DNA of 64,000 nt, taken from the NCBI GenBank assembly GCA_009733575.1, contig ML769462.1, positions 58,662 to 122,661 of the forward strand, read 5' to 3'. A program made the position numbers and the translations under genes. Under the pieces are notes generated by a model. That model was not told where the DNA came from. It did not search any database and was given only the letters and a program-made list of their open reading frames with translations. The stretch is from Gymnopus androsaceus JB14. Its lineage: Eukaryota > Basidiomycota > Agaricomycetes > Agaricales > Omphalotaceae. Positions 1-64,000 of this stretch are shown here, piece after piece (within the stretch, counting starts at the first letter, position 1; each line of letters starts with the position of its first letter).

Positions 1-791
1 GTATGTCCGACCTTGGTAGGGCAGACCGGGTTGCTGCAGATATGGCGTTCGCGTTTGACGTTGGGGGAGGATGTACTAGCGGCATGGGTTGCAAGGTGTT
101 GAGCCACGAGTGCAGCGACCTTATCCTTGATGTAGTCATCTCCACTGCTGTGTGTACAGCCGACCTTATCAAGGTATAGACGGTGGAGATATGTGAAGGC
201 ATTGGTGCTGTAGATGCCAGGCACGTTTAGGACGTAGTCCTTCCAGGACTCGGGCATTGAGGCGATGACAATCATTCGGAACTGGTAATCGTTACAGGTT
301 CCTCCGAGGTTGTGGAGCTGCTTCAGTAAGTTCTTCATTTTCTTCTCGTGTTCCTCCATGGTGGTAGAGTCTGGGTTAAACTTGTGTTCTCGCAGAAGGG
401 TATCAGCGATGTGGATGCGTTGTTCGTCCCTTGCCTCATATTTCTTGATGAGGTACTGCCACGTCTTGTGCGCTGTGTCTGAGCATTCGATCCCGATTCC
501 CACTGGGTCAGTGCAGTTCAGAAAGATAATGGATGCTACCATCCGTTCGCATTGGTTCCACTCTCCTGGGGAGGGGGTAACACTATCGATAGGTGAAGCG
601 GATTGGGCGATGTAGATATATGTTGCCGACGTGGGTTTGGGAATGGATCCATCAAGGTATCCGGTAAGTCCCCTGACCTGCACGTTGAGCTCGACACAAT
701 CCTTGAATGCCCGCCAGGTATCCTGTCCCGATAACTGAGAGGTTTCGGGGAATGTAGGTACATTCAACGGAGAGTTTCCTGTTGATGCCAT
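1..791 (-). CDS. copia-type Gag polyprotein, partial (runs off left edge)
   Basis: The minus strand is open from an ATG at 789-791 to the window edge, 263 codons with no stop. The protein shows the layout of the UBN2/DUF4219-type Gag of Ty1/copia retrotransposons: a region with W-x-AF (about residue 24), a conserved W-x-YLIKKYEA segment near residue 120, an EHEKKMKNLLKQL stretch, and at the end a Cys/His cluster C-x4-C-x5-GH that is cut by the edge. Gag packages element RNA in cytoplasmic particles. Protease, integrase and RT would lie to the left, outside the window. The second gag at 1126-3077 has the same type of C-x4-C-x5-GHT knuckle, so the two are probably the same clade in opposite orientation. 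The reading frame itself is intact. Confidence 0.8.
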   Translation of the reverse strand, partial: MASTGNSPLNVPTFPETSQLSGQDTWRAFKDCVELNVQVRGLTGYLDGSIPKPTSATYIYIAQSASPIDSVTPSPGEWNQCERMVASIIFLNCTDPVGIGIECSDTAHKTWQYLIKKYEARDEQRIHIADTLLREHKFNPDSTTMEEHEKKMKNLLKQLHNLGGTCNDYQFRMIVIASMPESWKDYVLNVPGIYSTNAFTYLHRLYLDKVGCTHSSGDDYIKDKVAALVAQHLATHAASTSSPNVKRERHICSNPVCPTKVGH

Positions 792-1125
792 GGAATCCTG
801 GGTTATTGAGTTGATTTGGTTTTCTTGTAAGTTCGTCCTTTTATACTCGTAGAACAGCCAGTCTCATAATCTGTTAGCGAATATAATCTCAGTTGGACAT
901 TAGGTGGCGGTACAACTAGTACGCTACCTGTTAGCGAATATAATCTAAATGGGAATGTGTAAGTATGGGAAAAACTATCCTTGGGTAAGTAAAACTCTCA
1001 CCTCAGTTGGACGTTAGGTGACGGTACAACTGAGGGAGGTAAAAAAAATGTAGCCTAGGTATATATGTCGATCGTTTGTGTAGGTAAGCAAGCGGAAGAA
1101 AAGATAACGGAAAATCTATAGTACG
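792..1125. repeat. intergenic spacer with short dispersed direct repeats
   Basis: This spacer separates two head-to-head gag genes. The 19-bp string beginning CTGTTAGCGAATATAATCT occurs at 871-889 and again at 928-946, and a 30-bp string beginning CTCAGTTGGACATTAGGTG at 889-918 recurs with two changes at 1002-1031. These look like fragments of an LTR or untranslated leader duplicated in tandem. No TG...CA boundary or primer binding site could be fixed. No coding signal is seen. Confidence 0.5.
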
Positions 1126-1965
1126 ATGCAAGAATGGAAAGTCAAAGCGTAGCATCTCGTACGGAGTACTTACTCCAACAAATTCCGTAGGAAATCCGAG
1201 CTCGAACTCGATGCCGCGGACTACTGGAAATATATCGATGGTCTGGACTACAAGCCGCCAGTGATTCCTGCCCTCGAGATGAGCACGGAAGTTGACGTCC
1301 TCGTTGAAGGTACCTGGGTAAAAGGCAAAACCCGCGGTAACGAAGCGGCAGTTGCATTGGCCAAAGCAGCAGCCAAAACTTGGCTGGACGGCAACAAAAA
1401 AGCCCTCGCCGTTATCGTTAAGGCTGTTCCCACTCGGAAACTCTACGTTGTCGACAACTGCAAATCCGCTTACTCAGCATGGTTCGCATTAAAGAACGAA
1501 TACGAACCAACAAATTCCCTAGCCGCCATATCTCTTAAACAACAAATCATCGGGAATTCTTGCAGAGACACCGATGATCCAGCCTCATGGTTAACCACCA
1601 TGATTCAACTTTACAGTTGACTTCGTGACGCAGATCCTCTACTTATGCCTGATCCCGAGTTTGCTAAGCATCTTGTGATGTTGATGACTAGCGATGAAGA
1701 CTGGCACTACTGTCGCGATCATCTTCGCGAGAAGATGAAGGAGGCTGAAGCAGCAGGGACTCCTTATAGCTCAAGGCAGGTCGTACAACGCCTTCGCGAG
1801 GAAGAAATCCATAAGGGGATATCTGCATTGATGATATCAGTCAATGCGATCCTCGCTGGAAAGAGAGGAAAACAAACCGATAACCCCTTACCTGGTGCCT
1901 ACTCGGTTAACTCCCCTTCCTCGTCAACTCGACAACAGCACAGAGCTTGGCACGAGTACTATCCG

Positions 1966-2745
1966 CGGGTTACCTGTACCTGTACCCGCGGGTATTCACT
2001 CTCTCCAAGTCCATACCTGTACCCGTGGGAAACCCGGCGCTTAAAATACCTGTTACCCACGGGTATTTTTGCACAGGTACCTGCGGATATTACAGGTACC
2101 TGTGAGGTTGCAGGTACCTATGTTTTACCTGTGGGTACCTGCAAATAAATTCATTAAAACTGCAAATACTGTATACATTTTGTACAGAGGATATGTGTAT
2201 AATGTATATAAAGGCCTACATATAGGTGTGGGCACACTTGATCATAATGATAGTGGCTATTGTTATGTCCTACTGGCAGGTTTTTGATTGTACAGTAGGA
2301 TATCTCACAATGCATAGATTTTGGGAGAAAAAATGGGCTCATTCCACCAAAAATGCACCTCACAATGCATAACATGTGAAAATACAGAAGGATTTTCTGT
2401 ACAAGGTCTATGCATTGTGAGATATCCCAGTGTATTCAGTTCACAGGCACCCAACCGCGAATTTTTAGTGCCCATATGTGTGTATTTTAAACAATTTTAT
2501 CTTGCAAAAATGAATCTTCATAAAAATTATGTCAATTGTCTATATAAAATTGAATTGACATGAAGTCTTGGTAAGTGATGCAAGTACCTGCGGGTACCCG
2601 CAGGTACCTGCCATTTCATCAAAATCCATACCTGTATCCGTGGGATACCTGTACCCGCGGATAGTGACCATCCGCGGGTACAAAAACCTGCAGGTATTTT
2701 GGCAGATGTACCTGCGGGTACCCGCAGGTTTCACTACCTGCAACC
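1966..2745. mobile_element. inserted element rich in GCGGGTACC palindromes
   Basis: The insertion splits the gag pseudogene: Gag-like codons stop near 1965 and resume near 2745. Both ends are packed with short palindromic words built from TACCTG, GCGGGTA and TACCCGC (1966-2150 and 2580-2740), while the middle is AT-rich and non-coding. This is the form of a non-autonomous, MITE-like element with repetitive subterminal transposase-binding words. Terminal repeats are imperfect and a candidate ACTA duplication flanking it is too short to trust. The boundaries are approximate. Confidence 0.5.
2298..2427. repeat. 130-bp inverted-repeat unit with perfect 20-bp arms
   Basis: GGATATCTCACAATGCATAG at 2298-2317 is the exact reverse complement of 2408-2427, and a third partial copy of CTCACAATGCATA lies between them near 2358. 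The unit sits inside the larger insertion in the gag pseudogene and carries no coding sequence. It may be a very small nested MITE or a hairpin part of the host element. Confidence 0.6.
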
Positions 2746-3077
2746 AAGCTCTGCAACAGCATCAATCTCGAAGGACAGATCGTAAACCAAAACCGTACCC
2801 GGGAGCGAATGAGAAGAAGAAGATCTGTGGTAATGAATTTTGTGGTTACCCCATCGGACACACTGTAGAGGAATGTTTTGCTTACAATGGTGGAAGTGCG
2901 GGAAAGTACCCGGACTGGTATAAGGGATTGAGGAGAATCCATCTCTCCCCAGATACAAGGGCGGCTGACCGACGAAAGGAAATGTTGAAGAAAGTAGGAG
3001 CGAGCACGAGAATGGCTGAACCAGAGGATGAGACTGGGGACCCCAGCCGAGACAAGTACTTATTGTACATTCAATAA

Positions 3078-3744
3078 CTCAACGAGGACTTGTCTTCTCC
3101 TCAAGTGGAGCTGGAACGGTTCAAATAAGACCTTTTTCAAAGGGTTCTCAGGTTTTACATTTCTTATTCATGTCATTCATAATTTTTACTTAGATTTTCC
3201 AAAATATTTTACCAGTAACGTCCCGCTTACGCGAGACAATCCCCGACTCGCTCAAGTACACAAAACTGTCTAAATTGATGTAATTTAGACAATAATTACA
3301 AAGTAGAAAAAGCAGATTAAATTGAAGTTATTTGTACACAAAACCAGTACTTTACAACAACCTGCAGCAAAAGCTCAGCAAGAGATCTGCAGTTATCAAA
3401 ATTAGTTAAGGCTGAACATATGCTACACAGAAAACAGACCTAGCAGTTTTAATGGTATGGCAAACATGAGCAACCGAGCCCACATCATCATCACAGAGAG
3501 GTGAAGTTGAAAAGAAAGTGTCTGCAAAACCGGGGGCAACATCAAACCAAGGTGTAGTACATACAGTGTCAAACCACCCATTGTGCATGTTAGTGAAACT
3601 TACAAAACCTATGGTGGTGTTGTGATCAATTAGAGCAGAAGCACTGCTAACGTAAACACTGCGAGAGCCCTCGCAGAAGAAGCTCCAGTATAAGCTAGCA
3701 ACAAAGTAGGCAACTTTTTCTTTGGCAATCGTAGCACTGGCAGG
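3078..3744. other. non-coding stretch, nothing recognised
   Basis: AT-rich sequence after the gag pseudogene. Only a 9-bp-arm hairpin (3268-3290) and short unconvincing ORFs are seen. It is probably decayed retroelement sequence. Confidence 0.4.
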
Positions 3745-3751
3745 ACAAAAT

Positions 3752-4877
3752 TATGAAGTCATTTTTCATTGTAAATTGATCGATGTGATCAAAATGTCAT
3801 TAATGTACATCCTCTAACGTTTGACGTGCCCGCTTTTCTACTGATTGTTCTATGTTGAACGTTGGACGTTGCAAAAAAAGGATTATCTATCTTTAATACA
3901 ATGTCTCTTATATTATACTTGAGCAATCAAGATATTACAAGCATATTATAATAAAGGATAAGCCTCTTTTGATGGACTAGCTGTGCCTCAACTCTGAAGG
4001 GTACTCACCTTGTATTCCAGCATGGAGTAGCTTGTAAGTCTCTTTTGATTGTCCAGTCGCTGTCTGTTGACTGTCTTTTTCACATACAATGCGACATATT
4101 ATGGATTACCGGGCGCTTAATTTGATGTTCCTCAATTGGGATGCCAACACGTGATGCGCCTTTCAGTTTTACTACATATTTTGGTCAAAAGAGTCAATTG
4201 ATAATCCATAAGGCAGACAACATTTGGACAACCAGGAGACAGTGTACAATTAGTCAACAGACAACACATAATATCATTAATTTTTGCATTTGGTTGAAGC
4301 AATAATAATATATTTGGAGATGTAGGAGGGTTAACAGATAGTACAGTGAACCAACAGCAAACAGTGAAGTGAACGTTCAACAAATGTAACCTGAATAGAG
4401 CTTATTAGCAACGCATTGCGAACTAGTTTGCATGGATAGAAAAACGCCAAGCTTTGCTACAGAAAAATAATGACGTTACTTTTTGGCCGGCCATGCACAG
4501 GTTTGAGGCCGAGCTCGAAATGTTCTTAACACGGTCACAGACAAATTCCGCTACGTAGATCCTCTGGGTCGCGTATAAAAGCTTCATTTCATCCCAACTA
4601 ACCTCGAGCAACGCGTGTACAGTGCTTGTCAAGGTATGTTGACGCGTTGGGCTTCTAACCATGTTATTCCTTTCTTACGTCACCGTCCAGGGATCCGGCC
4701 ATATGCCTTTTCAAGAAAGCGCTTAAACTGTGGAGCAAAAACTTTTGAAAAAGTTTGCACGAAGATCTGGGATCTTTGCAACTGAAAACTAGTTCGCAAC
4801 GCGCTGCTAATAAGCTCTAATGTGGAACCGATTACCCCAATCACGTCTCTCCTTTTTCCAATGAAAAATGATGTCAT
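3752..4877. mobile_element. non-autonomous TIR element (outer element)
   Basis: The left end, TATGAAGTCATTTTTCATTG, and the reverse complement of the right end, ATGACATCATTTTTCATTG, form imperfect terminal inverted repeats of about 19 bp with weaker similarity continuing inward (GATGTGAT versus GACGTGAT). ACAAAAT directly precedes the left end (3745-3751) and directly follows the right end (4878-4884), a candidate 7-bp target duplication. A related truncated copy occurs in the opposite orientation at 47073-47375. No transposase is encoded, and a 422-bp MITE is inserted within it. The superfamily is not assigned. Confidence 0.6.
4397..4818. mobile_element. 422-bp MITE with 33-bp TIRs, nested
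   Basis: The ends AGAGCTTATTAGCAACGCAT... (4397-4429) and the reverse complement of the right end match at 31 of 33 positions. AAT flanks it on both sides (4394-4396 and 4819-4821). The related copy at 47073-47375 lacks this block and reads straight through the same junction, so the insertion boundaries and the 3-bp duplication are supported by an empty site inside the same window. No ORF of note is present. Confidence 0.85.
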
Positions 4878-5157
4878 ACAAAATATCTTGAATGATAATA
4901 CAATGTCCGTTCGTTTAGGACAATAAGTCTGGTTGTGTTTGTGAAAACCATTGCAGTTTGCAAGATGCGGTTCTCAAAAAGATGTTGCTTATTGTTTCTT
5001 GTTCGACCGACAGACATTGAACGCTCTTGCAATGCTAACAGAGGGGAAACTGTTTCGTCGGCACGTTGACCTATGCCGATAAGGGCCGTGGTAAAATCGG
5101 GTAAAGATCTGGACTAAAAGTCACGTTTATTTGTTCGATCGTACGGTACAAGGCCCT

Positions 5158-5165
5158 CCCTCTCA
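5158..5165. repeat. 8-bp target-site duplication, left (KDZ element)
   Basis: CCCTCTCA lies immediately outside the left TIR and is repeated exactly at 15642-15649 outside the right TIR. Eight base pairs is the duplication length reported for Zisupton-type KDZ elements. Confidence 0.9.
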
Positions 5166-5439
5166 CACCTCGACATCACACCAACTGAAACATATAAGCC
5201 TGACATGATGGCCCCCACATGCCAGGCTCCCTCCCCTTGATTCGCGTATTACCGCACACTCCGAATATTTCGACCAATAACTATAGATAATATCAATTAG
5301 GAAGGAGTCCAGATAGACCCATAGATCCCTCACATAAGCCAGAGAATGCGTGATTCCGTTTGACGGATATTCCTCCGGCAATAAACTTGCCTTCCGAAGT
5401 TCCGGTCTGCATCTTTGCGCAATCAGGCATCCCGCCCTT
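5166..5439 (+). repeat. left terminal inverted repeat of the KDZ element
   Basis: It begins CACCTCGACATCACACC and matches the reverse complement of the right TIR across 274 bases with one substitution (T against C near 5308) once the 29-bp duplication in the right copy is removed. Similarity continues weakly for about 15 bases inward. ORFs read across this repeat are not genes. Confidence 0.92.
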
Positions 5440-5608
5440 TGCGCGCCTTCCCGACAACTTACTAATAATTTATACAGTTACCAAGTACTTTACTTATTGA
5501 ATGAGGAACTTACTACAAGCTCTATAAACACTCTCAAGTTGTAACTCTTTCTTGGTAGTTGGTGCAAAATATATATATATTCAACATACGACACAAACTA
5601 CAGCAAAG

Positions 5609-7171
5609 CTAAACAGCTTCGTTACCAGCGGCGCCAGCCCTTCCCTTACGCGGTTTGCCTGCATCGGAATGTTTCTTTCGAGAGCCCCTCTTTCGCACCG
5701 CTACTGCATCGCCGCTGGAGTCAGTAACCATGTTCATTGCTACGAAGTTAGAAGGGGGAGCTAGACCTGAGGCGGGAGAAGGAGATGCACCCGACGGAAC
5801 TTGAATCCCACTGCCAGATGTAGAGCTCAATCGCTCATCCGCAGCTGCCTGCCCTCCTGTTTCCGCTTCGCCACTGCTGCTGCCATCTCCACTCCCTTGT
5901 CTGTCATCACCACTCTGAATGACTGCAGGGCCAGAGGCTATCGCTAACCAGTCGCTGTACTCCTGAGTTGTCATACGGTAGAAGTGGGCCGTGCCCGAGT
6001 CCCATGCATGCCAGAGGAGTTCGAGCTCTGACTTTGTACTGACGCAACTAGGATTCTTGAACTCCTTCAACGGCCAGTTCTTGACAACGATTCCAAAGCG
6101 CTTGGTAATCTGCTCCTCGAAGCCTAGGTAGATCATGCGGCCAACCTTCACATTTCCGACAGACTCCTCTATTCAGACAGTTAGATACGTGAACAAGAAT
6201 AGCGAAACCACTCACGAAGTTTCCTAAAGATAAGTCCTGCAATATCCTTTTTCATTTGTGCAAGTATTTGCACATGCGTCCGCGCCAGCCCCTCAACACC
6301 AGAAACCATGAATGCGTCCATCCTGTATCCCATGTCGGCAGGAATCTCCTTGTATGCGTTGCTGAAGAACTCGACGACACGGTTGCTACTCGCAAAGACG
6401 TACGGCTTGTGGTAGACCTTGTTGCTTCCACGCGTAGTGATCAGCAAGTGTTCGTCACCTGTCCTCATAGTTAGGCGTTCCAACTATCATGCACCAAGTT
6501 AGTTTTGTGGTCAATAAAAATCTGATGAATGTACAGATTCTTGTACGCGCTGAAGAGTCAAGACAGAGTCTTGAGCTGCAGTGGCGGAGACTCGATGCTC
6601 CCCAACCTCTTTATTGGCTCGACGGTCGCGAAGATGTGCCAGCTCCTCTCTCGTAGCTGCATCTTTCTCCTCTTCAGACATGACTTCCCACTTCTTTGCT
6701 ATCTTCTTTGACAACTCGTTGACCTTCTGACGAGGCTGACCCTCTGGGACTTCTGTCAACGTACACTTTAGTGCTGAAGCAACAATGGACTAAAATGTAG
6801 CACTTACCAGCGTTCATAAGCTTGGATTGCAGGCTAACAAATGCGTTGTACCTTCCAACATTTTTTGTTGATGACTGCAGCCTCTCGGACTGGAAGATGT
6901 CGGTGGCAATGAGCTCGGTGGGGAGGTGAATAAAGCGCTCATGAATCTCAGCAGCAGCTGCGTAAATTTGCTGATGGACCTTGAGAAGAGCCTCCTTGTA
7001 ACTCTGCTTTTGGGCCGCGCGTTGCTTTTTTCTTTCCGATTTCTGCCCAGCAGTGAGCTTGATACCAATGCGTTTGGCACGAATTCTCCAGGGCTTTCGA
7101 GCAGTAGAACCCACTCTGCGCGATGCGTGTAGAAGCTTGTCGAAATTGCTTGCCTTCTTCTGTCGAGCCAT
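5609..7171 (-). CDS. HMG-box-like DNA-binding protein of the KDZ element
   Basis: Four exons (7171-6808, 6752-6547, 6483-6216, 6168-5609) joined by GT-AG introns give an uninterrupted 465-aa protein from an ATG at 7171. The N-terminal 60 residues are very basic. A segment spanning the first intron (about residues 105-165) fits an HMG box: RYNAFVSLQ, then KKIAKKWEVMSEEEKDAA. The middle is predicted globular, and the last 120 residues are low-complexity Ser/Gly/Ala ending in a basic tail with RKRGSRKKH. HMG boxes bend DNA, so a role as an element-encoded DNA-binding cofactor is inferred. The gene lies between the left TIR and the RNase H1-N-like gene, on the same strand. The HMG assignment is by motif only. 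Confidence 0.8.
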
Positions 7172-7314
7172 TGTGAACAGCTGGGAAAGAGACTCCGAGT
7201 ATTTCAAAGATTATTTATCAAAAAAATAGCGTATCGCACATCTAGATGTTGAGAAATCAAATTGTAAATTCAGTGAAACAAAAGATTGCGCATTTAACGA
7301 CTTTCCAACTCCAA

Positions 7315-8483
7315 CTACAGCATCTTGTACAGATCCCAAACCAACTGGACTTTCTCGGAAGTAAGCACGTTCCAAGACTCCTCTTTACCAACACTTTCTA
7401 TGAACGTTTCAGCGGAATATGCACCGAGAAGCACTTCCTCGATATCAGCAACATCTTCCAAACTGAGTCCCTCATTTGCGAGCATCCGGCGGCCGAAATC
7501 AACGCCTTTCGCCCTAGCAGCACGCGCTCGTCGTGCAGGAGAGGCAGGACCGGGGCTTTCAGGGTCTGATTGATAGTCAAAATCAAGATAACATCAAGAT
7601 ATCAAAACACCAAAAAAAAACAGAACATACTCGGGCTATTGATGCGCAGCTCAACGTTCGGTGAAAAGAAAATGTGGTATGAGCCGGGGGTTCCTTGCGT
7701 ATTGGTTACAGGAGCTGGGCGACGAGGAGTAGATGGCGCAGAGGGAATTTGGTGGCTGGAAGGGAGTTGCGGAGCTTCAGGATCAGAAGGTGGGTCAGGG
7801 TTGGGAATATGTTCTTCCGGGGCCTCCTCCTTCACACCCTCTTCCAGAAGAGACCTACGGAGAGCAGCGCTACTTTCGGGCTGGCTCAGAGGGTTATATA
7901 CATGAAGTGCTGTCCTGGGAGCATCGTTGAGCATCTGGCATTTAATAGCCTCAGAGAAACTGCGGAATGCAAACGCTTCTTGAAAAAGGCGGCCGTCGGA
8001 GTTTGTCTTGGAGTTGTCAACTGAGGCAATAGCTTCAGCACTGTTCAAGTGCACTGTGAGAATACTTATTGGAAGATGGCCAGAACGACCTACGTGTCAA
8101 GAAACAACCCAGGCTTAGCACCGTGCTTGACTACCCATATCAACTTATCTCGCTGCTCTACTGCGTCTGCTACCTCTTGAAAACCTGGGGCAGAGATAAA
8201 GTTCTGCACAAGTACACGGGGCGCTGGAATCCAATTGGACCGCACAGAGAAAAACGGCTGAAGACGGTCAAATACAAAGGCTGCGAAGGTATAGTCGGGG
8301 CATTGTATATGGATGGGGAGAGGCGGCGCGCTGTATCCACCAGCCTTGAATTGCCTGTAAGTACTGCGTTAGTAGATGAAATAATAAAATAACTCATAGT
8401 TACATCGAATTATACAACGCTGGACTCTTGTAAGGTGAACCTAGATTTTTGGGGCCCAAAACAACGTAGCATTTCTGAGCCAT
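7315..8483 (-). CDS. KDZ-element protein with RNase H1 N-terminal (hybrid-binding) like domain
   Basis: Four exons (8483-8404, 8354-8094, 8040-7631, 7565-7315) give a 333-aa protein starting MAQKCYVV. Around residues 100-160 a segment reads WVVKHGAKPGLFLDTAEA ... FQEAFAFRSFSEAIKCQML. This follows the RNase H1 N-terminal/caulimovirus viroplasmin pattern (YVV-x-G-x-x-PG-hydrophobic-x-x-W/T-x-x-A ... F-x-x-F-x-x-x-x-EA), a small fold that binds RNA-DNA hybrids or dsRNA. No RNase H catalytic domain follows; instead there is a proline-rich linker and a charged C-terminus with PARRARAARAKG. It is divergently paired with the TET/JBP gene with 132 bp between start codons. The domain call is an inference from pattern; the exon structure is well supported. 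Confidence 0.75.
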
Positions 8484-8615
8484 AATCAATGGGTGAGTTG
8501 GAAACAACTTGCGAAGTTTCGTCAAGATTAAGCGCCGAAATCACATGTAATTAATACGCGGTCCGCGTTCCGCATTCAACAATTGCACATTTGTTGACTT
8601 TCAACCACTTCCGCG
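8484..8615. promoter_or_regulatory. bidirectional promoter between the RNase H1-N-like and TET/JBP genes
   Basis: Only 132 bp separate the two divergent start codons (8483 minus, 8616 plus), so both genes must share this region for transcription. No clear TATA box is visible. The arrangement predicts coordinated expression. Confidence 0.6.
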
Positions 8616-10354
8616 ATGAAGATCAAGCTCAAGTTACCGAATGGTAAGTTTGCTATCGATCTTTCTTTTATTCTCTCTTCCCTTCGATGCTGGGAGAGAC
8701 TCACGCGCTGCAGCCTCTCTTGCGTACTCATGCACTGGGAATACAAGAGTAGGGCTGCATGCCGTTTGCTCTTTGACGCGCCGTTGGCTCTTTGACGCAT
8801 TGTTTGCTTTTTCATTTATCTGACCAACCGCTGTTTATAGATATAGCCCAGTCTCTGGGCGTGTCAGCTTACATCTTCCAAAAAGACTTCAAATTCTCTC
8901 AAGCTTTACTGTTTGCAGTCAACCTTGAAGGCCACATCCATGCAGACAATACTGAATCCGACGACGCCGAATACCCTTCACCCCTTTCCTCACCTCTCTC
9001 CTCGCCTTCCTCTTCTCTGCCACCAACGCGCCCTCCTTCGCCGCAAGTACCGTCGAATCCGTCGGAGAAGAAGCGCCAACAGGGCAAAGCTCACAGCAAG
9101 CAGAACCGAAAGAAACGCCGCCAGGAGGCACCCCCAAAGGCTGCTGCTGACATACCGACACGCAGCGACCCCGCTGACCGTTTCGTTGCTAACGGCGCAG
9201 CTTTCTCAGTGGCATATTCTATGGCAGACGACGCCCCAGTCGCGTCAACGTCGTACGTTGGCCTTCTTGACAGTGGTGAGGGAGGAGAAGGACGAACGTG
9301 GGCGCTGAAAGAGCTAGTAGGCCCCCGATCTAAAGGTTTTACCCTGGTAAAAGCAGCGCCTGGGTGAGTACACTGGCTTTTTACGCTCCGATAAGATTCT
9401 GAGAGTTTCTTAGAACCACTGTCCCTTTGGCTGACGCAAACGGTCGCGTTTTTGGACTCGTTGCCTATGGCGACTCTAGCATTCAACAATGTGCTGAAGA
9501 CGCCGCGCAACTCCTCAAGAAAACGCGAGCGCATGCCTCTTTCACCGGCAAGCAAAAACATGGACGGCGTGGATACTTTGCCAACCTCAATGCGGGTGTA
9601 GCTCACGGCGGTGGACGTCTAGTGAGTGACTATTCTTTTGTTTATTCAACGCAGACTCATCGAAACCTTCTCAGCGCCCAGCCAATATCGTGAACAGCGA
9701 AGCCAACGCTGCTGTTATTGACGACCTCATCAACTCCGTCCCGTTCAAGCGGCTGTCTGGGTACGCGACAGGTAACTTTCTCTTCGCATTATCCCGACTC
9801 TTCTGACACTAGCAGGTATCTTCAAAAGTTGGGCACCGAAACTCTACGACTACTGCAGCAGGCAGTTTGAACGCCTCCTGGCTAGCGACAACTCCCTTAT
9901 TCGCATCTTCGACAATAGCGTGTTGGCGTCGGCAGCATTCAATTTTGGCCCTCGCACCGTTTGTGTTCCTCACATCGACTTCGGCAACCTCCCGTTTCTT
10001 TGGTGTTGGATCTGGGGCTTGGGGTGGTTTAACTGGAAGAAGGGCGGCCATCTAGTGTTGTGGGACTTAAAGCTTGTCATTGAGTTTCCCCCCGGCACCG
10101 TCGCCGCAATTCCTTCAGGTGTCTGCAGGCACGGTAATACACGTATTCGTAAAAACGAGACGCGATATTCATTCACACAGTACTCTTCAGGTGGAAACTT
10201 CCGTTGGGTAGACCGTGGATTTCAGACAGAGGAAGACTATAGGGCTACGCGGGCTGCTGAAGAGGCTAAGGAGGAGGAAATTCGTAAGCGCGATCGTTGG
10301 GAAATGGGCTTAAATATGTTTTCTACTCTTGAAGAGCTTGGGCTCCATACATAG
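8616..10354 (+). CDS. TET/JBP-family 2-oxoglutarate/Fe(II) dioxygenase
   Basis: Five exons (8616-8643, 8841-9363, 9414-9621, 9675-9771, 9816-10354) give 464 aa without interruption. The C-terminal half is the TET/JBP double-stranded beta-helix. The iron ligands are H338 and D340 in PHIDFGN, the distal His is H391 in CRHGNTR, and the 2-oxoglutarate Arg is R402 in ETRYSFTQY. GGHLVLWDLKL and IEFPPGTVAAIPSG are further family strands. The N-terminal ~110 residues after a short leader are Ser/Pro-rich and basic. The family oxidises 5-methylcytosine in DNA (or thymine in JBPs), so this enzyme probably modifies methylated bases, perhaps to counter silencing of the element. The start is fixed by a short first exon with a consensus GTAAGT donor. 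All ligands are present. Confidence 0.93.
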
Positions 10355-11285
10355 CGTGTCAAATATACATGTTTTATCGATTTTTCTGGCATAAGGAACT
10401 TAATTAAAACGTAGAAATGAAGTTCGGCCCGTGGATCCGAAGCTCGAGTTCAACGTTTGCAACGTTGAGCATGCTCGATCTATGATATATTGAGCCATAA
10501 AAAGTATGTCAGTATGCTCTAGTAGACATGTTTAATTGGTGTATGTATTTGCATTTGCATCGTCTCATACATTATGGAGTTACACGTTGTTCGACGTTGA
10601 AGAAAAAGTATCACTGCAATTGCACCCACATTCACTGCACTTTTCTGCCTTAAAATTTAATAGAAACACAAGTTGGCCCCATAATGAAGAAATAGTCGAG
10701 CTGATTCTTCTCAGACCACTATATCTGCCTTAAGTTGATTTCTTCGCTGGCAAATACGCCCGAAAATGTGAGATTTACAAAATGTCAAGCATCGTCTTGA
10801 CTTACGTTTGACACTTGAGCACAAGTACATCAGGATTAATGATAATTCATACTACGTCTATTATGTTCCGCAAACAGTGCATTTTACCCTGCACTCAACA
10901 ATTTGTTCTGACGTTCATCCAATTTCTGAGTTCTATAGGTTATAGAGCTGCTGCGTATATAAAAATAAGAGAAACGGGATCGTATTAGGGTTTAGGAGAT
11001 ATAAATAAACCATTAAGTATTAATGCGCCTCCACTTGAGTGTGTAGAAATGCCAGGAGACCCAAAGGCGGGCGTAGAGGCGCAATACCGACGGTGCAGGC
11101 GGGAACTTCATAAGTTAAGCGCCCATGGGCAAACGCCTTGCTGATCTTTCTATCAACCTCAAGGTACCGTACGAAACACGACATGCTTGAATCCCTCTGT
11201 AAAAATGCAACGTAACGTTGTTGAAACTGAGGCTACTGCTACTAAGTAGGGCTCAGATTAAAAAGTGTGTTAAAAAGTTGCGCTA
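10355..11285. other. non-coding interval inside the KDZ element
   Basis: AT-rich sequence between the 3' ends of the TET/JBP gene and of the small minus-strand ORF. The short ORFs here have no recognisable protein character. No repeats stand out. Confidence 0.45.
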
Positions 11286-11724
11286 TCATGATTCCATGTA
11301 CCTCCCCTTCCATACGAATTTTCCACTAACACTACATTTCTCAAGCACCCGAACCCTTTTCTCCTTCGCGTCCCACTCCCAAGCATCATCCTCTATTTCC
11401 TCAACTACTTTTACTGCCTGTTGCCTGCGGTTTATTTCAATTGTGCCGTTTCGCATTGGGAGAAAAAGTACACACTGTTGAACTTTCTTGCTTTGCCTAT
11501 GCGCCGCATACTGCGCTATACGCTGATGCTCTTCCGGCGTGACTTTTAAGGATTTCAAACTGGCTAGTGCATTAATCCGTGCCCTTCAGTAAAGTCTGAG
11601 CGAGCAGCAGTACCGACGCAGGCAATGCTTACTCATTCGATTCTCCAGGGTTATTGACTTCGCATTCATGGAAGTAGTCCAGTAGATATTCGTCCGTAAG
11701 CGTTGTGTTTTCAGGCAAAGGCAT
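11286..11724 (-). CDS. small unknown protein of the KDZ element
   Basis: Two exons (11724-11633 and 11559-11286) flank a 73-bp GTAAGC...CCAG intron and encode 121 aa starting MPLPENTTLTDEYLLDY. The C-terminal half is highly charged with many Arg, Lys and Glu, including RQSKKVQQC and an acidic stretch EEIEDDAWEWD. No family is recognised. It lies between the TET/JBP gene and the transposase, on the transposase strand. The start is the first in-frame ATG after an upstream stop. It could be a real accessory gene or a remnant. Confidence 0.45.
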
Positions 11725-11985
11725 GGGCTGTCGGATGGCAGTGTGAAATGGGAGGGATGGTAGTGGGAGAACAGCAGCAATGGGTGTGTGGCGTTAATCT
11801 GTAAAAAATTGTTGGACCAGGTGCAGCATGCAAATCTGAGATATGCAATCTCTGAATTTCATTTTCAGTATGATCAGTTGTTGCAATGTTCGAAACCCTA
11901 GCAGTACATCAAGCTTTGTAGCGGATTATAAAACTTCAGAGAAACTTCATTAAAAAAAACTTCAAGTTACACAGAGACTAAAATG

Positions 11986-14900
11986 TTACTGCACGGAGAT
12001 GTTAGACATAAAGTCTACAATGGCACCTACGCCTTCAGTAAAGTCGTCGTCCTCTTCATCTCCTCCATCATTGGACTCAGGGTCTGGGGCATCTGAGCTA
12101 GCCTCAGGTAGATTTGTATCAACTGTGCCCTTTCGTTTCCCCGGAGAAGGATCACCTGTAAAACCTGGTAAATCGTAGGTCTGGTGAATGCGTGCAAGCA
12201 GCAGCCGGTTCACTGCTTGGCGGCGATGTATGTAGTCGGAGACAGGGCCTAACATTGGCGAATCTGCCAGCCTTTCGAGAACAGTGTTGAAGTGCTTCCC
12301 TTCATCAACTATGGAGGTGTGAAGGCGTCGAATGCCAATGTTGCAGTGTGCAATTTCTTCGCGAGCACGCTGGATTCGACGATGTTGCTTCATGAGGCTG
12401 CGGTTTACTGGTTTGGCCCATGGCTGATCGAAGACACTGTGCCGTGTGTCCTTAAGGATGTTGAATTGGTCAAGGAAGGCGAAATGAGACACCTTTGCCC
12501 AGTCCAAGGTGTCGCGGGGAGGGGTGAGTGCTGATGCAGCAGTGTTGTATGATTTGACAGCGTTTCGAATAGCCTGGGAGCGGCGTTGAAGGGCGTTCGC
12601 TATATGTGTGCGCATCTTGTATCCTGCAACATAAGTATATGGCTCAGCTGAAATCTTAACGTTGCAATTCACATACCTGTGTTGGAAAGATTCATCTTGT
12701 GGAGCTCGAATAGCCGCTGAACCACCAGCTTCTGTAGGTGTTCCAGTGCTTGTCGATACTTACGGGTATTGAGGTACTCCATTGCCCCCTTGTACTCCTG
12801 GTCATGCGGCTCCCATCGACGCTCAACATTCATTGCCGTTTCCATCTGAACGATTTCAAATAGAACCTTGTCCCTCTGCTCAAGAAGGAAGCGACGTCGG
12901 GTTTCTGTTTTCCGGCTTTCAGAGAGGTTGATATTGTACGCAGCGGCGTCAGAAAGGAATTGGTAGTCAGAGGGGGTATGGAGGCGAAAGCTTGTGCTTG
13001 CGTTTTCATAACTGGTGCTATGTTGCGAACTTGAAAATCAGAAAACATATGCAAAATCAAATATCTGAAACGCACTTGATTTCCCTGTACTTTCGAAGCA
13101 GTTCAATGTATGCGACAGCGTGGAGGTCCTCCGAGGTCTCGCTGCCCAGAGTAGATAGGTGGCGCTGTTCGTCATTGAGATACGTATCAATATCTCCCTC
13201 AGTGAGATTCAGTGCCTGAAGGTCGGCCTTGAAAGCGGGAAGTTCAAACTCCAGAATGTCAAGGGCTTGGATGTAGTTGTTGTGTAGCATTGTGGCGAGG
13301 TTTTGATACTTTTCGCGATCCCATTGTTGGAGAAATAGATCAATGAAAATGCGGCGTTGATGAGGACTCATATACCGTGTGATAGAGGCAAGCTGGTTCG
13401 AGGAGGAGAAGAGTCGTTCCAGGGTTTCGAGGTCCTCTAGTCCCATGCCAGGGATGTTGAGAGGGTGAAATTTCTGCTGGCAAATAGCACAGTGGGAGTA
13501 TCCATGAAATGCGTTCACGCAGGTCCGGCACCCTTTCTGCTTGAACTCAGAGCCTAGCGAACTGCTGCGGATTGTGCTGCTGAAGCTGCAGCCAATATCG
13601 TAGCCTAATATCCATGCAGGACCAAAAACCTTGAGTGCTTTTGCTACCATAGCAAGCGGGTATTTTGCTCTGTAAAATAATCGTTGAGTATGCATCAAGA
13701 AGAGAAAATAGAACGCACAGTTCCCCACTCCATATCATATCAGCTACCCACAGTACAAAACCATGCCGACAGGCCATAGCAAAATACCCAGACTCACGGA
13801 ACGCGTCCCACATCTTCTTTTCACTGTCCGCAGCTGCAGCCTTCCAGTTATCGGCACATTCGCGAATTTTGGGGTCTGGGTCTCCGTCGGTTGGGTCTCC
13901 ATGTTCTTCTGGCACCCCGAAGCCTTCTTCGCTGTCTTCGATGGCTGTTTTGGACTGAGAGCGGCGTGCGGGAACTTCGTTGGCAAAAGTATTGACAAAT
14001 TCCTCACTGAGGTAGTAGTCACTCTCGCCAAAGACACGGGTGTCTGCAACTTCACGTTTGCCAATGCCATCCATACGTTTCAGCGAGTTGTTGCCATCAA
14101 CAACAACCATACGGGAGAATGTTAGTGGGGGTTCACCTTCAAGCTAAAATAACGTCAGTTGGATGGGGCGTACTAAGTCCCAGGTTTCATACCTCATAGG
14201 CGCAAGGTGGGCAGCTATTGAGTGCGCGGTAATCTGGTGTATTGTGTCCTAGCTCGGCAGAAACGCGGGTGTTGACCTTCTGTAGTATGGCTAGGTAAAC
14301 GTCGAATGTGTCAGAGAGTGCAGTTCGGTATGAGCGGCGGTATGGGATCTGCAGAGTGGTTAGCGTAAAGTAAAGCAGCATTAAATAAGATTGCCCACAG
14401 CGTATAAATGACAAGTGGTTTTGGCAAAAGCTTCAACACTAAAGTTAGGCTTGAATAATCGGATGGCATAGAAGAGTTCCAGAGTTCGAAGTGAGACAGC
14501 AAGTGAGGGTGATTCAGGTGAAGCTGCAAGATATCCTGCACTGACAAGGGCTGAGGTGGCTTTCGTTTCGCTGTTTCGATGGACAGTTGTTTCGCGAGCG
14601 AGAGAATATACGTCAACAACAGGAATAGAGAACTCCCAACCGGCGGTGGCAGAAGACTGCGGTACAGAAGAGGGGTGATACTTCCAATTGATATAGTGAA
14701 CAACTAGTTCGTCAAGGATGGAAGCCCACGCATCATGGAATCGGTTAATACGCTGCTTCCAGGTGCGCGTGTCTTTGTATTTGCGACGGCCATGCCACTT
14801 GTTAATGCCAACATAGTCGCGTAGGTCTACTACAATACTTTGAGTAGACCTGAGCTCCGTGTCGCTGTCATCATCGCCTGGTTCTCCTCCAACATTGAAA

Positions 14901-15199
14901 TCAAACCCAAGGCCATCAACATCCATAGCATCAGGAATCTGAGGTGTTTCTCCAGAGATATCTTCTAAAGCGTTCTGCAATTCGGTGCTGAGGCCTTGAA
15001 GTGCAGTTAGTGCTGTTCAGTCAGTTATGCATAGTGGAGATGCACCTTGCGATGCTTGCGTTCTTCTTGAATGTGCTTCCGCCCGTTGCTTGGCCATAGC
15101 GCGAGGGCCTAACGTAGAAGCTGCGCCAAGCCCTTTTCCAAACCTCCCACTGCCGACATATGAGCGTACTGTACGCTGAATTGATTCACCTTTCGCCAT
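11986..15199 (-). CDS. KDZ transposase
   Basis: About seven exons can be joined in frame from an ATG at 15199 to the stop at 11986, giving roughly 950 aa. Family hallmarks appear in order. An N-terminal region is followed by CPPC-x-YELEGEPPL (near 14200, part of the cysteine cluster) and then VVVDGNNSLKRM (first catalytic Asp of the RNase H fold, near 14080). Next come CRHGFVLWVADMI, SGELAKYPLA across an intron, GYDIGCSFSST (second Asp, near 13590), and a second zinc-binding portion C-x2-C-x7-H-x2-C-x2-C (CRTCVNAFHGYSHCAICQQ). A long helical C-terminus with FHAP-like WEPHDQEYKGAM ends in an acidic tail. The enzyme cuts and pastes the element through its TIRs with 8-bp duplications. No lesion was found. 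Confidence 0.93.
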
Positions 15200-15338
15200 A
15201 AATCGGGGTGTTGAAAAAGACTACGGAGACGTGAGAGCTCTGCAAGAGCTGCAATCCAAACGCAAAAAATTGAGTCGGTTATATTAAGTCAAGTGGGCAG
15301 GTGGCAGCTAGCAGGAGGAAGGCGGGATGAAGGGCGCG

Positions 15339-15641
15339 AAGGGCGGGATGCCTGATTGCGCAAAGATGCAGACCGGAACTTCGGAAGGCAAGTTTATTGC
15401 CGGAGGAATATCCGTCAAACGGAATCACGCATTCTCTGGCTTATGTGAGGGATCTATGGGTCTATCTGGGCTCCTTCCTAATTGATATTATCTATAGTTA
15501 TTGGTCGAAATATTCGGAGTGTGCGGTAATACGCGAATCAAGGGGAGGGAGCCTGGCATGTGGGGGCCATCATGTCAGGCTTATATGTTTCAGTTGGTGT
15601 GATGTCGAGTTATATGTTTCAGTTGGTGTGATGTCGAGGTG
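15339..15641 (-). repeat. right terminal inverted repeat with 29-bp tandem duplication
   Basis: Reverse complement of the left TIR. The terminal 29-bp unit (TTATATGTTTCAGTTGGTGT...) is present twice in tandem, at 15581-15609 and 15610-15638, followed by GTG. The left TIR has it once. The two units are identical, so the duplication is recent. Confidence 0.92.
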
Positions 15642-15649
15642 CCCTCTCA
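15642..15649. repeat. 8-bp target-site duplication, right (KDZ element)
   Basis: CCCTCTCA, identical to 5158-5165. Confidence 0.9.
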
Positions 15650-15689
15650 CTCCGTTCGAGAGTCGGGGACCCTAATATGGAATGTCCAC

Positions 15690-15902
15690 ATGGCCTTGGT
15701 CGCGTATGGATGTTCCCTATCTTACATGCATTCCAGAATGAGGCACCGTGTGGCCGAGCTCCAAAAAGTGTTGAACAGGGCCAAGCAGGAGGCTGCGATG
15801 ACGGAGAGGAAAACTGTCACGTAGGTGTATTCAGCTTTTTACACCACAAATTCTTACTCTTTTTTCTTTCTTTTCAACAGTGGAACCACGTCAACACGGT
15901 GA
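15690..15902 (+). CDS. possible 50-aa microprotein
   Basis: An ATG at 15690 opens a frame (MALVAYGCSLSYMHSRM...) that can be spliced over a 60-bp GTAGGT...CAACAG intron (15821-15880) to a stop at 15902, giving 50 aa. A short hydrophobic N-terminus is followed by a basic, helix-prone segment with heptad-like Val/Leu spacing (RVAELQKVLNRAKQEAA), the form of small mitochondrial membrane proteins. The family is not recognised. The KDZ element is inserted only 40 bp upstream of the ATG, so the native promoter may be displaced. Confidence is limited by length. Confidence 0.4.
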
Positions 15903-16163
15903 AATGTATATCACTGTATCATGGAATGGATTTAATTGTACACTGAATCGTACACTATCGTACACAAATCGTAGTCGAGTCGTAAAGTTCATAAGTACTA
16001 GTACTGTTGTTACACGGGCGATAAAAGCTCCATCCGTCTCGTAGCCAACGCCAGCGGACTATTAGGCGCTAACTGTTCCGGTGTTCGACTCTCTGCGACA
16101 TCAAAGACCCATTCCCTTCGTAACCGCTTGCACACCTCTCTAAACGAGTCTACGGACCCCTTC

Positions 16164-18550
16164 TCATGAAACCACCATCAGGAAAACACCCTCCTCCGTC
16201 TGCCTCACCACAACCTTGAACTTGACCGCCTTCAAAGCCGACAATATCCCATTCGGATCCCGTACCTCGTCCAATCTACATCTCAAAACACCCAGCCCCT
16301 CCGCATCTTCCAAGATGACCCGCACCTCCATCGCCATCAATAGCCTCCGGCACTCGATTCGCGTAGTTTGAACAGAATGCGTAGAGTATAGCGTGAACAC
16401 CTCTGGCTTGGAAAACTTGAACACGTTGGAGAACCAACCGGAGCCGGTGGACATGGGCGATAGAAATGGCGAGGAGTGAGAGGAGGATGAAGCGGAGGCT
16501 GCGGAGCTAGGAGCAGGAGAAGCCAAAGGCGATACGCGTAAGCTGCGTTTCTTCTTCAGCTTGGACGGTTTCTCTAGCGGAGGACACGTCGGCTCGAGGA
16601 TCTGAACGCGCTTCCCTGCTCCGAGTCCCTGCCAACCACCTTTCCGCAAAGACGACTTTTTTACAACGTCCGCAGCTCCGGATCCAGTTCCAGGTCTAAG
16701 GAACCGCTCGTTCTCCTTGTCCCCAGAGCTAAAGTCGGTGTTGATGGTGGGTCGTTTAGGGCGCTCGACGGTGTCTTTCCGTTTCAACGATAACGGCCGA
16801 GTCGGGAATCGGATAGAGATTGGTGGACTGGATGCGGGGGGTGCTAGGTCGATGTGGTCCCGGGGACGAGAACCGAGGTTCATGGGAGTAAAGGGCACCG
16901 GCGCTGGACCTAATCCAAGCATCGTACTGTCCTTGAATATGTCTTGCATCAAAGCAAGGTTTGGTGACAGGACACCAGCAGGAGTGCCTCCAGTTCTAGC
17001 ATGCAGGACGGAAAGGTGCTCCATGACTTGGCTATAGAATGCCTGAACTTTGGGGTCGTCGGATTCAGGGACGGTGATAGGCGGAAGAGTTGATGAAGAA
17101 GAGGATTGTTCGCAACAGGCGGAGGTTTCAGTTCATCTTCGCTGAAAGTAGATGGCATCAAGTGCGAAGGTCTTTCCATAGGAACTAAAGGAAGCGTCGG
17201 ACGATGCGGCTGACGTCGGTCCTCGATTTCTTCCACCGCGAGCCCGACGAGGGGTCGGAGGACCGTCGCGAGAGGGAATAGAAGAAGGAGACGGACGCAT
17301 TGCGGCTTTTCTAGCATGCTCTGCTTCAGCTCGGGCTTTGGTCTCCTTCTTCAAACGCTTGCGCTCAATCTGCGCCACCTGTTCGTCGTACTCTTCAAGC
17401 CGTTTCCTACGATACTCGAACAGCAGATGATATGCGCCTTTCTGCCAGTTCAGATCGCGGTTAAGAAGACTGTCCTTGAGCTCTTCGTCCGAGGCCTCGC
17501 TGCACAGGGTTCGGAGGCTCCGCAAGAGCTCGACATCAACATCGTCGACAGACTTTAGAGGCCGAGCGATCTTTTCTAGAGAAGGAATACCCCCGTAGGT
17601 GATCTTAGGTTTTTGGGACAAAAAGAAGGGATGCTGCTGGATTTCGGACATGGTGATTCGCCTCTGGGCGTCCTTTGTCAACATCCTCGATATCAGGTCT
17701 TGAGCGTCGGGGTCGATGTCGTCTGTAAAATGCACATCTTTGGTCAAGATCTCATCCTTCAAATCATCTTCGTTTTCAGGATTGAATGGGAGAGTGCACG
17801 TTAGGAGGGCGAAGAGAATGATTCCACACGACCATACGTCGGCCATGGGACCGTTATAGTTGCCATAGCCCGTGACGACTTCAGGAGCACAGTAATGGAG
17901 ACTGCCACATGCAGTGCGGACTATCGAGTCTGGCTGGAAGATTGCGAGCCCAAAGTCAGCGATCTTGATATTGTTTTCGGAATCAACGAGGATATTTTCG
18001 AGTTTGAGGTCTCGATGGGATACGTTGAAGCGATGACAATAACTAACAGCGAGAATGACCTGTTGGAAATAGGATAGCGCCTGAGATAGTGGAATGGTTT
18101 TCTGGCCGGATTCGATAGCATTGGATAAGATAGTCGAGCAGTTCACCGCCCTGAACATATTCGAGAACGAGAAAGAGCTCGTTGGGTAGATCCCAGACGT
18201 CGTAAAGCTTCATAATATTTGGATGCTCGATGAGCTTCATCAAGACAACCTCTCGTCGAAGAGATTGTTCGTGCCGTTCTGCCTCGATTCCAGCAAGGTT
18301 CAAACCTTCAGCACGCGAGCCTAGGAGATTTTTAGGAATGATTTTGATGGCGGCCATTTGTCCGGTTTTGGCGTGTCTTGCGATTCTGACACGACCTATA
18401 AGAAAGAATTTGAGCTTGGAGTAGCTCGCCCAACGCGTAGACAGACAAACCTGAAGCTCCTTGACCGAGAATTCTTCCAAGTTTCCAATAACCTAGCTGC
18501 TTGGGATCGTTATTCTTTCGTGGATCTCGAGGAATTTCAGACAAATTCAT
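16164..18550 (-). CDS. Gin4/Nim1-like (CAMKL) serine/threonine protein kinase
   Basis: From an ATG at 18550 (MNLSEIPRDPRKN) the kinase domain shows the glycine loop LGQGASG-R-V (across an intron), AIKIIPK with the ATP-binding Lys, VSHRDLKLENIL (catalytic loop), IADFGLA (DFG) and HYCAPEVV (APE). A subdomain of basic helices (RKRLEEYDEQVAQIERKRLKKE) and Ser/Pro-rich linkers follow. The C-terminal ~90 residues fit a KA1-type membrane-binding domain (KPEVFTLYSTHSV ... FKVVVRQTEEGVFLMVVS). Such kinases regulate septin ring assembly and the Swe1/Wee1 checkpoint at the cell cortex. Two frame changes cannot be explained by normal introns. One lies in the kinase domain near 18130 (between LLDYL and SNAIESG); the other is a switch near 17150-17260. 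They may be assembly errors, unrecognised tiny introns, or decay. Confidence 0.75.
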
Positions 18551-18699
18551 GGCGATAGAATGTGGATAGTAAGGTGTATAGATAGATAATGGCGTTAGAA
18601 AATGAAGTGATAGAACTTGAGGATGATGGAAGAAGAGAACCAACTCCTGCCGGACTCTCGGTCCGAGTGTGACCGTTCGCGTTTACTGACGGCACGTGT
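18551..18699. other. spacer between the kinase start and the POL1 relic
   Basis: Short non-coding spacer upstream of the kinase ATG. Nothing further is recognised. Confidence 0.3.
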
Positions 18700-21432
18700 C
18701 ATCGCGATCTCATTCGCGACAAGATACAAGTCGCTGCTGCTCTTACAGCTTTGAAGCGATTAAAGCAAGGCGCTGACTACAAATTTGAGCGCGTTTTTGC
18801 CTGTATTCAGCCTCAATTCTTACTTTTTGCATACGACGACGACGTGGCAATATACGACGAAGTCTCTGAAGAATAATACAAGAAAATCGTAAAAGGCAGG
18901 CTCCAGAGGCACGACTTTGTTGAAGATGACGGTGTAGAAGGATATGCTGATAATGGAATGGACATTGGAATGGCAGAGATGAAGCATATCCGGATTCAGA
19001 AGAGAACATTCAGGAGAAATGTACGCATTGAATCATTTTTAATTGGAGAAGTCTGACATTCCCTTGCAGCCAAGAAAAAGGCCAAAGATTCGGGTAGATC
19101 AAAAGCCAAGGCTCCTCCTCCTCCGCCTGTCGTGCCTACTCCTATCAATCAGGAAAAAGATTTCATGCCCAACCTCTTCGGAGAGTTGGACGCCCTTCTA
19201 ACAAAGGCACCCTCAGTCACCAAGTCGCGTAAACGAAAAACATCTCCAGAAAACGATCCGCACGAACCATATCGAAATCGACCTTCCTATCCAGACTCTT
19301 ACCGAAGGACTCGCGCCAGCGACAGAGCGTTTAGCTCACATAGAGGTCAACGATGACTTGTATCTTTTGAAAACATTCATATGGACGCTTTTATGGCTGT
19401 GAATGATGACGACTTGAGCGTTGCTGCTCTCGTCAATCGGCGTAAGGAAGTCAAACACTCGATGAAAACAGACCGAACTGCGACAGATGCAAGAACGTAT
19501 TTCGCCAAAATATATTCTCAGAGTTGACGGTGTTATAGTGGGGTATCAAGCAGAAAGCTTTAAAACTAACGGCTAACAGTATGTACGGATGCTTGGGTTT
19601 CGAATACTCTCGGTTCTACGCATACCAGCTTGCTGCTTTGACTACTCATATGGGCCGAGAAATCTTCAGCATACCAAAGAACTTGCTGAAAGTATGCAGC
19701 TCGATGTAAGCTCCGTCTTTTTATTGTCTTGTTCTATCCCTTTAACACATACGTTTCTATCAGGTTGCATGGTGATACCGACTCGCTCTTCGTCAACTCC
19801 AATCACTACAGAACTTTCCGACGCTATTCGAATATCAGAGGAATTCAAAAAAAGTTGACAATAAACGATACGATAAACATCGAGATTGATCTCAATGTGA
19901 TCTTCCAGCGGCTTCTGTTACTACAGGAAAAGAAATACGCTGCAGTCAAGATGGAGAACGCGACCTCGACTCGATTGAACTTAAGGGTCTAGACATGAAA
20001 CGTCGAGAGTAAAAACTGTGTTTCGCAGTGCGTATCTTTCTTTGTTCAGTATCTCCGTCCATTTTCATATTGACTCCGAAAATCACTCAGGTATGTTTTG
20101 GGAAGAATCCTCTCCGGCGAAGCTATGGAAATTGTCGTCGAACAGATTCACGAGCTATCTAACTAGCGTCGGTGAGAAAGTTCATGCTGGAACGTACAAG
20201 CTCGATGAATACGTTGATCAACAAGGTGAGAAAGTATTATACGAGCCTCGCTGGAAAAACACTTATCGAACACGATGGAGCGACTTGGCAAGAACCCTGA
20301 AGATTATCAAAAGCAGAGGACAACCACACGTCCAGGTTGCGCTTAGGATGAAAGCCAAGGGTGGTAACGCGCGTGCTGGGGACATAATTCATATATCTTT
20401 TGTTTATCTGAAGGCGAGAAAACGAGCCAGTCTGATAGAGTCAGGCATCGAGATGAGGTTCGCAAAGCCGGGTCTGGATTGAAGATAGGTAACTCTTGTG
20501 CTGGTGTTCTAGCGCGAAAGCATTGCTTATCAGTTTATAGCGAGTACTACCTGTCTCAAGCAGATTCTACCCCCTGTGCAACGACTGTGCGAGGAGATTG
20601 AAGGCATAGATCGAAGCACATCTCGCAGAATGCTTGGTAGGTTTTCTCTTGCTTTCAAGGGACACCGGGTTTAAACTCCTGTTAGGCCTAGGATGTGAAC
20701 AAGTACCGCAATGTCTGTGCTGCTGGCTCTTCAGACGATAAGCATTTTTGCCACATTCGACTCGTTGAAATCTGATAAGGAGCGATACGAGAATGTGGTA
20801 CCATTTAATGTGACGTGCAGGAGCTGTAAAGTAACATTTTCATTCAAGCCACTCAATGATTCAGTATGTATTCTAGTATGGGTTCTTTGTGTATCGACTA
20901 ACATCTTCCGAAGGACTGCTGCCCCGTCCCGAGGGTTGTGTCTGTGCAGGGTGCAAGGCGCCACTTTCAAGACCGAGCCTCCAAGTGCAGATGGAGACAC
21001 CAGTCGAACTGCAGATCTCTCAGTTCTATCAGATATGGGTCGTGTGTTCCAACAGACTTGTGGATTCAGGACACGGATGATCGGTATCCTACGGCCGTAC
21101 ATGTCTGCGTCCAGGATGCGCTAGCAAAATGCTTTGAAGATTGTTCTTTGTTTCTTCTTTTCGCTAGCAGAGGATCTCATTCTTTTCATTTTGCGTTCAG
21201 TATTCCGACGAGATGATGCTCAACCAGCTTCGGTATTACGATTATCTCTTCGACGGCGAGCGGCAGTCAGGAACGCAGCAGGGAATCCGAGCTGGAGAGT
21301 GTCTGTGCTTTAGCAGCTAGGCACTCTGAATCCATGCGAGACATGTTACTGTGCGCTAGGAAATATTTGGATGGGTAGGACTGGAGATGGATAGATCTGA
21401 ATAACTTGTTTGGAAGTACCATGAAGCTGAAA
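18700..21432 (+). pseudogene. POL1: DNA polymerase alpha catalytic subunit pseudogene
   Basis: Pieces in shifting frames follow the order of the Pol alpha catalytic subunit. The N-terminal segment has YDEVSEE, IVKGRLQRHDFVEDDGV and EKDFMPNLFGELDAL (18830-19200). The polymerase core has [19 protein letters not shown] (family-B motif B, about 19554), HGDTDSLFVNS (motif C, about 19765), LLLLQEKKYAAV and HVQVALRMKAKGGNARAGD (about 20325). The C-terminal zinc region (20880-21250) and the terminus (about 21300-21432) follow. Much of the exonuclease and palm region is missing, and stops and frameshifts are frequent. Pol1 is essential, so an intact gene must exist elsewhere. Remnants of introns argue for a genomic duplication rather than a retrocopy. 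Confidence 0.85.
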
Positions 21433-21640
21433 TAAGATGAGCCTCAGGATACATACTGTACTGATCTTTTCATCTAGTAGATTGTATTATCACATCTCAA
21501 TGTTTATCATAGCTGTCTGTAGATTGTTGTACCCTCTCATGTCAATGCGTTTCAAGTTGCTCCTGGCTAGAGAGACCTGTGCCCTCATGATCCTCAACTA
21601 TGACCACGACCAGTGTCACTAATATAGTAACGATTGCTCC

Positions 21641-23950
21641 TCATTGCTCTCAACTAATCACGGTCTGAATCCCCGGACTTTGTGGTACGTGCGTGTAAGT
21701 AACTTGACTACTTGCTTCCATCATGTTGAACAGCGCTCAATCACTCTCATTGGGCTCGGGTTTGGGCTCATTTATCTTGCCTTTAAATTTGTTCATAATG
21801 CTTTCACGTCGCCAATGAGATATTTGCCCGGGCCTCCAAACGCTCATTTCTTGTATGGACACTTTTTCGATGAGAGAAACAATGTGAGTGAATTGCATTG
21901 CCTATTGAACACAAGCGCTTTGTTTCATTCTTGTCCCATCTTCTAGATCGAGATCCTCGAGACATGGGTTGGAGCCTATGGCTCAACGTTCAAGATCAAA
22001 GGTCTACTCAGCGTTAGTAATTTCCACAGCCTAATGTGCCTATCTTCATTGACTCTGCCGGTACACTGAGCAGATAGATCGTGTATGGACCAAAGACCTG
22101 GATGTCATTTCATACCTTCTCAAGAACGACCACATTTATTACAAACCAGAACCAGCTCGATATCTTTTGAGTCGCCTCCTTGGTAATGGTATTTTGGTCA
22201 CTGAAGGCGCTCAGCACAAACTACAGGTGCGTGCAAGTCTCCGAGTCAGAGAACAATCCTATATTCCCGGTGGGTTTAGAGACATATTATGGTAAGCACG
22301 CGATCCGGTGAATCCGCACTGCTTCACATACTTTAACTCTCCATTTATAGAATGCGGCATTTACCTCAACGCAAATACGACAACTGACTGATATCTTCTA
22401 TGCAAAAGCTCTCCTGGTATGTCATTACTTAGTTTGTGGTCGACTTTGAACACACTTCTTTTTAGTTACGGAATGTATGGTCTTGTGAGATTGTTGAAAG
22501 CACTATGACGAGGAAGGTAGAAGCTTTCGATGGCTTGACCAAAGCAACACTAGACATTATCGGTCTCGCAGGTCTTACAAGTTTTTTTCTTCGGTCTTTG
22601 AATAAACTCAAATATTACAGGCTTCGGATACAACTTCAATGCGTTAAATAGTGAAGGGAAGACTAGCGAGCTCTATGAGGTATTTGCAGTCTTATTTCAA
22701 CCCAACGCCGCCCCGAATCCTTGGGAAATCCTGCAGGCAATAATACCTGCGTTTAGAGTGTTTGTGAGTAGCGTTCAGTTGAATTGTCTGGAATGCAACA
22801 GCCGCTCTAGACTTACCATTGTAGCCCGATTTTGAAGGCAAGGCCTTCTATAAGCCAAGGAGACAATGGCGCGCATCAGAAATGAGCTTTTGACCGAGGC
22901 CAAGATTCTGCAAAATGGGACAGGGGAGAAGGGTGATACTACTGCGAAGGATTTGCTGAGTTTATTAGTTCGGTCCAACATGAACGACGAGCTTCCGGTG
23001 GTCGAGCGTATGGCTGACGCCGACGTGCTGGCTCAGGTCCCGACTTTCATTGTCGCGGGACACGAAACTACAAGGTGCTTTTCTTATGATTCGGTAGTCA
23101 ATTTAATTCATGCTTTTGAACCCGTAGTACCTCCACTGCGTGGGCTCTTTATTCTCTCTCCCTGCACAAAGAGGTTCAGGTTAAATTGCGTCAGGAGTTA
23201 TTAAGTGTGACTACAGGACAACCTTCAATGGATGAGCTGAACGCACTTCCATACCTCGACGCCTTTGTTCATGAAGTTCTGCGGCTATATTCACCGATCC
23301 CTGTAACATCCCGTGTAGCGATGAAGGACGATAGAATCCCTATGCCCAAACCATACACAGACTTAAAAGGAAGGCTTCATGATCATCTAGTGTAAGTACA
23401 GACATCCCCTCTCTTTTTGGAGGTCATTTCTTTGATGCTGATGCGCATACACATAGAATAAAGAAAGGACAAGCATTGTCTATCTCCATCTACGCAGTAA
23501 ACCGGGATAAGACTCTTTGGGGATCGGATGCCAGTAATTTCAGGCACGTTGATTTTTCTTCGTCCGATTCGCGTCTTTCTTCTAACAAAATAGCTCACTC
23601 ACAGACCTGAACGATGGGAGAAAATACCTGAGGCAGTGAAAGCAATTCCCGGGATATGGAGGAATCTACTGACCTTCTCAGGAGGCAATCATGCATGCAT
23701 TGGCTTCCGCTTTTCCTTGATAGAGTGAGTGTCCAGTTGTCTCTCCTTGCTCACTTAGACTGAGCATTTGATATATAGAATGAAAGTCCTACTATTTACT
23801 CTAATCCGTGCTTTTGAAATCGATTTAGCTGTTCCCGTGGAAAACGTGATGATTAAGACGATGGGCATTATCATGAGGCCAACAGTAAAAGTCGATGGTA
23901 GAGAATTGGCTAGATTGCCGTTGGTCATAAAGGCGATAGACTCTAGTTAA
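21641..23950 (+). pseudogene. cytochrome P450, frameshifted
   Basis: About ten exons encode P450 landmarks: an N-terminal membrane helix (GLGFGLIYLAFKFV) and proline hinge YLPGPPNAHF, I-helix AGHETTR with TSTAWALY after an intron, K-helix HEVLRLYSP (ExxR), PERW and the heme loop [13 protein letters not shown]. These define a microsomal monooxygenase of the kind expanded in basidiomycetes; the substrate is unknown. Several defects are seen. No in-frame ATG is found before the membrane helix. A one-base loss near 22855 separates DFEGKAFYK from the MARIRNEL frame. The segment after EGAQHKLQ lacks the usual RK-x-x-NPAF stretch. One intron (from 23542) has a GC rather than GT donor. The C-terminal half is otherwise clean, so decay is recent or partly due to sequence error. 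Confidence 0.8.
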
Positions 23951-24388
23951 AGATTCAAGATACTAGGTGTACTTGTCGACCTGTATGTAATTTATACAAC
24001 GGTGGAAATGCCACATTTTGTGTGCATAGTGGACTGGCATGTATGATGAAAATTCAAAGCTGCTATTAGCTGTCAAATGTCGTCAATTCTTGAAAGTTTC
24101 CTAACAGACCCTCCAGCAGCGAATACCCCTTGACTTGGATCAACTTACTTGATGGTGAATCAAAGCAGATTAAAACATATCGGAGAAGGATGCAGTCTTA
24201 TTACCTCGTAGCAAGAGCGGTCTCATGATAACCTTATTTGATAGCTGAGCCTGCACTATTAGATCACTGTTACTGTGCGGTCAATGATAATCGCAAGGAT
24301 ATCTCTAGTGTCCTGATGCTAGCGCTTTCCCCAACATCGGAAGGTTTCCTTCTCTCCGTATATTCGTAGTTGTCTATCTAGGCTTGTA
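23951..24388. other. intergenic, convergent 3' ends
   Basis: Lies between the 3' ends of the P450 and the F-box gene. No genes or repeats are seen. Confidence 0.4.
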
Positions 24389-25725
24389 TCAAACTGAATG
24401 AATGATTCTGGATGTGATACCCTGCCTTCTTCGAAGCCAAAAGTCAACAACATGGAAGATTGCAATCTCCCTCGATAAAGGAAAGCATTTCGTTAATGCT
24501 TCAACCCTTCTTCTTTTATAAACTTCATCCTCCATTGACATCTCGCTCTCTATGAGAACAGTAATATTCTTCAACGTAGGTTTGTCCCGAGCCAGCGCAG
24601 CAAAGCACGCATCGAGAGCTGCCCAATTTGCTGGTTTATAATCAATTCTGTCGTCAGGCCGAAGCGACAAAACATTGAATTGAATTTCCTGTATAACACT
24701 GGCCACTGCGCGGAGTTTCCTAAGCATCAAGACCGATTTCTCCATGGATGGCTGGGACTTCCCCCATTCGTTAATTAAGGTTAAGATCCTAAAATGCTTG
24801 AGGTTTGGTAGGGAAGAGGGTGAAATGTCTAATGAGGATGAGATGGCTATAATGTGAGAGTGAGTTGCAGAAGTAGGATCTCCAGAAATTTGAAGGACGC
24901 ACTTGGGTATAATCTAACTTCAAGGGTTTCCAGGGATAACCTGCAATTACGGAGAATTTGACCCAAAACCGCTGCATCTTTATCATCACAGTAAAGAGTC
25001 TGGAGACCTCGGAGATGTGCACCAAACTGAACCAATAGTCTTTGCATTGCTGTGGCCGCAGACCCAGCTGAGGACACCCTCAAAGTTTTGAGGGATGTAG
25101 GATTAAGACCTGACATTGACGGTGGTAAATGATACCCACTGTTGGTAAGGAAATCAGTGTCATAGACCTGCACCATGTACATCGCTAGATGGTTCAGGTT
25201 GTGTAGATGAGTCTCGTCCAGGAATTGATGAAGATAAGCACCCGGAAAGGATACTCTGTGCAAGGTGAGACTCTGAAGGTTTCTGATCGCAGATTGGGCA
25301 ATACAGCGACCAAACTTCTCCAGGTCCATCCTGCTAGCAAGTCCTCGTGGTAGGACTAACCATCGAATACACAGCACTCGCAGGCGAGGGAAGCGATACA
25401 GGTTTTCTATGAATGAGAAAGCCAGATCAGGCCTTTCCTCGCAGTCTATTGTGAGGTCCTCGATGAATGAACCGATACCAGGGGAGCCTCGAAGGCATGC
25501 AAGGAGACGATCAAACATTTTGCTAACGGAAGAGGATTGAAAGCCCAAGGTTTTGTCCATGACTGAAATAGATCGAAAGATATTCCACTGGGAGCGTGGA
25601 CGCCATAGCGAGCAAACCAGTGCACAGGCATTCAAGGCCTCTGGAAATTCACGAAGGTCGTCGATTATGCGATCCGTTATTTCCCGAGGAAGAGCGTAGT
25701 TTCGAAGAGAGGTTTCTAGGACCAT
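24389..25725 (-). CDS. F-box protein
   Basis: An ATG at 25725 and one 56-bp intron (24902-24847, GTGCGT...TATAG) give an uninterrupted protein of about 426 aa. The N-terminus (residues 10-50) is an F-box: LPREITDRIIDDLREFPEALNACALVCSLW, read here as a motif from two parts, LPREITDRIIDDL and ALVCSLWRPRSQW. The remainder has leucine-rich, LRR-like character (LQSLTLHRV, LKTLRVSSAG, LQTLYCDD, LETLEVRL). This is the common basidiomycete F-box/LRR architecture, in which the F-box binds Skp1 of an SCF ubiquitin ligase and the LRRs choose the target. The target is unknown. Confidence 0.85.
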
Positions 25726-26048
25726 AGCGAACACAGTGAAGAGTCAAGACGACGTGGTGGTTGCGGTTGAAGAAAGAGATGTGATGAGAAACACTGCATG
25801 CTGATCTACAGCCCTGATATTACTTCACTGATAGATCAAGATTCGAGTCGGGACTATGTAACATTTCCTACCGGCACTCTAGTCAATGCTCACTTTTGAA
25901 TCGACAAGAGCGTTAGCTGAGGAGGCAAGGTGGGTAGAGCCAAAGCATCGGAGCGCCGGGCTACAGCTTACTGCCTACACTTGAGACTCCACACAAAACT
26001 GGATGAAAATAACAAAATGTCGAATTATTTACAAGCACGAAAGTATAG
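25726..26048. other. intergenic, nothing recognised
   Basis: Upstream region of the F-box gene and downstream region of the HNH gene. No signal is seen. Confidence 0.3.
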
Positions 26049-27457
26049 TCAGTAAGCCGAGACAACAGCAAACGGAGATAGTAAATTATTGAGTAAATGC
26101 AGACTGTCTTCAGTTACAACCATTGTGTCCTCAGCGTCCCGTTCCAACTCGTGGAAGTATTCAGCAGCACCAGACATGTGAGCAACACGGGCACAAACGG
26201 CATGAAGCGCAAGCAAGCCAGGGTCAGGAAGCTCCAGAAGCACATCTTTGAACCTTGGTTTCTTGAACGCCTCATTTACCGTAAAATGAGGTCGTCGGTT
26301 GACATTAGTGTATCCTGTCAGAATGCGGTCCCGGGAAACCTGCACTACATACGTATCATCCTGAAAGACACATCAACAAGGATTGTTCGACAATGCATAA
26401 TTTGCGCACCTCGTCTGTCTGATCAAACCAGAGATCAAGGCTGTGAAAGGCGTGATGAAGTGGCTGGATGAGCGATAGTATATTGCGCGGACTGTATACG
26501 CCTCCCTTCTTGAGCAATACATCCACCGAATGACTGAGGTGGAATTGTTTGAGGATTGTTAGTAAGCTCATACATAGCATTGGGGTAATCTCTCCTCCGT
26601 CCTCGCTGGGGTCCTCAAGGCCTTGCAATGTAGCTTTGTCCAGGATGTGACAAGTTTGCACTGGAGCTTCTGAGCCTTTGATCTCTCGACAAAGGTTTCG
26701 AGCTCTTTATTCCGTAGTATTGAATTTGTGTTGAAGAGGCCAGTAAGCATGCACCGATAGCCATCTCGGGCGAGCGCCTGCAATACCATGAGTCTGTGTA
26801 GGACAAATAGCCTCTTCTAGCGCACCTTTTTTCTTGAGGTCTGGTAGTCAGTTCCCGAAGCTTCCACTGTTTGCGCTAGCATGTCCTCCACTCTGGTGAA
26901 GTCTGGCCTAGAGGGACGAGCAGACGGAGGCGCAGGTGGTTTTTTCTCCGACCTGACTGAAAAATTGATCAGGATGCGAGCGCGAAGATACATTGAAGGT
27001 GCCACGAACATGGGTGTATGAGATGATCTCGGAGCATTCGTCCAACTTTATATACCACCACGTCTGAGGGCTTTGGCCCAGACAGAACTTGTCTTACAAG
27101 CTCACTCGCAGGTCCATCTCCTAAGATGTTTCGTTTGCCGTATAGGTGGATAAGGAAGCCTCCTGTAACCCTGGCACAAATTATGTTTTGTTTCGCGGAC
27201 TCGTCCTTGTTGGTGGCGTACGCACTGACGGCGTTGCGTTCAGCGACGAGAATGAGATTATAGCAGCTCGAGTAGCTTTCACTGAAGTCTTGGATGTCTG
27301 GACTGCCAGGCTCAGGAAGAACGGGTTTGTCGTAGGAGACCATCGACGTCGACAAGCAAGTTGCTGGCCGGACCGAATCCACCACTGTAATAGCGCTCAT
27401 ACCCTCACCGCCATCTCTTTTACCTATGCCGACTCTCAAGTATGGGCTCCAAGGCAT
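26049..27457 (-). CDS. HNH-nuclease-domain (HNH_2-like) protein, frame break in the domain
   Basis: From an ATG at 27457 (MPWSPYLRVG) spliced segments lead to RDGYRCMLTGL, then QTCHILDKA, then SPRNILSLIQPLHHAFHSLDLWF. That is the order of HNH_2-type proteins abundant in Agaricomycetes (first element RDGYRC-x-x-TG, a C-x-HI, and an N...HH-x-xFD/S pair). The C-terminal segment LALHAVCARVAHMSGAAEYFHELERD is also typical of this group. The exon ending FVERSK and the one with QTCHI lie in different frames near 26685, with no plausible intron, so a one- or two-base indel breaks the nuclease domain. Function in these fungi is unknown; nuclease activity is only inferred. Confidence 0.7.
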
Positions 27458-27866
27458 CTTTTGTGTGGCATCAAATAGCTTTTTTGGAAAAGCTGAGGTG
27501 GAAGAGGCGAAGCGGCTGACGTTTGGAGGTTCTGAGTGAGGAGATCTCTTGATTCGACGACTTATTAGCACCTAGAAAAAAGCAAGATCAAACGTTCATC
27601 TCATTTCTGTCAATCTCATTGTTCCTCCTTTTCAGGATCTACAGCGCGCGCCTGATGCAATGCCCGTCAAACAGCGGTACCTACGACTCAGCCTTGGAAT
27701 CATCGGACCCGGAGGATTGATTCCTAGCATCGTCACAGCGCGTTGAGTGCTTTGACTCAATCCACGTTCATTGCAGAATATAAGCATCGTCGACTTACTC
27801 ACCGAACGTTCCTTCATCCACCGACTAGCTACTGGTCACTCTCCCAATACGCCGTGTCCGACAATT

Positions 27867-28558
27867 ATGTCGGCAGTTGATTCTGTCCAATTCGAGCGGG
27901 ATATCCGTTCGGCTTCCCGCCCATTTAAACGTGATCGAGACCACCACAAGAAATGGTGCTTGGGGGTCCAAGCTCACTACACTCAGCAAAACAAAGTGAC
28001 ACCAATGAAGAAGTTGAATCAAGTGTAGGCACCTAGGCGACTGATTCATACTGCTACATTACTTGGACTAATGTAAACTTCCATAGGAACCGCCCGTACC
28101 GTCGCAAGTCTCATGGTAATACTCACAACTTAAACCTGCAATTACAATCCGGGAATAGAGAGCAATTGGGCATTTTCGGCCGCTTGACCCGGAAGGCAGA
28201 TGTCCGGTTTGAAATCCAGAACCACACCTCGATCCTTCCATCCAAGTCTCGTATCGAGTACGACACTTCAGTACAAAATACAGGCACGGATGGATCGATG
28301 ATCTCAACCCACGATCGCTCAAAGAGCTCAAGCTCGACAGCGAGTGTTGGCAGAGCTGTGGATCTGGGAGACTTAGTAGAACAAGCGGAGAAGAAGTGGG
28401 AGAGCATTCGAACGGAGTGGATTGTTAAAGATGAATACGAGGTGCTGGATAGTGAGGGCGAGACCACTGTACTCCGAGTCTCTAAAGGTAAGGGAAAGAG
28501 GAGAAGCACAGCGGCACAAGATCCAGTTGAGGATGACGATGGCTTTGAACTTATTTGA
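27867..28558 (+). CDS. hypothetical protein
   Basis: Two exons (27867-28024 and 28087-28558) joined by a GTAGGC...CATAG intron encode 209 aa starting MSAVDSVQFERDIRS. The N-terminal part is basic (FKRDRDHHKKW). The C-terminal part is acidic and serine-rich with a predicted helix (LVEQAEKKWESIRTEW) and a KGKGKRR patch. Upstream exons may exist, since open sequence continues to about 27660. No family is recognised. Confidence 0.55.
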
Positions 28559-28638
28559 AAGACAGCTCTTCCGTACAAACCTTGGACAAGTACCATGCAC
28601 GTGGCGCACATTGCTCTCATGTATTTTTCACCGTGTAC

Positions 28639-29902
28639 TTATACCTCCTTATCAGCATGTATGTAGACAAGTGTTATCATAATAATGTAGCTTACTCCCT
28701 TTGATCTTTCACCGTACTTCAATAAGCGCGACCCGGATGCTTTGACTCCTCTGTTTTTCGCCTTAAAATGGGGTGAAAGGTTGCCTTCGAAGCCTTTCTC
28801 CCTCTCCAATGTATACCCAGTTGGGTGTACACGCCTGTTCCACTCCATGTCCCTAGTTACAAGGTCTGCACCCCAAATCCTGTACATCCCAGCAAAAGTT
28901 TCCCTGATAGTAGGACCTTCCTTCGCGCCTCTTACAATTGGAAGTTTCGTGTGAGGATAGATATCGAGATATTCCTCAATCGAAATTCGTTTGCGGACAG
29001 CTGGTATACCCGTTACACGGGTAAAGGTTTCAACAAGTTGATCAACCGTCATCATTTCTGTAGCGACTTTCAGCTCTTGCCCAGAGGTGGTCGAAACTGT
29101 AGCGAGCCCACCAGCCGATGTCTTCTAAGCTGATTGTAGGGACATGTCCATCTTCGACTGGAAGCGCGAAGACTACTGCACCGTTAGGATCGCGCTCCGC
29201 AAGAGGACCAAGAAGTACCTGGAGGTATGCACACATAAGTAAGTATGGTGGAGACGCAAAAGAACGGGCTAAGAAGATGAAAAAACCATACATCACGAAG
29301 GTTCTCTATGTATGGGCCAGTAGTAACGATAGACCACGTCAGTGAGTCTCCGCTGGGCTCGATGGCTGAGATCGCAAAAACTCGTTGACGATACCCTTCC
29401 CGTGAACCTGGCTATATTTCGGGTCGTGATTCCCAACTATACGCGGTGATTGAGTCAATTTCATGGAACTAATGTCATCCAATCAAACACTGACCTTGCT
29501 ACTATAATCGAGACCACTCCAAACAAAGTGTCTCATTTGCGAAACACGATGTGCTTATTCGAATATCTTGATAGATGCATAGATCTCCTTTTCCTGCCCG
29601 ACGGAAAAGGTGTCTGTGTTGACAAATTAAAGACTCCGTAGCATCCTTTTAATACGACCTACGTGGAAGTATCATTAAAGTAAGGACTGTGACCATTGAA
29701 CAGAATTGAACTAACCTTGGAATAATCCGGCACCCAAAGAGGCAAGGGCTTGCGTCTTCTCACTCGCCGTGTCTCGAGTAAGTGCTCTCACAGATTACGG
29801 AGATGGAGTTCCATCACTGCGAGGTGCCAGTAGGGCAGAAACTACTGGTTTCCCTTGAGCTCCAGTGGCACCAACGACCAATATAAGTCATTTTGCTGGC
29901 AT
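28639..29902 (-). pseudogene. NmrA-like NAD(P)-binding protein pseudogene (copy A)
   Basis: Clear paralogue of the copy at 36509-37737. The ATG at 29902 is followed by a stop after three codons (MPAK-stop) where copy B reads MPAKKL. A second stop replaces Tyr in the PSPYSVRAL motif. A 10-base loss near 29098 shifts the frame after ARYSFDH. It shares with copy B a one-base loss just before DSLTWSIVTTGPYIENL. The Rossmann GATGAQGKPVV motif and the exon structure are otherwise kept. NmrA-like proteins sense redox state by binding dinucleotides. This copy cannot make a full protein. Confidence 0.85.
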
Positions 29903-30256
29903 TCTTAAAAGTTGAGTAGGGTCTGAATATTAAGTGACTTCAATGCGGAATCTTTCTTCAGTTATTCTGCCTTTAAGAAACAAACACAGCGTACCTGGGC
30001 CGAAGTGCTCTCTAATGTTGCGAGATGGCACAATTTTGGCACAATTGAACATACACGCGAATTTATGATCCACCGTTGGGAGCCCGAGGTTATTAGCGTG
30101 AGTCTAGCTAACGTTCAAACCCAATCCTAACCGATTCAATCACTACAAAAAGGGAATTCCGATGTTAAATACTTTACTTAACCCAAGGCGTCCGTGACTC
30201 CATATCACACACATGGAGAAAGCTCTGGTTTTTGGTATTACTAAAAGTTCAGATAA
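29903..30256. other. duplicated promoter region of NmrA copy A
   Basis: About 200 bp upstream of copy A aligns with the region upstream of copy B (37738-37900; shared words include TGGCCGAAGTGCT and TCTGCCTTT), so the duplication included the promoter. The right end abuts the copia element. Confidence 0.55.
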
Positions 30257-30261
30257 TGTCC
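30257..30261. repeat. 5-bp target-site duplication of the copia element, left
   Basis: TGTCC, repeated at 35941-35945 just outside the other LTR. Five base pairs is the normal Ty1/copia duplication length. Confidence 0.75.
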
Positions 30262-30603
30262 TATTAGAGTTACGTTCCTAAATAGGAAGTAGCAGCAGTA
30301 AGTCCACACAGGACTTAGTAGTAACGATCACACAGATCGATGGGGGACAACTATGTTATTACAGGGTATGGTACCTAAGCTTATATACAGTCCTAAGTAC
30401 AAACAATATATTGGGTAAGTGGCTACTGTGTGAATATGTGTGGCTACTGTCCATACGGTAAAGTGGGTACTGCGAGAGACTGAGTGGAGTCTGCAAGACG
30501 ATAACAGTGGAGTGCATGGGATGGTGATACAAACAAGTGGAGACTACGAGAAAGCGTTCCATGTATAGTTCGATAGAATATATTTACCTTTGATATTCCA
30601 ACA
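30262..30603 (-). repeat. 3' LTR of the copia element
   Basis: On the minus strand it begins TGTTGGAATATC directly after the polypurine tract. It matches 35601-35940 apart from about three substitutions and a divergent block near 30450-30475 that makes it 2 bp longer. Confidence 0.88.
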
Positions 30604-30613
30604 CTCCCCTTCA
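30604..30613 (-). other. polypurine tract and original Gag-Pol stop
   Basis: On the minus strand AAGGGGAG directly precedes the 3' LTR, the expected plus-strand primer. The TGA at 30613-30611 is the stop the pol frame would have used had the upstream TGA not arisen. Confidence 0.7.
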
Positions 30614-30760
30614 AACCTTTGCTAATCCCATGGATGCTGCGAAGTGTTTGGCTTTCATCGAAGGTAAGGCTTTGGTGAAGATGTCTGCCGTCATGTTTTC
30701 AGTAGGGCAGTATGTAAGACGAATTTTACCTTCCTCGATGACGTAGCGGATGAAGTGGTA

Positions 30761-33700
30761 TCAGATATCTATGTGTTTGGTCCTGGCATGAAAACGATCA
30801 TCCTTTGCCAATGCGATGGCGGACTGATTGTCTGACATGATGGGGATTGCATGAGTAATTGGACCAAAGATTTCCGACAAAAGATTCCTAAGCCAGATTG
30901 CTTCCTTTGCCGCATGGGTCAAAGCGATATACTCGGCTTCCGTGGTGGATAAAGAAATGGTATCCTGTCGTTTCGACGACCAAGATACTGCTCCGCCATT
31001 CAACATAAAAACGTACCCGGAAATAGCATGTCGATCCTCTTGGGACATACCATCCGCATCCGTATAGCCTTGGACTGTCTCCTGGTTGCTCGTACTGAGC
31101 CAAAAGTCTCGAGTGTATTTGAGATAGGCGGAGACACGGCGTACACCATTCCAATGAGTGATGCCGGGATTTTGTGAAAAGCAAGCAAGGATAGAGACTG
31201 CATACGTGATGTCAGGTCTCGTAGCGATGGATAAGTACTGGAGAGCGCCAAGGGCCTCTCTGTAGGGTTTGTCGCGCATGAAAGCGATATCCTCGACCGT
31301 TTTTGGTGATTGGTCTTTGGTGAGGTGGATGTGGGGATCGAAGGGAATAGAGAGTGGTTTTATATCCGAGAATCCATAGCAAAAGAGTATGGCGTCAATG
31401 TATGACCGCTGCGATAGGTGAATTGTCCTATTATGGAGAGATCTTCGGATCTCGATCCCAAGTAGCCAATGGATTTCTCCGGAATCAACAACTTCGATTA
31501 TAGCCCCAATATCTTTCTTTAGTTTCTCCATGATGGCCAGGGTTTCGGTAACCAATGTCATGTCATCAACATGTATGAAAATGATGGTGAAGGGATTAGT
31601 GCGATAGAAAACAGCGTGACCAAAATCAGACTGTTTAAACCCTAGTTGGGTCATGATTTCCCTGAATTGCATGTACCATCGTTGACTGGCTTGTTTAAGT
31701 CTGTAAAGTGCGAGTTTAAGCCGTAAGGTTTGACCTGGTTTTACCCCTATATCAATGCCTGGAGGTGCCTTCATAAAAATGCGCTCGTTGTTGTCCAATT
31801 TCCCGTAAAGGTAGGCAGATTTCATGTCCATTTGGTGAATAATCATGCTCTTCTCAGCTCCAATGCTGAGTATAGCACGGGCTGATGCAAGTTTCGCGAC
31901 AGATGTGAAGGTTTCGTCTGGGAAGTAGTCAACATCTGGGATCTGATTAAATCCACGTACAACAAGACGAGCTCTGTGTCCTGTAATGTGACCTCGTTCA
32001 TCCTTCTTGGTCCGATAGACCCATTTGGATGTGAGAATATTTGCATCTGGAGGTGGAGTGACAATTGTATAGGTTCCACGCTCCTGGAGTCTGGAGATTT
32101 CGTCCTTCATGGCATCGTACCATTTGGAGCTGTCAGGTCGTCGCATAGCTTCTGCAACAGATAAAGGATCAGATTCGATTTCTGATGTTACCTGACCTAG
32201 AGATGCGGTAAGATGTCGCAACTCATCACTTCCTTCTCCAAGTCCTTCAATGACATCCCTGATCTTCTTGGTGGGTCGTCTGACTCGTTTCCCAGATACT
32301 TCGTCTGGTGCAATTGGTTCGGCAATCTCTTCTGGAACTGGTATGACAGGCTGTTCCGACTCGGTGACTGATGTTTCTAAATTTCCCAAATTTCCATCCT
32401 CCCCTTCAACGGGTTGGATCTGCCTGTCAGAGAAAACTACATTCCTCTCCGTTGTGACAGTGTGATGTGTTGGCCAGTAGATGTAGTGACCATTCGATTC
32501 GGGTTCGAGTCCTATCCAGCGTCCTTCTTGAGCCTGTGGTTCCAATTTGCCGGGTTCCTTTTCTCGTTTAACGTAAACGATACTGCCGAAGATTCGAAGA
32601 TTAGTAATGTCCGGTTTAATACCAAACCGTTTCTCGTATGGAGTGGCCATTCCAATGGCTTTCTTCGGCGTCCTGTTCCAAACATATACCGCATATTTCA
32701 TCATGAATCCCCAAAGCCATTTCGGGAGTCCTGATGAGATCAAAAGACTTCGAACTGCATTCAGCAAAGTTCGATGTGCGCGTTCCGCTATACCATTGTG
32801 TTCCGGGGTGTTGTGTACTGTGAGACGTCGTCGTGTCCCAATGCGTTCCAGATATGCCGTGAATTTGTTACTGAGAAATTCTCCCCCTTGATCAGAGTGG
32901 AGAACTTTAACAGTTGTGCCATATTGAGTTTGGAGACCTGTTTGGAGAACCACGTACTGTGTGAATGACTCGTCCTTTGACTTCATTTGGGGTTCCTCCA
33001 ACCAATCAGTTGCTTCGTCAACTAGAGTCAACGTGTAAGTGCAATGGTTTACCGTCCTGACTTGTGATGGTCCCCACACGTCCATGTGGAAGATGTCTCC
33101 AAAATTTTCCGCACGTGGAGATGATCGCACCTGAGCGATAGGATACCTGGATGCTTTCCCAAGCATACAAGCACGGCATTCCGGTTCGTCCATTTGCTTC
33201 GGATCCAATCTGATTCCACGAACCTGGTTGTCTCGGAACATATGCTTTACGTAAGCATAGTTGAGATGACCTAAGATGCAGTGTGCCTCGTAAAGAGATA
33301 CCAATCTGCCAATCTTAGTCGAATAAGCATGTTCCCGTGATGGGATCTGGTATAGTCCGTTAATCTTTGGGATAACTCCCACGAGATTTCCCTGGCGATC
33401 TCTGATTGTCATTTTACCATTTGCGGTATGGATGGCGTAACCATCATCGTCGAGTTTTCCCAATGATACGAGTGTGTTGGGAGTGTCTGGACATAGAAGG
33501 GTGTTGGGGAGCTTTAACATTCTTATTTCTTGTTCGAATGTTGGAAGTCCCAGATGGAGTGTGCCGGAGATGTTTGCCGTGAAGGTTTCCGCGTTAGCAG
33601 CCTGAATGACTCGTGTTGGAATCTCCCGTTGATTCCTGAGTTTGTCGGTGAGTGGCGTCATGTGGGTAGAGCATCCGGAGTCAAAAAGAATTGCTCCATA

Positions 33701-35542
33701 ACTGTGGGCTGCGGCGTAAGCGTGATCACCTTTTACAACTCCTTCTTCGGTGTCATATCCAAATTTGAAGGAAGGAAAGAGATTAACGTCGACGTATACT
33801 TCCTCCTCCTCTTCATCGTTAAGAGTAAGAGTTGGCGGACTGTCGACTTTGATGTTTTGCACTATACAGTTTTGATTGCTCGGCGATGAAAGAGCTAATT
33901 CGAATTTATCAGCTATTTCGGAAAAATCGAAAACAAGGTTCCCATGCTTAGTGGGAATTTCGATTGCTGCCCATGATGACTCTGGTACTTCCTCAATCAT
34001 GGATGAGGATGCCACTTCGCTGTTCTTCAGCCTGTCTCTCCAGTTTCCATCCGATTTCTTCTTCTGCTTTTCTTTAGGAGCCTTCGTCTCCTTGGCCTCG
34101 TTGGCCTGACTGCGTTTCTCCGATGGACATTGGTTTCCAAAGTGACCTTTACCTCTGCAGTTGTAACAAACAGAGTCTTGACGATTCGTCAATCCTCCGC
34201 GGCCTCTGCCTCTGCCTCGGGAATTTCCCCTGAAGGAATTTCCACGACCTCGGAAACCTCCTCTTCCCCTGTTACCGGCATAGTTTGCCGATTCCTTCTT
34301 GTGGTCGTGTCGCATTTGGTGTACCATTGATTCAGCACGAATGGTAGAGATGAGCTCGGCAGGGCTGAGCTTCTTGTCTGCTTTCACGGAGAAAACAGCC
34401 AATGCATTTATGGTGGCTTTGAAGGTGTCGGGGACAGAGGACATGATGGTGTTGACGAATATATTGTCGTTGATATCGATTCCCCTAGTAGTGAGGTCGT
34501 CGCGGATGCTGATCATATCGTCCAAATGTTTATTGACCTTGGATGGGTCCGAGCATCGCATGGTGTGAAGTCGTCTTTGCAAAAATGATTCAGTAAGAGC
34601 GTTTTTAGAATCATAATCAGCGAGTAAATTTTCCCACAACCATTTCGTGTTGTCGTAGTTCCTATACCTTCGGAATATTCCATCCGATAGCCTGCCAATG
34701 ATAGCATTCAAAAGGTCATTGTCCTTTTCTCTATCATTCTCCGTTGCGTCTGGATCCGTTATCAAATGTGGATTCCATTCGAAATAACACTGGTAGCCGA
34801 TAGATCTGGCTGCAAATTCCACTCGAGTTTTCCACGTATCCCAGTTTGATCCGTCCGACTTTAAGGTTGTAACCTTATCAAAGGCTTTTAGTGCTTTAGA
34901 CATATTGTCGTCGTCAGAATCTGATTCAAATGCCCCTGACGATTCAGATCCTGAATCTGATGGAGACGAGGGTGGAGATCTTGGTGGAAGATTACTCGGT
35001 AAGGGCTGTGGAGTTTGCTGTGGAGATGGCTGTGGAGATGGATTCGGTGGAAGTGGAGGTGGTGTTTGCTGTGGCTCTTGTTTCGGTAACGAAACTGGAG
35101 CTGGTGAAGGAGTAGGTGCTGGAGTGGGATTAGATGAAGATGAGGCTGCGGCTTTCTGTTTGCCAGCTAGACGTTCGCTACGTCTTTTCTCCTGTCTATC
35201 GTTTTCTGCGACTTTGATAAATTGTTCCTGAACAATGTCAGGTATATCGGCGTAATCCGGTAATTCTGCAGTGTATTTAGTATCCTTGTGAGGAGTATCG
35301 TACCGGTTTGGGCAAGGCTGTTTAGCACAAACAAACCACCTCTGGTCGCTTGGATTCCACCACCTGTCGCGGGTTTCGTCTTTATCCGCTATATGAGATT
35401 TCGAAGCGCAAGGTGCCTTCTGATCGGTGGCTGGTAATGGTAATGGTAAAGGCGCTGGTTTACTGCTGGATGCTGCGGCGGCGGCGGCTTGTCCTGATGC
35501 TGTTCTGCGAGCTGCTGGTGCAGTAGGCCTAGGTTGTGACAT
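30761..35542 (-). CDS. copia Gag-Pol polyprotein, truncated by a nonsense codon
   Basis: A single frame from the ATG at 35542 (MSQPRPTAPAARR) encodes 1,593 aa. In order: Pro-rich N-terminus, Gag with LKSDGSNWDTWKTRVEF, RGG-rich basic region and zinc knuckle CYNCRGKGHFGNQC. Then come aspartic protease ILFDSGCSTHMTP, GAG-pre-integrase HCILGHLNYA with C-x2-C, and integrase HMDVWGP ... HSDQGGEF ... NGIAERAHR (D, D, E). RT follows with ETFTSVAKL and FIHVDDMTLV, then RNase H with SLSTTEAEYIAL. The TGA at 30763-30761 falls inside the conserved KHIDI-R-YHFIR motif and removes about 50 residues of RNase H that continue in frame to 30611. A CGA-to-TGA change explains it. Confidence 0.93.
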   Translation of the reverse strand: MSQPRPTAPAARRTASGQAAAAAASSSKPAPLPLPLPATDQKAPCASKSHIADKDETRDRWWNPSDQRWFVCAKQPCPNRYDTPHKDTKYTAELPDYADIPDIVQEQFIKVAENDRQEKRRSERLAGKQKAAASSSSNPTPAPTPSPAPVSLPKQEPQQTPPPLPPNPSPQPSPQQTPQPLPSNLPPRSPPSSPSDSGSESSGAFESDSDDDNMSKALKAFDKVTTLKSDGSNWDTWKTRVEFAARSIGYQCYFEWNPHLITDPDATENDREKDNDLLNAIIGRLSDGIFRRYRNYDNTKWLWENLLADYDSKNALTESFLQRRLHTMRCSDPSKVNKHLDDMISIRDDLTTRGIDINDNIFVNTIMSSVPDTFKATINALAVFSVKADKKLSPAELISTIRAESMVHQMRHDHKKESANYAGNRGRGGFRGRGNSFRGNSRGRGRGRGGLTNRQDSVCYNCRGKGHFGNQCPSEKRSQANEAKETKAPKEKQKKKSDGNWRDRLKNSEVASSSMIEEVPESSWAAIEIPTKHGNLVFDFSEIADKFELALSSPSNQNCIVQNIKVDSPPTLTLNDEEEEEVYVDVNLFPSFKFGYDTEEGVVKGDHAYAAAHSYGAILFDSGCSTHMTPLTDKLRNQREIPTRVIQAANAETFTANISGTLHLGLPTFEQEIRMLKLPNTLLCPDTPNTLVSLGKLDDDGYAIHTANGKMTIRDRQGNLVGVIPKINGLYQIPSREHAYSTKIGRLVSLYEAHCILGHLNYAYVKHMFRDNQVRGIRLDPKQMDEPECRACMLGKASRYPIAQVRSSPRAENFGDIFHMDVWGPSQVRTVNHCTYTLTLVDEATDWLEEPQMKSKDESFTQYVVLQTGLQTQYGTTVKVLHSDQGGEFLSNKFTAYLERIGTRRRLTVHNTPEHNGIAERAHRTLLNAVRSLLISSGLPKWLWGFMMKYAVYVWNRTPKKAIGMATPYEKRFGIKPDITNLRIFGSIVYVKREKEPGKLEPQAQEGRWIGLEPESNGHYIYWPTHHTVTTERNVVFSDRQIQPVEGEDGNLGNLETSVTESEQPVIPVPEEIAEPIAPDEVSGKRVRRPTKKIRDVIEGLGEGSDELRHLTASLGQVTSEIESDPLSVAEAMRRPDSSKWYDAMKDEISRLQERGTYTIVTPPPDANILTSKWVYRTKKDERGHITGHRARLVVRGFNQIPDVDYFPDETFTSVAKLASARAILSIGAEKSMIIHQMDMKSAYLYGKLDNNERIFMKAPPGIDIGVKPGQTLRLKLALYRLKQASQRWYMQFREIMTQLGFKQSDFGHAVFYRTNPFTIIFIHVDDMTLVTETLAIMEKLKKDIGAIIEVVDSGEIHWLLGIEIRRSLHNRTIHLSQRSYIDAILFCYGFSDIKPLSIPFDPHIHLTKDQSPKTVEDIAFMRDKPYREALGALQYLSIATRPDITYAVSILACFSQNPGITHWNGVRRVSAYLKYTRDFWLSTSNQETVQGYTDADGMSQEDRHAISGYVFMLNGGAVSWSSKRQDTISLSTTEAEYIALTHAAKEAIWLRNLLSEIFGPITHAIPIMSDNQSAIALAKDDRFHARTKHIDI

Positions 35543-35585
35543 CAACAAGAGTTATGTCCACAAATAGATGTGTCAATGGTTAAGG

Positions 35586-35600
35586 CCGGGGCCCATAACC
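35586..35600 (-). other. primer binding site (initiator tRNA-Met, anticodon half)
   Basis: On the minus strand GGTTATGGGCCCCGG lies directly after the 5' LTR. It is complementary to an anticodon stem-loop containing CCCATAACC, as in eukaryotic initiator tRNA-Met. Drosophila copia and yeast Ty5 are known to prime from the 3' end of a half initiator tRNA cut in the anticodon loop. Use of the same mechanism here is inferred. Confidence 0.65.
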
Positions 35601-35940
35601 TATTAGAGTTACGTTCCTAAATAGGAAGTAGCAGCAGTAAGTCCACACAGGACTTAGTAGTAACGATCACACAGATTGATGGGGGACAACTATGTTATTA
35701 CAGGGTATGGTACCTAAGCTTATATACAGTCCTAAGTACAAACAATATATCGGGTAAGTGGCTACTGCGTGAATATGTGTGGCTACTGCGAGAGAGCAAG
35801 TGGATACGGCGAGAGACTGAGTGGAGTCTGCAAGACGATAACAGTGGAGTGCATGGGATGGTGATACAAACAAGTGGAGACTACGAGAAAGCGTTCCATG
35901 TATAGTTCGATAGAATATATTTACCTTTGATATTCCAACA
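35601..35940 (-). repeat. 5' LTR of the copia element
   Basis: 340 bp, beginning TGTTGGAATATC on the minus strand. See the 3' LTR for the comparison. Confidence 0.88.
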
Positions 35941-35945
35941 TGTCC

Positions 35946-36508
35946 CTTAAGATTGATCTTGACACGGCCGGTAGAACTAGTACTCGCTGAAGAACGCTAT
36001 GTCGAAAGCTGGATACGACCATACCGTTAGGCGCCGGCCGCGTCATATGCATCGGTCACGCAACTTCACACAAAGGCTGAGCGCTGAGCGCTTGAGCGTT
36101 CATTCCTTCAACTTGATTCGTTGTAATAGCGGACTTCGCAACACATGGTATCGGCTGCATTGATTTATCGTTCAGAATACTCCCGCCCACGCGGTAACCC
36201 TCCCCAGAGAAGTGTTGAGAGCCCCTCTGTCAATGCTCTTCACAATTCTATCCGGGTTGCCGGAAACAAACTACCTCTCAGACTCGGATGCTCAGAACTA
36301 TTGTGGAGCCATCATGCATACAGTATACTGGAAGATGTCGCGAAGGCGGCACAATATTCAGTTCAGGATCTTCTTTGAAATTGAAAGGCACCTTGGACGC
36401 GTCGCTCTCATGGATATTTCACCGCGTGTTTGATATTTATACCTCGCCATCAGCATGTACGTATACAAGTAACGGCGTAATAATGTAGCATCCTCTTACT
36501 TCATTCGG
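35946..36508. other. region downstream of NmrA copy B, no gene recognised
   Basis: The last ~90 bp (words such as ATCAGCATGTA and TAATAATGTAGC) also occur downstream of NmrA copy A near 28640-28690, so they are part of the duplicated unit. Short ORFs have no recognisable content. Confidence 0.4.
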
Positions 36509-37737
36509 TTAATCTTCCTCCGTACTCCAGTGAGCGCGACCCGAATCCTGTATCCTTCCTCTCAATTTGGGGACAAGCTTCCCATTGAAGTCTTTCTCTC
36601 TGATCCAACTCTCCAGAGTATACCCGGTCGGGTGCACACGCCTGTTCCACTCCATGTCCCTAGTTATAAGGTCGGCACCCCAAACCCTGTACATCCCAGC
36701 AAAAGTGTCCCCGATAGTAGGACCTTCGCCAGCGCCCTTCACAACGAAAAGGTTCATTTGAGGATAGATACCGAGATATTCCTCAATCGAAATTCGTTTG
36801 CGGATAGCAGGTATCCCAGTTACACGGGTAAAGGTTTCAACAAGTTGGTCAACCGTCATCATTTCTGTGGCGATTTTCAGCTCTTGCCCAGAGGTTTCTG
36901 ACCGGTGGTCGAACGTGTAGCGAGCCCACCAGCCAATGTCTTCTAAGCTGATTGTAGGGATATGGCCATCTTCGACTGGAAGTGCGAAGACTACTGCATC
37001 CGTTATGATCGCGCTCCGCAAGAGGACCAAGAAGTAGCTGGAAGTATGTAAGTATGATGCAAAAGACGATCTAGGACGGATGAGAAAACATACATCAGTA
37101 AGGTTCTCTATATAAGGACCAGTAGTGACAATAGACCACGTCAGCGAGTCTCCGCTGGGCTCGATGGCTGAGATCGTAAAAAATCGTTGACGATACCCTT
37201 CCCATCCAGATGGATTGCCCTGTACTTTGGGTCGTATTTCCCTAACTATGCGCGGGATTTTACTTCAAGTTGAAACAATGCCATCCCATAGAGCACTAAC
37301 CTTGCTACCATAATCAAGACCGCTCCAAACAAAGTGTCGCAGTTGCTGAACACGATGTGCTTGTTCGAATATCTTGATAGAGACATAGATCTCCTTTTCC
37401 TGCCCAACGGTCCAGGTATCTGTGTTGACAAAGACTCCGTAGCATCCTTCTAATGCGGCCGCAATATTATCAAGATCATCGAATCGACCTGCGGGGGAGT
37501 ATTAAAGTAAGGACTGTGATGCTCCGACCATGGAACGAACTTGAACTAACCTTGGAATAATTCTGCGCCCAAAGAGGCAAGGGCTTGCGCCTTGTCACTC
37601 GTCGTGTCTCGAGTGAGTGCTCTCACAGAGTACGGAGATGGAGTTCCATCACTGCGAGGTGCCAGCAGAGCAGAAACGACTGGTTTCCCCTGAGCACCAG
37701 TGGCGCCAATGACCAATATAAGCTTCTTCGCTGGCAT
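36509..37737 (-). pseudogene. NmrA-like NAD(P)-binding protein (copy B), two single-base frame breaks
   Basis: The ATG at 37737 starts MPAKKLILVIGATGAQGKP, with the Rossmann dinucleotide motif GATGAQG. Further exons give CYGVFVNTDTWTVGQEKEI, WSGLDYGSK, SIVTTGPYIENL, VEDGHIPTISLEDIGWWARYTFDH and ETSGQELKIATEMMTVDQL, the usual NmrA order. Two breaks are seen. A one-base loss before DSLTWSIVTT is shared with copy A and leads to an early stop (SPAETR-stop). A private extra base near 36994 lies before VVFALPVEDGH. NmrA-like proteins act as redox-sensing regulators. If the breaks are real the gene is dead; the private one could be a sequence error. Confidence 0.75.
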
Positions 37738-38673
37738 TCTTCAAGGGTGAGTAGAGTCTAGTAGAGTTGAATATTGAGGTGATTTCAATGTGGAACATCT
37801 CTTCAGTGCGTCTGCCTTTTAAGTAAAATACAAGGTATGCCTGGCCGAAGTGCTTTCTAAGATACTTACTGCATGATAGCGCAAACATACACGCTAATGT
37901 ATAATCCAACATCGCCCGGGCTATGCCCGAACCCCGAAAAGAGCAAATACTCCTATTCCAATGGAAGCGCCGGGACACACAAAGGAATATCAAGTGCGAA
38001 GGGTGTCGAAAGATAGAGAAGAAAGAGAGGGAGGCACATAACACTACGCTTACTATGGCCGAAACGGTCAGTGGGAAAGGCTTTACCAAGGAGCCACACA
38101 TAGGGACTCGGGAGACCCTCTATCTGAATTCGCAGTGCATAAGTAATACCCCCTCGCATTACCCGCAGGATGGATCTGCTCACATGGTCAATTAACTGTT
38201 TTTCTGTCCGAACTGATGCCCGAATGGCTCTGAGAACTTGCAGTCAGAGGCGCCGCGAGATAGAAGATGAGTATACAGCATTACGCTGTCAACTGCTGCA
38301 ACCGAATACAGAACAAGAAGCTGCCAGTGAGGCGTACCTCGAGTTTTTGCTTTTTCCAAAAATATGTACTTGAATATTTCTATCCTTTGGAAATAGCACC
38401 TTGATAGCCAACACTTTCTACTTTACCCAGCCTCCAATTTGTCGTCTATAGAGTCACGGTTCGATATATTGAAATTTAGACTGAATTTAGAAAAGGTTAA
38501 GCCGGTTTACTTTGCCTGTAAAAGCCTCTTTACCTGCGGTTTTGTTCATTGTGTGGAGGACGAAATGATGCCCAGTAGTGCCCAGTTCCGAGATCATCGA
38601 TCATCCCGGTGACGCGTAGGGTGAGTCATCTCACGGTCTCACTTGAACCTCGATCATCTACTCGTCTGCAGTC
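37738..38673. other. intergenic region between NmrA copy B and LIG4
   Basis: Contains the NmrA promoter (shared with copy A for ~200 bp) and the LIG4 5' region. A frame at 37923-38100 with C-x-G-C-R and basic residues and one at 38170-38370 were seen but have no recognisable family or splice support. Confidence 0.35.
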
Positions 38674-41600
38674 ATGCAGCCTACTCCAGCGCCCACGAGT
38701 CCTCCAGGCTCGCCTCCACCTGAAGATTCAGAAGCAGTAGATACCGATTATCCGGCAACGCCACAACATTCCAAAGGACCCAGTCCTCCTTTTGGTGCAC
38801 TAGTTGGCCTATTTGAACGGTTGCAGAATGAAAGGCGACAAGATAAAAGGAAGAAACTAATCAATTCTTGGTTTAATGTATGTCTCTAATGGTCGCCACT
38901 GCATATAGTCCACTGAACACAGCGAATAGCATTGGAGAGCAGAAGTCGGAGATGACTTGTTTCCTGTTCTTCGATTGATTTTACCCCAGGTACCATTCTT
39001 TATCCTTTAGAAGACGTATACAACTAACCCTGATCGACAGAAAGACAGAGACAGATCGGTATATGGCCTTAAGGAAAAGAACCTTGCGAAGACCTACATA
39101 AAGCTTATCCCTCTTGGAAGGAAGGACGAAGACGCTCTCAGCCTCCTTAACTGGAAGAAACCTACCGAGCGTGAGGCTAGTACACTCTCGTTCTCTTGAC
39201 GCGAGAATTACGCTGAGCTTGTCCCACAGATAACATCAGGAGACTTCCCGACTGTACTCTATCAAGTTGTTAAAAAACGATCCTCTGTGATTGAAGGTTC
39301 CATGAACATTGAAGAAGTGAACGATATTTTGGACGAACTGTCAAAAGCTATGGGCAAGCAGTACGTGCTTCAAGGACGTAATGTTCGTTTCAACTACTGA
39401 CTGAACGCAAGGGATGTACAATCGAAGATCTTGCAACGTGTCTACAACCGTACCACACCCGATGAACAACGATGGATTGTACGGGTCATCCTCAAAGGTA
39501 CCTTCTACTGGATTTCGTTATATTCCTCTCGCTCATTGTATTCAAGATATGGTGATCTCGGTCAAAGAAACGACCGTGTTTGCTGTCTTTCATCCCGACG
39601 CTCAAGACGTACGCAGCGTCTTGATTTTAACCTTCCACTCGTTATCTGAATGCTTTTTAAAGTTGTTCAACACTTGCTCCGACCTCAAGAAGGTCGCTTG
39701 GACCCTATATGATCCCAACTTCCGTCTCCACGCAGATGTTCGTGTATTTCAACTTTTGCGAATATGCATATGCTAACACAGACTGTTCAGAATAAGATGG
39801 TGCAGCTATTCGCTGCCTTCACCCCCATGCTTTGTAGTGTCTTTGCTGTTTTTGAAAAGTGCAAATCTCATTGCTCATACAGGTAAACGCCCCACGAAAA
39901 CTATCGAACATACCGTAAAAGACATGCAAGGTTCCGAGTTCGTTATTGAAGAAAAATTAGATGGCGAACGAATGCAGCTCCACAAGAGAGGTAACGAGTA
40001 CTTTTATTGTTCGCGGTCCGTGCTATCTGCTTGTAGTTACTTTTGCTTGGTCTCACCTACTGCGCTACAGTAAGGGGAAAGACTACACATATATGTATGG
40101 GAAACACGTCGGTGAAGGAAGTCTAACACCCTTTCTCGCCAAAGCATTCGATGAACGCGTTGACAAGTAAGTTTTCGCTCTGCGTCAAAGTTCAAACGCT
40201 GACACGATGTTAGCATAATCCTTGACGGTGAAATGCTGGTCTGGGACCCCGTCTCAGAGCGAAACCTGCCTTTTGGTACTTTGAAAACGGCTGCGTTAGG
40301 TTAGTTTAACATCAACCGCATTCGATACCAAGCTACTGCTGACTATAAACCTCAGACAAGTCAAAGAAGGAAAACAACCCTCGTCCATGCTGTATGTTAC
40401 ATTACTCCTTTACAGTAAAGATCACGCTCCCAACTAACCTCTATTAGTCAAAATCTTCGATATGTTGTATCTCAATGGACAATCACTTCTCCACAAAACG
40501 ACTTCCTTCCGCAAGAAAAACATGCGAAGCTGTATGAAGGAAATCAAGGGCCGCATCGAGTTCGCCGTGGAATATAAAGGCAAAACAGCAAAAGATGTTG
40601 ATATTTTAAATCTTGAATGTACTCGAGAACTAACTTTATTATTATCAGGTTCGCATGAGGATGGACGAGGTTATGGCGCAAAGGTACTTTTTCCTCGTCT
40701 CGCAGTATCCTATGCTAATGTTGGTTTCATGGAAGGGGTGAAGGGCTCGTCATCAAGCATCCGCTTTCCAAATATATCCTGAACGGACGTAACGCTGACT
40801 GGATAAAAGTCAAGCCCGAGTACATGGTGAGGTTTCAATCTCCTCGCTGATATCATGGAGCTACTCACAACGAATGGTTCGCAGGAGGGTATGGGCGAGA
40901 CTGTGGACGTCCTGGTGGTTGGTAAGTCCTCGGCTGGGCGGCTTTGTATATCCGAGGTAGAACATGTTTTTACAGCCGGAAATTATGGAACAGGTTCACG
41001 TGGTGGAGGGGTTTCGACTCTGATTTGTGCTGTAGTGGACGACAGACGACCTGATAATGATGACGAGCCTTGGTACTGAGATCGTTATCCAGTGTTCAAC
41101 CGATTGCAAACTCATTGAAATCACCTTCAGTTACAGCACCTTTGTTAGGATCGGTTCCGGGCTTTCCTTTTCTGATTATGCCTGGATTCGAGGCAAGCCT
41201 TGGAAAGTACGAGACGCCAAGAACCCGCCCGAGTGGCTTCAAACTTCCAAGAAGGGTAATGACGACAAAGGCGACGTTTATTTGGAGCCCGAAGAGTGAT
41301 ATTTTTCCTGCTCCTCATTATGCGGTGTTTTTCTGACGTTTTCATGTTCTAGTTCATTCATTTTGAAAGTCAAGGCAGCGGAAATCACTGGATCCGGTAC
41401 GTCTTTGCATTCTGTTGTATGTGACAGCAGTAATATTTGCCTTCAGACCAGTATCATTTAGGTTTACGATGCGATTCCCCCGCGCCCTATCCATTCGAGA
41501 TGACCTCGGCATCCATAACTGTATGACCGCTTCTGGTAAATTGTGATCTTATCCAGATGCGAGAATTCATTCAACTTTGTTCCCGCAGAGATCTTGGAAC

Positions 41601-43341
41601 GTTTGCGTTCGGAGAAGAAGCGTAAGATGGAGGATACCAAGGGGTACGTACGTTAACTGTGTTTTGCGGCGATTTGACGAACGAAAAATCACGACGACAG
41701 CGTGGCTACTAAAAAAAGGAAAACGACCGCGAAAAAGGTCTATTTTTTTGACAACCTGTACCATGTTTCCTTGCTTAGAAAAACAAACAGCCAGAAGCAC
41801 TGTCTCATTTCCGGGATCCGAACCCGGGCGGTGTCCAAGTTTCGAATGTTATATTTCAAGGGTTAACTTTTGGTATGCTTTTTGCAGCGTGTACATTCAA
41901 CGTTTCGATCTCATATATCCCTAGTTGTCATGACCAATCCCAAATCTCGGACTGCAGCTGCTGAAAGAACCGAATTGGTCAAAACGTCCGTTTTATGTTG
42001 ATCCATAAAATGTGCGAGCCAATCCCAACCGCTGATCTATCACAGTATTCTCGCAAACGGGGGAAAACAGGCCCAAGTCGTAACTTCCAACCATGAACCG
42101 CAGGACCTTATCGTCGTGTACGACGGAACTAGTACTCGTGAGCATCGTTATAGTTGTAAACGTTTCTCAATAACTAATCGGCGATATTTTAAGCATCTGA
42201 TGTGAAAGCGGTAATCAACAAGGGTGTGTTCGACATCTTCAAACCGAGTTGGATCAACGACTCTGTTGCGCTGGGGCACAAGGCGCCTTTCAAAAAGAAG
42301 TAATTCTTGGTGTGCTCATCTCCGTTTGAGTTGTTCTCACAAAAGCTCCATTTGTGTAGATATTTCTTCCACGCCTCTTCGTCCCGCGAGTTTGAGGATG
42401 AGGGTGATCAGGACGAGGATACGGATATGGCTGAGGCTGAGGCTGGGCCAAGCTTTACTACTGAGATCGAAACTAGATCGCAAACCGCAGACATTGAAGT
42501 GAAGGAGGAGAAGGAAGATTTACACGCCGATTGGTTTAAAGAAGAGGAAGAAACCGAGACCCTTGATATTAATGCAGGACCCGAGGATTCCGCAACAGAG
42601 GACGACTCTGATAACGACGATGTAGCGGGAGAAGCTGAACCGGTTGACGACGATATCGACGACGAGACTAAAGAAGATGTTGAGATGGTGAGTAAATCTT
42701 ATTTTGGTTAAAAACAGCAATGGAATTGACGCCACAATAGCTTGAAGAAAGCAAGATGGGTGAGAACGAAGAAGCAATGGAATACGATCAAGAATTCATT
42801 TTCAGACACTTGTGAGTGTTCTGGGTACTGGTTTGGGTGAGACTAACGGCTGCATCCTGAAGATGCTTTTACCTCGATTCGCCGGAGAACGCGGGACGCC
42901 ATGGGATGGTCGTGAAAGGGAAATATAGCCAAGAAATCAATCAGAGGTCAGTTGATTTTTTTCATCTTGGGTGGCGTTAACCGACACCACCGCACTGCCG
43001 CGCAGTTTATCAGAGGTGAAAGACTTGATCCTCGAGCATGGAGGTCGCATCGTCGACTTGGACGACCCCAAGCTGACGAGTATCATTATGGACAAACGTG
43101 ATACTTCTCGCCGTCTCGAATTAATGCGCAGGACAGCAAAGTAAGTGAATTCAATCGGTCTACATTCATTCTGGCTCTAAACGAAATGGGGTAGACCTAA
43201 GCATCGCCGACTGATTGTATCCGATTATGTGGAGGCTTGTATTGAGGAGAAGACACTTTTAAATGAAGAAGGTGAACATTTTATTATGCTTGGGAAATTT
43301 CGCTGCAGACTGACTGGAAAATTGCAGACTTTGTACCGTAG
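38674..43341 (+). CDS. LIG4: DNA ligase IV
   Basis: Many small exons join in frame from [12 protein letters not shown] to EEDFVP-stop. The N-terminal helical DNA-binding domain includes [15 protein letters not shown] and [16 protein letters not shown]. The nucleotidyltransferase core has motif [13 protein letters not shown] (adenylated Lys near 39955), motif [13 protein letters not shown] and motif [29 protein letters not shown]-fold and linker follow with [10 protein letters not shown] and [11 protein letters not shown]. Two BRCT repeats end the protein ([12 protein letters not shown] ... [13 protein letters not shown], then [16 protein letters not shown] ... [10 protein letters not shown]), separated by an acidic linker near 42380-42690. 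It seals double-strand breaks with XRCC4/Lif1 in non-homologous end joining. The intron after KKPTER ends at AACATCAG; the earlier AG would leave the frame. No lesion was found. Confidence 0.93.
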
Positions 43342-43659
43342 AAATGGCCTCCCTGTAGTTTGTACAGTGTATTTGTAGATAATAGCTAAATCAAGAGTAC
43401 AATGAGAACGGGCACTGGGCAGTGTTACTTAATTGAATTAGTAATCGACATCACGAAGGTCTCAATTTATTTGATTTCCTGCTCTCAAACCCTTCCCCCC
43501 CTTCCGTCACTGGCGACAAGGTGCTATCCTCGCTTTTTTTTTTTTCGTCAGGTCCAGATTCTGCTCCATTTGGCTCTAGCTCTGCTTTTTGAATTTTCTT
43601 CACTCACTTGGCGGCCTAAATCTAGTGCTCCAGCGCCAGGTTTCAGTCACCCTTAAATC
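43342..43659. promoter_or_regulatory. forkhead gene promoter with pyrimidine tract
   Basis: Pyrimidine-rich sequence including a run of T residues near 43538-43548, as often found near fungal transcription starts. No other element is recognised. Confidence 0.35.
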
Positions 43660-46457
43660 ATGGCCACGACCGTAGCAGACGAGTCACCTATATCTCTGCT
43701 GCTCACGACGCTTGGACTCACCAGAGAAGATCTTCAGAGACGCAGCGATGAAATGCGCCAATTTCTAACAGCAGAAAACCCGATGCCTGCACGCGTCGAT
43801 TCTCGTGGCCGAGCTAATAGTTCGAGTTCAGCTCACGCTGGTTCTATATCGAGGTCAACCAGCACAATCTCGACTTCTGCACGTTCTGTATCTCGTGCTA
43901 GCTCCATCTCCTTCAGGGACGCGTCGCCTCCCACTTACGCCAGTTAAATCTGAACCCACAGAAGTTGCCCTTCCTCCACGTCAATTCGAAAGCATGGATG
44001 TCATTATTGAACGCCAGAGACAGGCTAGGAGGGGAAAAAAGCAGAGAAAAGAAAAGGATAGGGACTTCCAGCAAGGCTCAGTGTCTCTGGGCTCGCCGAC
44101 GCCGAGCAGCGCGTCAGGGTTGAGTATGGCCTTTCTGCAAGGACGCGACGATGAACAAATCGACGTGAAGGGACAACTGGGAACAGATTTTCGGGCTTCT
44201 ACAGAGGCGAGTCGACGTGTTGTCTATTTTTCCGGATCTTTTGTGTCTGACTCGTGGCCATTCTCAAGGGTCGATCACCACCGCCTCTTACCCCTCAGCA
44301 CTCGAAATATTACAGAGAACACACAGTCTCTCAATCAAACCCGGTATGCCTTCGCGTCCATGGACGGTCGAGACCTGTGTTAATTAATCTGTTGTAGGTT
44401 GTTCCCAAGGTTGAATCGCCTGGTCCAACCCTTGCCTCTCTCGCGCAGCAACTGCTATGCGATCCTTCTATCCTTCATTATCCCTTGCCTCAGCCAGCCA
44501 GCCTTACTGCTCTCCAAGCTCTTCAAGCTAGCACCTCTGCTGCTCCAGTGACGCCTCATATTAGGCGAATTCAGGCTTTAAACGAAACCTCGGAAAGGTC
44601 TCCACTTCCCCCATCCTCTCCCTTCCTTACCACTCCACAATCATCTCCTATTCGCGGAATAGTCAACCTAGTGTCGTCTCCAGGTCCAATGGGTCCTCCA
44701 CCTGAAGAGGAATCCTACGGAAAGCTTCCGTATAAATTACCTTCAGGTCCATATTCACCGAACAAGCCTGATCTTTCCTACGCGGCCCTTCTTGGTCGAG
44801 CGATTTTGTCTTCACCAGAACATCGCTTGACCTTGCAGGAAATCTACGATTGGATAACTATTGTGTACCCGTTCTTCAAACGCGGGGAGACTACTTGGAT
44901 GAACAGCATCCGTCATGTGTTGAGTACAACCGCGTGTTTCCGTAAGGTTACACGCGATCGCGCCCTCGGTCGGACACAATGGGCCATCTGGGATGAAGAT
45001 CTAGAGTGCTTTAAAGGTGGAGGGTTCCGGAAGCAGTTCTGTAAAGACATGAATGGCGGAAAGATTGGGCCTGAACCTACCGGTAGGGGTAAACGAGGGC
45101 GTAAGCCTGTAGAGGATACCGATAACAGTGTGGAGCGCAAGCCCAAGAGGGCGAAGAAGGACAGCAAAGACTCTGACAAGGGTCATCAGCGCGCCATCGC
45201 GCCTGCCATTGCCTTCCCTGCTACACGTCCTGCTCCGCCGCTTCAGTCTTACCAAGAGGTTTCTGCTGCCTCATCTGCTGTCCCACCGCTGCCAGCTGAG
45301 TCAGGCTTTCGTCAGCTGTCAGTCCAACCGTCGAGTTCCCCCTCTCGAGCAACCTCCCAGTTTGACGGAGATGATGGAATTCTCCCTTCCTCGCCAACCT
45401 CATACACAATCCCTTCCTCATCTGCGTCTACGTCGTCTGTGCCAGATCTTACGCCGAATTGCAGTTCCTCTAGCCCTCCGCCGTCGAGCAGTGAAATTGA
45501 GCTTGATGCTCCTATTAAAATTGTCGAGGCGCCTCTGTGTCTAGCACCATCGGCGACAATGGCTGGTCTAGATACTGATGACGAAGATGGTGCTCACAAT
45601 ATATTCTCGACCACCAAGTCTACCAAGTTAACCCCAGTTCGGTCCTGGACTTACTCACCTCGACTAAAAGACCTCTCGCAACTTGGAGGCAAACTCAACT
45701 TTTCTGTGCCTGATAGTATGGATCAGTCCGACGATGACTCGGATGACGATGGGATGTTGCTCAATGCCGTCAAGAGTAAGAACAAAAAATCCATGTTGGC
45801 TGTAAGCTACCCTTTTTAGTTCTTGGTCTTTTTCTCACATACTCATGCTGTTCGTAGGAACCTTTCGACAAGTTGCCTTATTCACCTACGCGCAGAAGAA
45901 CTACGACAAAAGGTCGCAAGTCAAAGGCTGCTCCGCCGAAAGCAAGAAGTTCAAGGTCTATGCGGCTTTCTACACCCCCTCCACGCTCAGGTCTCTCTAC
46001 GCCGCCTCCGAACCCGGGACACCAAATCTCTCCTGTGCATACTCCATTATCACACAGGGGCCTGCACATGAGTCCTTCGGCGAGTCTTGTCCATTATAAA
46101 TCCCATCTCGACCCACCGCCGATATTACAATTTGACCAATCATCCTCCTCCGCCGGACTTTCTGGTGGCACTCCCTCCACACCAAAGAGATCATCTTTAA
46201 ATTTCCCCCTTCTAGACGACTCTCCCTTCCGCGCATCTTTCGGGATGTCACCCTTCCGAACTCCCGGATCGAGTGGTCTCTTCGACCCTCACGATCCTCG
46301 TGCGCTCCTGGATGAAGAGTTTCGTAGATTGGGTCCCGGTGGACTTGGTGAGCTTAGTCCTGCGGGTGGGCTGTTCGGTGGGAAAGATAGACGGCTGTTG
46401 TATGATAGTCCTGGTGGGTTGGATAGCAGTCCTGGAAAGTATAAACGCTGGTGGTGA
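43660..46457 (+). CDS. forkhead transcription factor
   Basis: From the ATG at 43660 the N-terminus is Ser-rich. The forkhead domain is at about 44760-45050: KPDLSYAALLGRAILSSPE, LTLQEIYDWITIVYPFFK, WMNSIRHVLSTTACFRKV and QWAIWDEDLE, the winged-helix order including the recognition helix (W-x-NSIRHVLS). A basic segment GRGKRGRKP follows, then long Ser/Pro-rich low-complexity sequence to GKYKRWW-stop. Fungal forkheads regulate cell-cycle and morphogenesis genes; no closer assignment is possible. Near 43930 the frame changes between RDASPP and LTPVKSEP without an intron signal, consistent with a one-base insertion in a C run. The remaining exons join cleanly. Confidence 0.85.
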
Positions 46458-47072
46458 TGGTGCGTACATATATATAAGTCTCGATTCTCGATTTCACCTC
46501 GGTTTTTGCGCTTGCCTCCAATTTTCATGAAATACTTATGTCACTGTGTGCTGGTCAGAACCAAGTGTTGTAAAAATATTGTTATTATATGACGTCCCTC
46601 ATCATGATCTTGCCTTGTGTACGTGCATGTTTTTATCTGTGCTAGCTAGTCGTTTTTCTTCGTTCCTATATCTCCACTTATATTTGCTATCGACCCTCCT
46701 TTTATTTTGGTCTTTTTTGTGTTCTTCTCCCAACTATCGTCGTAGTCATTATATCATGTCGCGCTACCTACTTTCCAGTCTTTTCGAATTTGTACAATCC
46801 TAGCTATGTACTTATTGTTGGGCCGAATCTGAGTCCTTTATGAGACACGAGTTATTTACATAGACAGGGGTCACTCACACCGCTTTTTTTTTTGTCGTAT
46901 TTGACTCTTTTCATATTAAGGAACGCCGCGTGTCGATTGACTTTCACTGGAGAGCCGCGAACATGGGTGAATGAATGTCAAGAATAGTCAATTCTCGGAG
47001 AGACATATACTAGTATATCGGGCCCACTTCAGTCTGCATGAGATACGACTCAATCGGAACCAAATCGATTCT
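46458..47072. other. intergenic, T-rich
   Basis: 3' region of the forkhead gene. T-rich, with an oligo-T run at about 46884-46893. No gene is recognised. Confidence 0.4.
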
Positions 47073-47375
47073 ATGACATCATTTTTCATCGGAAAAAGGA
47101 GAGACGTGATTACGGTAATTGGTTCCGCATTCCAGTTACATACGTTGAACGTTCACTTCTCTCTTACTGTTGGTTCACTGTACTGCCTCTTCTTCCTCTG
47201 AGCATCTCCAAATATATCATTGTTGCTTCAATCCAAATGCAAAGATTGATGATAGCTTCACTACGCTACAACTGATTGTGTATTGCTTGCTGACTGACCG
47301 TACACTGTCTCCTGATTGTCCAAACATTGTCCAGCTTACGAGTATTGATTGACTTTCTTTACTCCAATGAAGCAT
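47073..47375 (+). repeat. truncated copy of the 3.75-4.88 kb TIR element
   Basis: Starts TATGACATCATTTTTCAT, like the right end of the element at 3752-4877 on the minus strand, and aligns for about 300 bp (shared words include GAGAGACGTGATT, GTTGAACGTTCACTT, CATCTCCAAATATAT, GTACACTGTCTCCTG). The nested 422-bp MITE is absent and the far TIR is missing. It lies directly upstream of the HECT-like gene. Confidence 0.75.
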
Positions 47376-47583
47376 TCATTGTCCTCTCGTTATATTCTCA
47401 TTACGTCCTTGTTGTTCAGTATGTTTACTATTCCCCAAATAGGTGGAACTTGTATTTAAGATCAATGCAAGCCATACCTACTTCGCTGGTCATCCCAATT
47501 TTTTAGATTTCTGCGCCGTAAGTTACGCATCATCCGCCCATCGCTTCGCCAATGCTGATTTAATTACAGGAAAGAATTTGAAG

Positions 47584-50500
47584 ATGAGTGTCAACAGCTC
47601 TGTGATGACAACTATACAGCAGCTCTTGCTCGGTAGAATGCTCACACTGGCAGGTCTGGTGGTACTTCTGGATCCCAGTACTGCAACATCTACTGTAGAC
47701 ACCATCCAGCGGCTTCTCGAGGCTGGTATGCTTACATCACCGGGACTTGCGATACTTTTGGGATTAGATCCAACAGCGTCGCTTTCTGCTTTGCCTGCTC
47801 CTGCTCCCGCTCCTCCGGCCACCCTTCCCCCAGCTTCTCAGGTACCTCCTATGCTGCCAATTTCAGCACCTCTTCCTCCAGTGGCTCTTCCAATGGCTTT
47901 TCATGCACCAATGCTTCCAATGCTTCCACCTCCTCCCTCTATGCAATCCATGCCTTCACCGATCCTCTCCTTATATCAAAGCCCCGCACAGATGCTCCAA
48001 TCTCTCAGTCCAACTACAGCCTCCTCTTCTTCGCCAACGAGTTTTCTACCCCATCACTCTGGAATCTCACAGCTTGCTCAGAGGTTGGATAATTGCGGAG
48101 CAGATCGGCAAAGGTGTGAACATGCTGCTGCAATGCGAACAGCAGATGGGGAGCCTAAGAAGAAGAGGAGGAAGAGGTCAAAGGCGGTAGATAAGCCAAG
48201 GTTGGAGGGAGTTGATGGTGCGAAGACAGAGGATTTCTTGCAGAAAGCAATTGGAAGAAATGGGGAAGTTGAAGTCGTTATGAACATCAGTCTACAGGGA
48301 CGTCTGCCTTTCCCTGATAGGGATACATGCAAGGTATGTCTTCTTTTCTTTGCAGCTTTATGACCGTCTGAAAAACTCTTCAAACAGGAATTTGACCTTC
48401 CAAATCATCTGTCGCATTACGTTCAGAATGATGAATCGTTCTTCAATATGGGAAATCTTCTAGGTCTCAACTATGAGTTCAGTCTCATTCCAATCTCTAC
48501 GACCATCTCCGACCTCCTCCAACATGCTGTTAATTTGATTCGGAAAAAACAAATCGTTCTCTTTTCACAATCCTCCTCCTCCTCTTCCATATTTGGTTCT
48601 AATGCAAACCCATTGCAACTTCTCTCCTTCACAAACTGGGGTCGGACTGCGGGAGGCCAATCACCTCGCCTTCAGCGTGCCTCTCTGAAGGCGGGCTGCA
48701 CATTAAGCGACCTTATGAGTGAGGACTATAAGAGGGATTTTATTGTTAAAAAGCATTCCGTTACACGTCGGAAGTTCCTCCTGCTATCTTATAGTTAGTC
48801 TTGTTTACTTCCTTATTAATATTGGTCGATTAATGTTCCTCTTGCAGTGATAACAGACCCAGATACCAAAGTCAGGACCAGCTTGCAGCAGATTGGCCTT
48901 GGTCCCAGTACGCAGGTCAAAATCCACACCTGCTTATCTGTAAAGCTCTATGCTCTCTTCAAGAATGATGTCGATGCATTGGTGCTACGAGGAATCGCTG
49001 ATTTCACAGAAGACCAAGCTGCATGCCAGTGCCTAATTGCAAATGGCGGCACTGTGGTATGTCACATCATCTGTCTAACCTCATCTTTCACTGACTGGAC
49101 TGTACCTCAGAGTGAAATTGATGGCAACTCAGATAGTGACTCGGAGGATGAGGTTGTTGAAATCTTATCTCCAATTCAAGAATCACGACCCCTCCGCTTG
49201 AGCAATACGTTTGATTTTGATGATTATCATGACGATGCCTTCAACTTTTATCCTACATCTCCAGTTGCATCAGGTAGTGGTGCAACATTGTCCCGTATAT
49301 TACGATCAGTGGCCCGACAGGCAGCAGATACCACCTTGATTCCACCTGGCGCTTCAGATACTACCTCAACTTCAGAAGGATCTGCTTTGGTGAGTGGCAG
49401 CACTTGTGTCATATTTTTAGTCCATTGAATCATCTCGTTGTAGCCATCTGGACCGACAGATGACACCTTGTTTCATGGAGAAGTTCTGTGGGCAAACCAA
49501 TGGGTCGCTCCCGCAGTAGTCTGCTCTACATTCTACAGTTCAAATCAATCTCAGGTCTTTTATAGAGAGGCTGAACGCACCTATCGCCGAGTGAACTCTG
49601 TAGCCAGTGAACCGCACATTTTTAACATCCAGGGTCTCAATGTAGAGGAGCTTGCCATTCAGTATATCGAACATGTAAAGACTGCATTCAATACTCGAGA
49701 CTTCACCTATCTGCTTGCAACAGAACGTGAGTTCATCATGTTAGCAGCGTTTCTTCCTATATATTATTCAAAGCACTAATTTAGAATTCTAGATTGGATA
49801 GAGAAGGTGATTACATTTCCTCCGGCATCGGTGTGGAACGCGAGTGCGTGTATACTGCATTCAAGACATATACTGCCGATTCCGGGAAGTGGTTCAGCCC
49901 AGTGTTTGGTGACTTTTCTACCATCGCCACCACTGTCTCATCTCCGACCGAGCATGTATTGGAAGACCGACTAGTCGAACTCGGTGTACTAGGTGCTCTC
50001 TCTGCCTTGAGTCTTGTTGTTGGCAATGCTCCTCTTCCCCTTAGTCCTCTCCTCATTCAGTACCTCATCGATGGTTGTGATATTCGAGCTGTTAGCCAAG
50101 AAAATGTTACAGCATATTTTCCTGAACTGGCGTGTCTTATCCTTCAATTTCTCCAGACATCTCCAAGTAGCCCGCTTGACCCTGCAACATTTGCATCCCA
50201 CTTCATCACATACCACAATATCCAGGTGCCGTCCTTTTCTTTTTCCTGTTGGTTTCTTGCTTACTCAGTATTACTCTAGCTGGGGCCGCTTAGTGTGCGC
50301 GATGTTGAGAGTCACCGAATTTTGGCTTATCGTATTTTACATAATGCACTCTTTGGGCAGATGGGCGTTGAGAGTGAGGAATTCCAAGCATTTTTACGTG
50401 GGTTTGAACTTGCTGTGCCTGATGGACGCAAGTTCAACGAAGTGAGTAATAATTGTCTTTCACAGTATGCTCATCTTCCTTACCGCTTCGCCTATAACAG

Positions 50501-51196
50501 ATTGCTCGGTCATTCTACCAGGGAAGCAGCGGTTTCCTCTCCGCTCCTTACCAGCTCTTCAATAACCCCGAAGATCGCCAGGCACTTTTGAAAAAGGTCC
50601 AATTTACTACGGAACTCAACGTTGAGGATTTGCAATCTCTATATCTGGCCTGGTCAAATACTCCAGCCCCGCTTGCAGATTGGACGTTCGACAGATTCTT
50701 TGAAGAGTTTCTGGCCGGTCGTGGGATCCCCTGTCCTACTCTTTTTGACAGCAATTTTCGAGGATTAGTCAACACCATCGTCCCATTGGAAGATGCTGAT
50801 CGCCCTTCATTCCGTGTCCGTTCATTCCTTTGGGCTGTAGGAGGGGTACCGTTTGTGGTTGCTAGCAATCTACCTCCTGCCACTGTCAGTCTTTTTGAGT
50901 TATACTATCTACTCTGGCTAAAGTCTATACGGTTTTAGATTGTCTTGGTCTCAGATGATGATGTCAAGTATCGAGTTGGCCAGCAGTCTGAAGCGATTCA
51001 TTCATCCGCTATTGCTAATGGCGCCTTTTCTTGGCAGACGTGTGCCCATGAACTCCGAGTTCCTGTGTCATATCTGATCAACCTACTCAATGCGGACTAC
51101 GATCCTTTATCTGAGCTAAAGGATGCTCAAACTGCCATTCACCATTGGCTATTTGTCCAGATCGTTCAGAGTATCAGCAGTCATACCATGGGGTAG
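47584..51196 (+). CDS. HECT-domain-like (E3 ubiquitin ligase-like) protein
   Basis: About eight exons join without a break from MSVNSSVMTTIQQLL, after a 5'UTR intron GTAAGT...ACAG at 47521-47570. The N-terminal 200 residues are Pro/Leu-rich, then basic (KKKRRKRSK). A middle domain carries EFDLPNHLSHYVQ and an acidic segment SDSDSEDEVVEIL. The C-terminal third resembles HECT. The N-lobe has SSGIGVERECVYTAF and GALSALSLVVGNAPLPLSP, then FLRGFELAVPDGRKFNE and IARSFYQGSSGFLS. The C-lobe has FLWAVGGVPF and FSWQTCAHELRVPVSYL. The Cys codon at 51041-51043 takes the place of the thioester Cys. HECT-like genes in mobile elements could ubiquitinate host silencing factors, which is speculation. Alignment to HECT is by eye. 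Confidence 0.72.
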
Positions 51197-51410
51197 TTGC
51201 CAACGTAGTATACATAATCAGATAAGTTCTCGCTTTCATTCCGCTTTACTCCCGCTTTGCATGGATAGTTCATTTACACTAAGATCCAAGAATTAGGGTA
51301 TAATTACAAAGAATTAACATAGCTACCCACCCGTACATACATGACTTTAGAAAATACTGTTTTGGGAATACTAGCAATCTATATCTTTCCCAAACCTACA
51401 ATTGTATCAA

Positions 51411-53880
51411 GAGAACGCATCGGTGGATCCAAAACGCGAATAGACCATCTGAAAGAGGTTCATTAGCACTCCCTATGACGGCAATATCGGAGTGTAAAAC
51501 AAAAAACTCACCAACATAAGTTCATGTCTCCCCAAGTACCTTGACCTATGCAAAATATGATATAGCAAGAGAACGCATCGGTGGATCCAAAACGCGAATG
51601 GACCATCTGAAAGAGGTTCATTAGCACTCCCTGTGACGGCGATATTGGAGTGTAAAACAAAAAACTCACCGACATAAGTTCATGTCTCCCCAAGTACCTC
51701 GACCTATGCAAAATGTGATATAGCAAGAGAACGCATCGGCGGATCCAAAACGCGAATGGACCATCTGAAAGAGGTTCATTAGCACTCCCTGTGACGGCGA
51801 TATCGGAGTGTAAAATGAAAAACTCGCCGACATAAGTTCATGTCTCCCCAAGTACCTTGATCTATGCAAAATATGATATAGCAAGAGAACGCATCGGTGG
51901 ATCCAAAACGCGAATGGACCATCTGAAAGAGGTTCATTAGCACTCCCTGTGACGGCGATATCGGAATGTAAAACAAAAAACTCGCTGACATAAGCTCATG
52001 TCTCCCCAAGTACCTTGACCTATGCAAAATATGATATAGCAAGAGAACGCATCGGCGGATCCAAAACGCGAATAGACCATCTGAAAGAGGCTCATTAGCA
52101 CTCCCTGTAACGGCGATATCGGAGTGTAAAACGAAAAATTCACCGACATAAGCTCATGTCTCCCCAAGTACCTTGACCTATGCAAAATATGATATAGCAA
52201 GAGAACGCATCGGTGGATCCAAAATGCGAATGGACCATCTGAAAGCGGTTCATTAGTACTCCATGTGACGGCGATATCGGAGTGTAAAACAAAAAACTCG
52301 CCGACATAAGTTCATGTCTCCCCAAGTACCTTGACCTATGCAAAATATGATATAGCAAGAGAACGCATCGGTGGATCCAAAACGCGAATGGACCATCTGA
52401 AAGCGGTTCATTAGTACTCCATGTGACGGCGATATCGGAGCGTAAAACAAAAAACTCGCCGACATAAGTTCATGTCTCCCCAAGTACCTTGACCTATGCA
52501 AAATGTGATATAGCAAGAGAGCGCATCGGTGGATCCAAAACGCGAATGGACCATCTGAAAGAGGTTCATTAGCACTCCCTGTGACGGCGATATCGGAGTG
52601 TAAAACAAAAAACTCGCCGACATAAGTTCATGTCTCCCCAAGTACCTTGACCTATGCAAAATGTGATATAGCAAGAGAGCGCATCGGTGGATCCAAAACG
52701 CGAATGGACCATCTGAAAGAGGTTTATTAGCACTCCCTGTGACGGCGATATCAGAGTGTAAAATGAAAAACTCACCGACATAAGCTCATGTCTCCCCAAG
52801 TACCTTGATCTATGCAAAATATGATATAGCAAGAGAACGCATCGGTGGATCCAAAACGCGAATGGACCATCTGAAAGAGGTTCATTAGTACTCCCTGTGA
52901 CGGCGATATTGGAGTGTAAAACAAAAAACTCGCCGACATAAGTTCATGTCTCCCCAAGTACCTTGACCTATGCAAAATGTGATATAGCAAGAGAACGCAT
53001 CGGTGGATCCAAAACGCGAATGGACCATCTGAATGAAGTTTATTAGCACTCCCTGTGACGGCAATATCGGAGTGTAAAACAAAAAACTCGCCGACATAAG
53101 TTCATGTCTCCCCAAGTACCTTGACCCATGCAACATATGATATAGCAAGAGAACGCATCGGTGGATCCAAAATGCGAATGGACCATCTGAAAGAGGTTTA
53201 TTAGCACTCCCTGTGACGGCGATATCGGAGTGTAAAACAAAAAACTCGCCGACATAAGTTCATGTCTCCCCAAGTACCTTGACCCATGCAACATATGATA
53301 TAGCAAGAGAACGCATCGGTGGATCCAAAACGCGAATGGACCATCTGAATGAGGTTTATTAGCACTCCCTGTGACGGCAATATCGGAGTGTAAAACAAAA
53401 AACTCGCCGACATAAGTTCATGTCTCCCCAAGTACCTTGACCCATGCAACATATGATATAGCAAGAGAACGCATTGGTGGATCCAAAACGCGAATGCACC
53501 ATCTGAATGAGGTTTATTAGCACTCCCTGTGACGGCAATATCGGAGTGTAAAACAAAAAACTCGCCGACATAAGTTCATGTCTCCCCAAGTACCTTGACC
53601 CATGCAACATATGATATAGCAAGAGAACGCATCGGTGGATCCAAAACGCGAATGGACCATCTGAAAGAGGTTCATTAGCACTCCCTGTGACGGCGATATC
53701 AGAGTGTAAAATGAAAAACTCGCCAACATAAGTTCATGTCTCCCCAAGTACCTTGATCTATGCAAAATATGATATAGCAAGAGAACGCATTGGTGGATCC
53801 AAAACGCGAATAGACCATCTGAAAGAGGTTCATTAGCACTCCCTGTGACGATAATATCATAGTTTAAAACAAAAAACTCA
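51411..53880. repeat. 158-bp tandem array, 15 units plus a partial unit
   Basis: The word GAGAACGCATCGGTGGATCC recurs every 158 bp from 51411 to 53781, giving 15 full units and a ~100-bp partial unit. Units differ by scattered substitutions (for example GCGATATC/GCAATATC and AAAACAAAAAACTC/AAAATGAAAAACTC). Adjacent units near 53040-53620 share variants such as CATGCAACATATG, so the array has grown by local duplication. The period is not a multiple of three, and the minus-strand ORFs across it overlap in three frames, so it is not coding. It fills the whole gap between the HECT-like stop and the chromodomain gene start. Confidence 0.95.
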
Positions 53881-53943
53881 CAAAGTTGTATTTCCTTCTT
53901 CTTCCTTGTACCATAAATACCCAGAGCAGCCTATTGCTACAGA

Positions 53944-56900
53944 ATGGATGCTCCAAATGCCAATATAATTGGTGCTAGTCATAGAGGAGTTTCAGGAGGT
54001 TTCAGGCATCCCAAGAACAAAAAAATCGGACAAGAACTCACAGAGTCGCGTACCTCTCTACCTCCTAGTACCCAACTGCCTAGAGGGACCTATTACCTGA
54101 GAACAGATGACCCTACTGCAAGCATGATTACACCTTGCGAAAGAGCTGCATTCCATGTATTCAGCGGTCCAAAGAAATGAAAAATAGAGATTGTAGATGT
54201 CAAGAAATAAGCCAGAAGAAGTTGGTCATAAATCAACGACAAGCTTTGACAGCTTGGCGTCGATTTATGACCAAATCACCTGACTTTGACTCATCAAGTC
54301 GAGTTGATTCCGCCCAGCATCTTGCCTTCCCCGCATCTTTCTTCATGAACGAACCAGTACCTTTTGACCAGGATGGTTTGTACTTCTTTCCTCATTGAAG
54401 CTTCTTACCATATTTGACCTCAAATTTAGTAGCCCTTCAACGGGAGAAGAGTGTGGAATTTGTAGAAAATTTACGGCGCCATTTGGATCGACCTATTCGT
54501 GCGTGATTCTACAATTTTGTCCAAAATGGATTCTCATTTCTTTTATAGCAAGTACACCTATTTTGGCACTTCCTAGTAAATCCTCCTCTCGACCATTTGG
54601 CTTTGTTGCATCAGAAATCGAGCCTTTGGCGCCGCCTTCTTCTATATTTATTTATGAAGATATTGATTATGAAAAATACAAACAGTATCTTCCTCTAGAA
54701 AAGCTCATTCCACCGCCAGCTGCTACTCCGCCGGCATATACCTCATATCCCCTTTCTCCCATCTGGACCCTTGAAAAGAACCCCGCATATCTCTCCGGCT
54801 GGTGCTATACATCCGATTGCTCCACTTCTCAGAGTTCACTCCTCCTAGAGAAATCAAGGATGAATACGCTAGCAACTCCCCCGCAGATTGTGCCAATTTG
54901 GAACCCTGAAACAAAGTCGTTTGACTTTCCTGAAGTTCCGGGAATGGTTCAGATGGTCCCAGGGGTTAGCTATTCAGTTAAGCTGGATGGAAACCCCAAT
55001 GAATCTCTATTCGCTGCTTCCGTCCAAACCAAAGAGACTTTACTCAGATATCCTGGCATTGGAGATGAAGCTGTAGCTCTTCTGGAATCTCTCACCTATC
55101 GAGTTTGGGGTGATGCAGATAAAGGAATACCTCCCCTGTATGCTAACAATGGGCTGCAGAGAAATCAGAGATCAGTGCATCCGGATCCCAAGAGTGAGGC
55201 ACGATTGACTGGTTCGTTCAGTCTTGCAGGCACTCTGGAGAATGGGTATGCTGCAGGTAGAACGGTACCGGCAAACCAATCTACTTATAAAGAAGGGTTG
55301 GAGCAAAGATCCCAAGCCTTGATGGAGATGGGTCGTCTTTACCGTCTCATCGCTAAAATCTGTCTTCCCAAGAATGAATACGACTTGATCGATGCTCACG
55401 CTATTGACAACAATACCTTTGGGATTGGTGGTTTGGCCCCTTCACCTATAAGCGTTCAGATGAACGTTTCATTCCTCAAAAATCTTGAGTCCCTTATTGA
55501 ACATATCGGTGCACTACAAGGGAAATGGCACGTGGACCAGTTGGATTGTTTGACTATCCCCACTTTGTTTCTCTTGTTTCTTCGTCTTCCGGAAGGTAAC
55601 TTCTCATATTTTTCTTACTAAGTGCATATCGCTAACAAGTTACGGATTAGGATCTGATCCTGGCCCTTTTCTTCTGGGTCGTCTCGGACTGTACTGCCGT
55701 GAGGTGGGGAAGGGAATGTGGGTGATTAGTATCATGTTCTGGGCTCGAGATCCACATTCAGGATCATCTCCATGGGTTGGCGAAGGTGTAGAGCATGTAG
55801 AATCTTTGCTCGAGCTGCTTCTTAAGATCAAGGAGCTCTGGCCCACTGCAGAGCTTATCAATCGCATTGGCTTTGTACTCTATTGGAGTACAGAAGCTGT
55901 TGAGCGAAGCTCTGCTTTATACGCTAGTCCAGAAACCCGTTTTGGTAATCATGGTACTCTCGGTGTAGGTTTAGCCCGGTCCTTGAATTTTGTTGACAAT
56001 GGTCAGCATTTCTTAGGTACTGAATGGGATGCGAGGTCACGGCTGGGTTGGGAGCATATCCTTAACTTCTACAATGCGCTTAACCTCAGCGGACTAGATC
56101 TTGCTATTCCCTTCAGTACCTTGGTTTCCAGTGTTACCTACAGGGACAGTAATACGCAAACATCCGAGGCTATTATCCCATATCCTATAGACCCTTCAAA
56201 CTCCCACCAAATGGAACAGGTACAACTATACCGCCAGTACTACAAATCTCTGCTTATGCTTTGTCGCCGTTATTCTCTTCACCTCACCAAGTCACATTAT
56301 CTGGTGCAGATGAAGAGTCTTTCTGAAGAGGTAGAGTCCTCAATGGAAAAGTTTGGCTTGTCGGAATACCTTCCTATCCAGTCGGCATTGAATGAAAATC
56401 TTGAAAGCGAGGAGCCGGAGCAAAGTTGTGAGGAGAACGGGAGTATGGATATTGATGAGCCAGAGCCTATTCCTATCTCTCAAGTTTTGGATAGAAGCGT
56501 GTGCCGTGAAAAAGGAGAGGTAAGCATTTATCTCCCCATTGCTAATCAACCCTTTCTTAACTATTGTGCAGGTTTTTTGGCACATCCAACTGGCTAATAC
56601 GGAGGAGAAAATCTGGGTTTCTCATTCAGATGGAAAGAAATGGTAAGGCTCAATTAAAATTGGTAATCTTGGTAGAATCCTAACATCTGTTTGCTATAGG
56701 ATGTTCACGGCCATTAATAGACCTATTTTTCTTCATTTTATAAATGAGAACAAGGTCTCTGAGTTCTCTGAAGTAGAATCCTCTACTCAGGACTCAAGTA
56801 GAATGAGTGCTGCTCATACGCTTCTATCGCTTACCACAGTACCGTCTATCGATGGTGATCTCATACATAATCCTGCCCACAATTCACCTTCTCCAGTAAC

Positions 56901-59900
56901 ACCTGCAGATAATGATGTATCAAGGCGCATCTTACGTTCTTCCACACGTGTCCCTGGTCAACATGATATCCCTCTAGTTCAGTCCTTACCTCCCCGAACT
57001 TCTTCAAAAAAGACTTCAAAAAGGGAGGCTCGGAAGCTTCCAGAGCTGAAGCCAAAAGGGGTGAAACAGAAGGCAGGTACTCAAAGTGGAAACGCCGGTA
57101 CTCCTAAGCGCGCTCGAGTCTTGGATGCTGTTGAGAGTGAAGAAGACTCTGCAGGCAGCGATTCAGAATATGAGATTGAGCGTATTACAGGACATGTACG
57201 GTTTTTTACTCGCATAACATTTTCTTGCTTACCAATTCTTTTCTAGACTTTTGACAAGGGAGCTTGGATGTTCTCCGTAGTTTGGAAGGGCTACCTCCGG
57301 GATAATAGTCGCGTGAGCCGGGATGATTTGAAAGAGTACGTTGCTTCTTTTAACATTTGCACTTGCATTTATCAGTTTATTTTAGATCAGCTCCCGTACT
57401 CTACAATCGATATGCAACCTGCTATCCTGAAGTAAATACAAACAAGCCATCATCTGATGCAGAAGGGTCTGTATCCACTGCATTGAGCCTAGAAGGGCTG
57501 GATATTCTCCTACGTGTTATCTCTGTTAACACCCTGGAGGATTGCCTTCGGCAGCTTGAAGCCCGATATCAAGCTATGACGCGGTTGGAGCAGTGAAAAT
57601 GGCCGCGGAAGGTGCAGCAAACTAAACAACTTTATCAAGAAATTGGTGAACTTTGCCAGTCATACAACTGCTACCACAACATTTTGGACATTGCACCACT
57701 TTCTCTGAGTCTAACCAGCTCTCCATTTGAACTTGATCAAAGCATTCGCGCCACTCTGTTACGGGCATCGAAAGCAGCCAAAGTGATGCCGCTTCTTGGT
57801 GAACGGAATCTAGCCGATGATATTGAGAGTGCAGCACTCACCTGGGAGCGTGCTCGGAGCTATCTCATTCTTTATGACTTTGTGCAAAAGGCGCTTCCGC
57901 ATTTGTCCGAGATCTTGTTCCTACCATCAACGGGAGTTGTCAGCAACTCGTCTCCTCCCATTACTGATGGGACCTCAGCAGGCTCGACTTCTCAAGTCGA
58001 TGATGATGATACGTTCTCATTAGTCGCACCCGGAATAACGATACAGCTTCTTCTCGTGCCATTGGTTCAACACACTATTAGATACATTGAGGCCCGGCGC
58101 CGTGATTATCGACGCTGGCTACGCTCAGTGAAACCTTCATCGGGTACCGGAACAACAACAAAAGGTCGAAAAAAAAGAAGAGAGGTACACGATGAGGCAA
58201 TATATATAACCAGTGGTCCGCTTCAGAGAATTCCTGATGACATGGTGGCCCAGCTTCTCCCAACCCAAGATTCTTCCCTATCCTCCCATTTCCTCTTGCC
58301 CGTCACCTTCGCATGTCCAACTGATGTGCTTCACGAGTCGAAGCAATGTTTTACCCGGACTATTATTGACTTATTCATCACTCCTTATCTACGTGAAGCA
58401 ACCGATATTCAGGGAAACAAAACGATGTCTTCTCTGGATCGTTGTCTTGTGCGGGGAGCTGTTATACATCGGATTGTCAAAGCTGCAGGTTCCGAAGGAA
58501 TTTGCACTTCACCTGCTTTCGCTGAGCTCCTGAATAGACCGCATCAGCTTTTTGATGGAAATCGTGCTAGAGAAGATCGTTTATGGAGTGCAATACGTGC
58601 TAATGAGATGGAAGTACTTGATCCCTTGGAGAGATTCCTTGCTATCCACATTGATCCAGACGGTATCAGTAGGGAGGCTGAGCACCTTGGTGATTTCATC
58701 CGTCATCACTTCCTGGAGCTACAGCTAGGACGATACATCTCTGAAGATGAATTCTATCGGAACTGGTCCCCAGCTAAAGCCATCCGTAGGCCCCTAGCTC
58801 GAAAATCAATGGATGAAGGACCAGTAACGCTTTCGCTGCTACTTCCAAATGACCGTATTCCGCATTTTGGAGTACTGGCGTTGATTCTCCGTGAAGCGCT
58901 CAACAAAGAGAGAGGCTGGCATTACGTGCATGAGGGAATATTCCGGTGTTTGGATGCCCGGCACCCTCATGATGGATGTTCTGTAGCTGCATTCAATAAC
59001 CCAGACCACTGGAATCCTTTCTGCCATAAAACCGTTGCTACCACTTTGCTCAAAACAAAACTTCCAGCATGGAGATTAGTGAGCCGGTTTGGACTGTCCA
59101 ATTTGTTAACCTTCATGGGAACCGGTCAGGGCTTCAGGACACGCCGTTTCCTGGGATTGAGCGATGCAAAGGATGGAACGTTGGATTCATACTACAGTGA
59201 ATCAGTTATAGAAGCCAAGGCTGTCTTTGAAAAAGGCATCCAACAAAATTTGGCACAGATGGCTTCAAGCAGTTGGTGGTCAGCTGAAGAGATTTGGGAG
59301 ATGGCGGGAGGGGAGAAGCTGGGTGAGGAGGAAGACTTCTATCAAATATCAGACCAGCGCATTTGGGGAGAACCTAATCAGCTTCTGACTGCTCGACCTC
59401 TGGTCAAACAGAGTGGATTAGATGGTTATGCAAAGCTCACGCTGCTGCAAAAACTCACGCCGTATTGGACAGAGGAGATTGTGAGGCGTTGGGTGGAGTT
59501 CCTGGGTGCATTGTTGGATCAAAATCCCGAAGTATACACTGGTCAGCTTCACTCATTCAGCTACACGCTGAAGTTCATCTATAACCTGGATTTGGATGGT
59601 TTCCGAACAGGGCTAACAGCATTTCAAACGGCTATCAATCTCTGTCTTTTGCGCTTGTGTCTACCTCCTTCACTTGAAGAGATCACCAAGTTCATCTCTC
59701 AAAATCCTGGCCTGGGAGCGTATAATGGACTTGTTGAACTAGGGTTTTGCATTGCAAACAAGTCTGATATCCGCTGCGCACTTCATATGGTGCATGACCA
59801 TCTCCTACGCCATTTATCATCTAGCGACTGGACACTACTTCACTTCAGTACTCATGCTTGGATGCTTATAGAGCATATACTATGCAAAGTTTCCAGGTAT

Positions 59901-60071
59901 ACTAATCGAGTTGCTCAGATGCACGAGTGGGGTAAAGAAGCGGAGAAAAACGGAATATGGGTGCAAGATCGCACGAACGACACCAGCGCATTCCCTATTC
60001 CACTGGTAGGCTCCGTTTCACAGACAGAGGAGATTGTAAAGATGTATCAGATTAACCATAGCTATACGTGA
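53944..60071 (+). CDS. giant chromodomain protein, split by one in-frame TGA
   Basis: The gene starts MDAPNANIIGASHRG. Near 54136 a cysteine cluster C-x2-C-x2-C ... C-x-C (CER/CIPC ... DCRC) is split by two extra bases at 54145-54146. Exons over 54396-57340 encode a long protein with ESLTYRVWGDADKG, DLIDAHAIDNNTFG and HSGSSPWVGEGVEHV motifs of unknown family, then basic KTSKREARKLPEL. A chromodomain follows (about 57165-57410): YEIERITGHTF, then FSVVWKGYLRDNSR. The frame reaches TGA at 57594-57596 and continues in the same frame for 824 more codons (QQTKQLYQEIGEL ... to 60071) with no ATG near its beginning. The two halves therefore belong to one protein of roughly 1,850 aa. Chromodomains in transposons bind histone marks and direct integration; that role here is inferred. 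Confidence 0.75.
57594..57596 (+). other. in-frame TGA inside the giant chromodomain gene
   Basis: CAG-TGA-AAA-TGG: the codons on both sides are in one frame and both sides look coding. Either a nonsense mutation, a read-through stop or a sequencing error. Confidence 0.8.
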
Positions 60072-60546
60072 ATATTATTTCTATTACAAAGTATGAGAAC
60101 GACTACTATATCTGAGAATAAGCTGCAGAAAGGGACTTGTGAGCAAATCGCCTCAAGTAAGATACTATAATATAGTTGCAAGCTTCTAATATGTACTACA
60201 TAAAAAGTACGGTTGTATATTCCTTGGATGGGAAGATACGAGGCTATCTACAGGGCAATGTATACTTAGGGCGAGAATAGTTGGTGTAAAAAGTATTCAG
60301 CAAGTAAGTAATAAAATAAATGTAATTGAATCGGTGCAAGGATTAATAGCGAATTACCAATGTATTGGAATGAAGGACCGAAATCTTGAGCGGTAGGAAG
60401 ATATATAAAACAGGACTGATAGCGTATTGCAGGTGTATGGGAATGAAGGACCTAAATCTCAAACGGTATTGAGATATATAAGGAATGGACCTTGGAAAGC
60501 TCAGCTAGTTGATGGTGGATCTTTGTAGAACATCCCGCAACAATAA
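60072..60546. repeat. convergent 3' region with two imperfect 73-bp direct repeats
   Basis: 60346-60418 and 60419-60491 are imperfect tandem copies (shared words GAATGAAGGACC and AGATATATAA). Each carries an ATATATAA word. The region lies between the 3' ends of the chromodomain gene and of the minus-strand gene. No coding signal is seen. Confidence 0.55.
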
Positions 60547-61895
60547 TTAGAACCAAAGCAGATTAACATCATCACCAGTTTGTTCTACCAAATAAGATTG
60601 GATCTGGATTCGACTCTGAGTACACATTCGTTCCATAAGATTTGCAGCCAGGCGCTCTTCTGCAACCAAAGATGCCGGCCTGGGAGCGCAAGACTTGCTT
60701 GCATAGCCATTGTAGCCAAACATAGCTACAATGCTTTTCCAGCTCACCAGGAGCATCGCTATTGCTGAGTCATTCAATTCTGCATATATAAGCAAAGTAC
60801 CAATGAATAAAGCGCAATGCTTGGAAGTAGAGAATACACACCAAGCTGATCAGGGTCCCAACGATAGAACTTCAAATAATGATAGCACCAACCATAAACT
60901 ACCCTCTTGTCTGAGAAGGTGCTCTTTACCCAACGGAACTTGATGGTAAGAACATCGTGGAAGGTCATTTCTGCACCACCGGGCCATACTATTGGACTAT
61001 CAAGTGTGGTCAAGTCAACGCATCCGATAGCAGAAAGTGCAGTGCAAGCATTGTTGTGATTGACAATGGAATCCCAGAGCTTCCTGCGTGTGTTATTCCC
61101 CGGATTTCCAAATTTCGCACCAGATATCTCAATGTTGTGCGCTGACTTGAGAAAGAATGCAAGGTCTGGTTTTATAGAGATAGAATCTAGAAGCATGCCC
61201 AGCTCATCTGAGAGATGCAAAGGAGGCGTCGGAGCTAGAGCCTGAGGGATGATGAATAATGGCACTCCAATGCCAGCATCCTCTAATGGAAAGCTGGACA
61301 TGTCATAAGTTGGGAATGATGCTAGCATAACGGGGGGAATAGATGATAGTGTTACGTTGGTAAAGTCCAGAGGTAAGCTAGAGGCCTCAACTCCAAGCTT
61401 TACGAGGAGAATGAAGTATGGAATGGATGTGGTTTCCATTCCCGCTAGGCTTGCAGGAGAATTCTTCAGAAATGCTGTGGTATCATTGTGGTCTGCATCG
61501 CATGAATAAAGGTCTGCTGTGCCAAAAGCAGGAGGGAGAGACTGGGCGTCAGTCAGGATGTAGGGAAGAATGGCACCAAGATCCATTGCAAGGTATCTGA
61601 ATCCAATCACTTCGACGTTTATAGCTTGTTCAAATCTTGGCACTCGCACAGTCCCAAGATCTACTCCCTGTGGTGAAGCAAAAGCATGCAATAGATGGGA
61701 GGATCGCTTTCTTGCCAGCAACACATCCATATGCAACTTGAATGTGATAGCCTTTAGTGCTTCAGTGATACTAATGCGATGACCTTTCCCTTGCCCAACG
61801 AAACACCCCAATGAGTCCCAGAAAGTGATTGTTTCTAGTGGGCGTTCATTGTTGAATTGTTTATAAATGGCGACCGTAATGTGAAATTTAGACAT
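60547..61895 (-). CDS. unknown protein of the integrase element
   Basis: The ATG at 61895 starts MSKFHITVAIYKQFN. One GTGTGT...TGCAG intron of 62 bp (near 60850-60789) joins DPDQL to ELNDSAIAMLL, and the frame ends at 60547, giving about 430 aa. The protein is moderately hydrophobic without clear membrane helices, with motifs such as TFWDSLGCFVGQGKGHRIS, GFRYLAMDLGAILPY and a C-terminal KSIVAMFGYNGYAS. No catalytic signature was found. It is transcribed away from the integrase gene across a ~380-bp divergent spacer. The intact frame suggests a conserved role in the element. Confidence 0.65.
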
Positions 61896-62279
61896 ATCTG
61901 AAAGAAATTAAATCAAAGAGAGCCGGTGCAAGAATAATATTTACCTCAAGCTCAAGCAGTATTAGCCTCAATTTGCGAATTCTAAATGGAGACCGAGAGA
62001 GAAAAGGAGAGAAATAAGAATTACAAACCACAATTGATTCTGCTCCATTCTTCAGTGTAGGACCCACAAACTGAGCTTAAAAAAATGATTCAGACACGGG
62101 TCACAATGTTATGCAAAATTTTACTACTCCCGCACTCTAGTTTTTGGGCTGCAGAGGGCTATTAATGTCTGAATCTCATAGATAAATTCCTGTATCAAAG
62201 ACGGTTCTGAAGTTGAATTCGGGCCGATCAGATCCCAAATTGCAAAATTAGCGCCGGTTTGCACAGTCTTTTCACGCTC
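61896..62279. promoter_or_regulatory. divergent spacer between the unknown gene and the integrase gene
   Basis: 384 bp between the start of the minus-strand gene and the first ATG of the integrase gene; it must hold both promoters. No TATA box or repeat stands out. Confidence 0.4.
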
Positions 62280-64000
62280 ATGAAGATATCTCTGCTGTTT
62301 CTGTTGATTTTCTGCTCACTGTTCCTCCAATCACAACCATTCAATGTTAGCACCAGTGAAACCTTGCTGCCTGACTCTTTACTTGCAAAATTCCGCCATG
62401 AATACCAAAGATTGAATGTGTTTGTAGAGGAGGCCATTCGAGCGAGACCGGATACATTTCTCTTAGAGATGCTGGGGGAGGAGCTGGATGGACTTAGAGT
62501 CCTGGTCTCCCAGGTTTTTAACCCAAGAGCTCTATATGAAGCATATATCTGAACGCATTTACCTTTAGCATGCCAGCATCTTTGCTGAAACTGAGTTGAC
62601 AGTTATTCAATCCAACCTTGCACGCATGCACCATGATATACAAATATTGCATCATGATATTCTTGAGAATTCTCATAGCGGCCGTCCAGAGATTGTTACT
62701 TTGGAACACACAGGCCAACGCGGTTGTCCACGGAAAGTCATCAACCGTGACTTCTTGCAATGGGCTTATAGATTGCGAAGCACATCTGGAATTGCACATT
62801 TCCTTCACGTTGGACGCACTCTGGTTCGCCAGTCCCTTCTTGACTACAATATTGCACTACCTGGGGTGAATCCATTTCCTGACGATACAGTCTCAGAAGC
62901 CTCAGACAACTCCGATGATGCAGGTTCAGATCGCCCAGAGTTTGTGCAGGGTTCATCTTGCAATGGGCAGCACAATATTCCCATGGCTTTTTCTACTGCT
63001 GGCTATCTCTCTAACACAACCGACGATCAATTAGATCAGACCCTGCGGAAATTTTGTTCTGAATATCCTCGAGCTGGCCTTAGAATTTTGGATGGGATGC
63101 TTCGGAATCAGGGTCACATAGTCCAACAAAGGAGAGTCAGGGAATCCTTGCTGCGTATTGATCCAGTAGCTCGTGTATTTGACCGAGTTCGTCTCCAGCG
63201 AAGAGGGTACAAGGTTCCAGGCCCAAATTCATTGTGGCACCACGATGGCCAGCATGGTAAGTCCAGCCACAGCAGAAGACTGCATTAAACTTACATGCTC
63301 TGTACTATCCAGGTTTGATACGTTGGGGCATTGTAATCCATGCATTTGTTGATGGATATTCTCGATTGATCACAGGAATCCGAGCCAGTACCAACAACTA
63401 TGCTAGTACGGTTCTGGACCTGTTACTCCATGCAGCTGCTACATATGGCATACCATCGCGTATTAGAGGGGATCATGGAGTTGAAAATGTTCTTGTTGCA
63501 GCTTTCATGGAGACGGTCCGCGGAGCAGGACGTGGCTCATATATCTGGGGCAGGTTTGTATTTTGTTTCTTATCAAGTCAGTTGCTTGACTTTCTTTATC
63601 AGGAGCGTGCACAACACCCATATTGAACGCCTATGGGCAGATGTAACCATTGGTGTGGGCTCAACCTGGAGACAGCTACTTACAATGTTGGAGATTCATC
63701 ACGGCATGGACATTGATAATATGAATCATGTATGGCTTATACAGCATCTTTTCCTCAGCACCATTAATTCGCAGCTGGATTTCTGGGCCCAGTCCTGGAA
63801 TCAACATTCCATATCGATCTGAGATGGACCCAACCGCCAACCTGACGAGATGTTTGGTTTTGATATGGTAGTACACGGTATCAGAGGCGATATGCTTCAA
63901 GATCATCTCACAAATGATGAGCTTGAGGCATTCGGAGTAGACTGGGATGGTTTACAGGATGATACCCTTCTCCGGCAGCTCCGCAGTAACTACGTTAACG
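62280..64000 (+). CDS. DDE integrase (rve-type core), with nonsense codon, runs off right edge
   Basis: Starting at ATG 62280, exons joined by GT-AG introns give QRGCPRKVINRDFL, an HTH-like region with TLVRQSLLDY, and RRVRESLLRIDP, all expected before an integrase core. The core shows LWHHDGQHG (first Asp, 63244-63246), GYSRLITGIRAS and SRIRGDHGVEN (second Asp, 63471-63473). SVHNTHIERLWADV (Glu, 63625-63627) completes it, with a D-x34-E spacing. This is the eukaryotic integrase group with the S-x-HN-x-x-IERLW motif. The frame then meets TGA at 63820-63822 where Arg is expected (ISI-stop-DGPNR) and continues in frame, MFGFDMVVHGIRGD, to the window edge. The first 25 residues after the chosen ATG are strongly hydrophobic, so the true start may be elsewhere. 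Confidence 0.85.

Follow-up and report, generated by a model that had tools for sequence, protein, structure and literature searches.

The name KDZ/TET reportedly goes back to Iyer 2014. The part of Kojima 2025 available here (PMC12730594) describes complete TET-carrying transposons together with their termini and target-site duplications (TSDs), and complete TET-carrying transposons of the KDZ superfamily are known from it and, through it, from Iyer 2014. The kind of element reported here is therefore already known, and an earlier note on this DNA, which implied that complete KDZ/TET loci are rare, is dated on that point. As far as the same part of that source goes, TET-positive Zisupton elements occur in Auriculariales and Agaricales, Dileera is reported with a PU-type TET in Pucciniomycotina, and in the PE-type TET the HxD motif is replaced by HxE. 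The present element lets one ask why TET enzymes ride on transposons in mushrooms.

The window (the whole stretch of DNA analysed, 64,000 nucleotides) contains one such element, delimited by the following features.

5158 to 5165, unstranded: left TSD, CCCTCTCA, from the exact repeat and the empty sites
15642 to 15649, unstranded: right TSD, CCCTCTCA, from the exact repeat and the empty sites
5166 to 15641, unstranded: the element, 10,476 bp, with ends from the TSD and three empty sites
5166 to 5444, forward strand: left terminal inverted repeat (TIR), first letters CACCTCGACATCAC
15334 to 15641, reverse strand: right TIR, including a 29-bp tandem duplication
5431 to 5438, forward strand: left subterminal box CCCGCCCT
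15340 to 15347, reverse strand: right subterminal box CCCGCCCT
4878 to 5165, unstranded: left part of an older target repeat, 99% to C55
15650 to 15681, unstranded: right part of the same repeat, the first 30-40 bp of the right flank

The 8-bp duplications proposed in the earlier note are exact: CCCTCTCA stands at 5158-5165 and 15642-15649, its only two occurrences between 5001 and 15800, both flanking the element. The inverted-repeat arms (5169-5444 and 15334-15609) are 99% complementary over 276 nt. They mismatch at offsets 139 and 271, that is, about one substitution in the first ~274 bp, as had been read before, the second mismatch falling at offset 271. The right arm lies 29 bp away from the TSD because the outer part of that end is tandemly duplicated (15581-15609 and 15610-15638), which the earlier note did not report.

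In the same genome, a search for the empty site, which that note had proposed, found three paralogous sites (C55, C43 and C21) where the halves of the target repeat are joined, each with a single CCCTCTCA. The element therefore inserted into a pre-existing repeat, duplicating 8 bp. It moved in the past, and its reading as a fixed relic is contradicted on that point; bounded to the base, it is either recently inserted or still selected. The target repeat had no match in Rfam, and no repeats of 60 bp or more were found inside the tested flanks. Repeats lie nested in the left flank. Copies of 3966-4395, with about 92-97% identity, occur on at least 10 contigs, and 4394-4826 represents an insert of its own (C350, C41). 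On the other side, 15723-16108 has a 92% identical copy upstream of the window, at C80:47195-47580.

Copies of the element are named here by contig, within the one JB14 assembly, C80 being the contig of the window element. A genome-wide search with the terminal repeat, also proposed earlier, gave matches on eight contigs, the window's contig included, and revealed further copies. All six copies for which both ends were found (C80, C32, C42, C85, C488 and C23, the last located via its TET and the other five via the terminal repeat) have an exact 8-bp TSD, and all these TSDs are different; a single exact 8-bp match is expected by chance at about 1.5e-5. C409 is apparently a second contig of the C488 site, C253 has one short end, and C220 is a divergent copy with ends not set. 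Of the 12 ends of these six copies, 10 have an exact CACCTCGACATCAC and 10 have CCCGCCCT no more than about 430 bp inwards; the latter is present even in C23, whose arms otherwise have no match to those of the window element. C375, which belongs to another KDZ lineage, was compared genome-wide for a TSD and gave no shared ends.

Five hand-made gene models with GT-AG introns, built without transcripts, occupy the element, and none has an internal stop.

5609 to 7171, reverse strand: G1, 465 aa, 4 exons (6808-7171, 6547-6752, 6216-6483, 5609-6168), HMG-box-like at residues ~108-164
7315 to 8483, reverse strand: G2, 333 aa, 4 exons (8404-8483, 8094-8354, 7631-8040, 7315-7565)
8616 to 10354, forward strand: TET-type dioxygenase, 464 aa, 5 exons (8616-8643, 8841-9363, 9414-9621, 9675-9771, 9816-10354)
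11286 to 11724, reverse strand: G4, 129 aa, 2 exons (11633-11724, 11286-11583)
11986 to 15199, reverse strand: KDZ transposase, 967 aa, 7 exons (15046-15199, 14399-14994, 14193-14348, 13719-14143, 13076-13669, 12677-13017, 11986-12623)

The transposase and the dioxygenase, said earlier to have joinable exons, do join, in 7 and 5 exons, and a mobile unit of 10,476 bp with five genes agrees with the TSD, the empty sites and the five stop-free models. G1, G2, TET and KDZ recur in C32, C42, C488 and C23. Among the other copies G4 was found in C32, C42 and C488 only, and not in C23, C85 or C220 (C85 reads partly N, including its TET part); G4 may therefore be dispensable. The closest sister, C32, is 86-90% identical, and no near-identical sister copy was found in the genome; there is therefore no sign of a recent burst. 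C32 keeps every intron border of the models. Its TET and G2 are still open, its KDZ gene has changed length by 1 base and contains two stops, G4 has also changed length by 1 base, and G1 contains one stop.

Some copies carry inserts. C42 has reached about 21 kb through large inserts: one of ~8.4 kb interrupts the transposase, and others, of smaller size, lie close to either end. The left arm of C488 has an insert of ~80 bp with self-complementary ends that is absent from the right arm. Certain contig pairs repeat the same place: C490:14500-23999 and C245:88000-97499 are 97-99% identical, the alignment covering almost the whole 9.5 kb compared; they probably represent a single locus on two contigs, or a duplication of larger extent. 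C409:1-109 and C488:14282 likewise share the same flank and element end. These pairs suggest that the assembly may contain parts of two haplotypes. Homogenisation of the arms within copies was considered and is not upheld. Within C80 the two arms share 98.9% identity, and the best value to any other copy's full arm is 91.7% (92.9% to C42 over a 113-bp piece); those of C23 are 96% identical within the copy and match no other copy, and those of C488 are 96% identical over 127 bp within the copy and at most 82% to others. The C32 arms run against this pattern, being 92.3% identical within the copy but 94.8% to C85, as do those of C85 and C42, which have no clear within-copy excess.

The transposase matches PF18758 over residues 311-561 with 256.1 bits, far over the cut-off of 26.6, which bears out the identification as a KDZ transposon; candidate Asp and Glu motifs of the acidic triad were picked out by eye only. 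Counting exons, and with scores for 150 of 335 candidates, the genome has no fewer than 161 KDZ matches. A tree built from 31 selected KDZ sequences places the window type in a clade (99/99) separate from the CxC2 sequences (100/100) and from a third group (93/91). Matches to CxC2 clusters number 119 in the genome and those to CxC1 26; the window transposase itself has a sub-threshold CxC1 match only. Genome-wide, KDZ and TET neighbours occur in three layouts (convergent, as in the window, tandem and divergent), which coincide largely with the deep groups of the KDZ tree. A search of NCBIfam names for the TET and KDZ relatives gave no match.

The dioxygenase is a member of the TET/JBP family. 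Its HxD (as HID), distal His and 2OG-binding Arg are all present, so the catalytic set claimed for it earlier is complete. That set is also complete in 96 of 107 relatives, with three gaps and eight substitutions in the rest; 105 of the 107 have HxD and two HxN. The fold of one relative, P0002 (77% identical to the window TET over 71% of the latter), a double-stranded beta-helix, places CcTet, NgTET1, TET2 and CMD1 above all other listed entries, in keeping with the claim that a TET-family enzyme is aboard. Tet_JBP (PF12851) was not among the Pfam matches of the window protein, and the relative P0031 scored 28.3 bits against it, under the cut-off of 34.9, which is a model threshold and no defining trait of the family. 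In the whole genome the model gives a single match, at C425:9685-9906 and likewise under the cut-off (27.1 bits); this open frame carries an HKD motif and is apparently a different 2OG oxygenase. The last exon of the window TET, by comparison, has at least 100 matches. Fungal TET counts based on the model would therefore be too low: the curated profile nearly misses this family.

Three residues past the catalytic Asp, at the position of CcTet 331, 106 of 107 relatives have Asn, and nine residues past it 105 of 107 have Cys, where the alignment register is less certain. The family thus has neither Gly/Ser at 331 nor Asp at 337, the marks of the AG type, and has HxD and no HxE, the mark of the PE type. 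The Asn predicts a TET2-like 5mC chemistry and not the 6mA-tolerant pocket of CcTet, which gives a concrete substrate prediction, 5mC over 6mA.

G1 matches the HMG_box model weakly (20.4 bits against a cut-off of 25.4, E 7e-4), as do 8 of 13 G1 relatives at E <= 0.01; G2 has no Pfam match. G1 has 17 relatives, of which the 15 named ones are all from Gymnopus, Rhodocollybia or Lentinula, and the contigs of 9 of the 17 apparently recur among the listed TET or KDZ relatives (120 of 197 and 120 of 758, respectively). G1 has matches on 14 contigs of the genome: seven carry the copies described, three (C436, C323 and C208) have KDZ and TET matches beside those of G1, and the remaining four have no KDZ or TET among the matches listed.

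Against C32, dN/dS was 0.107 for G1, 0.229 for G2, 0.144 for TET, 0.366 for G4 and 0.212 for KDZ, with 95% intervals all below 1. The corresponding values against C42 were 0.213, 0.349, 0.259, 0.291 and 0.254, and against C85, which offers no TET and no G4, 0.173 (G1), 0.348 (G2) and 0.263 (KDZ). Some of the stops counted in these comparisons may be intronic, and values against C488, C220 and C23 are unreliable because synonymous change is saturated or almost so. As judged from these substitutions, all five genes are shown to be under purifying selection. The 2,358 codons that are stop-free in the window copy limit unconstrained change to at most about 1.2% per site.

C and G in CpG of the window copy appear as transitions in C42 at 265 of 1031 positions, other C and G at 270 of 3787; in the reverse direction, from C42 to the window copy, the CpG count is 77 of 648 (asymmetry p 2e-12). 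The asymmetry is weaker for C85 (119/669 vs 72/567, p 0.014). C32 is symmetric with the window copy (155/1063 and 156/1041), yet exceeds the non-CpG rate (244/3903). This pattern fits 5mC deamination in the element family, more advanced in the degenerate copies; the differences between copies could also come from age alone, for example from a greater age of C42. DNA_methylase matches lie at four host loci, and an intron-blind search of the host genome gave no match to a UDG/TDG-type glycosylase.

For 13 pairs of KDZ and TET, taken from Gymnopus, Rhodocollybia, Lentinula and Stygiomarasmius, the two sets of distances are correlated, with a Mantel r of 0.748 (p 0.0005). Six of the pairs come from copies within the JB14 genome; for the other seven the pairing is inferred, two being also supported by neighbouring gene numbers. 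One pair, Rb13012, differs in position between the two trees. C255 and C245 have a KDZ of the CxC2 type, yet their TET groups with the window TET (90/80). Joining their KDZ to the window KDZ is rejected (p-AU 0.0004). The test does not reject a constrained tree in which the CxC2 TETs form one group (p-AU 0.22), and swapping of TETs between KDZ lineages is not upheld.

Taken together, I consider the element probably to be a complete KDZ transposon whose own TET-type 5-methylcytosine dioxygenase counters host methylation. The transposase would recognise CACCTCGACATCAC at the conserved ends, and perhaps the subterminal box CCCGCCCT as well, and move everything between the ends. The host would methylate element copies at CpG; TET, perhaps aided by the HMG-box-like G1, would oxidise this mark, and the oxidation would keep the element transcribable or mobile. 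It is doubtful that one can go as far as a self-contained epigenetic escape module, in which a TET class so far untyped, with a TET2-like Asn pocket and 14-15% identity to CcTet, would be aimed at the element ends by a lineage-restricted HMG-box protein encoded alongside it, and oxidised methylated terminal repeats would license transposition.

Alternatively, TET could work in trans genome-wide, serving the host or transposons at large. The at least 100 genome matches to the window TET exon favour such a role, as does the oxidised 5mC that the available part of Kojima (PMC12730594) reports for C. cinerea and L. bicolor, where retrotransposons carry it too. Each KDZ-borne TET would then be redundant, yet the window TET is under selection, and I regard a trans role as unlikely. 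Quite unlikely, too, is a part for TET in the transposition reaction itself, an oxidised end base licensing or guiding the transposase with no reversal of silencing; the joint inheritance of TET, HMG-like protein and transposase and the conserved end motifs agree with it, but gene order differs at most KDZ loci examined for layout. That the dioxygenase is passive, hitchhiking cargo of no benefit to the element would accord with the passive TET transfer between transposon families described in the part of Kojima 2025 at hand (PMC12730594). This is very improbable given that TET dN/dS (0.144 against C32, 0.259 against C42) resembles that of the transposase (0.212, 0.254), that the C32 TET is open though the C32 transposase is broken, and that TET is co-inherited with KDZ. 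A fixed immobile relic, or a host gene cluster resembling a transposon, would suit a single occupied site in one assembly but is scarcely credible given that the TSD is exact, the genes are intact, three empty sites exist and six full copies each have a TSD of their own. For the preferred reading, a dioxygenase that counters host methylation, the element is assay-ready, with exact ends, an empty site, intact genes, sister copies and measured selection on TET.

How does the element compare with known systems? Like Kyakuja-1_LB and -2_LB of Laccaria bicolor, as these appear in the part of PMC12730594 available, it combines a KDZ transposase and a TET/JBP dioxygenase in an agaricomycete host, and 5'-CA..TG-3' ends are common to both. 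However, L. bicolor Kyakuja has 7-bp TSDs and no TIRs, whereas the window element has 8-bp TSDs and ~276-bp TIRs, and it is therefore not filed as Kyakuja. The enzymes differ as well: in that account the AG-type TET of Kyakuja has Asp337 and Gly or Ser at 331, where the window TET has Asn. CcTet of Coprinopsis cinerea (PMC11040006, as far as its text was available) is 14-15% identical to the window TET, and its Gly331 is Asn in 106 of 107 window-TET relatives. KDZ elements with TIR motifs are also described in a related mushroom, Marasmius oreades (PMC8290104). Long TIRs and 8-bp TSDs, combined with a TET class of no assigned type and an HMG-like partner, were not found described in the portions of the literature available, and the supplements of Kojima may list related families. 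With Zisupton the element shares the KDZ superfamily, 8-bp TSDs and TIRs (PMC12730594, in part); the A. bisporus Zisupton TET seems, from the wording there, to be of the PE type (HxE), the window TET having HxD. Dileera of rust fungi (Zisupton-1_PGr) is, in the same partial account (PMC12730594), a KDZ element with an 8-bp TSD and a TET gene, as is the window element. By TSD length the window element resembles Zisupton and Dileera.
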